This document shows, in pieces, positions 1 to 64,000 of a stretch of DNA of 64,000 nt. Numbering within the stretch: position 1 is the stretch's first letter; the number at the start of each line of letters is the position of its first letter. Made by a program: the position numbers and the translations under genes. The stretch spans positions 1 to 64,000 of the forward strand of contig JAJZLY010000002.1 of the NCBI GenBank assembly GCA_021850485.1, read 5' to 3'. The stretch comes from Bacillota bacterium. GTDB taxonomy: Bacteria > Bacillota > Sulfobacillia > JAJZYS01 > JAJZLH01. The notes under the pieces are model-generated. The model was not told the DNA's origin, ran no database searches, and worked only from the letters and a program-made list of their open reading frames with translations.

Positions 1-230
1 GTCGCCGTGAAGTTGGTCGGGGTGAACTGCGGCCAGTTGCCATTCAAGATGCTGGCCTTCAGGTGCACCACCTGGGCCACTGGCTGGCTGGCCACAGCTG
101 GAGCTGGCGTACCAGCACTGGTGGTGGTTAGCGCTCCGCATCCGGCGATGAGTCCGGCGAACGCAACAAAGGCACCAAAGGCAACTACACCTGGCAAGAT
201 ACGACTGCGAAACAACAGATTGCGAGCCAT
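1..230 (-). CDS. Cupredoxin-like lipoprotein, N-terminal part (runs off the left edge)
   Basis: The minus-strand frame starts at ATG 230 with a clear AGGAAGG ribosome site upstream and stays open to base 1, so only about 76 residues are present. Residues 1-32 form a lipoprotein signal: MARN plus basic residues, a hydrophobic core, then the lipobox LIAGC at about residues 28-32. A Thr/Ala/Pro linker follows. The last visible stretch, NWPQFTPTNFTA, resembles the first strand of cupredoxin domains (plastocyanin or sulfocyanin type), where a FxPtxl pattern precedes the copper fold. The copper ligands would lie outside the window, so copper binding cannot be judged. It was probably exported and lipid-anchored. 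The neighbouring DoxX gene is on the same strand, which is compatible with a membrane redox role. Confidence 0.6.
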   Translation of the reverse strand, partial: MARNLLFRSRILPGVVAFGAFVAFAGLIAGCGALTTTSAGTPAPAVASQPVAQVVHLKASILNGNWPQFTPTNFTA

Positions 231-436
231 GCGATCACGACCTTCCTGCTTGTGGGGCTAGAGTCCCTGACGTCATGGTCACCCGCAGCCCGCGCCGAAA
301 CCATCAGCACTCGCCCTGATCTTGAGTCAGGTCTTCACCTGACTCCGCCGTCAGACCGATGCCGACCAAGGGTGCTGATGACCCCCCGCCACCATCTTCA
401 GAAGGGAGTGGGCGGGGGATCACCCCGAGTTGAGAA

Positions 437-1102
437 TCAGTGCGACGGTTGAGCGACTGTGACCTGGGCGCTGTGTCGCGAGGTCGGACCGGGTTGCCAC
501 GGTGTTCCCAGTAGCGGCAAGACCCAGTGATCGACACCGTACCAGCCTGCCACCCGCCAGGACAGAATCAGGAACAGGCTGAGCAAGAACAGGACGGGAT
601 TAACGCTAACGGCGCCGGCCAGCAGGTAGTTCATGTTCATGAAACATCCAAAGAAGGCAGCGATGCCGGTCAGGACACCGAGGGTCAGCGCCAGCCCAAC
701 GGCCAGTTCACCGCCGGTCACGAGGTAGGAGAAGACAGCGGCATGAGGCACGACCACACCTTGCAAGAACGCCCCGTACCAGCCCTGAACGTTGGGGTGG
801 GCACCGGCCATTTGGCTCAACGATCCCTGCAAGAATCCGGTCAGCCCGGTCCCCGCCTTCACGCCCACCCAGGCCGGACTCGACAACTTCTCCCAGCCGG
901 CGAACATCCACTGCCAACCTACATACAACCGAACCAGGAGCCACAGCCACGCCATCCGAGTGTCTCCAAATAACAGTCGGGAGATGCTGGGCTCGCCAAC
1001 TTCGGTGAGTAGATGCTGAGTGGCGGGCAACTTCATACTCCCATCTGGGCCCACTTCTAATCCCCTCGCGTTGCGATTGCGGTCCGGCCTGCCGATGCTC
1101 AT
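437..1102 (-). CDS. DoxX-family membrane protein
   Basis: This is a DoxX/DoxD-type integral membrane protein of about 221 residues. Family members include the quinone-interacting subunit of archaeal thiosulfate:quinone oxidoreductase, but most bacterial members have no proven function. After a polar N-terminus of about 60 residues, the family signature LVRLYVGWQWMFAGWEKL begins the first of four membrane segments; further segments cover YLVTGGELAVGLALTLGVL and the FLLSLFLIL region. The ATG at 1102 is chosen over the upstream in-frame start because GAGGTGG lies 8 nt before it. It lies divergent from a two-component system and on the same strand as the cupredoxin-like lipoprotein. Which substrate it serves cannot be read from sequence. 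Confidence 0.8.
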   Translation of the reverse strand: MSIGRPDRNRNARGLEVGPDGSMKLPATQHLLTEVGEPSISRLLFGDTRMAWLWLLVRLYVGWQWMFAGWEKLSSPAWVGVKAGTGLTGFLQGSLSQMAGAHPNVQGWYGAFLQGVVVPHAAVFSYLVTGGELAVGLALTLGVLTGIAAFFGCFMNMNYLLAGAVSVNPVLFLLSLFLILSWRVAGWYGVDHWVLPLLGTPWQPGPTSRHSAQVTVAQPSH

Positions 1103-1349
1103 CGAAACTTCCACCTCTCTTGGGCTGTGTGGCAACCGCCCCTCCCGCTGACTGCGATTGCCCACCACCATGGTCCGCCAGCTCAGAGTCCTCGCCCATC
1201 CGGACCCCTCTTGATATTTGGTCAGGTCACGCCCTGACGTAGGGCGGTCAGATCAATTGCCTGTTGACATCGACACCTTGGCGGTGAGCAATGGGAGAAG
1301 GAGCGGCCGAATATACGATCGGTGTGGCAGTCTGGAGGTGTGCCAGGTC

Positions 1350-2351
1350 ATGCAATTCCTGCTCGGACTTCACCGCCGACTCAGTCTCGTGTGGAAAGTC
1401 TTCCTCGCCAATTTGGCCATGATTTTGGTGTTGGTGGGCGGTCTGCTTCGCCTCGACGACAGGCTTAGTCAGTCCACCACCGGTTTCACTCTCCTCCTGC
1501 TGGTGGCAATAGTGATCATGCTGGACTACGCTCTGCTCAGGATGGCAGCTTCTCCTCTGATCATCCTGTCGGCGGTGGTTGCCGATGTGAACCCCAAGTC
1601 GCCGACCGCCCACCTTCCACTCAACGCAGCCGATCCAGACGTCCGGGCGACAGCCCGGCTGCTGAATCGGCTGTTACAGTCCTTGGCCGCTGAACGCCGG
1701 CAAGCCGCCCGCCGTCTGATCGCTGCCCAGGAAGAAGAACGGCGGGCTCTCGCTCAACGCATTCACGACTCGGCCGTCCAGTCTTTGGCCCTGCAACAAA
1801 TTGTGTTGGACCGGGCTGGTCAAGAGGCACAAGGCACGGTTGTCGGCCGTTCTCTGGCCGAAGTGCGCCGCCTGGGCCAGGACTCGCTCAACGAGCTACG
1901 CCTAGTGATCCAAGACATGCGACCGCCAGCCCTCGACCAGCTGGGGCTGCTGGCAGCCATCTCAGGTCTCTTGGAGGCCCGGGCCCGGCCGCTAGGCATC
2001 AAGGCGTTCCTGCGGGTCAGTGGCGAGCCCGTCACGCTGGCGCCCGAGTTAGAAACGTCTTTGTACCGCACTGTGCGCGAAGCGGTGATGAATGCGATCC
2101 GCCACTCCGATTGCCGTACGATCAGGGTTCGCCTGCGTTTTGGCAAGGGGTGGCTGTTCATCTTCTGCACGGACGACGGTCACGGTTTTGCGGCAGGGGC
2201 GTCTGTGACCGGGTACGGGATTCCCGGCATGCAGGAGCGGACGGCCTTGTTCGGTGGTCACTTGGAGATCGGGCCGGCGACCGCCGGCGGCACTCGTGTC
2301 CGCCTGGCCGTGCCGCTGTCTGAGACGCCGACAGGAGGTGTCGCTGGATGA
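1350..2351 (+). CDS. NarL-type sensor histidine kinase
   Basis: Membrane sensor kinase of 333 residues that would phosphorylate the response regulator encoded immediately downstream. Two hydrophobic segments (about residues 13-33 and 46-66) anchor it with almost no extracytoplasmic loop, so the signal is probably sensed in or near the membrane. A HAMP-like linker leads to the HisKA_3 dimerisation box, AAQEEERRALAQRIHDS, with the phospho-acceptor His near residue 139. The HATPase_c domain shows VREAVMNAIRH (N box), DDGHGF and GYGIPGMQER (G boxes). ATG 1350 is preferred to an earlier in-frame GTG because GGAGGTG lies 9 nt upstream and the longer N-terminus is polar and unfamily-like. It overlaps the next gene by 4 nt, so the two are coupled. 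Confidence 0.9.
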   Translation: MQFLLGLHRRLSLVWKVFLANLAMILVLVGGLLRLDDRLSQSTTGFTLLLLVAIVIMLDYALLRMAASPLIILSAVVADVNPKSPTAHLPLNAADPDVRATARLLNRLLQSLAAERRQAARRLIAAQEEERRALAQRIHDSAVQSLALQQIVLDRAGQEAQGTVVGRSLAEVRRLGQDSLNELRLVIQDMRPPALDQLGLLAAISGLLEARARPLGIKAFLRVSGEPVTLAPELETSLYRTVREAVMNAIRHSDCRTIRVRLRFGKGWLFIFCTDDGHGFAAGASVTGYGIPGMQERTALFGGHLEIGPATAGGTRVRLAVPLSETPTGGVAG

Positions 2352-2974
2352 TTCGTCTGTTACTGGCTGATGATCACCCGCTGTTGCGCCAGGGCATCCG
2401 GGCTGTATTGGAAACCGAGGCCGACATCGCGGTGGTGGCCGAGGCGGCCACGGGCCAGGAGGTCCTCGACATCTGCCAGACCTCGCCACCAGACATGGTG
2501 GTGATGGACGTTTCGATGCCTGGAATGGACGGCATCACGGCCACCCGCGAACTGCATCGCACCCACCCGGAGGTGGCAGTTCTGATGCTGACCATGCACG
2601 ATGACCTGGCCTTCGTCCAAGCCGCCTTGGAGGCTGGGGCCACGGGCTATCTGCTGAAGGAGACAGCGGCGCGCGATCTAGTGCACGCGGTGCGGGCAGT
2701 GCTCCACGGTGAAGCGGTGATCTATCCATCCTTGGCCCGCAGCCTGTTTGCCCAGCACGGCGTGAACGTGCCCCAACTCACAGCCCGGGAACTCGAGGTC
2801 CTGACGCTGATCGCGGCAGGTAACACCACCAAAGAGATCGCCGCCAGCTTGTTTGTCAGCGTGAAAACCGTGGAGACGCACCGGCTCCACCTGATGGAGA
2901 AGCTGGACCTGCACGACCGCGTGGCATTGGTCAAATACGCCCTGCGCCATGGCCTGATCCATCTGGATGCCTGA
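2348..2974 (+). CDS. NarL/FixJ-family response regulator
   Basis: DNA-binding response regulator of 208 residues. The receiver domain has the acidic pair DD at residues 8-9, phospho-acceptor D54 in MVVMDVSMPGMDG and the conserved Lys in LLKE. The C-terminal LuxR-type helix-turn-helix reads LTARELEVLTLIAAG followed by NTTKEIAASLFVSVKTVETH. The ATG overlaps the stop of the kinase gene (ATGA), so the pair is translationally coupled and should be cognate. Likely targets are nearby genes such as the divergent DoxX gene, but no binding site can be assigned. It converges with the DUF488 gene, and only a short CTAG-rich dyad (2995-3009) separates them. Confidence 0.92.
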   Translation: MIRLLLADDHPLLRQGIRAVLETEADIAVVAEAATGQEVLDICQTSPPDMVVMDVSMPGMDGITATRELHRTHPEVAVLMLTMHDDLAFVQAALEAGATGYLLKETAARDLVHAVRAVLHGEAVIYPSLARSLFAQHGVNVPQLTARELEVLTLIAAGNTTKEIAASLFVSVKTVETHRLHLMEKLDLHDRVALVKYALRHGLIHLDA

Positions 2975-3003
2975 CTTCACCTGATGGTCGGCCCACCTAG
3001 AGC

Positions 3004-3408
3004 CTAGGTCAGGGTCGTGTCGGTAAGGTCTGCCGGAATCGTTGTCTGATCTGGCATCAATGCCAAAATGGCTTGGCGGATCACCGGCAAATGGCTTTCC
3101 TGCCACTGCCGGGCGGCCGTCAACAAGAGCAGCGGTCGGCGGCTGGCGAACGCCGCAAGTTCGATCAGGCCAGCCCCAGGCTCCGCATCATCCAATTCAG
3201 CCAGATAGCGCTGGCAGAAGGCCGGGTATTGCGTCCGGTGGGCATGCAGCCATCGCCTGAGTTCAGTGCTGGGTGCCACCTTGGGGTACCAGTAGTCCCA
3301 CAAAGCCGCCTCCCGGCGCACGCCCCTGGGCCACAGACGATCGACCAGGACCCGGGTGCAGCCGGATTCGCTCCGATCGCCGATCCGGCCCAGGCGGATG
3401 TCAGGCAC
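3004..3408 (-). CDS. DUF488 (YeaO-like) protein
   Basis: Small soluble protein of about 134 residues from the DUF488/YeaO family, which has no established biochemical role. The hallmark TRVLVDRLWPRG is present, followed by a Trp/Pro/Lys-rich middle (WDYWYPKVAPS) and the C-terminal core ending in LLLLTAARQW. GTG 3408 is used because family members begin directly with the strand corresponding to IRLGRI; a GTG 15 nt further upstream (3423) is also open, and neither has a clear ribosome site. The gene overlaps the end of the MscS gene, which suggests translational coupling, although no functional link is known. Confidence 0.72.
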   Translation of the reverse strand: MPDIRLGRIGDRSESGCTRVLVDRLWPRGVRREAALWDYWYPKVAPSTELRRWLHAHRTQYPAFCQRYLAELDDAEPGAGLIELAAFASRRPLLLLTAARQWQESHLPVIRQAILALMPDQTTIPADLTDTTLT

Positions 3409-4333
3409 CTGGTTGCGACCCACTGGTCGTGGTCTGCAAGTAGCTCCAGATCTGGCGCAAGATCGTCCCTTTCACCGACTCCTCCGCACCGTCCGACCAA
3501 AAGGAAACCACCACCGCGTAAGAGACCAGCGCCATGTCCACCATCTCCACGCTTGGAGTCGGTGTCGATAGCACATGTTCCGTATGGGCCAAGACGTCCT
3601 GGATCCGTTGGATCAGGGCGTCCGCCGGGACGGCTGCCGGAACGTCAAAACGCAGCCTGAGCCGCTGGCGCTTGGTGCGGGTGCGGTTGACCACGGCTGA
3701 CACGATGATGATACCGTTTGGCACGGTCATGCTCAGACCGTCGTCGGTTTGCAAGACGGTGTACATGATGTTGATATCTGTGACCAGGCCGGTGTAATAC
3801 GGGCGCACGATCTCATGCGGGTAGGTGGGAGGCTGGATCGGGAACTGCCAGGCCACGAACGAGATGGTGTCCCCCACCTCGAAGGGCCGCCACATGATCA
3901 GTCCGATGCCGGCGATCAGGTTGCCGAAGAAGGTCTGGCCAGCCAAGCCCAAAACTACGGTCAAAAAGGCGCCGCCCACGGCCAAAGAACCGACCGACAC
4001 CCCGAAGGCCGCCAGCACGGCCAACAGCACCGCCACGTACAACAGCAGCCGGGCAAAAAAGCGGGCCATGGCGAAGCGGCGTGGGCCAAGCCGGCGGCTG
4101 CCCAGTTGCAACAGGTGGCGTTCGATCAGGTTGGAAATCACGATGCCAGCCACCAGCACGACCAGACCATGGGCAATCTGCAGCCAGCGCGGATTGATCT
4201 TCAACGAGAGCTGGGCAGCATCCAGGGCATACGCCAGCCCCGCGCCGACAACCAATACGACCAACAGGTAGATCCAGGTCCGGCTACGCCTCGGTCGGGC
4301 GGCTCCGGCCGGATGGGACTCCCGCTCTGGCAT
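3401..4333 (-). CDS. MscS-family small-conductance mechanosensitive channel
   Basis: Inner-membrane channel of about 310 residues that would release solutes on hypo-osmotic shock. Three transmembrane segments are visible (about residues 19-40, 52-72 and the paired stretch 95-145). The pore helix TM3 corresponds to GSLAVGGAFLTVVLGLAGQ, rich in Gly/Ala as in the family. The beta domain begins with the NLIAGIGLIMWRPFEVGDTI signature, and VPNGIII (usually VPN) marks the upper vestibule. ATG 4333 with AGGAGG 7 nt upstream is better placed than the GTG codon just before it. Loop residues FVAWQFPIQPPTYPHE form an insertion relative to the shortest MscS proteins. Confidence 0.88.
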   Translation of the reverse strand: MPERESHPAGAARPRRSRTWIYLLVVLVVGAGLAYALDAAQLSLKINPRWLQIAHGLVVLVAGIVISNLIERHLLQLGSRRLGPRRFAMARFFARLLLYVAVLLAVLAAFGVSVGSLAVGGAFLTVVLGLAGQTFFGNLIAGIGLIMWRPFEVGDTISFVAWQFPIQPPTYPHEIVRPYYTGLVTDINIMYTVLQTDDGLSMTVPNGIIIVSAVVNRTRTKRQRLRLRFDVPAAVPADALIQRIQDVLAHTEHVLSTPTPSVEMVDMALVSYAVVVSFWSDGAEESVKGTILRQIWSYLQTTTSGSQPGA

Positions 4334-4400
4334 CACGCAGCCTCCTCACTGACCGCACCGGATGGTCAACGGGCACGGGCTGGGGCTTGGCCACTTTCGT

Positions 4401-5561
4401 TCAATTCACTTTCGCCAGGTCCGCTCCCTGCCCGTTGACCGAGCGCAGGCCGAGACTGGCCACCAGGCCAAAAGCGAGCAACACAGCGGCCAGGTCAAAC
4501 GCCCAGGCCAAGTGCCCTCCTTGGGCCATAATCCCGGCAACCACCGGCGCCACCACCGAGGCCAACATGCCAGAAAAGTTCAACACGCCAAGCCCCGCAC
4601 CCAGCCCGGCAACCGGCAGCCGCCGCGTCGCTTCGCCTAGGATCAAGGGATCGGTGCTGAGCTTGCCGACCAGGCCGTAGACGATCAGCGGCACCAAGAG
4701 CAAACCGGGAGCACCGATCAAGGGCACCGCCAGCAGCGACAGGCCAGCTAGCGGCAAAAACAGGCGAATGGCAAGCAGCCGGCTGTCTTTGACCAACTTC
4801 ACCCAGAGCACGCCGGCCGGGGCAGCGATCAACGGCGATAGGGCGCTGGTCAGGGCCAGAGCACCCCCCTGCAGGTGGCTGACCGTCTGCAGATAGTAGG
4901 GCAGCCAGGTCAACATGAAAAAGAAGCCAAACAACGAGCCGAAGTTGACCAGGCACAAAAGCCACAGGTCGCGACTCCACGGAATCCGCCGAGACGTGGG
5001 GTGCGCTGCCGTCGGCACCCGAGCGGGCGCCGCCCGCCAGAACAGTATGCTGGCCATCATGGTGAGGAGGCCAGCCACCACCAGCAACGCCTGCCAGTGC
5101 GCCCCCGCCTGCGGCCAGGCGGCCACACCGAAGCCGATGGCGACACCGACACCCATGCCGCCGTTGGTGATGGCAGTGGTCAGGTCGCGGGCCTGACCAT
5201 GGGCGCCTCGAGCCGTCACCGCGTACTGGGCGGGAAAGTAGATGGCCTGGGCTGCGCCGGCTAGGAGCAGCAGCAAGGTAAGGCCAATGAATGATCCGAC
5301 CACTCCGCCGAGCGCGATGGCGGCGCCAAATCCCACGAACGACCCGGCCAGCAAAGCCCGCGGCGACAGATGGTCGGCAATCATGCCAGCTGGTACCTGC
5401 AGCACGGTGTAGGCCAAGAAGAAGGCGCTGCCCAACAAGCCGAGTTCGGCCGGTCCGACCGCAAAGTGATGCCCGATAGCAATCAGCAGCGGACCGAACA
5501 CCGCCCGATCAGCGTAGACCAGCATCCAGCCCACAGCGCCCAGCACAGCCCAGCCGGCCAA
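4401..5561 (-). CDS. Major facilitator superfamily transporter
   Basis: Twelve-helix secondary transporter of about 386 residues. The first cytoplasmic loop has a motif-A-like region, VPAGMIADHLSPRALL, after helix 2, and two six-helix halves are separated by a polar stretch near PTAAHPTSRRIPW. It resembles the anion/sugar-phosphate symporter branch of the MFS but the substrate cannot be named. The start is uncertain: no ATG is available and TTG 5561 was chosen because it places helix 1 almost at the N-terminus. The upstream sequence is G-rich and gives several possible ribosome sites. It lies 120 bp downstream of the sodium symporter gene, from which it is separated by a strong hairpin. Confidence 0.8.
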   Translation of the reverse strand: MAGWAVLGAVGWMLVYADRAVFGPLLIAIGHHFAVGPAELGLLGSAFFLAYTVLQVPAGMIADHLSPRALLAGSFVGFGAAIALGGVVGSFIGLTLLLLLAGAAQAIYFPAQYAVTARGAHGQARDLTTAITNGGMGVGVAIGFGVAAWPQAGAHWQALLVVAGLLTMMASILFWRAAPARVPTAAHPTSRRIPWSRDLWLLCLVNFGSLFGFFFMLTWLPYYLQTVSHLQGGALALTSALSPLIAAPAGVLWVKLVKDSRLLAIRLFLPLAGLSLLAVPLIGAPGLLLVPLIVYGLVGKLSTDPLILGEATRRLPVAGLGAGLGVLNFSGMLASVVAPVVAGIMAQGGHLAWAFDLAAVLLAFGLVASLGLRSVNGQGADLAKVN

Positions 5562-5622
5562 TGGGATGCCAATCTGCTCGCCCTGTTTGACCGCCCCCGC
5601 CCCCTCTCGCCATTTTCACAGT

Positions 5623-5655
5623 CCAAGGCGGCGCCTGATCAAGACGCCGCCTTGG
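5623..5655 (-). terminator. Hairpin terminator after the SSS symporter gene
   Basis: A perfect 11-bp inverted repeat (CCAAGGCGGCG and its complement) with an 11-nt loop sits just after the symporter stop codon on the minus strand. It is not followed by a T run, so it may work as a stabilising or weak intrinsic terminator. Confidence 0.6.
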
Positions 5656-5678
5656 TGGGAACTGGCCGCGATCGGAAA

Positions 5679-7202
5679 CTAGCGGCCGGAAGTCTCGGGT
5701 TGGTCGTAGTAGTCAGCGGGCACCGTGTGATCGTGGCCGGCGGGTACCTTGACGGCCTTGAGGATCAAGGTGAGGACCACCGCCAACACCAAGTTGACAA
5801 TCAGGGCCCAGATACCAGCGTAGCCAACGACGGTGGAGCCGCCGATGACCAGCGGGTAGGCTGAACTCTTGAAGGCTAGTGATGCGACCATCGAAGTGCC
5901 GACCACCATGCCGGCCAGCCAGCCGATCAGGAGGGCGGTGCGGTCGAACCAACGGGTGTACAAGCCCAACATCACCGACGGCAGGATCTGCAGCATCCAA
6001 ATGCCGCCCAGCAGTTGGAATTGGATGATGTTCGGCGTAGCGATGGCGAGCACAAAGGCCAAGGCGCCGAACTTAACCAGCAGGGAGACGATCTTGGCGA
6101 CCCGTCCCTGGTCCTCGTCGCTGGCGTCTTTCTTGAAGTACTCCTTGTAGATGTTGCGGCTGAACAAGTTGGCGGCGGCGATCGACATGATGGCCGCTGG
6201 CACCAAGGCGCCGATCATCACGGCGGCAAAGGCGAAGCCAACAAACCATTGCGGGAACATCTTCTCAAACAGGGCAGGCACGGCGAGAGCCGGGGTTTTC
6301 CCAATATTGACATGAGCGGCCAGTGCCATGTACCCGAGCAGGGCGATGAAGCCCAGGACCAGCGAATACAGCGGCAATAGCACAGCGTTGCGCTTGATCA
6401 CGGTGGTGTTCTTGGTGGACAGCACACCGGTGATGGCGTGCGGATACAAGAACAGCGCCAGAGCAGAGCCCAATGCCAGCGTGGCATACGCAGTGTAGGC
6501 CTTGGGAGACAGGAAGATGGATCCAGGCGTCTTACCGGCACCCAGCTGGGCCTGGGCCGAGGCGAAGATGTGGGCGAAGCCGCCCAGCTTGGCCGGAATG
6601 ATGATCAAGGCGGCGATGATGGTGACGTAGATGAGTACGTCTTTGACGATGGCGACGAGCGCCGGCGCCCGCAACCCTCCCGTGTATGTGTAGACCGCCA
6701 GGACGACAAAGGCGATGACCAGCGGTAACTCATTACTGAAACCAAGCGTGGTTAATACCGCCTGCATTCCTACCAGTTGCAGGGCGATGTAGGGCATGGT
6801 GGCCAGGATGCCGGTGATGGCCACTGCCAGCGCCAGCCAGTGGCTATCGAAGCGCCCGCGCACAAAGTCAGACGCTGTGACGTAGCCTTTGGCCTTAGCC
6901 ACCGCCCAAAAGCGGGGCATGATCAAAAACACCAACGGATAGACGATCAGTGTATAAGGCACTGCGAAGAAACCAATGGCGCCCGAAGCATAGATCAGGG
7001 CCGGCACGGCGATGAAGGTGTAGGCCGTATACAAGTCGCCGCCGATCAGGAACCAACTGATCAGTGTCCCGAATCGACGGCCGCCGAGACCCCACTCGTC
7101 AATGGTGCGCAGGTTACCCTGCTGCCACCTGGAGGCATAGAAGCCAAGGACTGTGACCAATAGAAATAGGACAATAAAGACGCTCAACGCAGCGGCATTC
7201 AC
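5679..7202 (-). CDS. Sodium:solute symporter (SSS family, monocarboxylate/acetate type)
   Basis: Membrane symporter of 507 residues with about thirteen hydrophobic segments, matching the SSS family in length. Family features include the N-terminal DEWGLGGRRFG (equivalent to the E/DYFLGGR stretch), the GGLRAPALVAIVKD region of helix 5 and the MIGALVPAAIMSIAAANLFSRN signature near residues 325-347. Members of this branch, such as MctP and ActP, carry small monocarboxylates with sodium, so uptake of an organic acid is likely but unproven. The upstream DUF3311 gene is the usual partner of such symporters, with 50 bp between them. ATG 7202 is the only suitable start. Confidence 0.88.
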   Translation of the reverse strand: MNAAALSVFIVLFLLVTVLGFYASRWQQGNLRTIDEWGLGGRRFGTLISWFLIGGDLYTAYTFIAVPALIYASGAIGFFAVPYTLIVYPLVFLIMPRFWAVAKAKGYVTASDFVRGRFDSHWLALAVAITGILATMPYIALQLVGMQAVLTTLGFSNELPLVIAFVVLAVYTYTGGLRAPALVAIVKDVLIYVTIIAALIIIPAKLGGFAHIFASAQAQLGAGKTPGSIFLSPKAYTAYATLALGSALALFLYPHAITGVLSTKNTTVIKRNAVLLPLYSLVLGFIALLGYMALAAHVNIGKTPALAVPALFEKMFPQWFVGFAFAAVMIGALVPAAIMSIAAANLFSRNIYKEYFKKDASDEDQGRVAKIVSLLVKFGALAFVLAIATPNIIQFQLLGGIWMLQILPSVMLGLYTRWFDRTALLIGWLAGMVVGTSMVASLAFKSSAYPLVIGGSTVVGYAGIWALIVNLVLAVVLTLILKAVKVPAGHDHTVPADYYDQPETSGR

Positions 7203-7252
7203 GGACGTCCCCCCCTCAGAATTGGTTCACCCGGACGGCGCCGGGTCGGCCG

Positions 7253-7462
7253 TCAGCGAGTGACCAGGAAGACGATGCCGGTCACTACCCCGCTCAGAAT
7301 GATCCACAGCAGCTGGTACCAGTAAAAGTACGGCATGCCGGCGAATGTGGGGTTGGCGCTGTCATAGAACTGGGGGAAGAGCACTGCGATGAACGGGATT
7401 ATGAGCAGCACCAGCCACCAGGACTTGCCGGAAGGGGCTGATCCGGAACCGCGACTGGCCAT
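7253..7462 (-). CDS. DUF3311 small membrane protein
   Basis: A 69-residue protein with two transmembrane helices (about residues 15-35 and 45-66) and the family pattern IPFIAVLFPQFYDSANPTFAG. DUF3311 proteins are nearly always encoded directly before SSS symporters, for example YhjC before YhjB in Bacillus, and probably act as a small accessory subunit. ATG 7462 is preceded by GGAGGTG. The context here is exactly this arrangement, which supports both calls. Confidence 0.85.
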   Translation of the reverse strand: MASRGSGSAPSGKSWWLVLLIIPFIAVLFPQFYDSANPTFAGMPYFYWYQLLWIILSGVVTGIVFLVTR

Positions 7463-7532
7463 CGGTTCACCTCCTTCCGACGACGGGCCATAACGGCCGT
7501 CAGGCTACTTCTGGGAACCTGTGCCGAGACAG

Positions 7533-7556
7533 TTGCCATATTTGACGAACTGGCAA
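7533..7556. promoter_or_regulatory. Possible operator dyad upstream of the DUF3311/SSS operon
   Basis: TTGCCA and TGGCAA form an exact inverted repeat separated by 12 nt, about 70 bp before the DUF3311 start. Position and symmetry suggest a regulator site; no factor can be named. Confidence 0.3.
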
Positions 7557-7565
7557 GAATTCCTA

Positions 7566-9311
7566 TCAGCCTGCCCAGCCATCTTCTGGAAACACCCGGC
7601 GCAGCTCGGCGAGGTCGCTGGGATCGAGCATCACCGTCAGCAGGTCACCCTGGCGCAAGACGGTTTGGCCACGTGGCACCAGGACCTCTCGTTCACGCCT
7701 GATCGCCACCACCAAGGCGCTGGCAGGGAGCGGCAGCCGACGCAGCGGGCGGTTGTCGAAGCGGTCATCCTCCAGGCGGACCTGCACGATGTCGCCACTG
7801 CCAGTCCCCAGCAGCAGATCACCGCCGCCAGGGGTGAGAATCAGGATGTCCAGCAAATCGGTCACGGCCTGGGTACGGACAAACGGCGTCCAGCCGCGCT
7901 CGCGGGCGACCTCGGCCTCAGACTGGTCCACCTCGACGACCATGCGCTGTGGCTTCATGGTGAGACTCACTTCGGCAGCCATGATCAGGTTGCGCTGGCT
8001 CTCATCGCCGACCACCACCGCAACGTCGACCGCCTGTCGGCCGGCCGGCGGCTGGCCGGTGTACGCTTCAACCCCTCGTCTGGACAGGCTGCGCTGCAGC
8101 GGATCGGTGCGATCTGCCGGCCCGAACAGCAAGATGCACCCTTTGTCCCGTCTCTCCGGCGGGCACAGGCGCAGATAGATCGCCGGGAACACCACAGCGC
8201 TGACGATACTGACTAAGATGACGGTGACGCCGACCGTAGGCGAAACGACGTGGGCGGCCTCCAAGATGGCCGTGCCAGCTACCGTCACCGACAGGTGGGT
8301 GCTGAGCAAAAAGCCGCTGCCGATTCCCTCTCGCATGCTGTGAAAGGCCCAGCTGAGCAGTCCTGAGGCGATCAGCGCCATCGCTAGGAATGCGACCAGC
8401 AAGATCCCGCCAAGTTCGAGAATGTGGCTGAACTGACCGGCAACAGCGATCTGGGCACCGAGCAAGAGAAAGAAGAACGGAATGAAGTAGCCATATCCAA
8501 CTGTTTCCATCTTCTCTTGGAGTAGGCCACGATGTTCGCCTGAAACCAGGGAGATGATCACCCCGGCCATGAAGGCCCCCAGCACCGTGGCGACGCCCAG
8601 CGTCTGTGACACAGCGATGAACAGCAAGATCACGGCCAGAGCACCGCGCACGGCAATCTGGGCGGTCACAGACTCCAGGCCGTGTCCCAGCCACCAGCGG
8701 CGGATCGTTTTGGAAGACAGCAATGCCGCCAGCAGCGGCACCAACAGTACGAGCACCAACAGTACGTGCGCACCACCGGAGGTGGCCCCGGCCACCAACG
8801 AGACTCCGAGCAGCGCCAAGATATCGACCACCAGTGTGGCCCGCAGCGTGATCTGACCGTTGCGGCTCTTGTTGCGACCAACCTCGCGCAGGGTCGGCAA
8901 CACCACCGTCGGCGCCGACGAGCCAATCAGCAGGCCAATCGCCAAGGGGTTGCTGACCAGGTGGTGGGCGCCCAGAAACAATCCGGCGCCAGCGCCCACG
9001 GCCAGCACGCTGACCGCCACAGTGATCGGCCAGCCCAGCCCCGGTTGCTCACCCTGGCCACGTCTGGTGAGTTGGCCGGCGTCGATCTCGAGGCCGCTGA
9101 GAAACATCAGGTACGAAAGACCGAACAGAGAGAGGAACTGGATGATCGGTGTTACGGTTAGGACGTTGAGCCCCGTTTTGCCAAAGACCATGCCGAGCAA
9201 GATCTCCACCACTGCCACCGGCAGTCGCAGGCGGCGCATGCGGGTGGTGAGGAGTGGGGCCACCACAGCCAAGACAGCGAAGGCGAGGACCGAGCCCACC
9301 TCTCCCTGCAC
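7566..9311 (-). CDS. CPA2-type cation:proton antiporter with C-terminal TrkA-C domain
   Basis: Membrane antiporter of 581 residues. Residues 1-370 form the Na+/H+-exchanger domain with about twelve helices, including LSLFGLSYLMFLSGLEID and the SSAPTVVLPTLRE region that corresponds to the ion site of KefB/NhaA-like proteins. A cytoplasmic part follows: residues about 385-480 occupy the position of a TrkA-N nucleotide-binding domain but begin CILLFGPADRTDPL, without the usual GxGxxG. The last 90 residues fit a TrkA-C domain (VQVRLEDDRFDNRPL through LRQGDLLTVMLDP). Potassium or sodium exchange is likely. GTG 9311 has a strong GAGGAGG upstream. It stands alone between two operons. Confidence 0.83.
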   Translation of the reverse strand: MQGEVGSVLAFAVLAVVAPLLTTRMRRLRLPVAVVEILLGMVFGKTGLNVLTVTPIIQFLSLFGLSYLMFLSGLEIDAGQLTRRGQGEQPGLGWPITVAVSVLAVGAGAGLFLGAHHLVSNPLAIGLLIGSSAPTVVLPTLREVGRNKSRNGQITLRATLVVDILALLGVSLVAGATSGGAHVLLVLVLLVPLLAALLSSKTIRRWWLGHGLESVTAQIAVRGALAVILLFIAVSQTLGVATVLGAFMAGVIISLVSGEHRGLLQEKMETVGYGYFIPFFFLLLGAQIAVAGQFSHILELGGILLVAFLAMALIASGLLSWAFHSMREGIGSGFLLSTHLSVTVAGTAILEAAHVVSPTVGVTVILVSIVSAVVFPAIYLRLCPPERRDKGCILLFGPADRTDPLQRSLSRRGVEAYTGQPPAGRQAVDVAVVVGDESQRNLIMAAEVSLTMKPQRMVVEVDQSEAEVARERGWTPFVRTQAVTDLLDILILTPGGGDLLLGTGSGDIVQVRLEDDRFDNRPLRRLPLPASALVVAIRREREVLVPRGQTVLRQGDLLTVMLDPSDLAELRRVFPEDGWAG

Positions 9312-9460
9312 CCGATCCTCCTCCTCCTGTGGTATGCCTGATCCGGCATAAGCTTAGTCGCTAAACCTATCGGTCCCTGCCCTGCGGCCAGCGTGGATCT
9401 AGAGCCGCGCCAAAACTGGCCGGTTTGGCCCTGTGCCGCACGGCCCGGAGTCCGTCTTTG

Positions 9461-9826
9461 CTAGCCGATGGTGAGCAGAGGGTCTCCTGTGTTCACAGCC
9501 TGACCTTGACGAGCCTGCAATTCTTTGACCGTCCCCGCCCGAGGCGCCACGATCTCGTTTTCCATCTTCATCGCCTCCAGAACCAGCAACACCTGACCGC
9601 TCTCCACTGCCTGGCCGGCAGTGACCTTGACCGCGAGGACGGTGCCTGGCAAGGGCGCAACGATCTGTTCGACCGGTCCGCTGCTGTCGGCAACAGGGGG
9701 CGCAACCTGTTCGTGGCGCTGGGTGGCATGGGAATGGGCCGGGCGTGCGCCCGTTGGACGCTCTCCCTCTTCTTCCACTTCGACCTCGTAGCTGTGGCCA
9801 TTAACGGTGACTTTAAATCGCCGCAT
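9461..9826 (-). CDS. Biotin carboxyl carrier protein of an acyl-CoA carboxylase
   Basis: A 121-residue biotin acceptor. The C-terminal biotinyl domain holds the attachment Lys (residue 87) in EAMKMEN, flanked by IVAPLPGTV and IVAPRAGTV repeats typical of lipoyl/biotinyl folds. An Ala/Pro linker joins it to an N-terminal FKVTVNGHSYEVEVEE segment as found in oxaloacetate decarboxylase alpha and propionyl-CoA carboxylase carriers. ATG 9826 is preferred because GAGGAGGGCGGAG lies just upstream; the longer frame extends into the upstream gene. It is the last gene of the gdh-mcm operon. No biotin carboxylase gene is adjacent, so that partner must be encoded elsewhere or the system is a decarboxylase/transcarboxylase. 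Confidence 0.9.
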   Translation of the reverse strand: MRRFKVTVNGHSYEVEVEEEGERPTGARPAHSHATQRHEQVAPPVADSSGPVEQIVAPLPGTVLAVKVTAGQAVESGQVLLVLEAMKMENEIVAPRAGTVKELQARQGQAVNTGDPLLTIG

Positions 9827-9827
9827 C

Positions 9828-10028
9828 TCAGCTCCGCCCTCCTCGCCGTCGCTTCGACATCTGGCTCTGACGAGCCATCTGGGCATACATCTGGGCGTCC
9901 TGGCGGATCACCAGATGCGGACCCCGCCTCAACTCAGCCTTGGTGTCCACGCCGCAGGCAGCCAGTGCTGCCACAATCGCCGCCACCACCTCGTCTGTCA
10001 CTTCGGCCGGCCCGTGACTGCCGGTCAT
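9828..10028 (-). CDS. Small OadG-tail-like subunit of the acyl-CoA carboxylase
   Basis: A 66-residue protein located between carboxyltransferase and biotin carrier, overlapping the former by 4 nt and ending one base before the latter. Its TDEVVAAIVAALAACG stretch followed by LVIRQDAQMYAQMARQ resembles the soluble C-terminal part of OadG/MmdD gamma-delta subunits, which hold the carboxyltransferase and carrier together. The membrane helix of true OadG is absent, so it is presumably cytoplasmic. The assignment rests on position and a short weak similarity; a purely assembly role is inferred. Confidence 0.6.
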   Translation of the reverse strand: MTGSHGPAEVTDEVVAAIVAALAACGVDTKAELRRGPHLVIRQDAQMYAQMARQSQMSKRRRGGRS

Positions 10029-11572
10029 AGCGGGATGTTTCCGTGCTTCTTGGCCGGACGGTCCTCACTCTTCTCGCCCAGCGCCCACAATGCGGCGATC
10101 AAGGCGTGGCGCAATTCGCCAGCGGTCACGACCTGGTCCACATACTGGCGAGCGGCGGCGACATACGGCGACGAGAAGCGATCCCGGTACTCGGCCACGA
10201 GCCGCTTGCGGGTGGCGTCTTGGTCCGCCGCCGCCTCGATCTGAGCCCGAAAGATGATGTTGGCTGCGCCCTCCGGCCCCATCACCGCGATCTCGGCAGT
10301 TGGCAGGGCCAACACCAAATCGGCGCCCAGCGACTTCGAGCACATGGCCAGATAGGCGCCGCCATACGCCTTTCGCAGCACCACCGAGATCTTGGCCACA
10401 CTGGCTTCGCTGTACGCATAGAGCACCTTAGCCCCATGCCGGATGATGCCTCCATACTCCTGGGCGGTGCCTGGCAAGTATCCAGGCGTGTCGATCAGTG
10501 TGAGCAGGGGCAAATTGAAGGCATCGGCAAAACGGACGAATCGGGCTAGCTTGTCAGACGCATCGATGTCCAGACAGCCGGCCAAGATCCTAGGCTGATT
10601 GGCACACCAAGCGACGACCCGCCCGGCCAACCGGCCGAACCCGATCACCATGTTCTGTGCGTAGGCTGGCTGCAGTTCCAAGAACGAATCTTGGTCAGTC
10701 AGGCCCAAGATCAACTGGCGCACGTCATAGGGCTTGTTCGGGTCATCGGGCACCACCTGGTCTAGGCCTTGGACGGCGCCCGCCTCAGGCTCGGCGGCCG
10801 GATGGGCCGGCGGCTGGGCCAGATTGTTCGACGGCAAGTAGCCGAGCAATCGCTTCAAGCCCGCCATCAGGGCGGTCTCATCCACGAAGGTGAGGTGGGC
10901 CACGCCGCTCTTTCGGGCATGCGTCTGGGCGCCACCGAGCGCTTCATGGGAGACGTCCTCCCCGGTCACAGCCTTGATCACCTGCGGGCCCGTGATATAC
11001 ATCTGGCCAATGCCTTCGGCCATCAGCACGAAATCGGTCAACGCCGGCGAGTAGACGGCACCACCGGCGGACGGCCCGACGATGACCGAGATTTGGGGGA
11101 TTACGCCCGAGGCCATCGTGTTGCGGCGAAAGATCTCGCCGTATCCATTGAGCGAGTCGATGCCCTCTTGAATCCGGGCACCGCCGGAATCGGCCATGGC
11201 GACGATCGGGGCCCCCGATTTCAGCGCCAGGTCTTGGACGACATGAACCTTGCGGGCGTGCATCTCACCCAGCGAACCGCCGAGCACAGTGAAATCTTGG
11301 GCAAAGGCATAGACCAGACGGCCGTCCACCTGACCAAAGCCGGTGACCACGCCGTCTCCCGGAGCGTCTGCTTGATCCATACCGAACTCAGCCGAACGGT
11401 GTTCGACGAACATGCCAAGTTCCTGGAATGTTCCTTCGTCGTACAAAGCGGCGAGGCGCTGGCGGGCCGTCCACTTCCCCTGCTGACGCTGCTTGGCTTG
11501 GCGCGCTTCGCCACCGCCGGCCAGCACCCGCTGACGGCGGTGCTCGAGGTCCTTGGTGCGATCGTTATCCAA
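10025..11572 (-). CDS. Acyl-CoA carboxyltransferase (propionyl-CoA carboxylase beta / methylmalonyl-CoA carboxyltransferase)
   Basis: Carboxyltransferase of about 515 residues that moves CO2 between biotin and an acyl-CoA, most likely propionyl-CoA/methylmalonyl-CoA given the neighbours. The N-terminus shows RRQRVLAGGGEARQAKQ and TARQRLAALYDEGTFQE. The two crotonase-like halves contain SGGARIQEGIDSLNGYGEIF and, in the C-terminal half, LIDTPGYLPGTAQEYGGIIRHGAK, which form the oxyanion holes. TTG 11572 aligns with the family start (MLDxxRTKDLEHRR) and overlaps the epimerase stop by 8 nt; a TTG at 11605 is also possible. Gene order with mutase and epimerase supports a role in propionate-type metabolism. 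Confidence 0.9.
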   Translation of the reverse strand: MDNDRTKDLEHRRQRVLAGGGEARQAKQRQQGKWTARQRLAALYDEGTFQELGMFVEHRSAEFGMDQADAPGDGVVTGFGQVDGRLVYAFAQDFTVLGGSLGEMHARKVHVVQDLALKSGAPIVAMADSGGARIQEGIDSLNGYGEIFRRNTMASGVIPQISVIVGPSAGGAVYSPALTDFVLMAEGIGQMYITGPQVIKAVTGEDVSHEALGGAQTHARKSGVAHLTFVDETALMAGLKRLLGYLPSNNLAQPPAHPAAEPEAGAVQGLDQVVPDDPNKPYDVRQLILGLTDQDSFLELQPAYAQNMVIGFGRLAGRVVAWCANQPRILAGCLDIDASDKLARFVRFADAFNLPLLTLIDTPGYLPGTAQEYGGIIRHGAKVLYAYSEASVAKISVVLRKAYGGAYLAMCSKSLGADLVLALPTAEIAVMGPEGAANIIFRAQIEAAADQDATRKRLVAEYRDRFSSPYVAAARQYVDQVVTAGELRHALIAALWALGEKSEDRPAKKHGNIPL

Positions 11573-11984
11573 CGCTGGTTGGTTCCTCCCGTTCGCATAG
11601 CTCAACTAAGACTCCGCCACAGCTGGCTGGATGAAGAAAGGCGATTCGCCGCCCTCCGGCTCCAATCCTGGCCCTAGCATCGATCAGCCGCACGCCTTGG
11701 GTCTGCAAGTGGGCCAAGACAGCGGCCAGATCGTCCACCTCGATGGCCAGGTGGTGCAGCCCCTGTCCCCGCTCGGCCAGGAATCGGCTGATCGGAGAGC
11801 CGTCGCCCTCGGGTTGCAAGATCTCCAACTGGTCCGGGCCAATCCCCACCATCTGCACCCGCACGCCCTGATCGGCAACGGTCTCTTCGTGAGTAACCGC
11901 AAGACCCAAGTGGCCGAGCACGGTCAGCAGGTCTCGACTGTCAGCGGTAGCCACCGCCAGATGGGCGATGCGCGTCGCCTTCAC
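11565..11984 (-). CDS. mce: Methylmalonyl-CoA epimerase
   Basis: A 139-residue vicinal-oxygen-chelate protein that interconverts (S)- and (R)-methylmalonyl-CoA. Two betaalphabetabetabeta modules are visible, with candidate metal ligands H8 (RIAHLAV), H78 (GLHHLAIEV) and E128 (VLVELCE), the positions expected for the family. The GTG start overlaps the mutase stop (GTGA), with GAGGGA upstream. It links the carboxyltransferase product to the mutase encoded directly before it. Confidence 0.9.
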
Positions 11985-13600
11985 GCCGATCCCTCGCGAT
12001 AGACTCCAAACACGGCGCGCAGCCGGTCACACATCTCCTGCACCGTGGCGTACGCCAAAACCGCTTCGGCTAGCGGCTCCAGAAGGTTCCCCCCGCTCTG
12101 CGCCGCCTCTCCCACCCGGGCCAGGGCAGTCTGCACCTGCCCGCTGTCTCGGCCTTTGCGCACGTCCGTCAGAGATGCGATCTGGCGAGCGGCCAAGGTG
12201 CGGTCTTGGCGGTAGATCTCGGCCAATGGCTGCTCGTCCATCTGGTGCACATTCACCCCGACAATTTCCCGCTCGCCCCGCTCCACCTGGCGTTGGAAGG
12301 CATAGGCTGCGTCTTGGATCTCGCGCTGCATGTAGCCCTGGCGAATGGCCTCCACGGCCCCGCCCAACTGCTCCACCCGCGCCAGGTAGTCTCTGGCCTC
12401 TTTCTCCAGCTGATTGGTCAACCGCTCCACCCAGTACGAGCCGGCCAGGGGGTCCACTGTATCTGCGACGCCGGTCTCGCTGGCGATCACCTGTTGGGTC
12501 CTCAGGGCCAGGCGAGCCGAGGCCTCGGTGGGCAGGGCCAGGGCTTCGTCGTAGGCATTGGTGTGCAAGGACTGCGTCCCGCCTAGCACCGCCGACAGGG
12601 CCTGCAGGGCAACACGCACAATGTTCACGTCCGGCTGCTGAGCCGTCAGCGCAGAACCTGCCGTTTGGGCGTGAAAGCGCAACTGCCAGGACTGCGGGCT
12701 TAGTGCGCCCTCTCGCCGCATCAGGTCAGCCCAGATCCGCCGAGCGGCGCGAAATTTGGCAGCTTCTTCAAAGAAGTCGGAGTGGGCGTTGAAAAAAAAG
12801 GACAGCCGCCCCGCAAACTCGTCCAGATCAAGGCCGGAGGCGACGGCCGCCCGAACGTAGGCCAGCCCGTTGGCCAGCGTAAAGGCAATCTCCTGAGGGG
12901 CAGTGGAGCCTGCCTCGCGGATGTGGTAGCCGCTGATTGAGATCGGCGTGAACTGCGGCAGCTGGCGGGCAGCGTAGGCGAACGTATCGGTGACCAGCCG
13001 CATCGACGGCTTGATCGGGAAGATGTAGGTGCCACGGGCCACATATTCCTTGAGAATGTCGTTTTGGATCGTACCCCGGATCCTCTCGGGGGCAACACCC
13101 TGGCCTTTTGCCACCGCCGCGTACATCAGCATCAAGATAGCCGCTGGCGCGTTGATGGTCATCGAGGTGGAGATGCGGTCCAGGGGGATAGAGCGAAACA
13201 ACCGCTCCATATCGGCCAGAGTGTCGATCGCCACACCTACCCGGCCCACCTCGCCGTCGGCCAGCGCATGGTCTGAGTCAAGGCCCATTTGTGTCGGCAG
13301 GTCAAAAGCCACGGATAATCCCATCTGACCCTGGGCCAGCAGATAGCGAAAACGCTGGTTAGTGCCGTCGGCGTCGCCGAATCCGGCATACTGGCGCATG
13401 GTCCACAGCCGCTGACGGTACATCGCTGGATGGATGCCGCGGGTAAAGGGGTATTGCCCGGGGCTCCCCAGGGCCATCTGCGGGTCCCAGCCGGCCAGAT
13501 CCGCCGGGCCCGCCGCGGCCGGTACTTCCATCCCGGACATGGTGGTGAAGGTAGCCTTGCGCGGACTGGCGGCGTTGTCGCCATTTGTCCGCCGGCTCAT
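11981..13600 (-). CDS. mcmA: Methylmalonyl-CoA mutase, catalytic (alpha) subunit without B12 domain
   Basis: The 539-residue TIM-barrel subunit isomerises methylmalonyl-CoA and succinyl-CoA using adenosylcobalamin. Family motifs are [19 protein letters not shown], where the following YAGF carries the substrate-contacting Tyr of true methylmalonyl-CoA mutases, [20 protein letters not shown] and [11 protein letters not shown] with the catalytic His. The C-terminal B12-binding domain of single-chain mutases (DxHxxG) is absent, so a separate small subunit is needed and is not in this window. ATG 13600 has AGGAG 5 nt upstream; the longer open frame overlaps the dehydrogenase gene. GLDSDH replaces the more usual GYDSDH. 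The mutase lies 8 bp after glutamate dehydrogenase, an unusual pairing. Confidence 0.92.
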
Positions 13601-13608
13601 CCGGGCTC

Positions 13609-14871
13609 CTAAGCGATCCAGCCGCGAGCGGCCATCGCTTGGGACAGGCGCTCGATGCCGACCATGAACGCCGCCTTGCGGTAGGTGACTCCATGACGGT
13701 CCGCCATCTCGGCCATGGCGTGGAAGCTTTCCACCATCATGCGCTCTAACTTCTCTTGGACTTCGCTCTCCGGCCAGTAGTAGTTCATCAGATTCTGCAC
13801 CCATTCGAAGTAGGACACCGTGACGCCGCCAGCCGATGCCAAGATGTCTGGGATGACGCGAATGCCGCGGGCGAACAACACGTCGCTGCCCTCTGGCGTA
13901 GTCGGTCCGTTCCCGGCCTCCGCAATCAGCTTGGCCTTGACCGAACGGGCAACCTGAGCGGTGATCTGGCTCTCCAGTGCCGCTGGTACGATGATGTCGA
14001 CCGGCAGGGCAAACAGTTCCTGTGACGTCAGCGGCTGGCTACCTGGGAAACCGGCGACGGTGTGATGCTCGTTTGACCACGCCTGGAGCGCCGCCACGTC
14101 TAAACCGAGGGGGTTGTGGGCGCCACCACGGGCGTCCACCACCGCTGTCACGGTACACCCCATTTCGACCAAAATGCGCGCCGTGTTAGAGCCGACATTG
14201 CCAAACCCCTGCAGGGCCACGGTCGATCCGGCGAGGGAAAAGCCCATCAAATGCGCCGCTTCCCTGATCACCACAGCACAGCCGCGGCCGGTGGCTTCGT
14301 CCCGGCCCTTGGAACCACCGAGCACCAAGGGCTTCCCCGTGATCAAGCCCGGTGTATTCTGTCCCTTTAGGCGGTCGAACTCGTCGAGCATGAAGCCCAT
14401 CAGCTTGGCATTGGTGTTCACATCCGGCGCCGGAATATCCCGCTCCGGCCCGATGATCGGGCTGATCGCCCGGATGTAGCCCCGGGACAACTGCTCTAAC
14501 TCGCGCACCGAAAGCTCTTGGGGATCACAGACAACGCCCCCCTTGGCACCGCCGTAAGGCAGTCCGAGGAGGGCGCATTTAAAGGTCATCCAAATTGACA
14601 GGGCCTTCACTTCGTCAAGCGTGACCTGGGGGTGAAACCTGACTCCGCCCTTGGTGGGGCCGATCACATCTGTGTGCTGGGCCCGATAACCAATAAAGGT
14701 CCGCACATGCCCGTCGTCCATCTGTACGGGGATGGAGCAGACCAACACTCGGCACGGTTCCCTCAGGTATTCAAACACGGCCCGCGGTGCACCGAGCGCC
14801 GCTACCGCCTGCTTGACCTGACCCTGGGCAGTCTGAAACGGGTCAAGCGTCTCGGTAATGACGCTGGCCAT
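13609..14871 (-). CDS. Glutamate dehydrogenase (Glu/Leu/Phe/Val family), first copy
   Basis: NAD(P)-dependent amino-acid dehydrogenase of 420 residues, deaminating glutamate to 2-oxoglutarate. The substrate domain includes KGGVRFHP, the catalytic-Lys region [11 protein letters not shown] and [10 protein letters not shown]; the Rossmann domain has [11 protein letters not shown], and EWVQN closes the active site. Length and motifs fit the GudB/RocG group. ATG 14871 is preceded by AAAGGAGA. It is the first gene of the run with mcm, mce, carboxyltransferase and BCCP, with promoter and palindrome directly upstream. A second, clearly related copy occurs at 35531-36877. Confidence 0.93.
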
Positions 14872-14900
14872 GGACCTACCGTCTCCTTTGGCAAGTTGAT

Positions 14901-14945
14901 CATTCAGGGCACGGGTCGATTATACGCCTGTGCACTGAATGTCAA
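14901..14945 (-). promoter_or_regulatory. Promoter with overlapping inverted repeat before the gdh-mcm operon
   Basis: On the minus strand TTGACA (14945-14940) and TATAAT (14924-14919) are separated by 15 nt, shorter than the usual 17. Flanking the -10 box are CATTCAGGGCAC (14901-14912) and GTGCACTGAATG (14930-14941), inverted-repeat arms that match at 11 of 12 positions. This looks like an operator for a dimeric regulator covering the promoter. Confidence 0.65.
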
Positions 14946-14953
14946 GCCGACCT

Positions 14954-15358
14954 TTAGGATTGCGGCGATGAGCCGTCGGAGTTGGTGCTGGAGTCGTCTG
15001 CGGTCAAATCGTCGACATCCGAGTTGGCAGCCCGCCCCTTGCCCGGACGGCGCAGGTCGTCTCGCGAGACCTTGCCGATCACACTCTGAACCGCGTGGCG
15101 CTGGACTGTGACATCGGTATGGGCGGCAATTTGCACCGTCACGGTGTCGTCCTTGACCTCAACGACCACACCGTGGATTCCGCCAGAGGTGATCACTCGA
15201 TCTCCCCGTTTCAGGCCGCTGACCAAAGTCTGATGCTTTCGCTGCTGCACCGACTGAGGCCGGATCATGAAGTACCACAGCGCCCCGAAAAACAACACAT
15301 AGAGGACAATCAGGTAGGCTGGAAATCCTCCACTGGTAGCGGCAAACACCCTCTGCAA
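14954..15358 (-). CDS. yajC: Preprotein translocase accessory subunit YajC
   Basis: A 134-residue single-span membrane protein. The helix covers about residues 12-32 and is followed by the signature MIRPQSVQQRKHQTLVSGLK, then the beta-rich domain GDRVITSGGIHGVVVEVKDD. The C-terminal 35 residues are an acidic, Ser/Asn-rich extension beyond the core. TTG 15358 has GGGAGGA 7 nt upstream. YajC binds SecDF in the Sec system. In many bacteria it sits beside ruvB-queA-tgt; here rsgI and sigI lie between it and ruvB, and secDF is not next to it. Confidence 0.88.
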   Translation of the reverse strand: MQRVFAATSGGFPAYLIVLYVLFFGALWYFMIRPQSVQQRKHQTLVSGLKRGDRVITSGGIHGVVVEVKDDTVTVQIAAHTDVTVQRHAVQSVIGKVSRDDLRRPGKGRAANSDVDDLTADDSSTNSDGSSPQS

Positions 15359-15404
15359 CCAATCTTCCTCCCTTCATCTTAGGGCCTAGGCCTTCGACAC
15401 CAAA

Positions 15405-15436
15405 CGCCGATCCCCTTGAGGCTTCGGAGATCGGCG
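15405..15436 (-). terminator. Hairpin terminator after rsgI
   Basis: CGCCGATC (15405-15412) and GATCGGCG (15429-15436) form an 8-bp stem with a 16-nt loop between the rsgI stop and yajC, on the minus strand. Only a short T stretch follows, so strength is uncertain. Confidence 0.5.
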
Positions 15437-15463
15437 CTTGTGCGAACTGCTCAGATTGTCGTG

Positions 15464-16645
15464 TTAATTGCCGCTTGAACTACTGCCATCAGTTCCCGAC
15501 TGGGTACCGGTGGTGGCATTCTGCTGACTGCCGCCGGGGAGTAGGCTATTGCCGCCGTCCGTGCTCGATGACTGGGGCAGGGTGAAAGCCCCCCCGGAGT
15601 TGTCGGAGGAGCCCTGACCGGATCCGGAATTCGGCTGGCCGTCGCCTTTACCCTGATGCGCCCCCGACTGTTGGCTATTGCCATCGGCCGCGCGTTGGCC
15701 CTGGCCAGATCCTGCGCCACCACTGCTCGTCCCGGACCCAGGCAGCACGGTGGGCAGGAGATCTTCGACGCCGCTGGGCAGACTGCTCTTTTGGTCCTGT
15801 CCTCCGGACCCGCTGTCTCCTTTTCCCTTCCCGGTCTTGCCTGAGGGGTTGGTAGCGCCGCTGGCTCCCTGCGCCTCTTGTTCGAATTCGCTCTGGTCGC
15901 CGCTCCGGATGATGCCCTGGGTCAGGCCCTGTCCAGCTAGTGTACTGAGCCTCAGCGGCACCGGACTCACCGCCTGCAGCTGCAGGTACACGACGTAGGT
16001 GCCAACCCCCACCCCATGCGCCTTGGCCTGGGCAGCGACTTTGGCGGACGCCGCCAGGACTTCGTGGCTGTCTGCCACATGGGCCGCGCTCAGCGCCTTT
16101 TGCCCAGCCGCTTCCGCCTCAGCCACCTTGTCGCGCAGCTTGATCCCGACCGCCTGGCCCGTCGCCGGGTACACCGTCACCACGTAGGCGATCCAATGTC
16201 CCTGGCCGGCCAGTCCGGCCTGCACCGTGCCTTGGATGATGGCGGTTACCGCCTGCGGCAGACTATCGCCAACCAGGCTGAGGTGACGCAAGACCATGGC
16301 GGCATCATGGTCTTGCGCCTGCACCGAGGTCACGGTGCCGTTACCGGTAACGCCCAGCGTCACGCCGGGGTTGATCTGCACCGAAACGTAGGCGACGGTT
16401 GCGGCATAGGCTCCCGGCAGAGCCCGGCTCATAACGGCGACGACCAGGGCCGCGGCAGCTATGGCGGTGCCCCAGCGCAGAGCCGGCGCATAGACCTCTT
16501 GAGGGACGGTCACCCAGGTTTCCTCGCCAAGGCGATAGTTCTGGTGCTTGACCTTCAGAAAGCGGCCATCTTTGGTCATCACGACAGCGCGCCTGCCCTG
16601 AATCTCGACCACCACGGCCCGCTGTTGCCTGGCGTCTGCTGTCAC
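15464..16645 (-). CDS. rsgI: RsgI-type anti-sigma-I factor with long Gly/Ser-rich extracytoplasmic tail
   Basis: Transmembrane anti-sigma factor of 393 residues that should bind SigI, encoded just upstream. Residues 9-50 match the RsgI N-terminal domain (RAVVVEIQGRRAVVMTKDGRFLKV). One membrane helix spans about 57-77. The outside part starts with the conserved VSVQINPGVTLGV segment and an Ala/Lys-rich helical region, then from about residue 245 becomes low-complexity sequence rich in Gly, Ser, Gln and Asn. In clostridial RsgI proteins this end often carries a sugar-binding domain; none is recognisable here. GTG 16645 is chosen for the AAAGGAGGG upstream. Signal and target are unknown. Confidence 0.85.
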   Translation of the reverse strand: MTADARQQRAVVVEIQGRRAVVMTKDGRFLKVKHQNYRLGEETWVTVPQEVYAPALRWGTAIAAAALVVAVMSRALPGAYAATVAYVSVQINPGVTLGVTGNGTVTSVQAQDHDAAMVLRHLSLVGDSLPQAVTAIIQGTVQAGLAGQGHWIAYVVTVYPATGQAVGIKLRDKVAEAEAAGQKALSAAHVADSHEVLAASAKVAAQAKAHGVGVGTYVVYLQLQAVSPVPLRLSTLAGQGLTQGIIRSGDQSEFEQEAQGASGATNPSGKTGKGKGDSGSGGQDQKSSLPSGVEDLLPTVLPGSGTSSGGAGSGQGQRAADGNSQQSGAHQGKGDGQPNSGSGQGSSDNSGGAFTLPQSSSTDGGNSLLPGGSQQNATTGTQSGTDGSSSSGN

Positions 16646-16691
16646 AGTCTTCGTCCCTCCTTTCCCGGTCTGTGCTGGACCCACTCGAAAC

Positions 16692-17408
16692 TCATGGCAC
16701 GTACTCGCTCAAAATTGGGAAGTCATGGCTGAGCAGTATTGCCAGCGCTACGATATATGTTCGTTGCCGCTCTAGGGTTTTGCGACTCACTGAGACCCGT
16801 TGTGCCAATTCTTTGAGCGGAAGTTTTCGATCTCTGCGCAGCCGGGCCAGCAGATCCTGGTCGGAGACCAGCGTTCGAGCCACTTCCTGAGCGGTTCTGC
16901 GGGCGTCTTGATGCCGAGGGCTGGCGCGCACCAAGTCGGAGAAGCTGAGCCCATAGTCCTGCAATACCTGGCTGAATGCGGCGATCTCGTCGCGCCGCGC
17001 CTGCTCCTCTTGCTCCTGAGCAAACGCCTGTTCAGCGGCATTCTGGTCGAGCGGGTTGTATGGTTCTCCCTCGTCGTCCTCGCGTTCGAGGTCACTGATC
17101 GGGATCTCCGGGTGTCGCCCCTGCTGGCGAAAATAGTCGATCAGGCGGCGGTGGATGACCGTGTCGGAAAACGTCAGAAAAGCCGTTCCATGCTCCGGCG
17201 CATAATGATCAATCGCCTCGTTGAACGCCAGCAGGGCGATGGCGTACTCATCGTCCACGCCCTCTTGCAGGTATCGCTTGGAGACACGGGAGGCACTCTT
17301 CAAGATGAACGGCCGAAATCGGCCGATCAAGTCCTCCCTGGCCTGTCGATCACCGTGCTGCGCCCTCTCGAGCAGCTCTGCGGGATCGGTGTCGTTCACT
17401 TCCGGCAT
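16692..17408 (-). CDS. sigI: RNA polymerase sigma factor SigI
   Basis: Sigma-70-related factor of 238 residues. The region-2 segment reads LIGRFRPFILKSASRVSKRY through EYAIALLAFNEAIDHY and TFSDTVIHRRLIDYFRQQ, typical of SigI. The SigI-specific C-terminal domain includes DLVRASPRHQDARRTAQEVA and a helix-turn-helix LPLKELAQRVSVSRKTLER. It lies 46 bp before rsgI, the normal order, so the factor is probably held at the membrane by RsgI. Only a weak GGAAGCG ribosome site precedes ATG 17408. In Bacillus SigI responds to heat and in clostridia to polysaccharides; the trigger here is not evident. Confidence 0.88.
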   Translation of the reverse strand: MPEVNDTDPAELLERAQHGDRQAREDLIGRFRPFILKSASRVSKRYLQEGVDDEYAIALLAFNEAIDHYAPEHGTAFLTFSDTVIHRRLIDYFRQQGRHPEIPISDLEREDDEGEPYNPLDQNAAEQAFAQEQEEQARRDEIAAFSQVLQDYGLSFSDLVRASPRHQDARRTAQEVARTLVSDQDLLARLRRDRKLPLKELAQRVSVSRKTLERQRTYIVALAILLSHDFPILSEYVP

Positions 17409-17516
17409 GTCACACCACGCTTCCGCGGCTGGCAGTCGCCCGCGCCCCAGGGCTGTCCTCGGCCAGCAGCGCGCTGCAGTCGATCGCAGACAGCAGCCAT
17501 CCGGCCTGGCAACACA

Positions 17517-18533
17517 CTAGGGCCCAAACAGCCCGCCTGTTGACTGCTCCATGCCGGCCTCCAACCGCCCCGCCGGCGTCAACTGGCGGCCGCGAGGGGT
17601 ACGCTCGATCAAGCCCCGCTGCATCAGATATGGCTCGACCACGTCCTCCACGGTTTCTGTCTCCTCGGATAAGGCGGCCGCCAGGGTCTCGACACCGGCC
17701 GGGCCGCCGCGGAACTTGGACGCCAGGACCCGCAGATAGCGGCGGTCGATCTCGTCTAAGCCGCCCTGGTCGATGCCGATCAGGCGCAAGCCCCGCTCGG
17801 CCAGATCGACCGTCACCTGGCCGTCTCCTTCCACCTGGGCCACGTCGCGTAGCCGGCGCAGGATGCGGTTGGCGATGCGCGGCGTGCCACGGCTGCGGGT
17901 AGCCAGCAGCGGCACGGCCTGTGGGTCCAGCGGCACGTTCAAGATGCGAGCGCTGCGCTCGATCACCTGCGCCAATTCCTCCGGTGGATAGAAATCCAAG
18001 CGCAGATTAATGCCGAAGCGGTCTCTGAGCGGCGCACTGATCAGACCGGGTCTGGTGGTGGCTCCGATGACGGTCATCGGTTCCAGGTGTAGCCGATGCG
18101 TGCGCGCCCCCACCCCCTTGCCGATGACGAGATCGATCGCCTTGTCCTCCATCGCCGGGTACAAGACTTCCTCTGCCGCCTGCGGCAAGCGGTGGATCTC
18201 GTCGATGAACAAGACGTCGCCGGCACCAAGACCGGTCAGAATCGACGCCATGTCAGCCGGGCGCTCCAGGGCCGGTCCGCTGGTGACCCGGATATTGGTG
18301 TTCATCTCGCGGGCGATCACATACGCCAGCGTGGTCTTGCCCAGTCCAGGCGGCCCCTGGACAAGGACATGGTCAAGGGTTTCCGCCCGACCTTTGGCGG
18401 CTGCGATGAAGATACCAAGCTGTGCCTTGGCCTGGGCCTGGCCGATGTATTCGGCCAAGGTGGTGGGCCGGAGCGCAGACTCGGTCTGGCGTTCATCGGC
18501 GCTGGCCTGGGCGGAGATGACCCGCTCGTCCAT
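17517..18533 (-). CDS. ruvB: Holliday junction branch-migration ATPase RuvB
   Basis: Hexameric AAA+ motor of 338 residues that drives branch migration with RuvA. Visible motifs are Walker A GPPGLGKTTLA, Walker B VLFIDEIHRL, sensor 1 TVIGATTRPG, the arginine-finger segment LRDRFG and the C-terminal winged-helix domain with KFRGGPAGVETLAAAL. ATG 18533 with GAGGCG 5 nt upstream is used; a GTG one codon earlier overlaps the ruvA stop. It completes the yebC-ruvC-ruvA-ruvB run. Confidence 0.97.
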   Translation of the reverse strand: MDERVISAQASADERQTESALRPTTLAEYIGQAQAKAQLGIFIAAAKGRAETLDHVLVQGPPGLGKTTLAYVIAREMNTNIRVTSGPALERPADMASILTGLGAGDVLFIDEIHRLPQAAEEVLYPAMEDKAIDLVIGKGVGARTHRLHLEPMTVIGATTRPGLISAPLRDRFGINLRLDFYPPEELAQVIERSARILNVPLDPQAVPLLATRSRGTPRIANRILRRLRDVAQVEGDGQVTVDLAERGLRLIGIDQGGLDEIDRRYLRVLASKFRGGPAGVETLAAALSEETETVEDVVEPYLMQRGLIERTPRGRQLTPAGRLEAGMEQSTGGLFGP

Positions 18534-19090
18534 CACTTCGCCTCGCTTAGCCGGCGGAGGGCCTGCCTCAAGATCTGCTCCGTGTCACCGGTCAGCCCTT
18601 CCACGGCGCTGCGGGCCTCTCCTTCCCGCAGACCGAGCGCCAACAGAGCGGAGACCGCCTCATCCACCGGCCCGACCGTGTAGGACACCTCTGGCACCTT
18701 GTCGCGCAAATCGAGGGCGATCCGCTCGGCCAGCTTGCGGCCAATCCCCGGAACCAGTTCCAGGCGGGCGCTCTCTTGGCGGCCGACGGCCGCGAACAGG
18801 GCCATGGGCGTGAGCTGGGAAAGCACAGTCATGGCCAGCTTGGGGCCAACTCCGTTGACCGCCGTCAGAAGCAAGAACGCCTGTTCTTCTTCGGCAGTTG
18901 CGAAACCCCAAAGCGACAGATCGTTCTCGCGCACCACCAGCCGGGTGAACAGGCGGAGGCGGCTGCCGACCGCTGGCAGGGCAGCGATCGTGATCCTGGA
19001 GACAAACAACCGGTACCCAACTCCGCCCACGTCGAGCACGACCTGGTCAGGCAGCAGGCTGGCCAGTTCGCCCTCCAAAAACGCATACAC
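18533..19090 (-). CDS. ruvA: Holliday junction DNA-binding protein RuvA
   Basis: A 185-residue tetrameric junction-binding protein, slightly shorter than the usual 190-200. The OB-fold N-terminus includes VLDVGGVGYRLFVS, two helix-hairpin-helix motifs are LTAVNGVGPKLA and LVPGIGRKLAERIALDL, and the C-terminal RuvB-contacting domain is VSALLALGLREGEARSAVEG. GTG 19090 gives the family-like start MYAFLEGELA. It follows ruvC by 4 nt and shares its stop with the ruvB start. Confidence 0.96.
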   Translation of the reverse strand: MYAFLEGELASLLPDQVVLDVGGVGYRLFVSRITIAALPAVGSRLRLFTRLVVRENDLSLWGFATAEEEQAFLLLTAVNGVGPKLAMTVLSQLTPMALFAAVGRQESARLELVPGIGRKLAERIALDLRDKVPEVSYTVGPVDEAVSALLALGLREGEARSAVEGLTGDTEQILRQALRRLSEAK

Positions 19091-19094
19091 GATC

Positions 19095-19568
19095 CTAGGC
19101 CCCCCGTTGTGTCAAGCCATAGAGTGCTCCCGCCAAGGCATCTGCGGTGTCGTCCACCATCGGCTCGTCGCCCATCGCCAGCAGCCGCCGGACAGCTGCG
19201 GTCATCTGCATCTTGTCCGCCTTCCCATAGCCGGTAACCGCCTGCTTGATCTGCATCGGATTGGGTTCCAGTATGGGCCACGACACATCGGCCAGGGCCA
19301 AGAGAATAACGCCCCTGGCCTGGGCAACGGCCATCGCCGAAGAGGTATTGCGGGTAAAAAACAACCGCTCGACCACGGCCAGATCGCAGGGCCGGTCGGC
19401 GATCAGCTCCCGCATCCTCCGGTAGACTGCCTGCAGGCGACTGGCTGGCGCTAGGCCGGAGTCGGTGGAGATCAACCCCCAGCCCAACGGCTGAAAGGTT
19501 CGGGCGTGGTCCTCCACGACCGCCCAGCCCACCCGCTCCAAGCCGGGATCGATGCCCAGCACCCGCAC
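19095..19568 (-). CDS. ruvC: Holliday junction resolvase RuvC
   Basis: Endonuclease of 157 residues that cuts Holliday junctions. The four acidic catalytic residues are present: D7 in LGIDPGL, E67 in VVERLFF, and D140/D143 in VDDTADALAGALYG. GTG 19568 is preferred to the longer open frame because AGGAGGAGG lies just upstream and residue numbering then fits the family. It lies downstream of yebC and directly before ruvA. Confidence 0.95.
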   Translation of the reverse strand: MRVLGIDPGLERVGWAVVEDHARTFQPLGWGLISTDSGLAPASRLQAVYRRMRELIADRPCDLAVVERLFFTRNTSSAMAVAQARGVILLALADVSWPILEPNPMQIKQAVTGYGKADKMQMTAAVRRLLAMGDEPMVDDTADALAGALYGLTQRGA

Positions 19569-19590
19569 CCGATCTCCTCCTCCTGCTGAC

Positions 19591-20313
19591 TCACGGGGAC
19601 TCCGTGAATTTGGCATTTGTCCAAACCGCCTGCACATCGTCCAGTTCCTCTAGGGCTTCGATCAGCTCAAGGAGACTGTCTTGATCGTCGGTCGCCAGGT
19701 CGACCTCCAACTGGGGAATCCACTCCAACTCTGCCGCCACCACGGTCGCCCCGTTCGCTGCGGCTGTTTCCGTGAGCTGCTGCAGAGCCTGCGATGGGCC
19801 GAGCACCAGCAGCTGGCTGCCGTCGTCTTGAAGATCCTCGGCGCCAGCCTCCAGCAGCGACTCCAACATCTCCTCTGGGTCGGCGGTAAGCCGCAGCACC
19901 GCCTTGGCATCAAACTGCCAGACCACGCTCCCGGCCTCTCCCATCCTACCTCCGTATCTGCTGAGCAGGTGACGCACCTCGCCAGCCGTCCGGTTGCGAT
20001 TCTCGCTGATGCACTCCAAGAGCAAGGCTGCGCCACCCGGACCGTAGCCTTCGTAGATGATCTCCTCAATCGCTCCGTCGCTGACGGCCCCCACGCCGCG
20101 CTGAATGGCCCGCTCGATATTATCTTGCGGCAAGTTGTACTCCTTAGCCTTGGTCAGCGCCGCCTTCAGGCGGAAATTAGCCTCCGGATTGCCGCCGCCG
20201 TGGCGAGCCGCCACGGTGATCTCGCGGGCCAGTTTAGAAAATGCCTGACCGCGCTGGGCGTCCACCACAGCCTTCTTGCGCTTGATATTGGCCCACTTCG
20301 AGTGACCTGACAT
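19591..20313 (-). CDS. yebC: YebC/PmpR-family protein
   Basis: A 240-residue TACO1/YebC protein beginning MSGHSKWANIKRKKAVVDAQ, the family hallmark. The middle shows IYEGYGPGGAALLLECISEN and the end ELIEALEELDDVQAVWTN. Family members act in translation of polyproline-rich mRNAs or as DNA-binding regulators, depending on study and species. ATG 20313 has AGGAGG 7 nt upstream. Linkage to ruvCAB is conserved in many bacteria. Confidence 0.95.
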   Translation of the reverse strand: MSGHSKWANIKRKKAVVDAQRGQAFSKLAREITVAARHGGGNPEANFRLKAALTKAKEYNLPQDNIERAIQRGVGAVSDGAIEEIIYEGYGPGGAALLLECISENRNRTAGEVRHLLSRYGGRMGEAGSVVWQFDAKAVLRLTADPEEMLESLLEAGAEDLQDDGSQLLVLGPSQALQQLTETAAANGATVVAAELEWIPQLEVDLATDDQDSLLELIEALEELDDVQAVWTNAKFTESP

Positions 20314-20340
20314 GCACGGACCTCCTATGATCCTCGGCCC

Positions 20341-20895
20341 TCACAGCTCGCTGACCGACTGCACCCTCAGGCCGGCCCGCCGACCGGCAACTCGCCACAG
20401 GCCGTGGTCGGTGTACAGTGTGGCATCCGAATCAGCCGTCGCCGTGCGACTGAGTACGCGCAGCAGCATCGACGGGTCTGGTGGCCAATCGGGCAGATCC
20501 TCTTCTGCAAAGGCCAGGCCAACGACCTCAGTGAGTCCGGCCAGCCACATGGATCGGGCCAGCGGACGCCGGTTCAGGGCACTGACTGCCACGACCTGGG
20601 CCCCTGACCTGCGCCGCGCTCCCAGGCGGGTGGCCATTCCTGGGACCACCACCTGAGAGCGCTGAACCAACTCCAGATAGCGCCGGGTGAAGATATCGTA
20701 GGCCAGGCGGCCGGAACCAGGGCCAAGCAGCGCCTTTAGTCCGGCCCGGGGGCCATTTCTCATCAGCAGGCGAACCTCCGGGTCGTCCAAGTGTTTGCCA
20801 ACCGTTTCCCCGACCGACCGCATCAGGGCCAGCGGCCAGATCTTGGACAGATCGAGCACGCCGTCCTCCGCAGAGACAATGATCAGTGCGCTCAC
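20341..20895 (-). CDS. Degenerate HAD-like protein of unknown function
   Basis: No confident family match was recognised. The 184 residues can be laid over a haloacid-dehalogenase phosphatase: SAEDGVLDLS at the motif-I position, VVAVSALNRRPLARSMWLAGL at motif II, DWPPDPSMLLRVL at the KPxP motif and ATLYTDHGLWRVAGRRAGL at the motif-IV/VGDS region. In that alignment the nucleophile Asp is A9, the motif-III Lys is replaced and the final acidic pair is incomplete, so it would not be an active phosphatase. The GTG start overlaps the nadE stop by 4 nt. Its place between nadE and yebC suggests co-expression with DNA-repair and NAD genes, but function is unknown. Confidence 0.55.
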   Translation of the reverse strand: MSALIIVSAEDGVLDLSKIWPLALMRSVGETVGKHLDDPEVRLLMRNGPRAGLKALLGPGSGRLAYDIFTRRYLELVQRSQVVVPGMATRLGARRRSGAQVVAVSALNRRPLARSMWLAGLTEVVGLAFAEEDLPDWPPDPSMLLRVLSRTATADSDATLYTDHGLWRVAGRRAGLRVQSVSEL

Positions 20896-21635
20896 CGTGC
20901 TCCGCCGGGTCTCACGAAGATCGGTGGCATGGTCAGCTTATGCCGATTCTTCTGCCGCATCCCCTCCATCCGCTCGATCACTGAGGGATCACCGGCGCCG
21001 CTGGCCAGGTATGAATCGATCTCAGAATAGGTGAGACCCATCTCTCCCTCATCTGTTTGACCAGCCCACAACCCGGCGCTCGGCGTACGGGCGATGATGC
21101 GCGGTGGAACGCCCAGGCTGACCGCCAGTTGACGCACCTCGGTCTTGAGGTAACCGCCCAGTGGCAAGAAGTCGACCCCGCCGTCGCCATACTTGGTGAA
21201 ATAGCCGAGTTCCAGTTCTGCTCGGTTTCCGGTGCCGAACACGACGGACTGGGTGCGCGCCGCATGGTAATACAGGGCGTTCATCCGCAGCCTTGGCTTC
21301 ACATTGGCAAGCGCCACCGCCGTCGGCTCGCCGCTGGCTTGCAAGGCGGCGTAGAGGGCGTCATAGGGTTCGTCCAGTTGAACAGTGACCGTCGGGATGC
21401 CGGCCGACTGGGCGGCCAGTTGGCCATCGATTAGGTCCTGGGCGTCTGAATGGCAGGGCAACAACACGCCCAAAGTCGCCCCCGGCAGCGCGCGCCCCAG
21501 CAGATGGGCGACCACCGCCGAATCGATGCCGCCGGAGAGAGCGACCACCGCACCTTTGGCCCGTGCCGCTTGCACCGCCTGTCGCATCCAGGCAACTAGC
21601 GCATCGACCTCTGGTTGCCAGGGATCGCTGCCCAT
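20892..21635 (-). CDS. nadE: NAD synthetase (ammonia-dependent type)
   Basis: Final enzyme of NAD synthesis, amidating deamido-NAD with ATP. The 247-residue length lacks a glutaminase domain. The PP-loop VALSGGIDSAVVAHLLG is at about residues 28-44, and the second signature FGTGNRAELELGYFTKYGDGGVDFLPLG is split over the usual region with conserved GTGN-E-GYFTKYGDG residues. ATG 21635 has GAGG 5 nt upstream; longer starts overlap tyrS. It lies 29 bp after tyrS and overlaps the HAD-like gene. Confidence 0.93.
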   Translation of the reverse strand: MGSDPWQPEVDALVAWMRQAVQAARAKGAVVALSGGIDSAVVAHLLGRALPGATLGVLLPCHSDAQDLIDGQLAAQSAGIPTVTVQLDEPYDALYAALQASGEPTAVALANVKPRLRMNALYYHAARTQSVVFGTGNRAELELGYFTKYGDGGVDFLPLGGYLKTEVRQLAVSLGVPPRIIARTPSAGLWAGQTDEGEMGLTYSEIDSYLASGAGDPSVIERMEGMRQKNRHKLTMPPIFVRPGGAR

Positions 21636-21664
21636 TAGGCCCTCGCCTGTCTGGTCCACCTCGG

Positions 21665-22867
21665 TCACCCCAGTTTCCAAAATCTGTGTTTACCGACCCG
21701 CAGGATGCCTTGGGTCTGCGGGCCCAGTTGCTCGCTCCCGGTCAGCCGTTCGCCATCCAACGTAACCGCTCCTTGCCCCACCAGCCGGCGCGCTTCGCTC
21801 AAGCTCTTCGCCGCCTGCAACGACACCAAAAGTGCGCTCAAATCGATCGACTTGGGGATCTTCATGGCCACCAGGTCCGCCGGGGCCCCCTTGTCCCGAA
21901 ACACCCGCCGGAACTCGAGTTCGGCCGCCTTGGCTGCTGGCTCACCGTGACACAGGCGGACCAAGGCGTGGGCCATGGCTTCTTTCAGGTCGCGTGCGGA
22001 CAGCCTTTTCGCCCGGTGTTCTTCCAGGAGCGCACTGGCTTGATCCGGGGTCAGATCGGTGGCCAGTTGCAGATACTCCGGCACCGCCAGGTCGGGGATC
22101 GACATCGCCTTGCCAAACATCGTCTCTGGCGGATCCTCCAGGCCGATCTGGTTGCCCAGCGACTTGCTCATCTTCTGATGGCCGTCGATGCCGACCAGTA
22201 GCGGCATCAGCAGTACGACTTCAGGGGCCAGTCCCATGTCTCTCATCAGCTCTCGGGCGGTCAACAGATTGAACCGCTGATCGCTCCCGCCCAATTCCAC
22301 GTCAGCCTTCAGGGCAACCGAGTCATAGCCCTGCATCAGCGGATAGAAGAACTCGTGCAGATAGATCGGACGGTTCTCCTTAAAGCGGAGCTTGAAATCC
22401 TCTCGCTCCAACATGCGGGCAACAGTCTGATGCGTCGCCAGTCCCAGCACTTCGGTGAAGGTGAGCGGCGCCAGCCACGTAGAGTTGAACTCGAGGCGCG
22501 TCTTCTCAGGATCCAAGATGCGCTGGACCTGCTGGCGGTAGGTGGCAGCGTTGGCAGCGACCTCCTCGGCACTGAGCTGGCGGCGGCTGTCGCTGCGCAA
22601 CGTGGGGTCGCCCACCCGGCCGGTGAAATCCCCGATCAAGAACACCACATGGTGCCCCAGGTCCTGAAACTGGCGCAGCTTCCTAAGCACCACGGCGTGA
22701 CCGATGTGCAGGTCTGGGGCGCTGGGGTCTGCGCCCAGCTTGACGATCAAGGGCTGATGCGTCTCAGCGCTTTGCCGCAACTTGGCGGCCAGATCCTCAA
22801 GCCCGATCACCTCCAAGGTGCCTGAGCTGAGCAAGCGGAGTTGCTCTTCGATCGTGGGCGGCTCCAC
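21665..22867 (-). CDS. tyrS: Tyrosyl-tRNA synthetase (TyrZ-like)
   Basis: Class I synthetase of about 400 residues charging tRNA-Tyr. PSAPDLHIGH carries the HIGH motif and KMSKSLGN the KMSKS loop; the C-terminal 70 residues are an S4 RNA-binding domain (LSEARRLVGQGAVTLDGERL). The LHIGHAVVLRKLRQFQDLGH spacing matches the TyrZ-type subgroup. GTG 22867 sits 5 nt after GGAGGA; ATG 22873 lies too close to it. No T-box was found upstream, unlike pheS and thrS. It begins the tyrS-nadE-HAD-yebC-ruvCAB run. Confidence 0.94.
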   Translation of the reverse strand: MEPPTIEEQLRLLSSGTLEVIGLEDLAAKLRQSAETHQPLIVKLGADPSAPDLHIGHAVVLRKLRQFQDLGHHVVFLIGDFTGRVGDPTLRSDSRRQLSAEEVAANAATYRQQVQRILDPEKTRLEFNSTWLAPLTFTEVLGLATHQTVARMLEREDFKLRFKENRPIYLHEFFYPLMQGYDSVALKADVELGGSDQRFNLLTARELMRDMGLAPEVVLLMPLLVGIDGHQKMSKSLGNQIGLEDPPETMFGKAMSIPDLAVPEYLQLATDLTPDQASALLEEHRAKRLSARDLKEAMAHALVRLCHGEPAAKAAELEFRRVFRDKGAPADLVAMKIPKSIDLSALLVSLQAAKSLSEARRLVGQGAVTLDGERLTGSEQLGPQTQGILRVGKHRFWKLG

Positions 22868-23157
22868 CAGCATTCCTCCTCGCTCCGTTCCGCCAGAAAA
22901 GTGACAGGCATCCACCGGGGGCGGCAGTCTCCGGCCCCGGCCCCAGAACCGAAGGGACCCGGACGTATGTTATATACTGTCCTAGTTACACTGACGTCGT
23001 CGAGGGGGTTTTCCCCGTACCCGTACATAACTCCCGCCGCCCGACCCGCAAGGGATCCGATGCGCGGCGCCCGGTCGCACCGCACAAAAACTTCGTACGC
23101 TTCGCCAGACAGCACCCGTGGAAGCTCGCCGTACTCACGGCCCTAAGTCTGATCGGC

Positions 23158-25662
23158 GTGGTCGTGATCGCCGGCATCTACCTGACCATCCGGGTGATCA
23201 CCACATTGCCGTCGGTCAGCACCGTGGGCCAGCAAGCAACCCGCTCTGTGATCTACGACTTGGCTGGCCAGCCTGTCTCCTATTTGTGGGGACTGTCGGC
23301 CCAACCCCTGCCGCTGTCGCAGATCCCGCTCACCTTGCAAGATGCCATCATCGCCACCGAGGATCATGCCTTTTATCAAAACAGCGGCATCGACATCAAG
23401 AGCCTGCTGCGAGCCGCCCTCGCCGACCTGGTCCACCGGGCGGCGGTGCAAGGCGCGTCGACCATTACCGAACAGCTGGCCAAGCTCCACTATCTGACCA
23501 ACCAGAAGACGATCACCCGCAAGATCGCTGAAGTGGTGCTCGGCCTGGAAATCGCCCATACCTACACCAAGCCCCAGATCCTGGATATGTATCTGAATCA
23601 GGTCTATCTGGGCGAAGGGGCGACTGGCGTCGCCGCAGCCAGCCACATCTACTTCAACGAGACGCCAGACCAGTTGACCCTGGCCCAGGCTGCCTTGATC
23701 GCTGGCTTGCCACAGGCCCCTAGCTATCTCGATCCGTTCGTCAACCTCAGCGCCGCCGTCGCTCGCCAGCACCAGGTGCTGGCCAACATGGTGCAATACG
23801 GCTACATCACCCAAACTCAGGCTCTGGCCGCTGCCAAGGCGCCGTTGAATCTCTCTCGCGGCACGCTGTCGGTGTCGACCACCTACCCCTACCCTTGGTT
23901 CGTGGACACCGTGGTCAGCACCTTGCTCAGCCACGGCTTCTCCATGTCCGAACTCCTCAACGGCGGACTGAAGATTTACACCACCTTGGTGCCATCGGTT
24001 CAAAACGCCGCCACCAGCGCCGTGGCCACCGTCATGAACCAAGCATTCGGGGCGATCAAGCCGGGTGTCGTTCCGAACAACGAGGCCGCTGTGGTCGTCA
24101 TCAATCCCCACAACGGGTACGTGGAGGCGGTCGTTGGTGGCCGCGTGCATAACACGATCATGGCGTTCAACCGTGCGACGCAGGCATATCGTCAGACTGG
24201 TTCGGCGATCAAGCCGCTGGCCGAGTACCCGACCGCACTTCTCCAGGGCTATACGGCAGGCTCGATCATCGACGACGGGATCTGGATGTTCCAAAACGGT
24301 GTGCCCTGGCCGCAAAATGACAGCCACCGCTATCTGGGCCGGATCACCCTGCAGCGGGCGCTGTCTTTGTCCGACAACAACGCCTCCGTCCGCTTGCTGA
24401 GCATGGTTGGCATCCACAACGCCTTCGTCACTGCGACGCAAATCTTCGGACTGCCACTGATTGCGCATGGCACGCACAACGACCAAACACTGTCGATGGG
24501 AATCGGCGGGCTGACCCGAGGGGTGACCCCGATGCAGATGGCCGAGGCCTATACGGTTTATCCCAACGAGGGCTACCGGGCGATTCCCATCGTGGTCACC
24601 AAGGTGGTCAGCCCCACTGGCCAGGTGCTGTTTACAGACGCACCACAATTGATCCACGTACTCTCCGCCCAGATTTCCTACGTCATGATCAAGATGATGG
24701 AGCGGATGTTTGTCTACGGCACTGCCCGTAGCCCGCAACTACAAATCAATCGGCCGGCGGCCGGCAAGACCGGCACCACCTCCCGGGCCACCGACGGCTG
24801 GTTCATCGCCTTCACCCCACAATTGGAAGCAGTGGTGTGGGAAGGTACCGACAACAACGCCACCCAGCCCGGCGTGTATGGCGCCACGCATGCCGGTCCG
24901 ATCTGGGCCGATCTGATGAGAACCGTCGTTGCCAACATGCCGGTAGAGCACTTCGTACGGCCGCCCGGCATCGTGCAGGTCACGATCGACACCAAGTCTG
25001 GTATGCTCCCCAGCCCGCTGACACCCCGGCAGTACAATCCGGTATGGCTGGGCTACGTCGTGTCCAATCACTACTTCTATATCAACGGCACCCAGCCCAC
25101 CCAGCAGAGCAACGTCTGGATCCAGGTCCAGGTCGACAGTGCCGACACCAGCCTGCTCTGGACCCCGGGCTGCCCGTCCCCGCCGGTGACCAAAGTCTTC
25201 CTCGTCCGGCCCACCGACATCATGACCGGACCCGGGATGCAACTTCCCATCGACTCCGTGTACTGGGAGCCGACCCAGAGTTGCACCGGCAGCACGGCGC
25301 CCGCTCCGACGGGTCAGACCACCAGTTCAGCCACCATCTTCATTCAAAACGGCAGCGCCGCTCCCACCGCCATCTCGACGACAGTCGGCACCACCTTCTC
25401 CCTGACTTTGCAAAACGCTGACCTCGTTCCCTACACCTTCACGCTGCCAGCCTTCGGCGTGGGCACTCAGACCGTCGGAGGCAATAGCTCCCTCACGCTC
25501 ACCATGAACGCCAACCAAACCGGCATCTTCAACTGGACGCTGTCGCCCACCAACGGCGCCACGCCAACCGTCAACGGCACCTTCACCGTTCAGGCTGCAC
25601 CCGCCCCGACCTCGACATCCGGTGCGCCCGCGCCAACCACCACGCCGACTAGCACGCCGTAA
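23158..25662 (+). CDS. Class A penicillin-binding protein with cupredoxin-like C-terminal domain
   Basis: Bifunctional peptidoglycan synthase. The glycosyltransferase domain shows ATEDHAFY with catalytic E68 and GASTITEQLAK; the transpeptidase has S349-A-I-K352, S405-D-N and K537-T-G-T. Residues about 720-815 look like a cupredoxin beta-sandwich (FSLTLQNADLVPYTFTLPAF) but no Cys/His copper set is seen, and a Thr/Pro/Ala tail ends the protein. GTG 23158 is the first standard start in frame, yet it falls inside the membrane anchor. Upstream codons in the same frame continue the anchor (NFVRFARQHPWKLAVLTAL) without a usable start. ATG 23060, with AAGGGA upstream, would supply the missing N-terminus if the frame shifted by one base at the A5 run 23086-23090. 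Confidence 0.88.
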   Translation: MVVIAGIYLTIRVITTLPSVSTVGQQATRSVIYDLAGQPVSYLWGLSAQPLPLSQIPLTLQDAIIATEDHAFYQNSGIDIKSLLRAALADLVHRAAVQGASTITEQLAKLHYLTNQKTITRKIAEVVLGLEIAHTYTKPQILDMYLNQVYLGEGATGVAAASHIYFNETPDQLTLAQAALIAGLPQAPSYLDPFVNLSAAVARQHQVLANMVQYGYITQTQALAAAKAPLNLSRGTLSVSTTYPYPWFVDTVVSTLLSHGFSMSELLNGGLKIYTTLVPSVQNAATSAVATVMNQAFGAIKPGVVPNNEAAVVVINPHNGYVEAVVGGRVHNTIMAFNRATQAYRQTGSAIKPLAEYPTALLQGYTAGSIIDDGIWMFQNGVPWPQNDSHRYLGRITLQRALSLSDNNASVRLLSMVGIHNAFVTATQIFGLPLIAHGTHNDQTLSMGIGGLTRGVTPMQMAEAYTVYPNEGYRAIPIVVTKVVSPTGQVLFTDAPQLIHVLSAQISYVMIKMMERMFVYGTARSPQLQINRPAAGKTGTTSRATDGWFIAFTPQLEAVVWEGTDNNATQPGVYGATHAGPIWADLMRTVVANMPVEHFVRPPGIVQVTIDTKSGMLPSPLTPRQYNPVWLGYVVSNHYFYINGTQPTQQSNVWIQVQVDSADTSLLWTPGCPSPPVTKVFLVRPTDIMTGPGMQLPIDSVYWEPTQSCTGSTAPAPTGQTTSSATIFIQNGSAAPTAISTTVGTTFSLTLQNADLVPYTFTLPAFGVGTQTVGGNSSLTLTMNANQTGIFNWTLSPTNGATPTVNGTFTVQAAPAPTSTSGAPAPTTTPTSTP

Positions 25663-25720
25663 CCTCGGCACACCAGCCCAGCAGGACCAAGTCTGGAGTC
25701 TGGCGTGTCGATAGCGGTGC

Positions 25721-26743
25721 CTAGGTGACAGTATCCGGCCGGTCGGCAAGTGTCGGCTCGACCGTAGCCACTGGCACGGAGCCATCTATGCTCAGCACGG
25801 AACTGGCCTCGGTGAACCAGCGCAAAGGTGCGCTGTGGCCCCAAAAGGTCTGTCGGCGTGGGTCGTCCAGACGCCACCGGATCGGCTCGAAGTCTGGGTC
25901 TGCCGTCAGATAATCGCCGCTGTACAGTTCAATACGATGGCCATCAGGGTCGCGCAGATAGAGAAAAAAAGCGTTCGAGATGCCGTGGCGGCCCGGCCCC
26001 CGCTCCAGCGCCTCCACCTCGCCTTTGGCGGCTAAGATGTCGCAGGCGCGCAAAACAGATTGCTGGTCAGGCACCCAAAAGCCCAGGTGGTGGACTCGGG
26101 GCCCCGCTCCGTTCATCAGGGCGACATCGTGCACGCTGGGTTTTCGGTAGAGCCATGATGCCCACACCTTGGGCGGGTCGCTAGCCGTCTCCGTGTACTC
26201 CGAACAACGAAATCCCAACTGCTCCGTGTAGTAGCGATGGGCGGAGGCTACATCTGGCACAAACAGATTCAGATGGTCAATGCGCATCGGAGTGGCTCCG
26301 CGGTACAGCTCAAACCGCTGCAGGTGGCGTTCAGCCGCATCCATGGCGTAAAACAGCTCTACCGTGAACCCAAATGGGTCCGAAAAGCGCAGGGCTGGCC
26401 CCTGACCTCTCTCATCTCCCGCCGCCACCAACTGACAGGCCAGTCCTGCGCTGTGGCAAAACTCGGCGGCCCGATCCAGATCCTGGTCGCTGCGCACTCT
26501 AAAGGCGACATGGGTCACGGCCGGTACAGCGCCCAGCTTCAGCGCCAGTGAATGGTGGATGCGTTCTTCCAGTCCGCGCAAGTAGGCGTGCGTGGCCGTC
26601 CGTTCGGTCAGCACAAAGCCGAGGCTATCGCAGTAGAACTCGAGCGACCGGTCCAGGTCCTGGACCACCAGCTCGGCATGGCCGAAGCGGACGATATCAA
26701 ATGGCGGAAGCGGCAGAGGTGCCGTTGCATCTAGGTTAGTCAA
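25721..26743 (-). CDS. hpaD: Extradiol dioxygenase, 3,4-dihydroxyphenylacetate 2,3-dioxygenase type
   Basis: Ring-cleavage enzyme of 340 residues from the vicinal-oxygen-chelate superfamily, opening homoprotocatechuate next to the catechol. Two repeated modules start at FGHAELVVQDLDRSLEFY and IDHLNLFVPDVASAHRYY. Iron ligands of the second module are IDHLNLF, RVHHLGFWV and HRIELYSGDYL, the last being the extradiol fingerprint Glu. TTG 26743 overlaps the hpaC stop by 8 nt with GGAAGGAGAG upstream. It ends the hpa operon and converges with the PBP gene. Confidence 0.88.
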   Translation of the reverse strand: MTNLDATAPLPLPPFDIVRFGHAELVVQDLDRSLEFYCDSLGFVLTERTATHAYLRGLEERIHHSLALKLGAVPAVTHVAFRVRSDQDLDRAAEFCHSAGLACQLVAAGDERGQGPALRFSDPFGFTVELFYAMDAAERHLQRFELYRGATPMRIDHLNLFVPDVASAHRYYTEQLGFRCSEYTETASDPPKVWASWLYRKPSVHDVALMNGAGPRVHHLGFWVPDQQSVLRACDILAAKGEVEALERGPGRHGISNAFFLYLRDPDGHRIELYSGDYLTADPDFEPIRWRLDDPRRQTFWGHSAPLRWFTEASSVLSIDGSVPVATVEPTLADRPDTVT

Positions 26744-27266
26744 AGAAGATCTGCTCTCCTTCCAGGGCCGGTGCCTGGCCCACGTCACCGGCTGGCAGCC
26801 GCCAGTAGGCGCCGCGCCAAAAGACCAAGGGCCGCTCACCTTCGGCCGGCGTGGGCGATAAGGCAATCACCCGACCAACCACCAGCCGGTGGTCTCCGGC
26901 GCTGACGACTTGCTCGACCGAGCAGCCGATGGTCGCCAGCGATCCGACCAGCCGCGGGCCGCCTTCGAACCCCTCGAAGTGAATTTCGGGCAAGCTCGCA
27001 GCTGACCCTGCGAAGTGGCGAGACAAGTTCTCTTGCTCCCGACTCAGCACATTGACGGCAAACTCGCCCGTCTGCGCCAGCACCTCCAAGGTGTGCGCCT
27101 GGCGGGAAAAGGCGACCAGAACCAACAGCGGATCCAGAGACACCGATGTGAAGGCATTGGCCGTCATGCCGGAGATCTGACGGTCGTGTTGCACTGTGAT
27201 CACGCACACGCCAGTGGCGAACAGGCCGGCTTGCCGGCGAAAAGCCTCGGGGTTGACCTCAGGCAT
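26736..27266 (-). CDS. hpaC: Flavin reductase component of 4-hydroxyphenylacetate 3-monooxygenase
   Basis: A 176-residue flavin-reductase-domain protein (split-barrel FMN fold) that would supply reduced FAD to HpaB. Signatures are FATGVCVITVQHDRQISGMT, ANAFTSVSLDPLLVLVAF and FAVNVLSREQENLSRHFAG. ATG 27266 is used; it overlaps the hpaB stop by 8 nt, so expression is coupled to the oxygenase. Longer in-frame starts lie wholly inside hpaB. Confidence 0.9.
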   Translation of the reverse strand: MPEVNPEAFRRQAGLFATGVCVITVQHDRQISGMTANAFTSVSLDPLLVLVAFSRQAHTLEVLAQTGEFAVNVLSREQENLSRHFAGSAASLPEIHFEGFEGGPRLVGSLATIGCSVEQVVSAGDHRLVVGRVIALSPTPAEGERPLVFWRGAYWRLPAGDVGQAPALEGEQIFFD

Positions 27267-28734
27267 GGTCCGGACCCTGCACGACAGATGTGTCCAGCAT
27301 GCGGTGGGCGAGGTCGATGTAGCGCTGGCGGTCGTAGCCTTGGACCAGGGCACCGGCCATGCGCACCGGGTCGCCGAAGAAGAAGCGCTCGTAGAGCGTC
27401 TGGCGGCTGCCAAACGAGCTGCTGGACAGATCCCAAGCCAGATGGAAGATGCCGAGGCGTTCTCTGGCGTCGACCCGAGCCGCCGCCAGATAGCGCTCCA
27501 CCAAGGGACCGACCGGGCTGGCCAGGTCAGCCGCCCCCGGCAGGGCCATCAACCCGGATGCCCCCAGCTGTTGGATGATCTCGATCAGCCGAGGGTAGAG
27601 CTTGGGGAACACGTTGCGGGCGGCGTTCAGCGGCGCCCAGGCGGGCCGCATCAGCCCGAACTCGTCCCTGGCAGCATCGGCTTCGGCCGCCCTAAGGAAG
27701 GCACGCATGGTCTCCAGCGCCACTATGGCCTCAGCGGCCTTTTCCTGAACGTGCTGAAATACTTCGATACCGATGGCATCGATCACGGACAAGATCACAC
27801 CCAAGACGAACTCAGCCTTGGCCACATTTTTGACCACCACCTGGTGGGTCATGTGCACCACGGCGCCTGTGGCGGCAAACACGTCATTGCAGCGTTTGAG
27901 GTCTGCCAGCAGAAAAATGCGCTCCCAGGGGACGAGCACATCCTCAAAAACCACCAGGGCGTCCATCTCCTCGAAGCGGGATCCGAGCGGATGGTCAAAA
28001 TGGCTCTTGCCGTAGTCAAAACTCTCCCGGCACAAATACTTCAGACCCGGCGTTGTCGAAGGGATGGCGAAGGCGAAGGCATAGGGCTGATCTTCGTCCT
28101 GGCCCTTGAGCACCGTGGAGGGGAAGACCATGATCTCGTCGGACACTGGCCCCAGGGTGGCCAGCATGCGCGCCCCTTTGATCACGACGCCTTGGTCCGT
28201 CTCCTTGACGATGCGGGCGGCCAGATAGGGGTCTTTTTGCTGGGCCGCGCTCACCGCCCGGTTGGCCTGCGGGTTGATCAGGGTGTGGGTGAGGCACAGG
28301 TCGCTCTCGCGTACCTGTTCGTAGTAGGCCTGAATGTTCTTGCCAAATCCCGCTCGGGAATCTTCGAAGTAGGATTGGGCGGCGGCAAATGCCATCAGCG
28401 AGGCGTTCAGATAATCGGGGGTGCGTCCCAGCATGCCTCCGGAAAAACGAGCCCAGGTCAACATCATCTCTCGCCGCCGCACCAAATCCTCGTCCGCTCG
28501 CGGCTGCAGGAAACTCATCCCCACCGGTTGCCCGGTCTTTGGCGAGGTGTAGGTCATGGTCGACACCAACGCAGGGTCGTGCTGCAGGTCGTAGAGCTGG
28601 GAGATGGTGTCGACCAGGTTGGCGAAAGCCGGATGGCGGCTAATGCCGGTGGTGATCTGCTCCCCTTGGATCCAGACGTCGCGCGGCACTGAGTCCAGCC
28701 GATTGCGAAATTCCTGACCGCGACAAGCCGGCAT
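27259..28734 (-). CDS. hpaB: 4-hydroxyphenylacetate 3-monooxygenase, oxygenase component
   Basis: FADH2-using aromatic hydroxylase of 491 residues converting 4-hydroxyphenylacetate to 3,4-dihydroxyphenylacetate. Family stretches are VWIQGEQITTGISRHPAF, LTHTLINPQANR, GARMLATLGPVSDEIMVFP and the C-terminal SSSFGSRQTLYERFFFGDP. The fold is acyl-CoA-dehydrogenase-like. ATG 28734 has GGAGGAGG upstream. Together with hpaC, hpaD, hpaE and hpaG in one same-strand run it defines the homoprotocatechuate pathway. A role on another phenol cannot be excluded. Confidence 0.92.
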   Translation of the reverse strand: MPACRGQEFRNRLDSVPRDVWIQGEQITTGISRHPAFANLVDTISQLYDLQHDPALVSTMTYTSPKTGQPVGMSFLQPRADEDLVRRREMMLTWARFSGGMLGRTPDYLNASLMAFAAAQSYFEDSRAGFGKNIQAYYEQVRESDLCLTHTLINPQANRAVSAAQQKDPYLAARIVKETDQGVVIKGARMLATLGPVSDEIMVFPSTVLKGQDEDQPYAFAFAIPSTTPGLKYLCRESFDYGKSHFDHPLGSRFEEMDALVVFEDVLVPWERIFLLADLKRCNDVFAATGAVVHMTHQVVVKNVAKAEFVLGVILSVIDAIGIEVFQHVQEKAAEAIVALETMRAFLRAAEADAARDEFGLMRPAWAPLNAARNVFPKLYPRLIEIIQQLGASGLMALPGAADLASPVGPLVERYLAAARVDARERLGIFHLAWDLSSSSFGSRQTLYERFFFGDPVRMAGALVQGYDRQRYIDLAHRMLDTSVVQGPDHA

Positions 28735-28749
28735 GGCGATCCCTCCTCC

Positions 28750-30222
28750 TCAGACTGGATCCGCTCCGAACTTGGGGATGGCATGCGGGCCAAGTGCGAC
28801 CTGCACGCTGGTGGTCTCAGTGTAGAAATCGAAGCTGTAGTGACCGCCCTCTCGGCCAATGCCGCTGTCCTTGGCGCCACCAAAGGGCGTCCTAAGGTCG
28901 CGCACGTTTTGGGAGTTGACCCACACCATCCCGGCGTGCAAGGCCTGGGCAAAGCGGTGGGCTCGGGTCAGATCATTGGTCCACACATATCCAGCCAGGC
29001 CGTAACGGACCGAGTTGGCTAGGGCCAGGGCCTCCTCCTCGCCGTGAAATGGCATGGCGACCAGCACCGGTCCAAACACCTCTTCCTGCACGATCCGCAT
29101 GTTGGGCCGCACCTCTGTGATCAGCGCAGGAGTCAGGAAGTTCCCCTTCTCCAGGCCTGGCGGCCGCTCGCCGCCAACCAGTACGGTCGCCCCCTCCTGC
29201 CGGGCAGCGGCCAGGTACCCTTGCACTCGGCCCAGATGCTCGGGGTGGATCAGGGGCCCAACCTCGGTGCGCGCATCGCTGGGGTCACCGACGCGGATGG
29301 CAGCCACGCGGCGGGCCAGGCGCTCGACGAACTGGGGGTAGATGCGATCTTCGATCAGCACTCTGGATCCGGCAGTGCACCGCTCGCCGTTCAGCGAGTA
29401 AACGCCAAACACGACCGCATCCAGGGCCCGCTCTTGATCGGCGTCTGAAAACACCACCACCGGCGACTTGCCGCCGAGTTCCATCGAGAATCGTTTCAGG
29501 CGCTCGGCCCCGGCCCGGATGATGCTCTGGCCCGTGCTGGTCTCACCGGTGAAGGAGATGAGGGGCACCTGGGGGTGAACCACCAGCGGTGCGCCCGCAG
29601 TCTCTCCGAAGCCGTGCACGATATTGAAGACCCCGTCTGGCACGCCTGCCTCGGTGATCACTTCGCCCAGCAGCACGGCGGACAGGGGGGACCACTCGGC
29701 TGGCTTCAAGACGCATGTATTCCCAGATGCCAAACACGGCGCTACCTTCCAGCTTTCCAGCATCAGCGGCGTGTTCCACGGCGTGATCAGACCTGCGACG
29801 CCGACCGGCCTGCGCACGGTGTAGTTCAAAAAACGGCCGGGTTGGGGGTAGGTCTCGCCGGTCATCCGGGTCGCCATCTCGGCGAAAAACGTAAAGTTGC
29901 TGGCAGCGCGCGCCGCTTGGCCCTTGGCTTGGCTGATCGGCAACCCGGTATCTTCGACCTCGATCGCAACGAAGTCCGCCTGGCGGCGAATCAACCCGTC
30001 TGCCACCCGGCGCAGCGCTACCGCCCTGGCTTCTGGGTCTGTGGCCCAATCGGACTGCTCGAAGGCGCGGCAAGCTGCGCCAACGGCGAGGTCGACGTCC
30101 TCTGCGGTCCCCTCGGCCACATCCGCCAGATGGGCGCCTGTAGCCGGATTCACCGTCTTAAAGGTGCGGCCCTGAACACCTGCCACCCAGCTGCCGTCAA
30201 TCAGGTGCTGCCAGGTCCTCAC
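28750..30222 (-). CDS. hpaE: 5-carboxymethyl-2-hydroxymuconate semialdehyde dehydrogenase
   Basis: NAD-dependent aldehyde dehydrogenase of 490 residues. The catalytic Glu lies in MELGGKSPVVVFSDAD and the nucleophile Cys in NGERCTAGSRVL; the nucleotide site includes FTGETSTGQ. Operon position between hpaG and hpaB makes the ring-cleavage aldehyde the likely substrate, following HpaD. The GTG start overlaps the hpaG stop (GTGA) and GAGGCG is nearby. ALDH specificity cannot be proven by motifs alone. Confidence 0.88.
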   Translation of the reverse strand: MRTWQHLIDGSWVAGVQGRTFKTVNPATGAHLADVAEGTAEDVDLAVGAACRAFEQSDWATDPEARAVALRRVADGLIRRQADFVAIEVEDTGLPISQAKGQAARAASNFTFFAEMATRMTGETYPQPGRFLNYTVRRPVGVAGLITPWNTPLMLESWKVAPCLASGNTCVLKPAEWSPLSAVLLGEVITEAGVPDGVFNIVHGFGETAGAPLVVHPQVPLISFTGETSTGQSIIRAGAERLKRFSMELGGKSPVVVFSDADQERALDAVVFGVYSLNGERCTAGSRVLIEDRIYPQFVERLARRVAAIRVGDPSDARTEVGPLIHPEHLGRVQGYLAAARQEGATVLVGGERPPGLEKGNFLTPALITEVRPNMRIVQEEVFGPVLVAMPFHGEEEALALANSVRYGLAGYVWTNDLTRAHRFAQALHAGMVWVNSQNVRDLRTPFGGAKDSGIGREGGHYSFDFYTETTSVQVALGPHAIPKFGADPV

Positions 30223-30983
30223 TGCGCCTCACCGCCGGGCTCGGCCACCACCTGATTTTCCAGTCTGCCCACCCCTGCGACCTCGCAGCAGATCACATCG
30301 CCGATGCCAACTGGCATGATCCCCTTTGGCGTGCCGGTGAGAATCACATCCCCCGCCTCCAAGGTCATGAACGAGGTGATGAACTCGATCAGATCTGGCA
30401 CGCCGTGCACCAGGTCCCTGGTGTTGCCACGCTGGCGCACTTCACCGTTCACCGTGGTCGTTACCTCCAGTTGACCGCAGTCGGCAATGTCGTCGCGGTC
30501 CACCAGGTACGGCCCCAGCGGCCCGAAGGTGTCCCAGCCCTTGGCCCGGACCGGCGGTCTAAATAGGTTTTTGATGTAATCTCGCACCGTCACATCATTG
30601 GCCACTGTGTACCCGGCGACCACGTCCAGCGCATGGCCGGCGCTGATCCGCCTGGCGCTCTTGCCAATCACCACAGCCAGCTCGGCCTCGTAGTGGACGA
30701 AGGCGGCGCCTGGCGGATAGTGAATCGGGGCGAGATGTCCGATCAGCGAGGAAACCGGTTTGAAGAACAAGGTCGGCTCTTCCGGCTGGTCGAGGGCCAG
30801 TTCTGTGGCATGATCGGCGAAGTTGAGCGCCAATCCGACCACCGTGCCGGGAGAGACGGGGGGCAAAAAGGTGACCTGGTCGAGGGCAAAGGCTTGGCCG
30901 GAGCCATCGACCAGCCGGTCTCCGGCCTCATTCAGTCGGCCCTGGCGGACGCGGCCGCCGGCGACAAAGCGGGCGTGTTTCAT
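30219..30983 (-). CDS. hpaG: Fumarylacetoacetate-hydrolase-family decarboxylase/isomerase (HpaG-like)
   Basis: A 254-residue FAH-domain protein, likely the 2-hydroxyhepta-2,4-diene-1,7-dioate isomerase / OPET decarboxylase of the pathway. Metal-site residues are in FVHYEAELAVVIGK (E-x-E), GYTVANDVTVRD (D) and the late LTGTPKGIMPV loop. It is one FAH unit, whereas the enterobacterial protein is a fused pair, so a dimer would be expected. ATG 30983 overlaps the stop of the upstream lyase gene (ATGA). Confidence 0.85.
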   Translation of the reverse strand: MKHARFVAGGRVRQGRLNEAGDRLVDGSGQAFALDQVTFLPPVSPGTVVGLALNFADHATELALDQPEEPTLFFKPVSSLIGHLAPIHYPPGAAFVHYEAELAVVIGKSARRISAGHALDVVAGYTVANDVTVRDYIKNLFRPPVRAKGWDTFGPLGPYLVDRDDIADCGQLEVTTTVNGEVRQRGNTRDLVHGVPDLIEFITSFMTLEAGDVILTGTPKGIMPVGIGDVICCEVAGVGRLENQVVAEPGGEAQ

Positions 30984-31912
30984 GCGCCACCCGCCGCGGC
31001 TGGCAGCGGCGCTTGAATCGCCCAGTCTTTGAGCGCTGCGGCCAGTTTGCGCTGGACCGCCGGCTGTGGGCCGATAAGGGGTAGGCGCAAGCCAGGGTGG
31101 ATCTTGCCCATCCAGCCCAGCACACACTTCACCGGCCCTGGGTTTGTCTCCAAGAAGAGCGCCTCGTTGAGCGGAAGTAGCCGGTAGTGCAGATCTCGGG
31201 CCTCGTCCCAATGTCCGGCCTGGGTCAGGTTGTACAGATGCGCCACTTCATGCGGCAGCACGTTGGCCGTCGCTGAGACATGGCCCGCTCCACCCAGTGC
31301 CAGCATCGGGAAGCACAGCGCTTCGATGCCCGAGAACACCAGGAAGTCTCGGCCCAAGGTGAGCAAGATGTCGCTCACCTGCTGCAGATCGGTATAGGCC
31401 TCCTTGACGCCGACCACGTTCGGCGACGCCTCGGCGATCCGAGCCAAGGTCTCTGGCAGCAAATTGACTGCGGTGCGGCCCGGGATGTTGTAGACCACAA
31501 CCGGCAAAGACGTGGAGTCCGCCACTCGGCGCAGGTACGCTTCTAGGCCCTGCTGGCTCGGCCGGTTGTAGTAGGGAACGATGACCAAGGCGGCGTCAGC
31601 GCCAGAGCGCTCGGCAACCCGGGTCAGGTGCAACGTCTCTTTGAGGTTGTTCGTTCCCGTGCCAGCCAGCACCGGCGCCCGACCAGCCGTGGCCTCCACC
31701 GCCAGCCGAATCATCGTTTCGCGCTCGCCCAAGGAAAGGGCGCTGGGCTCGCCAGTGGTGCCGGTCACTGAAATGCCGTGACTGCCTGAGGCCAGTTGCC
31801 AGTCGATCAAGCTGCGGACCGCCTGCTGGTCGATTTCGTCTTCGACCGTGAAGGGCGTGACCAGCGGCACGATCGAGCCGCGCAGTCGGCTGGCGTCCAC
31901 CTGTTTGGTCAT
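30980..31912 (-). CDS. DapA-family aldolase/lyase inside the hpa operon
   Basis: TIM-barrel Schiff-base enzyme of 310 residues. GTTGEPSALS, VVYNIPGRTAVNL and the lysine of VVGVKEAYTD match 4-hydroxy-tetrahydrodipicolinate synthase very well, including the Tyr and the Arg that bind the second carboxylate. By sequence alone it could be a true DapA for lysine synthesis. By position it may replace the HpaI aldolase, which is absent, cleaving a 4-hydroxy-2-oxo acid. ATG 31912 has AGGAGG nearby. Family is certain; substrate is open. Confidence 0.85.
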   Translation of the reverse strand: MTKQVDASRLRGSIVPLVTPFTVEDEIDQQAVRSLIDWQLASGSHGISVTGTTGEPSALSLGERETMIRLAVEATAGRAPVLAGTGTNNLKETLHLTRVAERSGADAALVIVPYYNRPSQQGLEAYLRRVADSTSLPVVVYNIPGRTAVNLLPETLARIAEASPNVVGVKEAYTDLQQVSDILLTLGRDFLVFSGIEALCFPMLALGGAGHVSATANVLPHEVAHLYNLTQAGHWDEARDLHYRLLPLNEALFLETNPGPVKCVLGWMGKIHPGLRLPLIGPQPAVQRKLAAALKDWAIQAPLPAAAGGA

Positions 31913-31934
31913 AGGAGCCTCCTTTGGCAGCGGA

Positions 31935-33086
31935 CTAGCGAACGTCGAGCAAGTCGCCCAGGGCGCTCAGGGCACGGCCGATGTCCTCATCGCTGGCAGC
32001 CAGCGACAGGCGCAGCTCGCCTGCGGCAGATGCGCCGAAGGCGCTGCCCGGAACGGTGACCACACCCTTTTCCTCAATCATCCGCCGATGCACCGCGCCA
32101 GCATCTCCGGCCCCCGACACATCGACCATCAGATAGAAGGCACCGCCAGGTGTGTAGCGATAGAGTCCCCACTGCCGCAAGTGCGTGAGGGCCAGATCTC
32201 TGCGCCGGCGATAGGTGGCAACCACCGACTGAATCTCCGCATCCGGCACCGCCAACGCCGCCAAGGCTGCTTCTTGGGCCACCATGGACGTCGAGCTATA
32301 CACCGTCTCGGCCATCTTCTTGGTGGCATCCACCCGGCTCTGCGGCGTCACCAGATAGCCCAGCCGCCAGCCGGTCATGGCGTAGGTCTTGGAGAAGCTG
32401 TAGACGCTCAACGTGCGTTCTGGATAGAGGGGGCGCATCGCCGTCGGCCGCTGGTCGTAGGTGATCTGGTCATAGACCTCATCCGAGATCACCCACAGTC
32501 CGTTGCGGCTCGCCACCGCCGCAATCCGCTCCATCAATTCGGCAGAAAACACCGATCCGGTGGGATTGGACGGGCTATTCACCACCACCGCCCGAGTGCG
32601 GGGGCCAATCGGCCAACTGTCCGGATCCGGCAGGTAGCCGTCTGCGGACCTAAGTGGGTAAAAACGAGGGATAGCGCCGAACGACAGCACCTGGCTGACC
32701 ACATTGGGCCAGCCCGGGTCCGGCAACAGCACTTCGTCGCCGACTTCGAGCAGCGTGGCAAAGGCCAGATATAAGCCGCCGATACCGCCGTGCGTGACAA
32801 AGACCTCGTCAGCAGATGCCGTGACGCCGTTCACCCGCCCAAGCTTGTCGGCCAACGCCTGACGCAGCCGCGCTGGCCCTTCGGTCGGTGTGTACACCAT
32901 CCTTCGCTCCAGCAGTGCCTGGGCAGCCGCCTGGCGCACGGCCAGGGGTGGCATCACGCTGGGCTCGCCGAACTCGAGATGGGCCAGTCCCTCCCGGCCG
33001 ACAGCTAAAGACGCCGCCGCCCGGATCCCCGAGCGAGGCAGAGAGGTCGCCATCTGGGAGATTTCGCGATCGGTCTTGGCCACCAT
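31935..33086 (-). CDS. Class I/II aminotransferase (aspartate/aromatic type)
   Basis: PLP enzyme of 383 residues, first gene of the hpa run. The cofactor Lys is in YSFSKTYAMTGWRLGY, with NSPSNPTGSVF, the Asp/Tyr pair in VISDEVYDQITYD, and a C-terminal Arg in LRLSLAAS. In this setting it might deaminate tyrosine to 4-hydroxyphenylpyruvate, feeding 4-hydroxyphenylacetate formation, but aspartate aminotransferase activity is equally compatible. ATG 33086 follows AAGGAGGATCG. It lies 22 bp before the DapA-family gene. Confidence 0.88.
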   Translation of the reverse strand: MVAKTDREISQMATSLPRSGIRAAASLAVGREGLAHLEFGEPSVMPPLAVRQAAAQALLERRMVYTPTEGPARLRQALADKLGRVNGVTASADEVFVTHGGIGGLYLAFATLLEVGDEVLLPDPGWPNVVSQVLSFGAIPRFYPLRSADGYLPDPDSWPIGPRTRAVVVNSPSNPTGSVFSAELMERIAAVASRNGLWVISDEVYDQITYDQRPTAMRPLYPERTLSVYSFSKTYAMTGWRLGYLVTPQSRVDATKKMAETVYSSTSMVAQEAALAALAVPDAEIQSVVATYRRRRDLALTHLRQWGLYRYTPGGAFYLMVDVSGAGDAGAVHRRMIEEKGVVTVPGSAFGASAAGELRLSLAASDEDIGRALSALGDLLDVR

Positions 33087-33155
33087 CGATCCTCCTTGCA
33101 GTACGCCCTCGGCGGGCCTAGATGCTGGCCTTCTCCACCCCGGGCAAGGCCTCCT

Positions 33156-35528
33156 TCACAGGTCGATCACCGTTACGCCGCTGCCGCCGGCCTGGGCATC
33201 AGCCAGTGCGAAGTGCTGCACAGTGGCCTGCTTGGCCAGCACCTCATGGATCGCCCGTCTCAGGCTGCCCGTGCCCTTGCCGTGCACGATGCGCACCCGC
33301 TGCAAGCCGGCCAGGCTGGCGTCGTCCAGATACTTGTCGAGCAATGCCAACGCCTCGTCGACCCGCAGGCCGATCAGGTGTAGCTCCGGGGAGATGGCTT
33401 GGGCCTTGGCCGCCCCGAGCTGGCTCCATCCGGCGCGCTCGACAGCCCGTTCCTGGCCGCCTGGCAGCAAACTGGCTATCGGAACCCGTAACCGCACGGC
33501 CCCGACTTCGACCACCGCCTCCTGGCGTTCGCCGTCGATCTCGACCAGCTGGCCCTGGCGGCCAAGGCGCTCCACCACCACCATCTCGCCCACCCGCAAC
33601 GCCAGCTCAGGGCGCACCGCCGCAGCAGGCAGTCGCTCTTCGCCCGAAAGCCGCTGATCCCAAGCCTGCAGCCGACGGCGCACATCTTCCAGGGCCTCGG
33701 CGGCACCCTTTTCCTGCTGCACCCGCCGGATCTCGCGCAGCGCCTCTGACATCTCCTTGCGGGCCTGGCTGAGCAGCTGCTGGGCCTCCTTGAGCGCCTT
33801 GTCCTTGCTCTCTCCGGCCCGTTTTTTGGCCTCTTCGCTGGCTGCCTTGGCCCGGCGCTCGTCGTCGCGCGCTCGATGAACGCTGGCCTCCGCTTCGGTG
33901 CGCAACTCGGCCTGGCGAAGCCGTTCGCGCTCCAGCTCGCCGATCACGTCTTCCATCCGTACCTGATCGGCGGCCACCCGCTCTTTAGCCCGCGCCACCA
34001 CCCGGGGGTCCAGACCCAGGCGAGCGGCAATGGCGAAGGCCTGGGAGCGTCCGGGGACACCGATTTGCAGCTGATAGGTGGGCGACAGGGTTTCCAGGTC
34101 GAAGGCCACCGAGGCGTTGACCAATCCCGGGGTGGTCAGCGCCATCGCCTTCAGCTCCGGATAGTGGGTGGTGGCCAAGCCAAGCATCGGCCGAGAGAGC
34201 AGTTCCAACAGCACAGCCCCAGCCAGGGCTGCCCCCTCTTGTGGATCGGTGCCGGCGCCCAACTCGTCCAGCAAGATGAGCGACAGCGACTCGACTCGCG
34301 CCAAGATGTGGATGATCCGCCGCATATGCGAGGAAAAGGTGGACAGGCTCTGGGCGATCGACTGGTCGTCTCCGATGTCGGCCAGCACCTGACTGAACAC
34401 CGGCAGCCGCGATCCTTCCGCCACCGGTAGCTGACAGCCGGTCTGAAACAACAAGGCGAGCAGCCCAGCGGTCTTCAGCGTCACGGTTTTGCCGCCGGTG
34501 TTGGGTCCCGTGATCACCACCATCCGGGTGTGGGCGTCCAGGCCGACCGTGATCGGCACCACCACACCAGTCAGGAGCGGATGGCGGGCGTCGCGCAGGT
34601 ACAGAGTCTCGTCTGAGGCAAGCGCCACAGCGCTGGCCCGCCATGCCTCGGCCAGTTCGCCTCTGGCCAGCGCCAGATCGAGTTCCAAGGCCGCCTCAAA
34701 GCCATCATCGAGCACTGCCTGTTCGGCCGCCACCAGCCCGGACAGCACCCGACAGATGCGCTCCACCTCGTCTTGCTCCTGTCGGCGAACGTCCTCCAGG
34801 CGGTTGGCCATCTCCACCGCCCACTCCGGCTCGACAAATACGGTCGACCCGGACTGCGAAACGTCGTGGACAATGCCGGGTACCTGACTGCGAAACTCGG
34901 CCCGCACCGGGATCACCCAGCGACCGCGGCGCTGGGTGACGATCGGGTCTTGCAACATCTTGGCGCCCTCTGCGGAGCGAGTCAGGGCCTCCAGCCGGCG
35001 GCGGATTTCCGATTCGGTGTGCTGGATTTGAGTGCGCAGACGGCCCAGCGTCGCAGATGCCCGGTCCAGCACCCCGGTCTCGTCCACGGCCGCCCGGATG
35101 GCTGCTTCCAAGTCGGCCAGCCAGGGCAGGCGCGCAGCCAGCGCGGCCAACTGCACCAAGGGCGGACGCACCTGTTCGATGGCCCGTTTGGTGAGCCGCA
35201 GGCCGCGCAGCGACTCCACCAGTAAGAACAGTTCGGCGGGACTGAGCACGCCGCCATGACGCGCCCGGCCCACCAGGGCACGCCCATCGCTGACGCCGCC
35301 CAATAAGACGCCGTCGGTGGCCAGCAGCCGGCGCGCCTCAGCCGTCTGCTCGCCGAGGCGCACCACGACCACAGGGTCCGCAGACGGCCCTTGCCGGCGG
35401 GCCAGTGCCGCTCCGGCATGGGTCCGACAGTGTCCGGCGATCAGCTCCAGGGCCAGCGGGTACTCCAGGAGCTCCAAGGTGCGCTCATCCCAGGCAGCGA
35501 GGCGGGCGGAAAACTCATCTTCGATCAA
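33156..35528 (-). CDS. mutS2: MutS2 endonuclease / ribosome-collision ATPase
   Basis: A 790-residue protein, the normal length of MutS2. The core has Walker A GPNTGGKT, LILLDELGAGTDPQEG as Walker B and the ATHYPELK signature. A long coiled coil (about residues 520-620) leads to a C-terminal Smr nuclease domain with IVHGKGTGSLRRAI. MutS2 suppresses recombination and in Bacillus also splits collided ribosomes. TTG 35528 is chosen because it gives the family N-terminus and only nearly abuts the dehydrogenase stop; the upstream open frame is a shadow. Linkage to pheST is conserved in Bacillota. Confidence 0.94.
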   Translation of the reverse strand: MIEDEFSARLAAWDERTLELLEYPLALELIAGHCRTHAGAALARRQGPSADPVVVVRLGEQTAEARRLLATDGVLLGGVSDGRALVGRARHGGVLSPAELFLLVESLRGLRLTKRAIEQVRPPLVQLAALAARLPWLADLEAAIRAAVDETGVLDRASATLGRLRTQIQHTESEIRRRLEALTRSAEGAKMLQDPIVTQRRGRWVIPVRAEFRSQVPGIVHDVSQSGSTVFVEPEWAVEMANRLEDVRRQEQDEVERICRVLSGLVAAEQAVLDDGFEAALELDLALARGELAEAWRASAVALASDETLYLRDARHPLLTGVVVPITVGLDAHTRMVVITGPNTGGKTVTLKTAGLLALLFQTGCQLPVAEGSRLPVFSQVLADIGDDQSIAQSLSTFSSHMRRIIHILARVESLSLILLDELGAGTDPQEGAALAGAVLLELLSRPMLGLATTHYPELKAMALTTPGLVNASVAFDLETLSPTYQLQIGVPGRSQAFAIAARLGLDPRVVARAKERVAADQVRMEDVIGELERERLRQAELRTEAEASVHRARDDERRAKAASEEAKKRAGESKDKALKEAQQLLSQARKEMSEALREIRRVQQEKGAAEALEDVRRRLQAWDQRLSGEERLPAAAVRPELALRVGEMVVVERLGRQGQLVEIDGERQEAVVEVGAVRLRVPIASLLPGGQERAVERAGWSQLGAAKAQAISPELHLIGLRVDEALALLDKYLDDASLAGLQRVRIVHGKGTGSLRRAIHEVLAKQATVQHFALADAQAGGSGVTVIDL

Positions 35529-35530
35529 GG

Positions 35531-36877
35531 TCAGTGACCGATGCTCGTCGGCGGGACTGCGGCCACCTCTGGCACCGGCGTGGCCATCGCCTGCAACTGG
35601 TCGGAGGGGATCTCCGGAGCTCGCTTGCGGTGCACCCAGCCCCTGGCCTCGGCAGCCTCTGCCACCCGGTGCACGGCAACCAGGTAGGCAGCCTCGCGCA
35701 TCGACACCTGGTGGGCTTGCTTCATCTTGTAGACCGTGTCGAAGGCCTTCGTCATCATCGCCTTCAGTTTGCGGTCCACCTCTTGCGGCGGCCAGTAATA
35801 GCCCATGGTGTTTTGCACCCACTCGAAGTAGGACACGGTGACACCACCAGCGTTGCACAAGATGTCCGGAATGATGAACACCCCTCGGGAGGCTAGCAGG
35901 TGGTCCCCTTCCGGAGTGGTCGGACCGTTGGCGGCTTCAGCGATGATCTTGGCCTTGACCAGGCGGGCGTTGGCCTCGTCGATCTGGTTTTCCAAGGCTG
36001 CCGGCACCAAAATGTCCACGTCCAAGCCGAACAGGTCTTGGGTGTTGATCTCAGCGCTGTCGGCGAAGCCGTGCACGGTGCGGGTTCGAGCCACATGTTT
36101 GAGCAACTTCGGCACGTCCAACCCGGCCGGATTGTAGGCGCCGCCCCGCACATCCTCAACTGCGACCACCCGCACACCTGCCTGATGCAGATAGTGCGCC
36201 GTGTACGATCCCACGTTGCCGAAGCCCTGGATGGCGGCTGTCGCCCCTCTCACATCTAGGCCGATCCGCCGAGCGGCGTCCAAGATGGTGAAGACCACAC
36301 CACGGCCGGTGGCCGAGGTGCGCCCCTCGCTCCCGCCTAAGACCAGCGGTTTGCCCGTAATGAAGCCAGGCAGATGCTGGCCTCTGACCCGGTCAAACTC
36401 ATCGAGCATCCAACCCATGATCTGTGGCGAGGTGTTGACGTCTGGAGCCGGGATGTCCACCTCCGGCCCCATCATCGGCGCCAGGCGGCGGATATAGCCG
36501 CGAGACAACTCCTCCAGTTCGCGCTCGCTCATCTGCTGGGGATCGCAGATCACGCCACCCTTGGCCCCACCGTAGGGCAACCCCATCACCGCTGTCTTGA
36601 AGGTCATCCACATGGACAGCCCTTTCACTTCGTCGATGCTGACCGACGGGTGAAAGCGAATGCCGCCCTTGGTCGGCCCGGTGGCGTCCGTATGCTGAGC
36701 CCGATAGCCGATATAGGTCTCCAGGCGGCCGTCGTCCATCCGCACCGGCACCGCCACCTCGATCACCCGCATCGGATCCTTAAGCAGGTTGTACACACTG
36801 TCGCCCAGATCAAGGTTGTCTACAGCCAGCCGCAGTTGACCCTGCACGATGTGAAACGGATTGAGCTCATCAGCCAC
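35531..36877 (-). CDS. Glutamate dehydrogenase, second copy
   Basis: A 448-residue paralogue of the enzyme at 13609-14871, with the same [32 protein letters not shown] and EWVQN signatures. It has an additional C-terminal tail of about 30 residues (RKRAPEIPSDQL onward) missing from the first copy. GTG 36877 has AGGAGG 8 nt upstream. It sits between pheT and mutS2, where Bacillus carries zapA and polX-type genes, so it looks inserted into a conserved neighbourhood. Coenzyme preference cannot be told. Confidence 0.92.
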   Translation of the reverse strand: MADELNPFHIVQGQLRLAVDNLDLGDSVYNLLKDPMRVIEVAVPVRMDDGRLETYIGYRAQHTDATGPTKGGIRFHPSVSIDEVKGLSMWMTFKTAVMGLPYGGAKGGVICDPQQMSERELEELSRGYIRRLAPMMGPEVDIPAPDVNTSPQIMGWMLDEFDRVRGQHLPGFITGKPLVLGGSEGRTSATGRGVVFTILDAARRIGLDVRGATAAIQGFGNVGSYTAHYLHQAGVRVVAVEDVRGGAYNPAGLDVPKLLKHVARTRTVHGFADSAEINTQDLFGLDVDILVPAALENQIDEANARLVKAKIIAEAANGPTTPEGDHLLASRGVFIIPDILCNAGGVTVSYFEWVQNTMGYYWPPQEVDRKLKAMMTKAFDTVYKMKQAHQVSMREAAYLVAVHRVAEAAEARGWVHRKRAPEIPSDQLQAMATPVPEVAAVPPTSIGH

Positions 36878-36915
36878 GTGGGTTCCTCCTGATGGCGCCT
36901 ATGAGTGGATCTTCT

Positions 36916-39252
36916 TCACCGCTGCCGCAGATCCCCCCCGATGGTGCGCAGAGCGGCCTCCAACAGGGCGCTGTCCCGCTCGACTTCGGCTTCGGTCAAT
37001 GTGCGCTCCGGGCTTGCAAAGGTGAGGCGCAAGGCGAAGCTCTTCTTGCCGTCGCCCACCTGTCGCCCGCGGTAGAGGTCGAACAGGGCCACCTCCTGCA
37101 GCCAGTTGGCGCCAGCGGTCACCAGCGCCGTGTGGACGTCTTGGTACGATGTCCGCTCCGCTACGACCACCGCCAGATCGCGCCGGACGGCCGGTTGGCG
37201 CGACGGGCTTTGTGCCCGGGTCACCTGCCGCCGGCCGATCAGGGCGGCCAGTTCCAGTTCCCACAAGACGACCGGCTGGTGCAATCGATCGGGCCAATGC
37301 GCCGGATGCAGTTCGCCCAGGTAGCCGATGACGTTGCCGTCTAACTGCACCGTCAACTGGCGGTGCGGGTGCAAGAAGCTAAGGCTGCCCCCTGGGCTGA
37401 TCGTGATCGGCAGCTGCAAGGAGGCGACCAGGGCGGCCAGCACACCCTTGCCGGTGAAAACATCGGCCTGGTGTCGGGCTTGAGTCCAGGACTCTGCCAA
37501 GGCACCGCTCAGTAGTCCGCCCAGGCGGTCGTGCTCGGCCACCGCCGTACCATGCGGTGCGAACACGCGCCCCACTTCGAACAGGCGCACATCAAAGATC
37601 TGATGGGCGACATTGAGTGAGAGCGCCTGCAGCAAGCTGGGTGCGAGGGCAGGGCGCAAGCAGGCTTCAGCGACCGACAGTGGGTTGGCAATCTCCACCT
37701 TTGGTCCAAACGGCGCCACTTCCGCAGCCGACAACAGGGAATGTCCCCAGTGCTCGCTGATGCCCATGCCGAGTAGACCGTGTCGAATCTCCTGGACCAA
37801 CTGCCAGGCGGGACCAGCGTCCCCCACCTGACTGCTGGCCAAGACAGTTTCCGGGATTTTGTCGTAGCCGAGCAGCCGGCCCACCTCCTCGGCCACGTCG
37901 GCCTCGCCACTGATGTCTCTGCGGCGCTGTGGCACCGTGATCGAGAGTTCGCCTGGCCCTGACTCGCAGTCCAGTCCGAGCCGATCCAGGCAGGATGCGA
38001 TCTCGGCTGCCTGCAGTGGGTAGCCGAGCAGGGCGCTGACCCGCTGCGGCTGGATCTGCAGACGTCTCCCTGGCTCCATCGGCACCTGGTGGCGGCAGAT
38101 CACCTCGGCCTGCCCGGCACCAGCCGCCGCCAGGATGGAGAGAGCTTGAGCCATGGCCGCCTCGCTGCGCGAGCGGTCCACCCCGCGCTGGAAGCGCAAG
38201 GCGGCATCGGTGGCTAGTCCCAGCCGCCGGAACGTGCGGCGGATGCGCAGCGGGTCGAAGGCGGCGGCCTCCAGCACAATGTCGGTGGTGGTCTCGGTGA
38301 TCGCCGCCCGACTTCCGCCCAGGATTCCAGCGACGTTGAGCACCCCGGTTTGATCGGCGATCACGATGTCGTCGACACCGAGTTCTCGGCTGACTCGGTC
38401 CAGCGTCTCTAGGCGCTCGCCGGCCGTGGCCAAGCGCACCTCGATCGGCCCGTTGATGTGGGCCGCATCAAAGGCATGCATCGGCTGACCCCATTCCAGG
38501 GCGATGTAGTTGGTGACGTCCACATAGGCGTTGTGACTGCGCAGCCCGCTGTCCCACAGTCGCCGCTGCATCCACAGCGGCGACTGAAGGTTCGGCGGGC
38601 CCTTCAGCCGCGCCAGCAGGTAGGTGGGGGCGACTTCGGCAGGCGAGATGGTGGCCGCCTGGTGGGCGGGCTGGGACGGCAACTGCTTGGCAGCAACGGT
38701 CAGCCGATGGCCAAGGCCGGCTGCCAGTTCTTCGGCTACGCCAACGACATGCTGACAAAAGCCCGCCAGATTCGGCGTGAGATCAATCTCGAACACGGTC
38801 TCCGGCAGTCCGCAAGCGGCAGTCACCGTCTGGCCGACGGTCTGGATGGGAAGTTCGATCAACCCCTCACCATCCGGTCCGATGCCGGCCTCGACCGCCG
38901 ACAGCAACATGCCCTGCGACCGCTGGCCGGCAAAGGTCGCCTCACCGATCAGCCGCCCCCGGGGCAAGGTCGTGCCCGGCGGCACCCAGGCGTAGGCCGC
39001 ACCGATGCGCAGATTTGGTGCGCCGCTCACCACCTGCCGGTCACCTTGGCTGGTGCGCACCAGCGCAAGTTGCAACCGGTCGGTGAGCGGGCGTAGGGCC
39101 GTGACCTCTACCACCTGGGCAGCCTCAAGCCCGGCACCGACCTGCTCTTGACCTTCCACCAACAATCCTTGGCGGCATAGCACTGCGGCCGCCGCCTCAG
39201 CGGCCGGTGCGTCAGGCAGGAAGGAGGCGATCCAGCTGTAGGGCACGCGCAT
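36916..39252 (-). CDS. pheT: Phenylalanyl-tRNA synthetase beta subunit
   Basis: A 778-residue beta chain of the alpha2beta2 enzyme. In order: N-terminal MRVPYSWIASFLP, an EMAP-II-like tRNA-binding segment (about 45-150), the B3/B4 editing domain (ALEWGQPMHAFDAAHI at about 250), the B5 domain, a catalytic-like core and the C-terminal ferredoxin-like anticodon domain (SRQPAVRRDLAVVVAERTSYQDV). ATG 39252 follows GGGGAGGAACGG. It lies 14 bp after pheS and shares its T-box control. Confidence 0.95.
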   Translation of the reverse strand: MRVPYSWIASFLPDAPAAEAAAAVLCRQGLLVEGQEQVGAGLEAAQVVEVTALRPLTDRLQLALVRTSQGDRQVVSGAPNLRIGAAYAWVPPGTTLPRGRLIGEATFAGQRSQGMLLSAVEAGIGPDGEGLIELPIQTVGQTVTAACGLPETVFEIDLTPNLAGFCQHVVGVAEELAAGLGHRLTVAAKQLPSQPAHQAATISPAEVAPTYLLARLKGPPNLQSPLWMQRRLWDSGLRSHNAYVDVTNYIALEWGQPMHAFDAAHINGPIEVRLATAGERLETLDRVSRELGVDDIVIADQTGVLNVAGILGGSRAAITETTTDIVLEAAAFDPLRIRRTFRRLGLATDAALRFQRGVDRSRSEAAMAQALSILAAAGAGQAEVICRHQVPMEPGRRLQIQPQRVSALLGYPLQAAEIASCLDRLGLDCESGPGELSITVPQRRRDISGEADVAEEVGRLLGYDKIPETVLASSQVGDAGPAWQLVQEIRHGLLGMGISEHWGHSLLSAAEVAPFGPKVEIANPLSVAEACLRPALAPSLLQALSLNVAHQIFDVRLFEVGRVFAPHGTAVAEHDRLGGLLSGALAESWTQARHQADVFTGKGVLAALVASLQLPITISPGGSLSFLHPHRQLTVQLDGNVIGYLGELHPAHWPDRLHQPVVLWELELAALIGRRQVTRAQSPSRQPAVRRDLAVVVAERTSYQDVHTALVTAGANWLQEVALFDLYRGRQVGDGKKSFALRLTFASPERTLTEAEVERDSALLEAALRTIGGDLRQR

Positions 39253-39266
39253 CGTCCGTTCCTCCC

Positions 39267-40277
39267 CTAAAACTGGCTGAGAAAGCGCAGATCGCCTTCC
39301 AGTAACAACCGGACATCTGGGATCTGGTAGTAGAGCATGGCCAGGCGCTCGATCCCCACGCCGAAGGCGAACCCGCTCACCTGCTCCGGGTCATAGCCGC
39401 CCGCCGTCAACACCTTGGGGTGCACCATGCCGGAACCCAATACTTCCAGCCAGCCGCTCATCTTGCACAGTGCGCAACCGGCCTGCTGGCAGAACAAACA
39501 GCCGACATCGAGTTCGGCCGATGGCTCGGTGAATGGGAAGTAGCTGGGCCGAAAACGCAGCGGCACATCTTGGCCAAATAGGGTGCGGGCAAAGGTGGCA
39601 ACCGTCGCTTTGAGATGAGCCATGGAGACTGCCTGGTCGATCACCAAGGCCTCGATCTGGTGGAAGCTGGTGGCGTGGGTGGCGTCGTCATCGCGCCGGT
39701 AGACACGGCCCGGTGCGATGATGCGCAGCGGGCGCGGGGCTGAGAGCTGCATGGCGCGGATCTGCACGGGCGAGGTGTGGGTGCGCAGCAGCCACCCTCC
39801 GGCGGCCAGGCTGAAGGAGTCCTGCATGTCGCGCGCCGGGTGGTCGTGCGGGAAGTTCAACGCCTCAAAGTTGTGCCAGTCGTCCTCGACCTCTGGCCCA
39901 ACGGCCACCGCAAAGCCCATGGCCACAAAGATGGAGACCAAGCGGTCTTGGATCAGGGCCAAGGGATGCGGGTGGCCCACCGCTACCGGCTCTCCTGGCA
40001 GACTCAGGTCCACCGCCTCGCTCGCCAAGCGCAGGCGCAGGGCATCCGCCGCCAACTGCTGCTGGCGCTGTGCCAGGTGCTGCTCGACGGCCTGTTTCAG
40101 CCGGTTCAGTTCCTGCCCCACCTGTCGCCTGTGCTCGGGCTCTAAGCTGGCCAGTTGCCTCAGCGCATCGGTCAGGGTGCCGTTTCGGCCTAGCCACGCA
40201 ACGCGCAGCGCCTCAACACCGGGCAGGTCAGCTTGTTCGATCGCGTCCAGATAGAACTGAAGCGGCTTGGCTGGCAC
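39267..40277 (-). CDS. pheS: Phenylalanyl-tRNA synthetase alpha subunit
   Basis: Class II catalytic subunit of 336 residues. The N-terminal coiled coil precedes motif 2 region FHQIEALVIDQ and motif 3 FGVGIERLAML; a Cys-rich insertion DVGCLFCQQAGCALCKMSGW is seen in place of the usual ECSVCGGKGC-type stretch. GTG 40277 is preferred because GGGGAGGAGG lies 9 nt upstream, while the earlier ATG 40301 has no ribosome site. Transcription should depend on the phenylalanine T-box directly upstream. Confidence 0.95.
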   Translation of the reverse strand: MPAKPLQFYLDAIEQADLPGVEALRVAWLGRNGTLTDALRQLASLEPEHRRQVGQELNRLKQAVEQHLAQRQQQLAADALRLRLASEAVDLSLPGEPVAVGHPHPLALIQDRLVSIFVAMGFAVAVGPEVEDDWHNFEALNFPHDHPARDMQDSFSLAAGGWLLRTHTSPVQIRAMQLSAPRPLRIIAPGRVYRRDDDATHATSFHQIEALVIDQAVSMAHLKATVATFARTLFGQDVPLRFRPSYFPFTEPSAELDVGCLFCQQAGCALCKMSGWLEVLGSGMVHPKVLTAGGYDPEQVSGFAFGVGIERLAMLYYQIPDVRLLLEGDLRFLSQF

Positions 40278-40311
40278 CTGGATCAGCCTCCTCCCCAACA
40301 TGTTTCAGCAA

Positions 40312-40547
40312 CAAAAAAACCGCCCCGCTTGGGGCGGAGCGATCCGCGGTACCACCCAAGTTGCCACCGAGGCGGCCACTTCATCTCATAACGCTCTGGC
40401 GCGCCGCCCTACACAGAGATCCTTCAGGCGGCAACTCGGGAGGGAATGGCGGCGGCTTGCGGCCAGCGCTTGCAGTCTGTGGCGCCAGCTCCCTGGACGG
40501 TCGCTGATGCCGCCTTAATCTCCGTCATCGCTTCAAACTATGCGATT
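40312..40547 (-). promoter_or_regulatory. T-box riboswitch (phenylalanine) before pheST
   Basis: Read on the minus strand, the conserved T-box GGGTGGTACCGCGG lies at 40357-40344 and is followed by a 7-bp GC stem (40320-40337) and seven Ts (40319-40313), a textbook terminator. Stem I elements (CAGCGACC and GGAGCTGG) lie upstream. The specifier position reads TTC (40446-40444), matching tRNA-Phe. Uncharged tRNA-Phe would favour antitermination. Confidence 0.93.
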
Positions 40548-40553
40548 TCGCTG

Positions 40554-40582
40554 AGTCTACCACCGCCGCACTGGCCCGACAA
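40554..40582 (-). promoter_or_regulatory. Predicted pheST promoter
   Basis: TTGTCG (40582-40577) and TAGACT (40559-40554) are spaced by 17 nt on the minus strand, about 7 nt before the first T-box nucleotides and just after the methyltransferase stop codon. Confidence 0.5.
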
Positions 40583-40594
40583 GTCCGCACCAGG

Positions 40595-41332
40595 TCATCG
40601 GCGTTGGCCCGCCAAGATGGCCGACAACAACAATGCCGCCGCCACCGCCACGTTCAACGACTCCACGCCGGACCTCAGCGGCCAGGTGACGGCGCGACCG
40701 CTGAGCGCACTGCCATGACCCTCATTGCCCACGACCAGCACCCAGCGGCCAAGCCAGGGTTCAGCCGTCGGTGGCTTCCCATCGTGTGCAGAAGCCATCG
40801 CCACCTGCAAGCCGTGGTCTTGGACCTCCGCCCAAGCCTCCAGCTCCAGCACCGGCACCAAGAAGGTGGCGGCGGCTGACGCTCTCAACGCTTTGACCGA
40901 CCACGGTCTGGCACACCCGGGACCGACCAAGACGCCGTCCGCGCCGAGCGCCGCCGCCACCCGAATCAGGGCGCCGAGATTGCCCGGATCTTGAACTGCA
41001 TCGATGCCCAGTAGCAACTGGGCATCGTCCAGGTCTTGCCAGGTGGTCAAGGGCCGGCGAAAGACAGCGCTGACGCCAGGCAGCGTGCGACTTCCCACCA
41101 GCCGGCCATAGGTGGGCAAGGGTGCTTCAAGGGTCTCCCAGGCCGTGCTCCTGAGTGCCGGCGCAAGACCCTCGAGATGTCCTTGGGCCACGATCAATTG
41201 CTCCGGCACCAACCCGTGCTGGATCAGGTCCAGACAACGAGTCTGGCCTTCTACCAGCACCAGATCGGCATGACCGCTGGCCACGGCGAGCAGTTCAGCC
41301 GCCCTGGGGCCATGCGGACTGAGCCGACTCAC
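40595..41332 (-). CDS. TrmH/SpoU-family RNA 2'-O-methyltransferase
   Basis: SPOUT methyltransferase of 245 residues. The SpoU core shows [20 protein letters not shown] (motif 1), [12 protein letters not shown] (motif 2) and [16 protein letters not shown] (motif 3), which form the knotted AdoMet site. The N-terminal substrate-binding part is short (about 85 residues). GTG 41332 overlaps the rplT stop (GTGA). Position between rplT and pheS is common in Bacillota (YsgA/RlmB-like); the exact rRNA or tRNA nucleotide is unknown. Confidence 0.9.
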
Positions 41333-41691
41333 TGCTCGGTCAGACCCCGTTTGGCCTGGGCGACCAGCTGAGAAAACGTGGTTGCATCCACCACCGCCAA
41401 CTCGGCCAACACCTTGCGGTTCACTGTCACACCGGATCGCTTGAGACCCGCGATGAAGCGGCTGTAGGTCAGGCCCTCCTGGCGGGTGGCTGCGTTGATC
41501 CGGGCAATCCACAGCCGGCGGAACTCGCCCTTGCGCTGGCGGCGATGGCGGTAGGCGTGCCACAGGGCGTGCAGCATGGCCTCATTGGCCGGACGGTAGA
41601 GCTTAGAGCGCGAACCCCACATACCGCGGGCCAGGCGCAAGATCTTCTTGTGGCGACGGCGTCTGGTGACCCCGCGTTTAACTCGAGCCAT
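41329..41691 (-). CDS. rplT: 50S ribosomal protein L20
   Basis: A 120-residue basic protein starting [20 protein letters not shown], the L20 signature, and continuing with the helical RNA-binding arm. It binds 23S rRNA early in assembly and in many bacteria represses its own operon by binding the leader. Preceded by GGAGGGG. It is the third gene of infC-rpmI-rplT. Confidence 0.98.
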
Positions 41692-41712
41692 TTCAATCCC
41701 CTCCTCCGGGTA

Positions 41713-41910
41713 TCAGGCGCCGGGCAAGAGCCTCTTCAGTCGCTTCGTATCCGACGCACTCAGTACCGCGCTCTGGCGCAGATCCTGGCGCTTGGCAGCA
41801 CCCTTGCGGGTCAGCTTGTGACTGCGGCTGGAATGTGCCGCCACGCCCTTGCCGTTGCGGGTCAGGCGAAAGCGCTTGGCAGCACCTCGGTGGGTCTTTA
41901 CCTTGGGCAT
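41713..41910 (-). CDS. rpmI: 50S ribosomal protein L35
   Basis: A 65-residue basic protein MPKVKTHRGAAKRFRLTRNG with the typical L35 ending RLKRLLPG. ATG 41910 has AGGAG upstream; an in-frame start 11 codons earlier lies in infC and is not used. It lies 10 bp after infC. Confidence 0.97.
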   Translation of the reverse strand: MPKVKTHRGAAKRFRLTRNGKGVAAHSSRSHKLTRKGAAKRQDLRQSAVLSASDTKRLKRLLPGA

Positions 41911-41920
41911 GTTCCCACTC

Positions 41921-42439
41921 CTAGGTAGCGTTCTTGGGGGCAAAAAACATGATCATGTTGCGACCTTCGAGCCGAGGCGGGCGTTCGACCACGGCCACCT
42001 CGTCAAGTTGCTCAGCCAGGCGGCGCAAAATCTCTTGCCCGATCTCCTGGTGGACGATCTCTCGCCCCCGGAACATGATGGTGGCCTTGACCTTGTCGCC
42101 CTCTTTGAGAAACTTCATGGCGTTTCTCATCTTGACGTCAAAGTCGTGCGCCTCGATGCGGGGCCGCAGTTTGACCTCTTTGACGTTGATTTGCTTTTGC
42201 TTCTTGCGGGTTTCTTTCTCCCGCTTTTGTTCCTCGTACCGGAAGCGGCCAAAATCCATGATCCGGCACACCGGCGGCTTGGCTCCAGCGGCCACCTCGA
42301 CTAGGTCGAGGTTTCGTTCAGCGGCCAACTCCAGGGCCCGGGACAACGAGACGATCCCCATCTGCTCTCCGTCCGGTGAAACCAACCGGATCTCGCGGGC
42401 CCGGATTTCGTCATTGATCCGCCATTCTTTGGTGCTCAG
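41921..42439 (-). CDS. infC: Translation initiation factor IF-3, probable CTG start
   Basis: A 172-residue IF-3 with N-domain [19 protein letters not shown], linker [12 protein letters not shown] and C-domain [12 protein letters not shown]. The family core begins at WRINDEIR, upstream of any ATG/GTG/TTG in frame: the first such codon (TTG 42385) would remove half of the N-domain. CTG 42439 sits 5 nt after GGAGGGG and gives [11 protein letters not shown]. Rare start codons such as AUU or CUG are characteristic of infC and let IF-3 limit its own synthesis. Confidence 0.9.
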
Positions 42440-42469
42440 GCTCTCCCCTCCGACGTTGGGCCATGGATC

Positions 42470-42493
42470 ACAAAAGGCAGGCCATGCCTGCCT
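42470..42493 (-). promoter_or_regulatory. Hairpin with T run in the infC leader (attenuator candidate)
   Basis: An 8-bp inverted repeat (42475-42482 with 42486-42493, 3-nt loop) is followed by TTTT on the minus strand, about 30 nt before the infC ribosome site. Leader attenuation controlled by L20 is known for this operon in Bacillus; this hairpin could serve that role. Confidence 0.55.
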
Positions 42494-42569
42494 CTCCTTC
42501 GGTGTTTGGTGACCGAACCTACAGCGCTTTAGCGTGCAGGTGAGAAGTCAGGCTTCTGCTTGGCCTCTT

Positions 42570-42598
42570 TAGTATCGGGGCTCTCTCCACCGTCGTCA
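42570..42598 (-). promoter_or_regulatory. Predicted infC-rpmI-rplT promoter
   Basis: TTGACG (42598-42593) and GATACT (42575-42570) with a 17-nt spacer on the minus strand, giving a leader of about 125 nt before infC. Confidence 0.55.
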
Positions 42599-42602
42599 AG
42601 GC

Positions 42603-42633
42603 TTGGCAGGAGGCCCGATCGACATTGTCTAAT
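42603..42633 (+). promoter_or_regulatory. Possible fabI promoter
   Basis: TTGGCA at 42603-42608 with TCTAAT at 42628-42633 (19-nt spacer, longer than ideal), about 40 nt before the fabI start; it would be divergent from the infC promoter. Confidence 0.35.
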
Positions 42634-42674
42634 CAGCCGAGGCTCAGAGTTTTCCCCTTCGAAGGAGGATCCGA

Positions 42675-43466
42675 ATGGGACTTCTGGATGGCCGGCGCTG
42701 TCTGGTGGCAGGAGTGGCCAACAAGCGCTCTCTGGCGTGGGGTTGTACCAGCGCATTCTTGCGGGAAGGTGCGGAGGTGATCCTCACCTACCAGAACGAC
42801 CACTTCAAGAACACGATCGAGCGGTTGCTCGACGAAAACGGCTATCGGCAACAGGTGGCCCTGTACCACTTGGACGTCTCAGACGAACAGTCGCTGACCG
42901 ATCTGGGCCAGGCGATAGGCCGGCACGGCAAACTGGATGTGCTCGTCCACTCCATCGCCCATGCCCGGACCGAGGATCTGGAGGGAAGCTTCCTGCAGGT
43001 CTCGAGAGAGGGCTTTGGCTTCGCACTGGACATCAGCGCCTACTCCCTGGTCTCGCTCACGCGCGCTCTGCGGGACCATCTGTCCGCCGACGCCAGCGTG
43101 ATCACCATGACCTACCACGCCGGCGAGCGTGTGGTGCCCAACTACAACGTGATGGCTGTTGCCAAGCAGGCCCTGGAGACTATTGTCCGCTACCTGGCAG
43201 CCGAACTGGGACCGGCCGGCGTGCGGGTCAACGCCGTGTCTGCCGGAGCCGTGAAGACCCTGGCCGCTTCTGGCGTCAAGGGAATCTCGCACTCGATCAA
43301 GACCTACGAGGCGATCGCCCCCTTGCGCCGGGCCGTGACCATCGAGGAGATCGGTGACGCCGCTGTGTTCTTGGCCTCGCCCCTGAGCCGGGCCGTAACC
43401 GGCACCATCATGTTCGTGGATGAGGGCTTCCACGTCCTCGGCTCGGTGCCAACCAACTTACCTTGA
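42675..43466 (+). CDS. fabI: Enoyl-[acyl-carrier-protein] reductase FabI
   Basis: NADH-dependent reductase of 263 residues closing each round of fatty-acid elongation. The N-terminal AGVANKRSLAWG is the FabI nucleotide motif; catalytic Y157 and K164 are spaced by six residues in NYNVMAVAKQ, and Y147 lies in TMTYHAG. SIAHARTEDLEG is also typical. GAAGGAGG precedes ATG 42675. It is monocistronic, with a hairpin after the stop; other fab genes are not present. This is the target class of triclosan and isoniazid-type inhibitors. Confidence 0.95.
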   Translation: MGLLDGRRCLVAGVANKRSLAWGCTSAFLREGAEVILTYQNDHFKNTIERLLDENGYRQQVALYHLDVSDEQSLTDLGQAIGRHGKLDVLVHSIAHARTEDLEGSFLQVSREGFGFALDISAYSLVSLTRALRDHLSADASVITMTYHAGERVVPNYNVMAVAKQALETIVRYLAAELGPAGVRVNAVSAGAVKTLAASGVKGISHSIKTYEAIAPLRRAVTIEEIGDAAVFLASPLSRAVTGTIMFVDEGFHVLGSVPTNLP

Positions 43467-43490
43467 CCTGTTGACGACGAAAACGTCGCC

Positions 43491-43514
43491 AGCCGACCCA
43501 CTTCCCGGTCGGCT
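43491..43514. terminator. Hairpin between convergent fabI and GNAT genes
   Basis: AGCCGACC and GGTCGGCT form an 8-bp stem with an 8-nt loop between the two converging stop codons. No T run is evident on either side. Confidence 0.5.
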
Positions 43515-43569
43515 CGGGTCTGGAGGCATTCTGATCAGGCTCGACGCTGGGACCTGGGTGTGCCTGCTG

Positions 43570-44091
43570 TTAGGAATTTGCTCTCGCTAGTCTGATCAAG
43601 CCCGCTCTGGTCGGTTCAAACCCGCATGCGGCATAGAAATGCTCCAGCTCTGGTTCGTAGTCGACGTGGATCCATTGAATGCCGCGCTCGGCCGCCATTT
43701 GCACCGCCCGGCGGACCAGCTCGCGGCCAATCCCTTGCCGCTGGAAGCGAGGATGCACGGTGGTGTCCAACAAAAAGGCGTGAATGCCACCATCCCAGGC
43801 CAAATTGACATAACCGATCAGTTCGGACTGCGAAAAGGCCGCCAGGTAGCCCAGACTGTACGCCCACTGGACCTGGAAATCAGTATGCCGGTGCGCTGGC
43901 CAGGCCGCCGCGAATAACTGATTGACCTGATTGCCGGAAAGTGGCGCCCGCACCCGGTAGCTGACCGGCTGCGGCGGAGTCCTGCCGGCTGCTGCAGGCA
44001 ACTGGTCCTGGGCACTAGGCGCCGCCCCCGGTCCCGGCTTGGCCTTCAGCGTTGTGTCCGCAGACAAAACCCCAGCGGACTTTCGCTTCAT
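43570..44091 (-). CDS. GNAT-family N-acetyltransferase
   Basis: A 173-residue protein whose C-terminal 110 residues form a GCN5-related acetyltransferase domain. The acetyl-CoA loop is RFQRQGIGRELVRRAVQMA, preceded by AFLLDTTVHP and followed by FYAACGFEPTRAGLI. The first 45 residues are a low-complexity linker. ATG 44091 overlaps the thrS stop by one base (TGATG), so it is the last gene of the thrS transcript. Substrate unknown. Confidence 0.85.
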   Translation of the reverse strand: MKRKSAGVLSADTTLKAKPGPGAAPSAQDQLPAAAGRTPPQPVSYRVRAPLSGNQVNQLFAAAWPAHRHTDFQVQWAYSLGYLAAFSQSELIGYVNLAWDGGIHAFLLDTTVHPRFQRQGIGRELVRRAVQMAAERGIQWIHVDYEPELEHFYAACGFEPTRAGLIRLARANS

Positions 44092-46025
44092 CACGCCCGC
44101 CCGTGACCGTCTGTGTCGGCGAGCTGACTCGGCCCGGACCAGCGACTGGCGATACGCTCTTGGAGATCTCGGGTGAAGGTTCCCTGAGCGATCGTCCCCA
44201 GGTCCTTGCCGCCCCGCTCCCGGACGGCCACGGTGCCGGCCTCGACCTCCCGTTGACCGATCACGGCCACGTACGGAATTTTCTCCTTTTCGGCAGCTCG
44301 GATCCGGTAGCCGATCTTCTCGTTGCGGTCGTCCACCTCGGCGCGCACGCCACCCTCGCGCAGGGCTTTGGCGACCGTCCCCGCAGCCTGCCGTTCCGCC
44401 TCCGAGATCGGCAGCAGGCGGACTTGGACGGGGGCGAGCCACAGCGGGAAGGCGCCGGCGAAGTGCTCGACCAAGACCCCGATGAAGCGCTCCAGCGAGC
44501 CCATGATCGCCCGGTGCACCATCACCGGGGTTTTTTGCTTGCCATCGCGGTCGACGTAGTGGAGCTCGAAGCGGATGGGCAATTGAAAGTCGACTTGGAT
44601 GGTCGCCACCTGCCAGCGGCGGCCCAGTGCATCGGTCGCAACGAAGTCCAGCTTTGGCCCGTAGAACGCCCCCTCGCCAGGATCGACCACATAGGCCCGG
44701 CGCTCTTCGCCCAAAGCCGCCTCCAGTGCAGCCTCGGCCTGATCCCACAGGGCGTCGTCGCCCATTCGGCTGGGCGGCCTGGTCGAGAGGTGGATCTCAA
44801 TCGGCATCTGAAAGGTGGCATAGACCGTGTCGACCAAGCCCAACGTCTCCTCGATCACCGACCCGAGCTGCTCGGAAGCAAGGAAGATGTGGGCGTCATC
44901 CTGATGCATACCGCGCACCCGGAGCAGGCCGTGCAAGGTGCCAGATCGCTCGCGGCGGGTCAGCGGTCCATACTCCGCAATCTTCAGCGGCAGCTCGCGG
45001 TAGGATCGGGTCGCCTCTGCGAACAGCAGACAATGGCCGGGGCAGTTCATCGGTTTGACACCAAAGGCTTCTCCCTCTGACTCCATCAGGAACATGTTGT
45101 CCGTGAAGTGGGCGCTGTGGCCGGACGTCTCCCACAATTCGGTCTTGAAGATCCAAGGAGTGGACACCTCTTGGTAGCCGAGGGGCTGCTGCAGGCTGCG
45201 CGAGAATCCCACCAGCGCTTCGTAGAGGATCAGGCCCTTGGCGTGCCAGAAGGCGAAGCCTGGGGCCACGTCGTGGAAACTGAACAAGTCGAGTTCTGGG
45301 CCGAGCTTGCGATGATCACGCCGCTTGGCTTCCTCGATCAAGAAGAAGTGGCGCTCCATTTCAGCGGCAGATGGAAATGCTGTCCCATACACTCGCTGCA
45401 GCATCGGCCCCTGATCGTCTCCCCGAAAGTAGGCACCGGCGACGTTGGTCAGGCGCAGGGCCTTGATCAGGCCGGTCCGAGGGAGGTGCGGCCCCCGGCA
45501 CAGATCGGTGAACTCGCCCTGGTTGTAGGTGGTGATCAGGGCGTCTTCGGGCAGCGCCTCGATCAGATGCACCTTAAAGGGTTCCCCGGCGCGCTCAAAA
45601 TCAGCTAGAGCTTGCGCCCGAGAGACCTCGTCACGCCTTAGGGGATGATCTTCAGCCACCACCTTGGCCATCTCGGCTTCAATCGCAGCCAGATCGCCTG
45701 GGCCGATTGGCTCCGGGAACAAGATGTCATAGAAGAAGCCCTCATCGGTGGCGGGCCCGATTGCCAACTGCGCCTTGGGATAAAGCCGCTTCACGGCCTG
45801 AGCTAAGACGTGGGATGCAGTATGCCTGAACACCTGGCGCCCCTGCGCATCGGCGAAGGTGAGCAGCCGCACCTGGCCCTCTTCAACCGGGCGAAACAAC
45901 TCCAAGACCCGGTCGCCGACCGCAACTGCCAAGACGTCCGGGACCCCCAGTTGGGCCACCAGATCTCCATAGCGACTACCACCAGCCAGATCCACAGCAC
46001 CCTTGCCCACAACCTCGACACGCAT
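44091..46025 (-). CDS. thrS: Threonyl-tRNA synthetase
   Basis: Class II synthetase of 644 residues. Domains in order: TGS (about 1-65), the editing domain with HTASHVLAQAVKRLYP and its later zinc-type His/Cys residues, the catalytic core with the zinc-site Cys in MNCPGHCL, the motif-2 Arg in GLLRVRGMHQDDAHIF and motif-3 HRAIMGSLERFIG, then the anticodon-binding domain. ATG 46025 has GAGGAGG upstream; the longer open frame lies in the T-box. Expression should follow tRNA-Thr charging. Confidence 0.96.
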   Translation of the reverse strand: MRVEVVGKGAVDLAGGSRYGDLVAQLGVPDVLAVAVGDRVLELFRPVEEGQVRLLTFADAQGRQVFRHTASHVLAQAVKRLYPKAQLAIGPATDEGFFYDILFPEPIGPGDLAAIEAEMAKVVAEDHPLRRDEVSRAQALADFERAGEPFKVHLIEALPEDALITTYNQGEFTDLCRGPHLPRTGLIKALRLTNVAGAYFRGDDQGPMLQRVYGTAFPSAAEMERHFFLIEEAKRRDHRKLGPELDLFSFHDVAPGFAFWHAKGLILYEALVGFSRSLQQPLGYQEVSTPWIFKTELWETSGHSAHFTDNMFLMESEGEAFGVKPMNCPGHCLLFAEATRSYRELPLKIAEYGPLTRRERSGTLHGLLRVRGMHQDDAHIFLASEQLGSVIEETLGLVDTVYATFQMPIEIHLSTRPPSRMGDDALWDQAEAALEAALGEERRAYVVDPGEGAFYGPKLDFVATDALGRRWQVATIQVDFQLPIRFELHYVDRDGKQKTPVMVHRAIMGSLERFIGVLVEHFAGAFPLWLAPVQVRLLPISEAERQAAGTVAKALREGGVRAEVDDRNEKIGYRIRAAEKEKIPYVAVIGQREVEAGTVAVRERGGKDLGTIAQGTFTRDLQERIASRWSGPSQLADTDGHGRA

Positions 46026-46043
46026 GGCACAACCTCCTCGTTC

Positions 46044-46260
46044 AGCAAAGCGACACTCGCCCCGGTCAGGGGCGAGTGTCGCTCGCGGTTCCACCCTAGT
46101 TTGGAAGTTGCCTTCCCTCATTAAGCACGCTATCGGGCGCTGGCCGCCGGTGTTGGCACCGGAGCTCGGAAGTGGTCTTCGCCGTCTGGCCTGCCAGGGG
46201 GCTCACACCCTCCCCCCCTCGCTAGAGCGCCCGAACGGGTACTCGCTTCGTCATCACTAT
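46044..46260 (-). promoter_or_regulatory. T-box riboswitch (threonine) before thrS
   Basis: On the minus strand AACTAGGGTGGAACCGCG is followed by a perfect 15-bp terminator stem (46049-46063 with 46069-46083) and a short T-containing tail. The specifier codon reads ACC (46176-46174), matching tRNA-Thr. Stem-I AGCGAG-type and GATGACGAAGCGAGTA elements lie at the 5' end. Confidence 0.92.
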
Positions 46261-46267
46261 TGAGGCG

Positions 46268-46296
46268 TATTCTCATCCATGCCGCAGGCGACGTCA
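46268..46296 (-). promoter_or_regulatory. Predicted thrS promoter
   Basis: TTGACG (46296-46291) and GAGAAT (46273-46268) with a 17-nt spacer on the minus strand, a few bases before the T-box start. Confidence 0.5.
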
Positions 46297-46391
46297 AGTC
46301 AGTGGACGCACACACGAAGGCGCGTACCCGCCGCTGCCGAAATGGTGCGCAGTTAGGCTGAGCGACCCACTGCCAGGAAAGAGGTGGTCAC

Positions 46392-46805
46392 ATGTCCCGC
46401 CGTTTGAAGTCCCCCAAGAGCCCGGTCAACATCCAGCATCAAGAACAGTTGAAACCGTTGGATCGGGCGGCCCTGGTCATCACCACCCGGGTCGGCACGA
46501 TGTCCTTTTTCCTGGTCATCTTCGGCTGGACTGTCGTGTGGCTGCTGTGGAATCTGCTGGCCCCAGTCGGACTCCGCTTCGACCCAGCTCCGGCGTTCGT
46601 GTTCTGGCTGTTCATCTCGAACATGATCCAGATCTTCCTGATGCCTCTGGTGATGGTCGGCCAGAACCTGCAAGGCGCACACAGCGAACTGCGGGCCGAA
46701 TACGACCACCAGACCGTGACCGACATGAAGGCGCAACTAGCCACCATCCTGGCCAAGCTGGAGGCGTTCCCCGAGGTGAGCGGCGACAAGGCCCCTAAGG
46801 CCTAG
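46392..46805 (+). CDS. DUF1003 membrane protein
   Basis: A 137-residue protein with two transmembrane helices (about 38-57 and 68-88) and the DUF1003 pattern DRAALVITTRVGTMSFFLVI, FDPAPAFVFWLFISNMIQIF and DLxAE-like LRAEYDHQTVTDMKAQLATI coiled segment. Function of the family is unknown. AGGTGG lies 4 nt before the ATG. Its last 11 bases overlap the end of the convergent ABC-F gene. Confidence 0.85.
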   Translation: MSRRLKSPKSPVNIQHQEQLKPLDRAALVITTRVGTMSFFLVIFGWTVVWLLWNLLAPVGLRFDPAPAFVFWLFISNMIQIFLMPLVMVGQNLQGAHSELRAEYDHQTVTDMKAQLATILAKLEAFPEVSGDKAPKA

Positions 46806-48585
46806 CCGGCCCCTCTCGGTCAGTGTCCTGGGCGAAGGCTGCCCAGGCTGAGTCCAAGTCGCGGGCCAAAGCTTCGGCCTCTAGCGCTAGGCGGCGGCGG
46901 GCGTCCACCTCCAGAGCGGGCCCAGCCATGTCCGTTGCGAGCTGGGCCAGCTTGGCTTCCAGCTTGGCGATCTCTTGACTCCAATCGGGTGCCACGGGGA
47001 CCGGTGGCGTTTTCGCCGGCCTTGGCTTGTGGGGGTGCGGTGTGCCCGGCCGATCGGATCGGTAGGTTCCGATCTGCAGCACATCAGCCTTCAGGAGGTC
47101 GCTGAAGTGCTGGTCGTGAGTCGCCACCACCACCGCCCCGGGATAGTCGGCCAGAGCTTGCGCCAGCCCCTCCTGAGCGGTCTGATCGAGGTTGTTGGTG
47201 GGTTCGTCCAAGAGCAGCACCGACGCACCGCTGACCTCCAGACCGGCGATGGCCAGGCGGGTGCGCTCGCCGCCAGAGAGTTGGCCAACGGCCGTCTCGC
47301 GATGGGCCGACAGGCCGTAGCGGGCGAGCAGGCTGATCGCCTGATGGATGGTGGCGACGCCGACCTCCCGGGTGAGGTGGGCAACCAAGTCTGCCGCGGG
47401 ATTGGGCCAGGTTGGCGACTGTGACACCCAGGCCCGGCGGACGCCGGTGCCCAGTCGGATGCGACCGGCCAGGGGGGCGAGCTCACCGGCAAGCGTGCGC
47501 AGCAATGTCGTCTTGCCGGCTCCGTTCGGGCCCGAGACGATCAATCGACTCCCCCGTTCCAGATTGATGGTCAGGTCTTCGACCAACACCTTGCCGCCGA
47601 CGCCAGCGGACAGATGCTCGGCCAGGAGCAACACCCCGTCTTTGCCGTCGGTGCTAAAGCGGGGCCGGGCCACGGGCGGCCGCAGCGTTGGCGGCGGTTC
47701 CTTGAGCCGGGCGAGTTTCTTTTCCCGATCTTTGGCCTGGGTCGCCCGGGTGCCGCTGCCGAACTTGCGGATGAAGGCCTGGAGCTTCTGCCGCTCCTCG
47801 TCCAGGCGCTCTCGCTGGGCACTCAGCTGACTCTCGCCTGCCGTCCGGGCCGCCAGGTAGTCCGCGAATCCCAGGTGGTACACCGCAATGCCGTTTGCGT
47901 CCAGGTGCCAGACCTGATCCGTTAATCCTTCCAAAAAGTCCGGATCATGTGCCACCAGCAGGAAGCTGGGGGTTTGCTGGAGGCGCTTTCTTAGCCAACT
48001 CCGGCCATCTCGGTCCAGGTGATTGGTCGGCTCGTCCAAGATCCACAAAGAGGCATCTTGGGCTGCCAGCGCTGCGATCCGAATCCGCATCCGCTGTCCG
48101 CCGCTCAGCTCAGCCACCGGCCGCGACCAGTCGGTGCGCTCCAGTTGGAGCAGACTCAGTTGCTTGTCCAGTTCGGTGCGGACCGGCCACCCGCCGACAG
48201 CTGCGAAGCGGTCCTCCAGGCGACTGAGCTTGCGAAGCTCCGTCGCACTCGGATTCGGTCCCAGGCTCTGTTGGGCGGCCTCCAACTGTCGGTGCGCGAT
48301 CGCCCACCCCCCCAGCAGCGACTGGGCGTACGGTGCCACCGCCATGTCGGTCGGCGGCGCGTCCTCTTGCCACATGGCAGCCAGGCGCACGCTTGCGGAT
48401 TTGCGCACGCTTCCTTCGTCTGGCTCCTCTGCGCCAGCCAGCAGGCGCAACAGCGAAGTCTTGCCGGTGCCGTTGGGTGCGACCAGCGCAATGCGCTGGC
48501 CCGCTTCAATCACACCGTGCAGGTGGCGGAAAAGCCAACGGTCTTGGCGGATAAGTCCGAGATCATGAAATGAGAGTAATGGCAT
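46795..48585 (-). CDS. ABC-F family ATPase (ribosome protection / translation factor type)
   Basis: Soluble protein of 596 residues with two ATP-binding cassettes and no membrane domain. Cassette 1: APNGTGKTSLL, signature LSGGQRMRIRIAALA, ILDEPTNHLD. Cassette 2: GPNGAGKTTLL, signature LSGGERTRLAIAGL, LLDEPTNNLDQ. The inter-domain linker (P-site tRNA interaction motif region) around residues 235-310 is charged and helical. The upstream leader peptide and hairpin suggest antibiotic-dependent attenuation, as for VmlR/Msr-type resistance proteins. A C-terminal coiled-coil extension is present. Housekeeping roles (EttA/Uup-like) are the alternative. Confidence 0.9.
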   Translation of the reverse strand: MPLLSFHDLGLIRQDRWLFRHLHGVIEAGQRIALVAPNGTGKTSLLRLLAGAEEPDEGSVRKSASVRLAAMWQEDAPPTDMAVAPYAQSLLGGWAIAHRQLEAAQQSLGPNPSATELRKLSRLEDRFAAVGGWPVRTELDKQLSLLQLERTDWSRPVAELSGGQRMRIRIAALAAQDASLWILDEPTNHLDRDGRSWLRKRLQQTPSFLLVAHDPDFLEGLTDQVWHLDANGIAVYHLGFADYLAARTAGESQLSAQRERLDEERQKLQAFIRKFGSGTRATQAKDREKKLARLKEPPPTLRPPVARPRFSTDGKDGVLLLAEHLSAGVGGKVLVEDLTINLERGSRLIVSGPNGAGKTTLLRTLAGELAPLAGRIRLGTGVRRAWVSQSPTWPNPAADLVAHLTREVGVATIHQAISLLARYGLSAHRETAVGQLSGGERTRLAIAGLEVSGASVLLLDEPTNNLDQTAQEGLAQALADYPGAVVVATHDQHFSDLLKADVLQIGTYRSDRPGTPHPHKPRPAKTPPVPVAPDWSQEIAKLEAKLAQLATDMAGPALEVDARRRLALEAEALARDLDSAWAAFAQDTDREGPARP

Positions 48586-48673
48586 GGGTACCTCCTGGGC
48601 GGCTTCGGCCGCAACCTAGCAACCTGCATCCGTGTCGCCACCGATCAGGCTAGGGCAGCCCATCGCGGTGACA

Positions 48674-48710
48674 GCAGCAAAAGGGCGCGCTTGCCCCTTT
48701 AGCCCGCTGC
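48674..48710 (-). promoter_or_regulatory. Leader hairpin (attenuator candidate) before the ABC-F gene
   Basis: On the minus strand GCAGC pairs with GCTGC, and inside it AAAGGG pairs with CCCTTT, closing a bulged stem that ends in TTTTGC. It starts within the last codons of the leader ORF, so ribosome position could decide whether it forms. Confidence 0.5.
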
Positions 48711-48728
48711 CACCTCGATGAGTCGCAT
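48699..48728 (-). CDS. Nine-residue leader peptide of the ABC-F gene
   Basis: ATG 48728 opens a 9-codon ORF (MRLIEVAAG, stop TAA) with a good ribosome site, AAGGGGGA, 6 nt upstream. The stop codon touches a terminator-like hairpin and the ABC-F start follows about 115 nt later. This arrangement resembles leader peptides of inducible resistance genes where a drug-stalled ribosome prevents termination; the N-terminal MRL is also seen in macrolide-responsive leaders. Expression is an inference from layout only. Confidence 0.5.
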   Translation of the reverse strand: MRLIEVAAG

Positions 48729-48941
48729 GGAGGATCCCCCTTCACATTCGGTGTCCTGAGCATACCCAAGCTACTGACGGCCCGCAAGTGCTGCTTGACC
48801 GCGCCGGCTGGCCCAGATAGACTCAAGCCACTCGTTGAAGCGGGGGGTGACTGGAGTGACCAAGGTCGGGAGCTGGATCCAGTCGCGCCCTCTTGCCTCA
48901 GTTTCCGACTAGGATCTGACCAACCGGTCCATCCTCTCTCG

Positions 48942-48967
48942 GGCGCTGCGCCAGAAGGCGCAGCGCC
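48942..48967 (+). other. Perfect stem-loop in the rsgA 5' region
   Basis: GGCGCTGCGCC and GGCGCAGCGCC form a perfect 11-bp stem with an AGAA loop, ending 41 nt before the rsgA ATG and followed by a T/G-rich stretch. It could be a leader attenuator or a terminator of an upstream short RNA; the 48729-48941 stretch otherwise shows no convincing gene. Confidence 0.45.
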
Positions 48968-49008
48968 TGGTTCGTTGTCAGAGGAAACTGGAGGAGGCCT
49001 CCCACCCG

Positions 49009-50079
49009 ATGGACTTAGCGCGTTTAGGACTCAGTGCCGATTTGCAAAGACAGTTCTCCGAGCATTGGCCAAGCGGCCGGATCCTCGCCCGCGTCGTGGC
49101 CCGCACCGCCGACGGTGCGCTCTGCGTTGGCGATCAAGGCGAGGTGCGGGCCAGTCTGGCCGGGAAGCTTCGCCACCAGGCCCAGAGCGATGGTGCTCTG
49201 TGGCCGGTGGTAGGCGACTGGGTCGCACTGCGCGGCGAGCCCACCACTGGCCTGGTGATCGAGATGGTGCTGGAGCGGCAAGGCGTCCTCGCCCGTCCAG
49301 ATCCGGAACGACCAGGGCTTAACGAAGTGCTGGTGGCAAACGTCGATCTCGTGCTGGTCGTGATGGGGCTAGATCAGGACTTCAATCTGCGCCGCCTGGA
49401 ACGCTATCTGGCGATGATTCGGGCGAACGGACTCCGGGCCGCCGTGGCGCTGACCAAGCTGGACCTGATCGCTGCCTCAGAGCCCCTGGTTCTGGCAGCT
49501 GAGCGCCTCGCCACACCGGCCTTGGTCCATGCGGTATCGGCCGTGTCTGGAGAGGGCGTTGATCGACTCCGCCAGTCGATGTCTAAGAGCCCAACCATAG
49601 CCCTGATCGGCTCGTCCGGGGTTGGCAAATCAACTCTGGTCCACCTTTTAACGGGCGCTGAAGTGGCCACCCAACCGACCCGACTTGCGGATGGCAGAGG
49701 CAGACATACCACAGTCGGCCACCATCTCCACCCTCGTCCGGATGGGGGCTGTCTGATCGACACGCCCGGGCTTCGCTCGGTGGCCCTGCCGGCCGGCTCC
49801 GATCTGGGCGACACTTTTATCGAGATAGGAACCCTCGCCGGGTCGTGCCGCTTTTCCGACTGCCGGCACCAGGGCGAGCCGGGCTGTGCAGTGCAAGCTG
49901 CCATGGCCGCCGGCAGCCTCGATTCCGATCGGCTCTCGGCCTATCGCAAGCTGGAACGGGAGGCGCGCCGCCAAGACGCCAAACAAGATCCTCAATTGCG
50001 CGCCGCCGAACGGCAACAGACCCGCAAGTGGGCGCGAGAGATCCGTCAGGAGCTAAAACTCAGACCACCACGCCGCTAG
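49009..50079 (+). CDS. rsgA: Ribosome biogenesis GTPase RsgA
   Basis: Circularly permuted GTPase of 356 residues that tests maturation of the 30S subunit. After an OB-fold domain (about 25-95) the motifs appear in the order G4 (LTKLDLI), G1 (GSSGVGKST), G3 (DTPGLR), diagnostic for RsgA. The zinc finger has C, C-x-H and C ligands in SCRFSDCRHQGEPGC. The basic C-terminus ends in helices typical of the family. GGAGGAGG precedes ATG 49009. It is transcribed alone. Confidence 0.95.
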   Translation: MDLARLGLSADLQRQFSEHWPSGRILARVVARTADGALCVGDQGEVRASLAGKLRHQAQSDGALWPVVGDWVALRGEPTTGLVIEMVLERQGVLARPDPERPGLNEVLVANVDLVLVVMGLDQDFNLRRLERYLAMIRANGLRAAVALTKLDLIAASEPLVLAAERLATPALVHAVSAVSGEGVDRLRQSMSKSPTIALIGSSGVGKSTLVHLLTGAEVATQPTRLADGRGRHTTVGHHLHPRPDGGCLIDTPGLRSVALPAGSDLGDTFIEIGTLAGSCRFSDCRHQGEPGCAVQAAMAAGSLDSDRLSAYRKLEREARRQDAKQDPQLRAAERQQTRKWAREIRQELKLRPPRR

Positions 50080-50122
50080 GCATGCCAGCAGGCTGGATCG
50101 TGCACGCCTGGGCGTACGGGCG

Positions 50123-50150
50123 TCTTGAGGCAGACCTCTTGAGGCAGACC
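50123..50150. repeat. Tandem 14-bp direct repeat
   Basis: TCTTGAGGCAGACC occurs twice head to tail in the 170-bp stretch between convergent rsgA and pntB. No other structure is evident in that stretch. Confidence 0.7.
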
Positions 50151-50250
50151 CTGCGGACACGGTCCGCTGACATGCCACGCCGTGGTCGACTGCCGATCGC
50201 CCGCCAAAGGGCCCGACCGGCTACTTCGGTCACGCGCCAGCGCGTCCGAG

Positions 50251-51651
50251 CTAGTCCACGTCCCGCAGTGCAGTCACAAGCTCGGTCAGAGAGGTGCGGG
50301 CGTCGCCGAACAACATCCTGGTCTGGTCCATCAAAAAGAGCGGGTTGTCGATGCCAGCGAAGCCTGGTGCCATGCTCCGCTTGAGCACGACCACCACCTT
50401 GGCCCGGTCGACCTCCAACACCGGCATGCCGTAGATCGGGCTGCCCGGATTGTTTCTGGCCGCCGGGTTAGTGACGTCGTTGGCCCCCACCACCAGGACC
50501 ACGTCGGTGCGCGAAAACTCCGGGTTGATGGCGTCCATCTCATACAGCCGATCGTACGGGACGTCCGCCTCTGCGAGCAGGACGTTCATGTGACCGGGCA
50601 TCCGCCCGGCCACCGGGTGGATGCCGAAGCGGACGTCGACGCCGCGTCCTTCCAGCGCCACCATCAGGTCGCGCACCTGCTGCTGGGCCCTGGCCACGGC
50701 CAGTCCGTACCCGGGCACGATCACCACGCGGCTGGCATAGGCTAACAAGGTGGCTACCTCCTCGGTCGAGGTCGCCCGCACCTCGCCGCCGACCGTCTGA
50801 TCGGTGCCCTGCTTCACGCTGCTGAAGGCACCGAACAACACGTTGCTGATCGGCCGATTCATCGCCCGGCTCATCAATTGGGTCAAGATGGTTCCCGAAG
50901 CTCCGACCAGCGAGCCAGCCACAATCAGCACGTCATTGCCAAGCACGAACCCGGTCGCCGCAGCGGCCAGACCGGTCAGGGAGTTCAGCAGCGAGATGAT
51001 CACGGGCATGTCGGCGCCGCCGACCGGTAAAACAACCAACGTGCCCAGCACTGCTGCGCCCACGGCCAAAATGATCAGCGGCGTTTCGCGGCCCAAGGGG
51101 CCGCCGCTTACGGCCAGAGCCGCTGCGACCAGGAGCAGGGCAAACAACACGGCGTGCAAGATCTTTTGGCCAGAGAAAGTGATCGGCCGACCGCCGATCA
51201 GCTCTTGCAACTTGGCGAAGGCAACCATGCTGCCGGCGAAGCTGATGGCGCCGATCAGCACGGTGAAGGCGCCGGGGATCGACACAGCCAAAGGGGGGGC
51301 GGCGCCTTGCAACAAGATCCGTAGCGCCTCTCCGAGTGCCACCAATGCGGCAGCTCCACCGCCCATCCCGTTGAACAGCGCCACCATCTGCGGCATCGCT
51401 GTCATCTTCACGGTGCGCGCTGCCCAGGTCCCGATGCCGGCGCCCAGCACCAGCATGGCAGTCATCACCAGCCAGTTCACGAGCGGGACGTATAAGAGCG
51501 TGACACCTAGGGCGAGCAGCATGCCAAAGGCAGCCAGCAGATTTCCAGAGCGCGCTGTGGCCGGTGTGCGCAGCCGCATGATGCCCACGATCACCAGCAA
51601 GATGGTGACGATGTAGACACCCTGAGTCAGATTCGCCGCAAAGGCCGTCAT
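50251..51651 (-). CDS. pntB: Proton-translocating NAD(P) transhydrogenase subunit beta
   Basis: A 466-residue subunit with about nine membrane helices followed by the NADP-binding domain III (from about residue 290). Domain III features are VVIVPGYGLAVARAQQQV, the VRFGIHPVAGRMPGHMNVLLAEA loop and VVGANDVTNPAAR, then KVVVVLKRSMAPGFAGIDNPLF. It couples hydride transfer between NADH and NADP+ to proton flow. ATG 51651 overlaps the pntAB stop (ATGA). Confidence 0.95.
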   Translation of the reverse strand: MTAFAANLTQGVYIVTILLVIVGIMRLRTPATARSGNLLAAFGMLLALGVTLLYVPLVNWLVMTAMLVLGAGIGTWAARTVKMTAMPQMVALFNGMGGGAAALVALGEALRILLQGAAPPLAVSIPGAFTVLIGAISFAGSMVAFAKLQELIGGRPITFSGQKILHAVLFALLLVAAALAVSGGPLGRETPLIILAVGAAVLGTLVVLPVGGADMPVIISLLNSLTGLAAAATGFVLGNDVLIVAGSLVGASGTILTQLMSRAMNRPISNVLFGAFSSVKQGTDQTVGGEVRATSTEEVATLLAYASRVVIVPGYGLAVARAQQQVRDLMVALEGRGVDVRFGIHPVAGRMPGHMNVLLAEADVPYDRLYEMDAINPEFSRTDVVLVVGANDVTNPAARNNPGSPIYGMPVLEVDRAKVVVVLKRSMAPGFAGIDNPLFLMDQTRMLFGDARTSLTELVTALRDVD

Positions 51652-51953
51652 GGGCGGTTCCCCGGTTGTTCCCGGTTGTGCCGGAACATCTCCAGCATGC
51701 GATCGGTGACCACATAGCCACCGACCACGTTCAACGTACCCAAGAACACGGCAGCCGCCCCGACCGTCAGTTCGACCGGCCCGTGGGCCGTGGCACAGAC
51801 GACCAGGGCACCGATCACGATCACGCCGTGAATGGCGTTGGTGGCTGACATCAAAGGCGTGTGCAAAACGGAGGGCACCTTGGAGATCAGCTGGAAGCCG
51901 ACGAACACGGCCAGCATAAAGACCAAGAGTTCTTGCACCAAGTTGCCGGTCAC
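51648..51953 (-). CDS. pntAB: NAD(P) transhydrogenase subunit alpha part 2
   Basis: A 101-residue membrane subunit with three helices. SKVPSVLHTPLMSATNAIHG is the conserved family segment, and NVVGGYVVTDRMLEMF closes it. GTG 51953 follows GGGAGATGG. Alpha is split in two polypeptides, as in Rhodospirillum rubrum, rather than fused as in E. coli. Confidence 0.93.
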   Translation of the reverse strand: MTGNLVQELLVFMLAVFVGFQLISKVPSVLHTPLMSATNAIHGVIVIGALVVCATAHGPVELTVGAAAVFLGTLNVVGGYVVTDRMLEMFRHNREQPGNRP

Positions 51954-52011
51954 CAGCTACCATCTCCCTTCCGAGGGGCGTACAGGCCAGGGTGCGGCCA
52001 CCGGGCGTCAG

Positions 52012-53163
52012 TTAGCTGAGCGCTTCCCTCTCTAGCCGCTGGCGGGTCGGGACGTGGACGATCTTGCCGCCATGCGTCACACAGGTTGCGGCCAAGATCT
52101 CATCTGCCAGATCCGGCCCGCTTTTGTCCTCTGTGAGATGAGCGAACAGATGGTTCACAAACGCCAGCAGGTTGCGCGAGTAAAATTGGCTGGAGGGAAG
52201 CGGCATCTGGGACGGCAGATTCAAGGTGCCGTCGACGATCACTCCGTGCGACACAGAGCGCTCTCCTGGCACTGTCAGAGCGCAGTTGCCGCCGGTTTCG
52301 GCGGCCAGGTCCATGATGACGGCGCCGGGGTGCATGGACTTAACCATCTGCTCGGTGATGAGCACGGGCGGCCTGGCCCCCGGCACCATGGCCGTTGTGA
52401 TCACGACATCGGCTCGTTGCACCGGTTCAGCCAACACCTCTTGCTCGAGGGCTTCCTCGTCTTCCGCCAATCTCCGGGCGTAGCCGCCCTGTGCCTCGCC
52501 GCCCTCCGGCAGTGGCAAGGTGAGGAAGACGCCGCCTAGGCTCTCCACCTGTTCTTTGACCGCCGGCCTGGTGTCGAAGGCCTGCACCACGGCGCCCAGA
52601 CGTCTCGCCGTGGCCACTGCCTGCAGCCCGGCCACGCCCGCACCCAACACCAGCACCCGGGCTGGCGCTACGGTACCGGCCGCCGTCATCATCAGCGGGA
52701 AAAACCGCTCGGCGAGCACCGCACCGAGCAAGGCGGCACGGTAGCCTGAGACCGTGCTCATCGCCGACAGCACGTCCATGTTCTGGGCACGCGTGATGCG
52801 GGGCATCAGGTCGAGGCTGAAGGCGGTAATCTCATGCTCGGCCAAGCGGGCGATGCGCGCTGGATAGGTCAAGGGCTGCAACAGGCCGACCAGCATGGTC
52901 CTGGGGCGGAGGCCGCTCAGCTCAGTGTCACCAAATCCCTGCACCGTGAGCACGAGATCGGCTCGGGCCAAGAGCTCGGAGGCGTCTTGAACCAATTCGG
53001 CCCCTGCCGTCTGGAAGGCATCATCTGATAATAGGGCGCCTGCGCCCGCTCCGGCCTCGACCGCGACCTGATGCTTGTCAGTCACCAAGCGGACGACAGC
53101 TTCCGGAACGAGGGCGACGCGCCGCTCGCCGTTGGCGACTTCCCGGGGTACGGCCAGGTACAA
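52012..53163 (-). CDS. pntAA: NAD(P) transhydrogenase subunit alpha part 1
   Basis: The soluble NAD-binding domain I, about 383 residues, related to alanine dehydrogenase. YLAVPREVANGERRVALVPE forms the start, RITRAQNMDVLSAMSTVSGY lies in the nucleotide-site region, VLVLGAGVAGLQAVATARRLGA is the Rossmann loop, and VITTAMVPGARPPVLI follows. TTG 53163 has GAGG 7 nt upstream; GTG 53169 is an alternative. It leads the pntAA-pntAB-pntB operon, with 58 bp to pntAB. Confidence 0.93.
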   Translation of the reverse strand: MYLAVPREVANGERRVALVPEAVVRLVTDKHQVAVEAGAGAGALLSDDAFQTAGAELVQDASELLARADLVLTVQGFGDTELSGLRPRTMLVGLLQPLTYPARIARLAEHEITAFSLDLMPRITRAQNMDVLSAMSTVSGYRAALLGAVLAERFFPLMMTAAGTVAPARVLVLGAGVAGLQAVATARRLGAVVQAFDTRPAVKEQVESLGGVFLTLPLPEGGEAQGGYARRLAEDEEALEQEVLAEPVQRADVVITTAMVPGARPPVLITEQMVKSMHPGAVIMDLAAETGGNCALTVPGERSVSHGVIVDGTLNLPSQMPLPSSQFYSRNLLAFVNHLFAHLTEDKSGPDLADEILAATCVTHGGKIVHVPTRQRLEREALS

Positions 53164-53357
53164 GGCCACACCTCTTTCGCATCGTTGCAGCCCCAGTGTA
53201 GAACTCCCGCCGGTTAGTTCGCCAGTCCTGTGCTCCAAAATCCGGCTAGGGCTGTCCCCGGTCCGGCGGCGGTGACCGGGTGTGGCCGGTGCGGGCTCCC
53301 CCGGGGAGGTTCCGCCGACAGGGTGCGGAATCGTCACCAGCGAGGGAGGTCCACACC

Positions 53358-53840
53358 ATGGAGGTTTCCAGCCGAGGGTTGCCAAGGCGCCAGGGCGCTC
53401 GGCCCAAAACTACGCCGACCAACCCCCACCAACAACTGACCGACACCGCACCGCTCGAGATGCAGCACCGGCTGGCCGAGCTTGCCTTCCTGCTGGCGGA
53501 CGTCGAAGAGCACCCTAGCCAGATCTCCGTTCCGGGAACGCGGGCGCTGTGCCTCTCCAGAAAGTGGGCAGCCGGTCCGGGCGAGGCATTCATGATCGGT
53601 CGCGAGTTCGCCCACCTGCACCCGGCCCACGACGGCAGCTTGCATCTGGCGCTTCCACCCCAGCTCGCAGCCGAGGCGTGTACTCAGGGCTGGACGGAGG
53701 TCCATCCCGTGGCCCGTCTGGGCCTAATTCCGCCAAACGTGGTGATGCTTTACGGTCCACGTGACGAGACAGAGGTACAAATCATCCTCGATCTTTTGCG
53801 TCAGTCCCGAGACTTTGCAAAAGGTCAGACTCCCCCCTAG
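53358..53840 (+). CDS. DUF5519 (luciferase-domain) protein
   Basis: A 160-residue protein with the small domain called luciferase/DUF5519 in protein-family resources: REFAHLHPAHDGSLHLALPP, GWTEVHPVARLG and MLYGPRDETEVQIILDLLRQS. The His residues and PRD motif are conserved, but no activity is established for bacterial members. ATG 53358 follows GGGAGG at 8 nt; an earlier in-frame ATG lacks a ribosome site. It is divergent from the pnt operon and ends before a hairpin shared with the tRNA operon. Confidence 0.7.
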   Translation: MEVSSRGLPRRQGARPKTTPTNPHQQLTDTAPLEMQHRLAELAFLLADVEEHPSQISVPGTRALCLSRKWAAGPGEAFMIGREFAHLHPAHDGSLHLALPPQLAAEACTQGWTEVHPVARLGLIPPNVVMLYGPRDETEVQIILDLLRQSRDFAKGQTPP

Positions 53841-53870
53841 GCTCGGTGCGCACCTGATCCGCATAAACGG

Positions 53871-53898
53871 AAGGCGCCGCAATGGCTTGCGGCGCCTT
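53871..53898 (-). terminator. Terminator of the tRNA operon (possibly bidirectional)
   Basis: AAGGCGCCGC and GCGGCGCCTT form a perfect 10-bp stem with an 8-nt loop, 9 nt after the last tRNA's CCA end, and 30 nt after the convergent DUF5519 stop. Confidence 0.7.
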
Positions 53899-53909
53899 GG
53901 TCTTCATGG

Positions 53910-53983
53910 TGGGCGGTAGAGGACTTGAACCTCTGACCTCATGCATGTCAAGCATGCGCTCTAACCAGCTGAGCTAACCGCCC
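53910..53983 (-). tRNA. tRNA-Val (GAC)
   Basis: Full cloverleaf: acceptor GGGCGGT, D-arm GCTCAGCTGGTTAGAGC, anticodon loop TTGACAT, T-arm with GTTCAAGTC. CCA is encoded in the genome (53907-53909). Confidence 0.95.
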
Positions 53984-53998
53984 AAACGAGGTGTCTGG

Positions 53999-54070
53999 AG
54001 GCGACGCCCGGATTCGAACCGGGGAATAGAGGATTTGCAGTCCTCTGCCTTACCACTTGGCTACGTCGCC
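53999..54070 (-). tRNA. tRNA-Cys (GCA)
   Basis: Acceptor GGCGACG pairs with CGTCGCC; the anticodon loop is CTGCAAA and the T-loop GTTCGAATC. Encoded CCA follows. Confidence 0.95.
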
Positions 54071-54078
54071 AAATTTGG

Positions 54079-54150
54079 AGCGGGAGACGGGATTCGAACC
54101 CGCGACCCTCGCCTTGGCAAGGCGATGCTCTACCACTGAGCTACTCCCGC
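54079..54150 (-). tRNA. tRNA-Gly (GCC)
   Basis: Acceptor GCGGGAG pairs with CTCCCGC; the anticodon loop is TTGCCAA and the T-loop GTTCGAATC. Encoded CCA follows. Confidence 0.95.
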
Positions 54151-54170
54151 AAACCTGGACTCCGAGATGG

Positions 54171-54243
<73 letters not shown>

Positions 54244-54255
54244 AGGAACTTTTGG

Positions 54256-54329
54256 CGGAGGCGACGGGGCTCGAACCCGTGATCTACGCCGTGACAGGGC
54301 GTTATGTTAACCAACTACACCACGCCTCC
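54256..54329 (-). tRNA. tRNA-Asp (GTC)
   Basis: Acceptor GGAGGCG pairs with CGCCTCC; the anticodon loop is CTGTCAC and the discriminator is G, the identity base for aspartate. Encoded CCA follows. Confidence 0.95.
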
Positions 54330-54342
54330 GACTCCGCCATGG

Positions 54343-54414
54343 TGGGCGAAACAGGGCTCGAACCTGTGACCCCCTCCTTGTAAGGGAGGTGCTCTACCGC
54401 TGAGCTATTCGCCC
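54343..54414 (-). tRNA. tRNA-Val (TAC)
   Basis: Acceptor GGGCGAA pairs with TTCGCCC; the anticodon loop is CTTACAA and the T-loop GTTCGAGCC. Encoded CCA follows. First gene of the six-tRNA run. Confidence 0.95.
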
Positions 54415-54426
54415 GACACGCCGTGG

Positions 54427-54456
54427 ATTATACCATCCCCCCGAACACCGCCACAA
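54427..54456 (-). promoter_or_regulatory. Predicted promoter of the tRNA operon
   Basis: TTGTGG (54456-54451) and a consensus TATAAT (54432-54427) with an 18-nt spacer, 12 nt before the first tRNA. Confidence 0.6.
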
Positions 54457-54569
54457 CCGATGGCCATTCCGATTCGTGCCGATTCCTGAAACTCCCTGCC
54501 GGGCGAAGGGCGAAGCCCCATGGTGCCGAATGCTGGAGGCGACCGATCAACCGATCTGGGAGAGATGTC

Positions 54570-55526
54570 ATGCCCAGCCGGATCAGCGTGGTGATCCCGG
54601 TACACAACGGTCTCGCTACCATCGGTGAGGCCATCGCGTCAGCGTTGGCGCAAACCCGTCTCGCAGACGAAGTGGTCGTGGTCAACGACGGGTCGACCGA
54701 TGGCACCGCCGACTTGGTGCGCGGCCGGTTTCCCTCCGTGCGGCTGATCGAGCAGCCGCAAAGCGGCCCGGCCTCCGCCAGGAACACCGGCATCGAGGCC
54801 GCCACCGGTGACTGGGTGGCCTTTTTAGACGCCGACGATGTGTGGCTTCCTCGCAAGTTGGAGCTTCAGCTGGCAGCCGTCGAGCGTGCACCAGCGGCGT
54901 TGATGATCGGATCGGGCTGGGCCGCTCTCGGCTCCCAGCCGACACACATCGCCTACCGAGATGCCCTCTCGCTCGACTTCCGGCAGATCCTGCTCGGCTA
55001 CTTCCTGGGTCCCTCTGGGGTCGTCGCCGAGCGGCGTTCGCTTTTGGCCGTAGGTGGTTTTCGTCCAGATCGAGAGGGCATCGAGGATCGCGACTTGTGG
55101 TGCCGTCTCGCCCAGCGCGGCAGTGTGCTCTTCTACCCGCAGGCCCTGTGGATCTACCGGCGAACGCCAACCAGCTTCTCGCGCATTCGCATGCGGGGAT
55201 TTGAAGCGGGCCGTCGGTTGATGGCGGACATGCGTCCCTATGTACAGACCCAGTGGGGAGACGGCACCTGGCAGACCGTGCTGGCCGCGGTGGCGTTGCG
55301 CTACCGCGCCTACTTCGAACAAGATCGCGACCGCGAAGGGGTTCGTTTGTGCAACGAGATGCTGGCTCAGATTCCACCGCGCTGGCGTCGGCAGGCCACC
55401 TTGCGCTTGGTGTTGCCCTATTGGGCGGCCCGGGCCAGACATCGTCTCAGTCAGCGGGACGGCTTTTGGTTCGAACCGCTGCCCCCGCTGTCGGCCTTCG
55501 GACCCTCTAACCCAGGCGGTGCGTAA
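54570..55526 (+). CDS. Family 2 glycosyltransferase
   Basis: A 318-residue GT-A fold enzyme that would transfer a sugar from a nucleotide donor. Motifs are SRISVVIPVHNG, VVVVNDGSTDGT (nucleotide-binding Asp), GPASARNTGIEAATGDWVAF followed by LDADD (the metal-binding DxD) and the late EDRDLWCRLAQRG acid region. No membrane helix is seen. ATG 54570 follows GGGAGAGA. It is isolated, divergent from the tRNA operon and convergent with fixX, so acceptor and donor are unknown. Confidence 0.88.
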   Translation: MPSRISVVIPVHNGLATIGEAIASALAQTRLADEVVVVNDGSTDGTADLVRGRFPSVRLIEQPQSGPASARNTGIEAATGDWVAFLDADDVWLPRKLELQLAAVERAPAALMIGSGWAALGSQPTHIAYRDALSLDFRQILLGYFLGPSGVVAERRSLLAVGGFRPDREGIEDRDLWCRLAQRGSVLFYPQALWIYRRTPTSFSRIRMRGFEAGRRLMADMRPYVQTQWGDGTWQTVLAAVALRYRAYFEQDRDREGVRLCNEMLAQIPPRWRRQATLRLVLPYWAARARHRLSQRDGFWFEPLPPLSAFGPSNPGGA

Positions 55527-55803
55527 CCCCAAAGCCACCTTTGGGATAGCGCCAGGCGATGTTGTACTCCGGGCAGGCGATACGACAGGAGCCACATTCC
55601 ACACAACCCTCGAAGCGGACGGCCAGCTCTTGAGTGTCCACCTGCCACTCGTAGACGTTGGCTGGGCAAAAAGCCTCACAGGGCCGTCCCCACTTATCAC
55701 CGCACTCCTGGCACTTTTGCATGTCCTTAACCACCAGGTGCGATTCCTGATCAGCCTTGAACTTCAGGGTGTACAGCTTTTGCTCGATGGTTTCTCTGGT
55801 CAT
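55507..55803 (-). CDS. fixX: Ferredoxin-like protein FixX
   Basis: A 98-residue iron-sulfur protein that passes electrons between FixC-type flavoproteins and the FixAB electron-transfer flavoprotein. The cluster ligands lie in CEAFCPANVYEW and FEGCVECGSCRIACPEYNIAW, and GGFGVTHRLG closes the protein as in FixX/YdiT. An additional Cys pair is in QKCQECGDKWG. The ATG overlaps the fixC stop (ATGA). No fixA or fixB gene is in the window. Confidence 0.92.
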   Translation of the reverse strand: MTRETIEQKLYTLKFKADQESHLVVKDMQKCQECGDKWGRPCEAFCPANVYEWQVDTQELAVRFEGCVECGSCRIACPEYNIAWRYPKGGFGVTHRLG

Positions 55804-57113
55804 CCGCGCATCGCCGCCTTCCACATGCCCCACATGTCCTTGGCTAGGGTCAAGGGGCGCCGTTTGGCCAGAACGGATTTGATCAGGCCACGCTCCTTTT
55901 CGTGCTTGGGCACGCCATCAACCGTCATCAGCGTCTTGGCTGCCTGATTCAGTAGCTCCGGGTAGAGTTCGAAGAAGGCTTGGCGGTTGTGCTCCATGAA
56001 GGTCGGCATGTTGCGGTACTGCTTGAGGTCCTTGAGCACGAAACTCTCTTCCAGTCGCCGCCGATAGGCGCTGAGGGTAGCCGCCGAGAAGTCCCCTTTG
56101 GCCTTGGCCATTACCACCGTCTCACCGGCCAGTTCGCCCGACTTCATGGCCAGGTTTGAGCCTTCCCGGTGCAAGACATTGATCAACATGGCGGCGTCTC
56201 CGGCCAGCAGGAATCCATCTCCCACCACCTCAGGCATGGCGTTCATACCGCCCTCCGGGATCAGGTGGGCAGTGTATTCATCGACCTCACCGCCAGCGAT
56301 CAACGGAGCGATCGTCGGGTGCTGCTTGAGATCTTCCAGGAGCTCGTAAGGGCGCACCTTGCGCTGCTGGAATTCGGACAAAAGGCAGCCCACGCCGATC
56401 GAGATGCTATCCAAGTTGGTGTACAGCCATCCCTGACCGACCATGCCATGGGTGGCGTCTCCCATCATCTCCATCACCACGCCGTGGTTGCCAGAGACGG
56501 CGAACCGCTCGCAGATGGTTTCGGCTGGCAGCCGGATCACCTCTTTGACCGCCAAGGCAACCTGGTTGGCCATCAGTTCGCCGCGCAGACCCATCTCCTT
56601 GGCCAGAAGCGAGTTAACGCCGTCGGCGATCACCACCACGTCGGCCAAAAGCTCTCCGTCCGGCGTGCCAGTGGTCACGCCGATCACCCGCCCGGAGGCG
56701 TCTTTGAGCACATTGGTGACGGGCATCTGGTTGATCAGAAATGCGCCCGCCTCTTCCGCTTTGTGGGCGAACCACTGGTCGAACTTGCCTCTGAGCACGG
56801 TGAAGGCGTTATACGGCTCGTCGCCAAACGACGGATCGCGATAGCCCACCGTGACGGCGGTCGATGCTGTCATCATGCTGATCCGGGACTCCACCACCAC
56901 CCGCTCGAGCGGTGCCTCCAGCCAGAAGTTGGGGATCAGATCCTCCAGCATCTTGCGGTAGAGGACGCCGCCCATCACATTCTTGGCGCCTGGATAGTCG
57001 CCTCGCTCCAAGAGCACCACACTGAGGCCGGCCCGAGCCATGGTCAGGGCGGCCGCGGCCCCGGCGGGCCCGGCTCCCACCACAATCGCGTCGAACTTCT
57101 CTGCCTCTGCCAC
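55800..57113 (-). CDS. fixC: FixC-type electron-transfer flavoprotein:quinone oxidoreductase
   Basis: FAD-dependent dehydrogenase of 437 residues. The N-terminal dinucleotide fold is VVGAGPAGAAAALTMARAG, followed by GDYPGAKNVMGG typical of ETF-QO/FixC, and the second FAD contact DGFLLAGDAAMLINVLHREG. It would take electrons from ETF and, with FixX, feed quinone or ferredoxin by bifurcation. GTG 57113 (7 nt after GAGGG) is preferred to the adjacent TTG. It lies 32 bp after selD. Confidence 0.92.
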   Translation of the reverse strand: MAEAEKFDAIVVGAGPAGAAAALTMARAGLSVVLLERGDYPGAKNVMGGVLYRKMLEDLIPNFWLEAPLERVVVESRISMMTASTAVTVGYRDPSFGDEPYNAFTVLRGKFDQWFAHKAEEAGAFLINQMPVTNVLKDASGRVIGVTTGTPDGELLADVVVIADGVNSLLAKEMGLRGELMANQVALAVKEVIRLPAETICERFAVSGNHGVVMEMMGDATHGMVGQGWLYTNLDSISIGVGCLLSEFQQRKVRPYELLEDLKQHPTIAPLIAGGEVDEYTAHLIPEGGMNAMPEVVGDGFLLAGDAAMLINVLHREGSNLAMKSGELAGETVVMAKAKGDFSAATLSAYRRRLEESFVLKDLKQYRNMPTFMEHNRQAFFELYPELLNQAAKTLMTVDGVPKHEKERGLIKSVLAKRRPLTLAKDMWGMWKAAMRG

Positions 57114-57145
57114 CAAAACGCCCTCTTCCCTGAGATGCGGTCTGC

Positions 57146-58204
57146 TCAGTGCTGCTGGGGCCGGCCAATCAGGGTCAAGGCGTGGCCGCCTTCGGCAAGG
57201 ACCTCCCCGATCTGCCAGAACTTCACATCTTCTGCCGCGAATTGGGCCTCCAGTTCCGCCGACCGCTGCCGGTCACAGCTGATCAGAAGTCCGCCCGAAG
57301 TGACGCCGTCGGCGTAGACCACGATCTCACCTTCGGTCAAAGGCTCAACCACGTCGAGCTCTCCGGCGACATGGCGCATGTTGTCCCAACTACCGCCCGG
57401 CACCTCTCCGTCTTTGGCGTGGGCGAAGGTGGTGGGATGCACCGGCACCCGGCTGGCATCGATCACCAGCCTGACGCCAGAGGCCGTCGCCATCTCCAGG
57501 CCATGGCCAAGCAGGCCAAAGCCGGTGATGTCCGTAACCGATCGGATGCCGGAAACAGCCCGTACAGCTTGGGCGGCTGCCCGATTGAGCTGGGCCATCC
57601 AGGCCACCATGCTGCGCTCTACATCGGCATCGATCAGGCCATCCTTGGTCGCCTTGGCCAAGATGCCCGTGCCGATCGGCTTGGTCAGATAGAGCACATC
57701 GCCCGGCTTGGCGCCTTCCTTGGTCCAGATCTGGTGTGCGGGTACCACACCGGTCACGGCCAGTCCGTACTTGGGGATCGGATCGTCGATGGTGTGTCCG
57801 CCGATCAATACGGCACCGGCCTCTCGCACCTTGTCCAACCCGCCTTGCATGATGTCGTGCAAGATCGACGTCGGCAGGTCCTCGACGGGGAAGGCCGCCA
57901 GGGCCATGGCGGTGATCGGCGTGCCGCCCATGGCGAACACGTCGGACAGACTGTTGGCAGCCGCCACCTGGCCGTAGCTGTAGGCGTCGTCAACGATCGG
58001 GGTGAAGAAGTCCACGGTCTGAACCAACCAGGTGTCGTCGTTGATAGCGTAGACCCCGGCATCATCGGTGGCGCCGACAATCAGGCGCGGATCGTCGAAC
58101 GTCAAATTGAGATCAGCCAAAATCCGATGCAGGTCCTCCGGACCCACCTTGCAGCCTCAGCCGCTCTTGTTGGATAAAGTGGTCAGGCGCACCGCCTGGG
58201 GCAT
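57146..58204 (-). CDS. selD: Selenide, water dikinase SelD with in-frame selenocysteine codon
   Basis: Makes selenophosphate from selenide and ATP. The reading frame begins at ATG 58204 (AGGAGG 8 nt upstream) and passes a TGA at 58159-58157: MPQAVRLTTLSNKSG, Sec16, GCKVGPEDL. This is where SelD proteins have their catalytic Cys or Sec (SG-U/C-GCK). The downstream part shows DDAGVYAINDD, the ATP-site VQTVDFFTPIVDD and GGHTIDDPIPKYGLAVTG, and ends TLIGRP. With TGA read as Sec the protein has 352 residues, the normal length. Automatic gene calls would start at the GTG after the TGA and lose the active site. Confidence 0.95.
58129..58147 (-). promoter_or_regulatory. Candidate bacterial SECIS hairpin in selD
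   Basis: Ten to twenty-eight nt after the UGA, GTGGGTCC pairs with GGACCTGC (eight pairs including two wobbles) around a GGA loop. Distance fits bacterial SECIS elements recognised by SelB; the loop lacks a clear GU. Confidence 0.5.
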
Positions 58205-58217
58205 CGCTCCATCCTCC

Positions 58218-59552
58218 TCAGTTCAAAAGGCAGCGGGCCAAAATCTCCGCGACCTCAGCCAATCGCTGAGCGGGCAAGGTCCGCACATCCACCACGATCA
58301 TGCCACCTTCGACCTGGACCAGCAACGCGACCGCACCCTGGCGCAGCTCTGCCTGCACGGCCGATGCGGATTTGGGCCGTGGGTCGATGGCGACTGCCAC
58401 GCCTGGCAGCTCTACATCGGGCATGCTGCCGCCACCGGCGACGCCCCCCTTTGGCCGGACAGAGGCCTGCACGCCGCGCCGCTTCAGGTGGGCGATCAGT
58501 CTCTTGGCCTGCCTGCGCAGGGCGCCTGGGTCGGCTGTCACCATCTGGCGCACCGGGATCTGGTCCGGTTCCACCAGGGTCTGCCACAAGGTAGCCCGCA
58601 GTGCTGCTAAAGTCATCTTATCCGGCCGCAGTGCCCGGTAGAGCGGATGTCTTTTCATCTGGTCGATCACCGTCAGGCGGCCGACGGCAATGCCAGCCTG
58701 TGGCCCTCCGAGCAGTTTATCGCCGGAAAAGGTGACGACGTCTGCGCCCTGGCGCACCCGGCTGGCGACATCGGGCTCCGCGGGCAGCGGCAGCAGGCTG
58801 CCACTGCCCAGGTCATCGATCATCACCAGGTGATGGGTATGGGCCAACTGGGCCAGTGCCAGAGGATCGGCTTGCTCGGTGAAGCCGCGGATCTGGAAAT
58901 TCGACGGATGGACACGCAATAAGGCGGCGGTGTTCGGTCCGATCGCCCGCTCATAGTCAGCCAGCCGCGTGCGGTTGGTGGTGCCCACCTCAACCAGTTC
59001 GGTTCCGGAGGCCGCCATGATGTCGGGCACCCGAAAAGAGCCGCCAATCTCCACCAGTTCGCCGCGCGAGATCACCACCTGGCGGCCTTGGGTGAGGGTG
59101 ATCAGGGCCAAGAAGACGGCGGCGGCGTTGTTGTTCACCACCACTGCCGCCTCGGCGCCGGTCAAAAGTGTGAGGAGCGACTGCAGGTGGTCTTGGCGGC
59201 TGGAGCGGTGTCCGGACAGGAGATCGAACTCCAAGTCGCTGTAGCCGAGTGCTGCCCGGGCGGCCATGGCGGCAGCACGCTCGGACAACGGCGCTCGGCC
59301 GATGTTGGTGTGAATCACCACCCCGGTCCCGTTCAAGATCTCGGTCAGACCCGGGCCAGATCGGGCCACGGCCTGCTGCACGCGCCTCGCCAGCTCGCTC
59401 TCGGCGATCGGCTCATGGGTTTTTGTGAGCGTCGCTCTGGCCTGCGCCAGTTCGGCCTCAATCAGGCTCACCCACAACCGATTGGCTGGCAGTGAGGTCA
59501 GCTCCAACAGACGGGTGACAGAGGGCAACTGGCGGCGCGGGTCATCGGTCAT
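58218..59552 (-). CDS. selA: L-seryl-tRNA(Sec) selenium transferase SelA
   Basis: PLP enzyme of 444 residues converting seryl-tRNA-Sec to selenocysteyl-tRNA with selenophosphate from SelD. The cofactor Lys lies in TFSGDKLLGGPQAGIAVG. LNGTGVVIHTNIGRAPLSE, NNNAAAVFLAL and MIDDLGSGSLLPLP are family signatures. ATG 59552, with AAGGAGGGGGAG upstream, overlaps the end of the deacetylase gene by 11 nt. It lies 13 bp before selD; selB and the tRNA-Sec gene are not in the window. Confidence 0.95.
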   Translation of the reverse strand: MTDDPRRQLPSVTRLLELTSLPANRLWVSLIEAELAQARATLTKTHEPIAESELARRVQQAVARSGPGLTEILNGTGVVIHTNIGRAPLSERAAAMAARAALGYSDLEFDLLSGHRSSRQDHLQSLLTLLTGAEAAVVVNNNAAAVFLALITLTQGRQVVISRGELVEIGGSFRVPDIMAASGTELVEVGTTNRTRLADYERAIGPNTAALLRVHPSNFQIRGFTEQADPLALAQLAHTHHLVMIDDLGSGSLLPLPAEPDVASRVRQGADVVTFSGDKLLGGPQAGIAVGRLTVIDQMKRHPLYRALRPDKMTLAALRATLWQTLVEPDQIPVRQMVTADPGALRRQAKRLIAHLKRRGVQASVRPKGGVAGGGSMPDVELPGVAVAIDPRPKSASAVQAELRQGAVALLVQVEGGMIVVDVRTLPAQRLAEVAEILARCLLN

Positions 59553-60792
59553 CGCCCGCTCCCCCTCCTTCGCCCGGATGCCCGTATCGCTCCAGCAATA
59601 CGCGCCGGGACATCGAGATGAAGACCAGTTGCATCTTCTCCGGACTGCCTGCCCGGTGCGCCCCTTGCGGATGGTAGATCAGCATCAGCCAATTCCGATA
59701 CGTTTTCGCCCACCAGCCGCCCAGGTCTTCGGCCACCGGGCTGACTGTGAAGCCGAGGCCGACCGCCGGCCGGCCCAGGATGGTGGTGCCCAAAAACACC
59801 TCGATGTCTTGCCAGCGCGGCTCCACCGCCAGACGATCAGCGAGCAGGGTCAGCGAGTGGCGCAGCGCCCGCAGGCCGCGGATCGCCCCCATCTGGCTGA
59901 GAGCTGTGTTCTTCAGGTGGATCTCTCCATACACCGTCCCTGCCTTGAGTTGGGTGCCGTCAGCGAGGTCGATCGGGTCTTTGAGCACGCCTCGCTGCAG
60001 CCGGAAAATGGAATCCTCGCTCATGGCATCCACATGGTACAGCCGGTCATATAAGGACTCCCAGAGATCCCAGATGCGCATCCGCAACGGCACCGTGGGA
60101 ATGCCATGGGCGATCAGCTGCTCGACGGTGACCAACCCGATGCCGCGCGAGCGCAACTGAGGAAGGGCCAGCTTCAGCGCCTCCACAGTTCGCTGTCGGC
60201 CGTCGCCGCCAGCATCGTGCAGCAAGACGATGGCGCCGGGGCGAGCCTGGGCGATGCGCCCGGCGATGGCCTGCACCGTGTCCTTCTGCCGCCAGTCAAA
60301 GGCGTTGACCGTCCACAGGACCACCCGGTGCTCCAACCTGCTGGCCGCGGGCCACAGGGACAGGTTGAACTGACCCCAGGGGGGGCGCAGGTGGTGCGGA
60401 CGCAGGTGCGTGTTGCTTGCCAAGACCGCTGCCGCCTGCTCGAATTGGCGCAAGGTCGCCACCGGCCCTGTCCACCAGAGCCCGGCGTGGGTTTCGGAGT
60501 GGTTGGCGACCTCGTGGCCGCCGGCCTGCACTTGGCGCACTAGGTCGGGATAGCGCTCCGCTTGCCGCCCGACCATGAAGAACGTGGCCTTGGCCTCGGC
60601 CAGTGCCAGTAGGTCGAGGATTTGGGGCGTGAGCGGTCCTGGACCGTCGTCAAAGGTCAGTGCCAACTCCTGACGCTCCGTCTTCACGGCGCGCACGGCC
60701 CCCACGCCCAGGTAATGGCCCAGAAGTTCCGGCAGGCCAACATAGACGATTGCCAGGGCAACAATCCATTCCAAGACCGTCACCGGGCTCAC
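59542..60792 (-). CDS. Polysaccharide deacetylase with YkoP-like C-terminal domain
   Basis: A 416-residue protein. One N-terminal membrane helix (about 5-25) anchors a NodB-type carbohydrate esterase domain: LTFDDGPG (catalytic and metal Asp), HSETH (metal His pair), RPPWGQFN, and IVLLHDAGGDG. Residues about 255-400 match the YkoP-like domain (YDRLYHVDAMSEDSIFRLQ and LKAGTVYGEIHLKNTAL), often joined to or beside such deacetylases. Likely substrate is a cell-wall or envelope glycan. The GTG start overlaps the MFS stop by 4 nt. Confidence 0.88.
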   Translation of the reverse strand: MSPVTVLEWIVALAIVYVGLPELLGHYLGVGAVRAVKTERQELALTFDDGPGPLTPQILDLLALAEAKATFFMVGRQAERYPDLVRQVQAGGHEVANHSETHAGLWWTGPVATLRQFEQAAAVLASNTHLRPHHLRPPWGQFNLSLWPAASRLEHRVVLWTVNAFDWRQKDTVQAIAGRIAQARPGAIVLLHDAGGDGRQRTVEALKLALPQLRSRGIGLVTVEQLIAHGIPTVPLRMRIWDLWESLYDRLYHVDAMSEDSIFRLQRGVLKDPIDLADGTQLKAGTVYGEIHLKNTALSQMGAIRGLRALRHSLTLLADRLAVEPRWQDIEVFLGTTILGRPAVGLGFTVSPVAEDLGGWWAKTYRNWLMLIYHPQGAHRAGSPEKMQLVFISMSRRVLLERYGHPGEGGGAGDDR

Positions 60793-61916
60793 GACTCATC
60801 CACCATCTTCAGCCGGTCCAGTGGGTAGAGGGCGTAGAACAGGCACATCACCGCCAAGATCGCCGCTGCCAGCAAAAATGGTCCTTCCGGCTTCATCAGG
60901 CCCCAAGCGGCTGCCCCCAGCACCGGCCCAACGGTCAACCCGAGCCCTTCCACCGTCATGAATACACCCCACAAAGAGGCCTCCGCCCGGGGATGCACGG
61001 TACTGGCCAGCAGGGTGTTCCAGGCCGGAAGAATCAGAGCAAAGGCCACACCGATTACCGCTGCCAACAGGGCAGCCGGCCAGAACTGGCGGGCCTGGCC
61101 AAAGAACACCAGGCCGACAGCGGCTAGGCCGAACCCAATCACCAGCGGCCTACGCACACCTGCCCTGTCGGCCATCCTTCCCAGGGGTACCATCAGCAGC
61201 ACCGCCAACCCGCCGCCCACCGCCAGCATCTCGCCGTAGCGAAAGCCGATCAGCCCCAGCACGTTATGCAAGAACAGATTCAACTCGGGCAGCAAAATGC
61301 CAATGGTCATCGTCTGGGCGAACATGCCGGGGAACAGTACGGACACTTTCCCGACCTGCCGCCACACAGCCAGGCTGGGCAGCGGCACGCCGAGGTGGGC
61401 CGCCCGGGCCGGCAGCAGCAGCGCCAGCAGAAAGGCAACCGCCTGCACGGCCAGGATGATCATCAGGCCCGTTTGGAGGTGGGCCGGCAGCAGAAAGTTC
61501 ATCAACACGGGACCGACTCCAATCGCCACGATCCAGATGGCAAAGATGCCGCCGATGACGCTGCCACGCCGCTCTTCCCGGCCGCGGGTGGCTGTGGTGA
61601 TCACAGAGGGCCAAAGTGGCGAGGTACCAATCCCATAGACAGCTAAGATCAGCCACAGCGGCGATGTGACTGTAGCCCGGCTGACCATGAACAGGGCCAG
61701 CAGGGAGATCGCCGTGCCAACCCCCGTCACAGCCCTGGCGCCGAAGCGGTCGACCAGCCAGCCGGACGGCGAGCGCCCGAAGGTGTCCATCAGATAATGC
61801 GCCGATATGGCAAAGGCAGCGATCGACAGCGGCAGGCCAAAGGACACCGTCACCAGATCTGGCAGCAGGCTGACCAGCACCGTGGCCCGGACAAATTCGG
61901 ACAGGAACAAGAGCAA
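60789..61916 (-). CDS. Major facilitator superfamily transporter
   Basis: Membrane carrier with twelve helices and the MFS motif A in FGRSPSGWLVDRFGARAVTG and again MVPLGRMADRAGVRRPLVIG between helices 8 and 9. No ATG is available near the first helix. TTG 61916 gives about 375 residues starting MLFLSEFVRATVLVSLLP, while further upstream the frame runs into the overlapping glycosyltransferase gene, so the start is uncertain. Coupling with the lipid glycosyltransferase and deacetylase hints at an envelope-related substrate such as a lipid or glycan (lysophospholipid-type MFS), but this is inference. Confidence 0.75.
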   Translation of the reverse strand: MLLFLSEFVRATVLVSLLPDLVTVSFGLPLSIAAFAISAHYLMDTFGRSPSGWLVDRFGARAVTGVGTAISLLALFMVSRATVTSPLWLILAVYGIGTSPLWPSVITTATRGREERRGSVIGGIFAIWIVAIGVGPVLMNFLLPAHLQTGLMIILAVQAVAFLLALLLPARAAHLGVPLPSLAVWRQVGKVSVLFPGMFAQTMTIGILLPELNLFLHNVLGLIGFRYGEMLAVGGGLAVLLMVPLGRMADRAGVRRPLVIGFGLAAVGLVFFGQARQFWPAALLAAVIGVAFALILPAWNTLLASTVHPRAEASLWGVFMTVEGLGLTVGPVLGAAAWGLMKPEGPFLLAAAILAVMCLFYALYPLDRLKMVDES

Positions 61917-61927
61917 TACGGGAAGCG

Positions 61928-63061
61928 CTAGAAGTATCTGGCCAGCAGATCCTGCACGATATCCGCGGCGGCCTGCGGCCGCCCCGCTCGGCTGGCCGCC
62001 TGGCGCATCTGCTCCCGCTCCCCCGCCTGACTGAAGAAGCGGTGGAGTCCCTCCACCAGTGCGTCGACCGTGGTCGCCCAAAAACCGGCCCCCTCATCTA
62101 GTACCAGTCTGACATTCGCCATCTCTTGGCCTGGAATCGGTCGGAAGATGGCCATGGGCAAACCGCAGGCCATCGCCTCTGACGTGGTCAGCCCGCCGGC
62201 CTTGCTCACCAGAATATCCGCAATCCGCATCACGTCCCAGGTTTCCCTCAGGTATCCCTGGGTCACCAACCGATTCGGTGCCCGAGACGCCACCTCCTTG
62301 AGGGCCTGGGCCAGCGCCTGGTCATGACCGGTCAGGGCTAGGTAGGTAACGGGGGGACCTTGCGTCACGACTTGGTCGATCACCTCGGCAAAGCCACCGA
62401 TCATGCCATAGGCACCGGCCATCAAGAGCACGACTGGCTCGCTGCCCAGCCCGAGGCGCGCTCTCACCCCCGCCACATCCACCGGATCGGCAAACGACGG
62501 ATGGACCGGAATCCCGGTGGCCAGGATCTGATCTGCATTGACCCCACGCGCCACCATGCCTTGGCGCACCGCTTCCGATCCGACGTAGTAGCGGTCCACC
62601 GCGGGATGGATCCACTGACTGTGCACCGTATGATCGGTGACCACGCACACATTGGGCGTGGTCAGCCGACCGCCCAGGCGCAGACTGGAAATGACGCCGG
62701 CTGGAGTCGGGAAGGTGTTGATCAGCACCTTGGGGTGTTCCCGGTGGACGGTATCGAGCAGTTTCTCGCGGCCCAGGCTGTTTAAAAAGCCCTGCACTGC
62801 GGAGTCCGGTCTGACCCGGCTGGTGCCCTGGTAAAATGTGTTCCAAATACTCGGCAGATGGCGGACGCTGACGATATACATCCAGCGAATCAGGTTGTTC
62901 ATGGCTGGGCTGAGTTGCTCAAAGAAATCGATCTCTCGAGTCGTCACAGCCGGCGCCAATCGACGGAAGGCTTCAGCCAGCGCCTCGGCTGCCCGTTGGT
63001 GACCTGCGCCCATTGTCGCCGATAAGAACAGCGCCCGACCGTCGTTTCCCGCCGTCTGCAT
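61928..63061 (-). CDS. MGDG-synthase/UgtP-like glycosyltransferase
   Basis: GT-B glycosyltransferase of 377 residues likely glycosylating diacylglycerol. The MGDG_synth N-domain starts ALFLSATMGAGHQRAAEAL, with TTPNVCVVTDHTVHSQWIHP; the C-domain has VLLMAGAYGMIGGF, KAGGLTTSEAMACGLPMAIF and PIPGQEMANVRLV donor-site motifs. Plant MGDG synthases and Bacillus UgtP have the same layout. ATG 63061 has GGGGAACG upstream. It is the first gene of a run through MFS, deacetylase, selA, selD, fixC and fixX. Confidence 0.9.
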   Translation of the reverse strand: MQTAGNDGRALFLSATMGAGHQRAAEALAEAFRRLAPAVTTREIDFFEQLSPAMNNLIRWMYIVSVRHLPSIWNTFYQGTSRVRPDSAVQGFLNSLGREKLLDTVHREHPKVLINTFPTPAGVISSLRLGGRLTTPNVCVVTDHTVHSQWIHPAVDRYYVGSEAVRQGMVARGVNADQILATGIPVHPSFADPVDVAGVRARLGLGSEPVVLLMAGAYGMIGGFAEVIDQVVTQGPPVTYLALTGHDQALAQALKEVASRAPNRLVTQGYLRETWDVMRIADILVSKAGGLTTSEAMACGLPMAIFRPIPGQEMANVRLVLDEGAGFWATTVDALVEGLHRFFSQAGEREQMRQAASRAGRPQAAADIVQDLLARYF

Positions 63062-63138
63062 GCGTTTTCGTTCCCCACCGCCAAGGCGGCTCCTGCCAGG
63101 TGCGGCTCCGATGTGGCGACTGGGGTGCGCCGTTTGCC

Positions 63139-63144
63139 TATAAT
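63139..63144 (+). promoter_or_regulatory. Consensus -10 element before the terminal gene
   Basis: A perfect TATAAT with TGCC directly upstream, giving an expected start of transcription near 63151. No clear -35 was found. This placement argues that translation starts downstream of the ATG overlapping the box. Confidence 0.45.
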
Positions 63145-63148
63145 GGGC

Positions 63149-64000
63149 GTGTCCCTTGAGTGCGGGGGAGGGCTGACCCTGAAGAGATCGCTGTGGCGCC
63201 TTGGCCTGCTGGCTGTGTTTATCCTGACGCTGGCTGGCTCCATACCCCGCCCGGCTGCCGCTTCCTCGCCCCCGACCCGGCACGTGATCGTTGTCTTGGT
63301 CAACGACACATCGATCCAAAACTGGGCGTTTACGAATCTGCCGGTCTTGCGCCAGTTGGTGGCGCAAGGTGGGCTCGGCTTGATGAACTCGAACACGTCT
63401 GGCCAGAGTGTGCCACCCAACGGTCTGCTCACCTTGGCCACCAGCGCCCACATGAAGACGGTGGGTCCGGAGCTGAGTCTGGACGCCAGCGGCACCTACC
63501 ACGGACTGTCCGTGGCCAGCCTCTACTTGGCGGAGTTCGGTCACCGGCCGCCGCCCGGATCGGTGGTTTCGTTGGACGCCGGGCAAAATCAGAGTCTAAA
63601 CTCTGCCAATCCGTACAGCTTCACGATGGGCGCCTTGGCCCAACAGATTATGGCAGCCGGGGGAACGACGGCCGTCTTCGGCAATGCCGATCAGCCGTTT
63701 TCTCTGACCGCGGACCAGTGGGTCTTCGACCGCTCCGGTGCCCTGGTCGCCGAGAACTCTCAGGGCATCGCCACCCGTGGCAACGTCGGCGACAATCTGC
63801 TGCATACATACACCGGAGCGCCTTTCGGCGTCGCCCTCAACAATCAATTGCTGCTCCAAGATGTGGTGGCCGCCTACCCTAAGACCACCATGACGGTGAT
63901 CGACTACGGCGACACCGTCAGAGCCAACCTGTGGCGACACTTTGCGGTCTCCTCGCCCGTCGCCAACGCCGCCACTGCCTTCGCCCTGCACCACTTCGAC
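63149..64000 (+). CDS. Secreted alkaline-phosphatase-superfamily-like protein (runs off the right edge)
   Basis: An open frame continues to the window end. A signal peptide is clear: LKRSLWRLGLLAVFILTLAG then PRPAAA. The mature part begins HVIVVLVNDTSIQNWAF, LPVLRQLVAQGGLGLMN and PPNGLLTLATSAHMKT, a pattern like AlkP-superfamily proteins where the first strand is followed by a metal/nucleophile loop (ND-T and the N-T of MNSNT). Activity cannot be inferred, and the C-terminal metal ligands are missing. The start is uncertain: GTG 63149 is given, but a CTG at 63178, 6 nt after GGGGGAGGG, fits promoter position and signal peptide better. Confidence 0.65.
   Translation, partial: MSLECGGGLTLKRSLWRLGLLAVFILTLAGSIPRPAAASSPPTRHVIVVLVNDTSIQNWAFTNLPVLRQLVAQGGLGLMNSNTSGQSVPPNGLLTLATSAHMKTVGPELSLDASGTYHGLSVASLYLAEFGHRPPPGSVVSLDAGQNQSLNSANPYSFTMGALAQQIMAAGGTTAVFGNADQPFSLTADQWVFDRSGALVAENSQGIATRGNVGDNLLHTYTGAPFGVALNNQLLLQDVVAAYPKTTMTVIDYGDTVRANLWRHFAVSSPVANAATAFALHHFD

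Follow-up and report, generated by a model that had tools for sequence, protein, structure and literature searches.

A proposed stem-loop around the gdh-mcm promoter, placed just past yajC and similar in shape in a sister family, may insulate the two transcription units

Introduction

Palindromic operators overlapping the −10 box are a general kind of regulatory site. The locus described here shares with them a symmetry round the −10 box, but the letters of its arms are unconserved in the genus, no second palindrome is found and the span of the symmetry varies.

For sigG of Bacillus subtilis, complementary sequences are proposed to give a hairpin of more than 20 pairs that forms only in the read-through RNA of the upstream operon and not in RNA from sigG's own promoter (PMC5942855). 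The resemblance to the present locus is that the hairpin spans the promoter and that the spacer is shortened too (14 nt in sigG, 15 nt here). The sigma factor, the genes and the spacing differ, and the sigG hairpin is proposed to block translation (PMC5942855), whereas here occlusion is unsupported in four of seven relatives. Leader structures are also described for gene e of phage T4, and for soc, 49 and I-TevI (PMC3014915). In gene e the helix contains the Shine-Dalgarno site and/or the start codon and lysozyme synthesis is down 100-fold (PMC3014915), whereas the main stem at our locus stops short of the Shine-Dalgarno site. Since the structures of sigG and gene e act on the ribosome site and occlusion is mostly unsupported here, the element is at most partly like them.

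GC-rich Streptomyces provide a third comparison: structured transcript ends that lack a U-tract, for which I-shaped terminators or Rho are invoked (PMC8269248). A stable stem-loop after a gene and the want of a strong U-tract are common to those ends and to our locus. Here, however, the element is predicted from sequence, it carries a promoter in its loop, and no rho scores over the cut-off. A limited literature search on promoter/terminator overlap and on gdh-mcm-yajC operons yielded nothing of use.

Here we analyze the promoter and inverted repeat at positions 14901–14945 of the window (the whole 64,000-nucleotide stretch of DNA studied). The reading we favor is that gdh-mcm is transcribed from a sigma-A-type promoter of its own, which lies within a stem-loop just past yajC, and that this arrangement most likely separates yajC expression from gdh-mcm expression. 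We give it a probability of roughly 0.45.

The Locus and Its Inverted Repeat

The genes around the promoter are as follows.

14954–15358, minus strand: yajC, preprotein translocase subunit; co-directional and upstream, ending 12 nt before the distal arm
13609–14871, minus strand: gdh, glutamate dehydrogenase; opens the run, start at 14871
11981–13600, minus strand: mcm, methylmalonyl-CoA mutase catalytic part; a few bases past the gdh stop
11565–11984, minus strand: methylmalonyl-CoA epimerase; downstream in the same run
10025–11605, minus strand: carboxyltransferase (mmdA-like); downstream in the same run, start not refined

We infer that mcm starts at the ATG at 13600, from its position after the gdh stop and from the congener G002. 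mcm matches best to the N-terminal catalytic model for methylmalonyl-CoA mutase, and no cobalamin-binding part is matched in this frame. A second gdh copy lies at 35633–36877 (minus strand) and is 59% identical to the one studied.

The promoter itself has these parts.

14945–14940, minus strand: −35 box TTGACA; identical in both congeners
14939–14925, minus strand: spacer of 15 nt; same length in three species, with 10 variable nt followed by an invariant AGGCG
14924–14919, minus strand: −10 box TATAAT; midpoint of the repeat, identical in both congeners
14927–14941, minus strand: distal (left, upstream) arm; extends over 13 of the 15 nt of the spacer and into 2 nt of the −35 box
14901–14915, minus strand: promoter-proximal (right, downstream) arm; overlies the predicted transcription start
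14907–14918, minus strand: GC-rich start region, CGWCCCGTGCCC; 11 of its 12 positions are shared by three species

The original prediction described two 12-nt arms matching at 11 of 12 positions round the TATAAT with their centers 29 nt apart, a −35 box partly within the distal arm, and a 15-nt spacer, all on the promoter of the gdh-mcm gene run. The inverted repeat is real and the description stands in each of these respects: the 12-nt arms lie at 14901–14912 and 14930–14941, the distal one sharing 2 nt with the −35 box, the spacer has the same length in both congeners, and the repeat exceeds chance at this place when compared with shuffled sequence. Extended to 15 nt, the arms pair at 13 of 15 positions across a gap of 11 nt, and the center of the repeat (14921) almost coincides with that of the −10 box (14921.5). 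The hexamers are perfect and kept in the three species, with a spacing of 15 nt against the 16–18 nt of the sigma-A promoter criterion.

When the 96-nt region was shuffled with its dinucleotides preserved, 0 of 200 sequences had an arm pair this good around the −10 box, and none of 200 equaled the fold of that region (z −4.2). With other cuts of the region, equally good folding was seen in 0 of 200 and 1 of 300 shuffles. We also compared the surroundings of the −10 box among the 37 promoter-like sites (TTGACN-N13-21-TANNAT) of the window genome. As the reversed pattern yields 12 sites, up to a third of the 37 may be there by chance. The gdh-mcm site ranks first of the 37 in arm match, the runners-up being three sites with 11/15, and first in fold z-score; by raw fold energy four of the other sites are lower. 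It is also the only one with a 15-nt spacer (17 or 18 nt in 24 of the 37). Repeats of similar grade have nine centers in the 64-kb window, compared with 0–8 (mean 2.6) in ten Markov-simulated windows. Thus the strength of the repeat alone is not exceptional; its register on the promoter is. A further strong inverted repeat (13/15) occupies 15401–15440, between yajC and an open reading frame at 15464–16684. That frame gives no match in NCBIfam, and we take it to be rsgI-like from its position after sigI.

Conservation within the Genus

Perfect TTGACA-N13-21-TATAAT promoters occur twice per genome in three congeneric genomes, and one of the two is this site, spaced by 15 nt in all. Over the 45-nt stretch, the three species conserve the hexamers, the AGGCG before the −10 box, and CGW plus CCCGTGCCC after it. 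Identity falls to 2 of 10 over the first ten positions of the spacer and to 0 of 6 in the outer right arm. Judged from these three sequences, the genus does not conserve the letters of the outer arms, and this is one of the two observations that the original prediction named as refuting it. The repeat itself is weaker in G002 (11/15, p 0.04; fold p 0.02), and in G001 neither the repeat (10/15, p 0.29) nor the fold (p 0.17) is significant. Pair counting on the three genus sequences was equaled by 105 of 500 shuffles.

These figures are the ground for the view that selection acts on the promoter core alone, namely the hexamers, the 15-nt spacer and the GC-rich discriminator with the start region, so that the outer arms in the window would be a chance palindrome and the hairpin of the sister family a separate matter. 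Promoters tuned by unstable open complexes offer a comparison. Conservation confined to the core, the nine repeats of similar grade in the window and the lack of a significant repeat in G001 all speak for it. Against it, the repeat is placed almost exactly on the −10 box and ranks first of 37, and the sister family, with its similar arrangement at this locus, would have to be a second coincidence. We consider it unlikely.

Recurrence in the Sister Family

A search of the order's 15 genomes located yajC in 13, and in 12 of these 13 (three of family f1, nine of the sister family f4) a TATAAT or TATACT box lies 26–52 nt past the yajC stop. The next gene is gdh in seven genomes (f1 and the f4 genus g4) and an mcm frame without gdh in four genomes of genus g5 (G007 by tblastn only, and with G014 left out). 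mcm was confirmed after gdh in G001, G002, G008 and G010; G005 and G011 had no mcm match within the short loci searched. In G003, of family f2, yajC is followed by mcm with no −10 box or element of this kind visible by inspection.

The f4 boxes are TATACT and stand between complementary arms just past yajC, with letters that differ from those of the window; arms CGCCCG and CGGGCG flank the box in nine of nine f4 genomes. Among the 11 f1 and f4 genomes tested, which are related and exclude G014, folding is better than in shuffles (unadjusted p up to 0.05) in eight (not G001, G006, G012) and the arm pair is better in eight (not G001, G006, G010). The repeat spans 53–55 nt in eight f4 genomes and 46 nt in G005, where the stem is still present.

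We aligned seven f4 sequences, omitting G012 and G014, as the element there is the same as in G007. Nine outer pairs are present in all seven. Three adjacent pairs are altered on both sides in a compensatory manner, and the sole departures from Watson-Crick pairing are two G-U pairs. The covariation score exceeds that of 500 of 500 shuffles and of every slid register. The number of paired cells was equaled by 1 of 500 shuffles and that of cells with a two-sided change by 5 of 500; the counts of pairs with a two-sided change (equaled by 77 of 500) and of pair types (110 of 500) are not remarkable. As the rows come from two genera, they represent few independent events. The outer six letters of either arm are invariant in the seven sequences.

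Neither the hairpin nor its combination with a promoter is a general trait of yajC among the loci read outside the order. Of 110 genomes of the class beyond the order that have a yajC match, 22 loci were tried and 13 read; z falls below −2 in the yajC 3′ region of two. In G015, TTGACA-N18-TATGAT follows yajC with no hairpin (z 0.3), and in G025 a short hairpin follows it with no such box (z −1.1). A general yajC 3′ hairpin, not seen in 11 of the 13 loci read, can be set aside.

A Proposed Hairpin Confined to Read-Through RNA

Transcripts that read through from yajC would hold both arms, enough for a long hairpin to fold. Those initiated at the nested promoter are predicted to start in the loop or in the right arm and would have that arm alone; with one arm the hairpin cannot form. 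Complementary arms do lie on either side of the predicted start, such that RNA from the operon's own promoter would be without the 5′ arm, the repeat in G001 being not significant. In cells where such read-through occurs, the hairpin would mark the read-through RNA, and its candidate effects are 3′-end formation, pausing or cleavage.

A symmetric site in DNA resembles an RNA hairpin, and the material points partly to each. A role in RNA is favored by pairs altered on both sides, by departures to G-U, by a span that can vary and by the want of a second palindrome; a role in DNA is favored by the centering on the −10 box and by the outer six letters, which are constant in f4. That the symmetry is retained in a sister family with different letters suggests that the element may be a hairpin separating the operon from its neighbor and not a docking site of a regulator. 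If so, one stretch of DNA would serve as the end mark of one gene and the start signal of the next, which is testable, conservation would be by shape and not by letters, and the case would be a caution that a palindrome on the −10 box need not be an operator.

A more specific form of the favored reading would make the element an insulator that cuts or stops the read-through RNA with no strong U-tract and leaves the ribosome site exposed. The next operon would start from that same DNA, and the element would be conserved in structure but flexible in sequence. In this form we regard the reading as rather unlikely. Three conventional identities were set aside. No terminator-like site is present in 14700–15500, and in nine f4 genomes the eight bases after the stem have at most four T; an intrinsic terminator was rejected for want of a standard U-tract at the element. 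Under the U-rich rule of the Streptomyces paper (at least three U in eight; PMC8269248), five of the nine f4 tails qualify and none reaches five. Terminator-like sites of the window are clearly above shuffles in one of its three 20-kb parts only (27 vs. 12.0). A Rho-trimmed end was likewise rejected: rho over the curated cut-off was not found in the window genome (G000, 97% complete), which has two weak matches only (40.9 and 23.8 bits), while 8 of 14 control genomes passed the cut-off. The window species, a member of an uncultured Bacillota order, seems to lack Rho. Nor does the element match a known RNA family. At gathering scores Rfam finds only tRNAs in the window, six of whose tRNA genes cluster at 53910–54414 (minus strand); in six loci of relatives it gives one match, far below the gathering score, in a locus (L022) that has no TATAAT/TATACT element.

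Possible Binding by a Regulator

The alternative that survives best, in line with the original prediction, is that a dimeric or tetrameric regulator binds both half-sites round the −10 box, and either represses or bends the DNA to activate a short-spaced promoter. This is possible, though we think it doubtful. Symmetry centered on the −10 box is what such a site would have, and it is seen again at the promoter in eight of the 11 f1 and f4 genomes tested. The invariance of the outer six letters of the f4 arms in seven sequences, and perfect hexamers with an unusual 15-nt spacing in three species, are also in line with it. Against these stand the arm letters, which vary inside the genus, and the failure to find a second palindrome in three genomes. 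Moreover, at up to two mismatches the f4 block TGCTGTTTCGCCCG occurs less often than its reversed control in 12 of the 15 genomes of the order, as often in one and more often in two. The centers of the arms are 26–29 nt apart in the window species, 44–46 nt in eight f4 genomes and 37 nt in G005, which is a poor fit to one dimer of fixed reach.

The original prediction proposed a search of the genome for the arm. The exact arm has no further copy in the window genome, and the palindrome within three mismatches has no other copy in the three genomes. The arm CATTCAGNGCAC, with up to one mismatch, has 17 matches in G000 (two of them the arms themselves) against four for the reversed pattern; at the 15 other places no partner arm (up to two mismatches) lies within 60 nt. 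An operator of a regulon is therefore unsupported by the arm and palindrome searches and by the half-sites, which are unconserved in congeners. The repeat could still be an operator with a single target. A FadR-type operator, suggested by TGAATGA in the right arm, was also rejected, for its half-sites are oriented wrongly against the FadR consensus.

The claim of dedicated control survives in part. A repeat on the promoter beyond chance and a short spacer that is kept speak for it; the varying arms and the lack of a second palindrome speak against a sequence-specific operator. A dedicated operator is possible yet weakened, and an effect on the control of glutamate or methylmalonyl-CoA metabolism is not established.

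Access to the Ribosome-Binding Site

That the read-through fold hides the gdh ribosome-binding site, so that translation is left to RNA from the nested promoter alone, is very improbable: openness is lower in read-through than in own-promoter RNA at the Shine-Dalgarno site of G000 (0.43 vs. 0.80) and G008 (0.01 vs. 0.39) and at the start codon of G011 (0.08 vs. 0.72), but in four of seven genomes, the window species included (G000, G002, G005, G010), it is not low compared with shuffled upstream sequence. By the same comparison it is low in G008 (Shine-Dalgarno, fractions 0.04–0.07), in G011 (whole start region, 0.00–0.07) and marginally in G001 (0.05).

Other Promoters and Blocks

The second perfect TTGACA-TATAAT promoter of the three congeners has an 18-nt spacer and a GC-rich inverted repeat in its leader (L048, L049 and L050, around 1500); the gene after it is presumably greA-like. 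Upstream of mcm, four g5 genomes share a block near GGTCCGTGACAAACTGGTAGCA (L139, L137, L140 and L142), with variation in L140. By eye, it lies roughly 100–140 nt past the TATACT box.

Follow-up and report, generated by a model that had tools for sequence, protein, structure and literature searches.

The selD locus described here, part of a 64,000-nucleotide stretch of a Bacillota genome (the window), raises the question of how a gene for selenophosphate synthetase (SelD) is read when its sixteenth codon is TGA. Such a codon could specify selenocysteine (Sec), betray a damaged or miscalled gene, carry another meaning throughout the genome, or lie ahead of the true start. Sec-containing SelDs are textbook selenoproteins and have long been known. 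In one survey, 19% of the prokaryotic SelDs carried Sec, which in every case occupied the same position (PMC4561486), and no selenoproteins are more widespread in bacteria than SelD and the formate dehydrogenase FdhA (PMC1794560). Here, we compare the locus with those of related genomes and describe the Sec machinery and further selenoproteins of the 1.6 Mb host genome, which is assembled in 33 contigs. Feature coordinates are collected in Table 1.

Table 1. Positions of the selD locus and associated features; unprefixed coordinates refer to the window, those prefixed G000 to contigs of the host genome.
Feature	Position	Strand	Details
selD, full read-through ORF	57146..58204	-	352 aa, Sec = residue 16
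In-frame UGA, predicted Sec codon of residue 16	58157..58159	-	conserved TGA; aligns with Cys of 3u0o/2yye
bSECIS hairpin	58129..58147	-	8-bp stem GUGGGUCC/GGACCUGC, apical loop GGA
Ribosome-binding site AGGAGG	58213..58218	-	8 nt before ATG (58202-58204); overlaps selA stop codon
selA, L-seryl-tRNA(Sec) selenium transferase	58218..59552	-	TIGR00474 488 bits, cut-off 268; PF03841
FixC-like FAD-dependent oxidoreductase gene	55800-57116	-	directly downstream of selD, same strand
Peroxiredoxin selenoprotein	G000:C17:51995-52378	-	FTGGU or FTAGU; TGA in 3/3 genus genomes
SelL-related redox selenoprotein	G000:C26 near 25600-26060	-	TUxxCQ; TGA in 3/3 genus genomes
SelW-like selenoprotein	G000:C2:326498-326716	+	CTEUGYL; TGA in 3/3 genus genomes
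Split, rearranged Sec formate dehydrogenase operon	G000 contig C20, 84502-89013 (L060 4500-9013)	-	outside the window, same contig

Translated through codon 16, the frame contains no other in-frame TGA before its terminal one and encodes a recognizable SelD from end to end. The product scores 354 bits against TIGR00476 (cut-off 125; residues 6-313) and 336 bits against PRK00943 (cut-off 299), carries AIRS and AIRS_C domains, and aligns along its full length with two SelD chains of known structure, 3u0o and 2yye, which differ in having Cys where the host protein would have Sec16. The sequence-only reading had proposed that read-through restores the segment SNKSG-U-GCKVG and a normal length, and the alignment agrees on both points: the segment falls opposite AGCGCK in 3u0o and SGCAAK in 2yye, and displays the catalytic pattern G-(C/U)-x-x-K, with Lys three residues after Sec/Cys16. 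Together with the conservation and the machinery described below, this points, with a probability of roughly 0.97, to a functional selenophosphate synthetase whose catalytic residue 16 is selenocysteine; we infer both Sec insertion in the cell and the enzyme activity of SelD from sequence and homology.

Standard ORF calling gives a different product – an ORF of 333 aa at 57146-58147 with a GTG start and without the catalytic segment – so that the gene is truncated in the way that the sequence-only reading had foreseen. Initiation at this GTG (58145-58147) would yield a shorter SelD devoid of the Sec segment, and the entry in the mechanical ORF list speaks for it. Such a start is nevertheless extremely improbable, since the GTG falls inside the hairpin considered below and the protein would lose the catalytic segment, with its Cys/Sec and Lys, that is matched in the solved enzymes. 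It also leaves unexplained the peptide encoded before the UGA, which is conserved as protein among relatives, and the AGGAGG ahead of the ATG, already recognized as a strong ribosome site when the sequence was first read.

A lone stop codon early in selD is what one would expect if a decaying or miscalled gene had acquired a nonsense mutation or been misread in sequencing, but the codon is shared well beyond this assembly. The genus has two other genomes, assembled independently and from different species, and in both of them SelD (90% and 82% protein identity) keeps the same TGA; sequencing error, such as a misread TGC or TGT, is excluded because the TGA is independently present in these genomes. 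Among 61 related genomes, 52 of 53 SelD-type matches contain a TGA, and in base-by-base alignment of SelD loci of the class, codon 16 is TGA in 31 of 32 (two of the 32 being second copies of same-genus genes), the exception being L046, with TGT (Cys). The body of the gene also speaks against decay. Compared with locus L016, its codon changes are synonymous in 104 cases and non-synonymous in 30, and the L017 comparison gives 103 and 57; these mostly synonymous changes indicate that the selD body is under purifying selection. Taken with the near-universal TGA in class relatives, this leaves a mutated or miscalled gene with hardly any probability.

Two SelD genes are present in several related genomes (G005, G007, G010, G030, G032, G047, G050 and G053), usually both with TGA. 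In the G032 pair, one gene has no stop (Cys) and the other has TGA.

A second expectation from the sequence was that a hairpin just downstream of the UGA fits a bacterial SECIS element (bSECIS). The hairpin spans exactly 10-28 nt past the UGA, with the loop 17 nt from the codon and a folding energy of -10.1 kcal/mol. Published bSECIS rules call for a loop of 3-9 nt with G in the first two loop positions, an upper stem of 4-16 bp, a distance of 16-37 nt from the UGA and an energy of at most -7.5 kcal/mol (PMC13188914). With its 3-nt loop starting GG and its stem of 8 bp, the selD hairpin lies within all of these bounds.

Single-sequence folding was considered as evidence for the SECIS and set aside as non-significant: the folding energy alone is unremarkable (z -0.2 to -0.9), and among all TGAs of the window 3.0% have hairpins that score equally well, as do 2.8% of the synonymous recodings. 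Comparison was used instead. The pairing is maintained in related lineages through changes from G-U to A-U, U-G to U-A and G-C to A-U, and the hairpin region shows hardly any synonymous change, whereas in the rest of selD roughly one codon in three has changed in this way. Within codons 17-27, which encode the hairpin, the window and L016 differ by two synonymous and no non-synonymous changes, and the L017 comparison gives none and two, respectively. The Cys-form relative L046 has only a 4-bp hairpin of -2.9 kcal/mol. Because both pairing and sequence are kept in relatives, the selD hairpin is more than a chance structure.

The position of this hairpin varies within the class, with the apical loop lying 17, 20 or 33 nt downstream of the UGA (loci L018-L047). 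The 17-nt register occurs in this genus and in two to three other families, the 20-nt register in other families of the same order, and the 33-nt register in many other families. We regard it as an evenly balanced proposition that the Sec-SelDs of the class have at least three SECIS placements (17, 20 and 33 nt, with loops GGN or GUN), and that SelD may record a shift of the hairpin along the mRNA while the Sec site stayed fixed.

The Sec reading implied that SelB, tRNA(Sec) and other selenoproteins should be found elsewhere in the genome, and they are. selA lies directly upstream of selD, with 13 nt from its end to the selD start, and the two genes probably form one operon. The gene for SelB (contig C15) scores 353 bits against a family cut-off of 242, and selC, encoding tRNA(Sec) with anticodon UCA (contig C2), reaches 72.7 bits where the gathering score is 47; since both are found, the absence of selB and selC that had been named as grounds for rejection does not occur. 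The gene directly downstream of selD, for a FixC-like oxidoreductase, possibly belongs to the same operon. Genes for the selenouridine synthase MnmH/SelU, which represents another use of selenophosphate, were sought in the three genus genomes and none was found, so that Sec is the only selenium use detected among those sought.

These genes also bear on a genome-wide change in the meaning of UGA, either by reassignment (for example, to Trp) or by leaky termination, with which the open frame through the selD TGA would be compatible. A codon with such a general meaning sits poorly with the use of TGA as terminator by both selA and selD, with the presence of a Sec-specific tRNA, SelB and SelA, and with the occurrence of UGA at Sec positions in five known selenoprotein families; its probability is accordingly minimal.

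Besides SelD, the host genome encodes at least four selenoproteins with an in-frame UGA, each TGA being kept in all three genus genomes. They were found through family searches and in targeted stretches of the genome, and the list is a minimum because only chosen families were searched. The formate dehydrogenase fdhA has Sec at CNRTUHAPSV (TGA in 3/3 genus genomes) and a hairpin whose 5-nt loop contains GGUC; the peroxiredoxin, SelL-related and SelW-like proteins are given in Table 1. FrhD/FlpD selenoproteins were also sought, and none was found.

Together, these components suggest how the locus may operate. Ribosomes translating a selA-selD message would meet the UGA at codon 16, where the hairpin, with its GGA loop 17 nt past the codon, would recruit SelB carrying Sec-tRNA(Sec), and Sec would be inserted in place of termination. 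The resulting SelD is predicted to convert selenide and ATP to selenophosphate, with which SelA would turn Ser-tRNA(Sec) into Sec-tRNA(Sec). This would in turn serve SelD itself as well as the formate dehydrogenase, peroxiredoxin, SelL-related and SelW-like proteins.

The formate dehydrogenase (FDH) has an organization of its own. Its operon is split and rearranged, running from the Sec catalytic chain through NuoE-like and NuoF-like genes (named by eye from their sequences) to a separate 287-aa protein. The UGA-containing catalytic chain, of 655 aa, covers model positions 51-672 and is without its own Fe4S4 module; the 287-aa protein carries 2Fe-2S, 4Fe-4S and Molybdop_Fe4S4 modules. This split arrangement is conserved within the genus. 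A sister family in the same order has it in most of its genomes, and it turns up in three further genomes of the class; many other class relatives encode a single fused chain, about 900 aa long. No specific description of a split Sec formate dehydrogenase came up in the literature searched. The nearest description concerns Sulfobacillus – Bacillota from acid mine drainage – where Sec formate dehydrogenases are described beside NuoE/F/G-like genes (PMC4378227), and the host resembles it to the extent that its Sec FDH catalytic subunit also adjoins such genes; the short text of that paper makes no mention of a catalytic chain without an Fe4S4 module of its own. Genome sizes and this gene neighbourhood suggest that the host lineage may be close to Sulfobacillus.

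Like other prokaryotic Sec-SelDs, the host protein has Sec at the single known site, a UGA with a bSECIS just downstream, and selA, selB and selC in its genome; there is no essential difference from these, and only the host lineage is new. It belongs to a well-known selenoprotein type, and the understanding of SelD is unchanged. The SECIS placements of related SelDs could aid study of how SECIS elements move. In this lineage, standard gene calls would cut or miss selD, fdhA and the peroxiredoxin, SelL-related and SelW-like genes. On the evidence of the genomes compared, the use of selenocysteine would now be established for an uncultured, small-genome lineage of the Bacillota.
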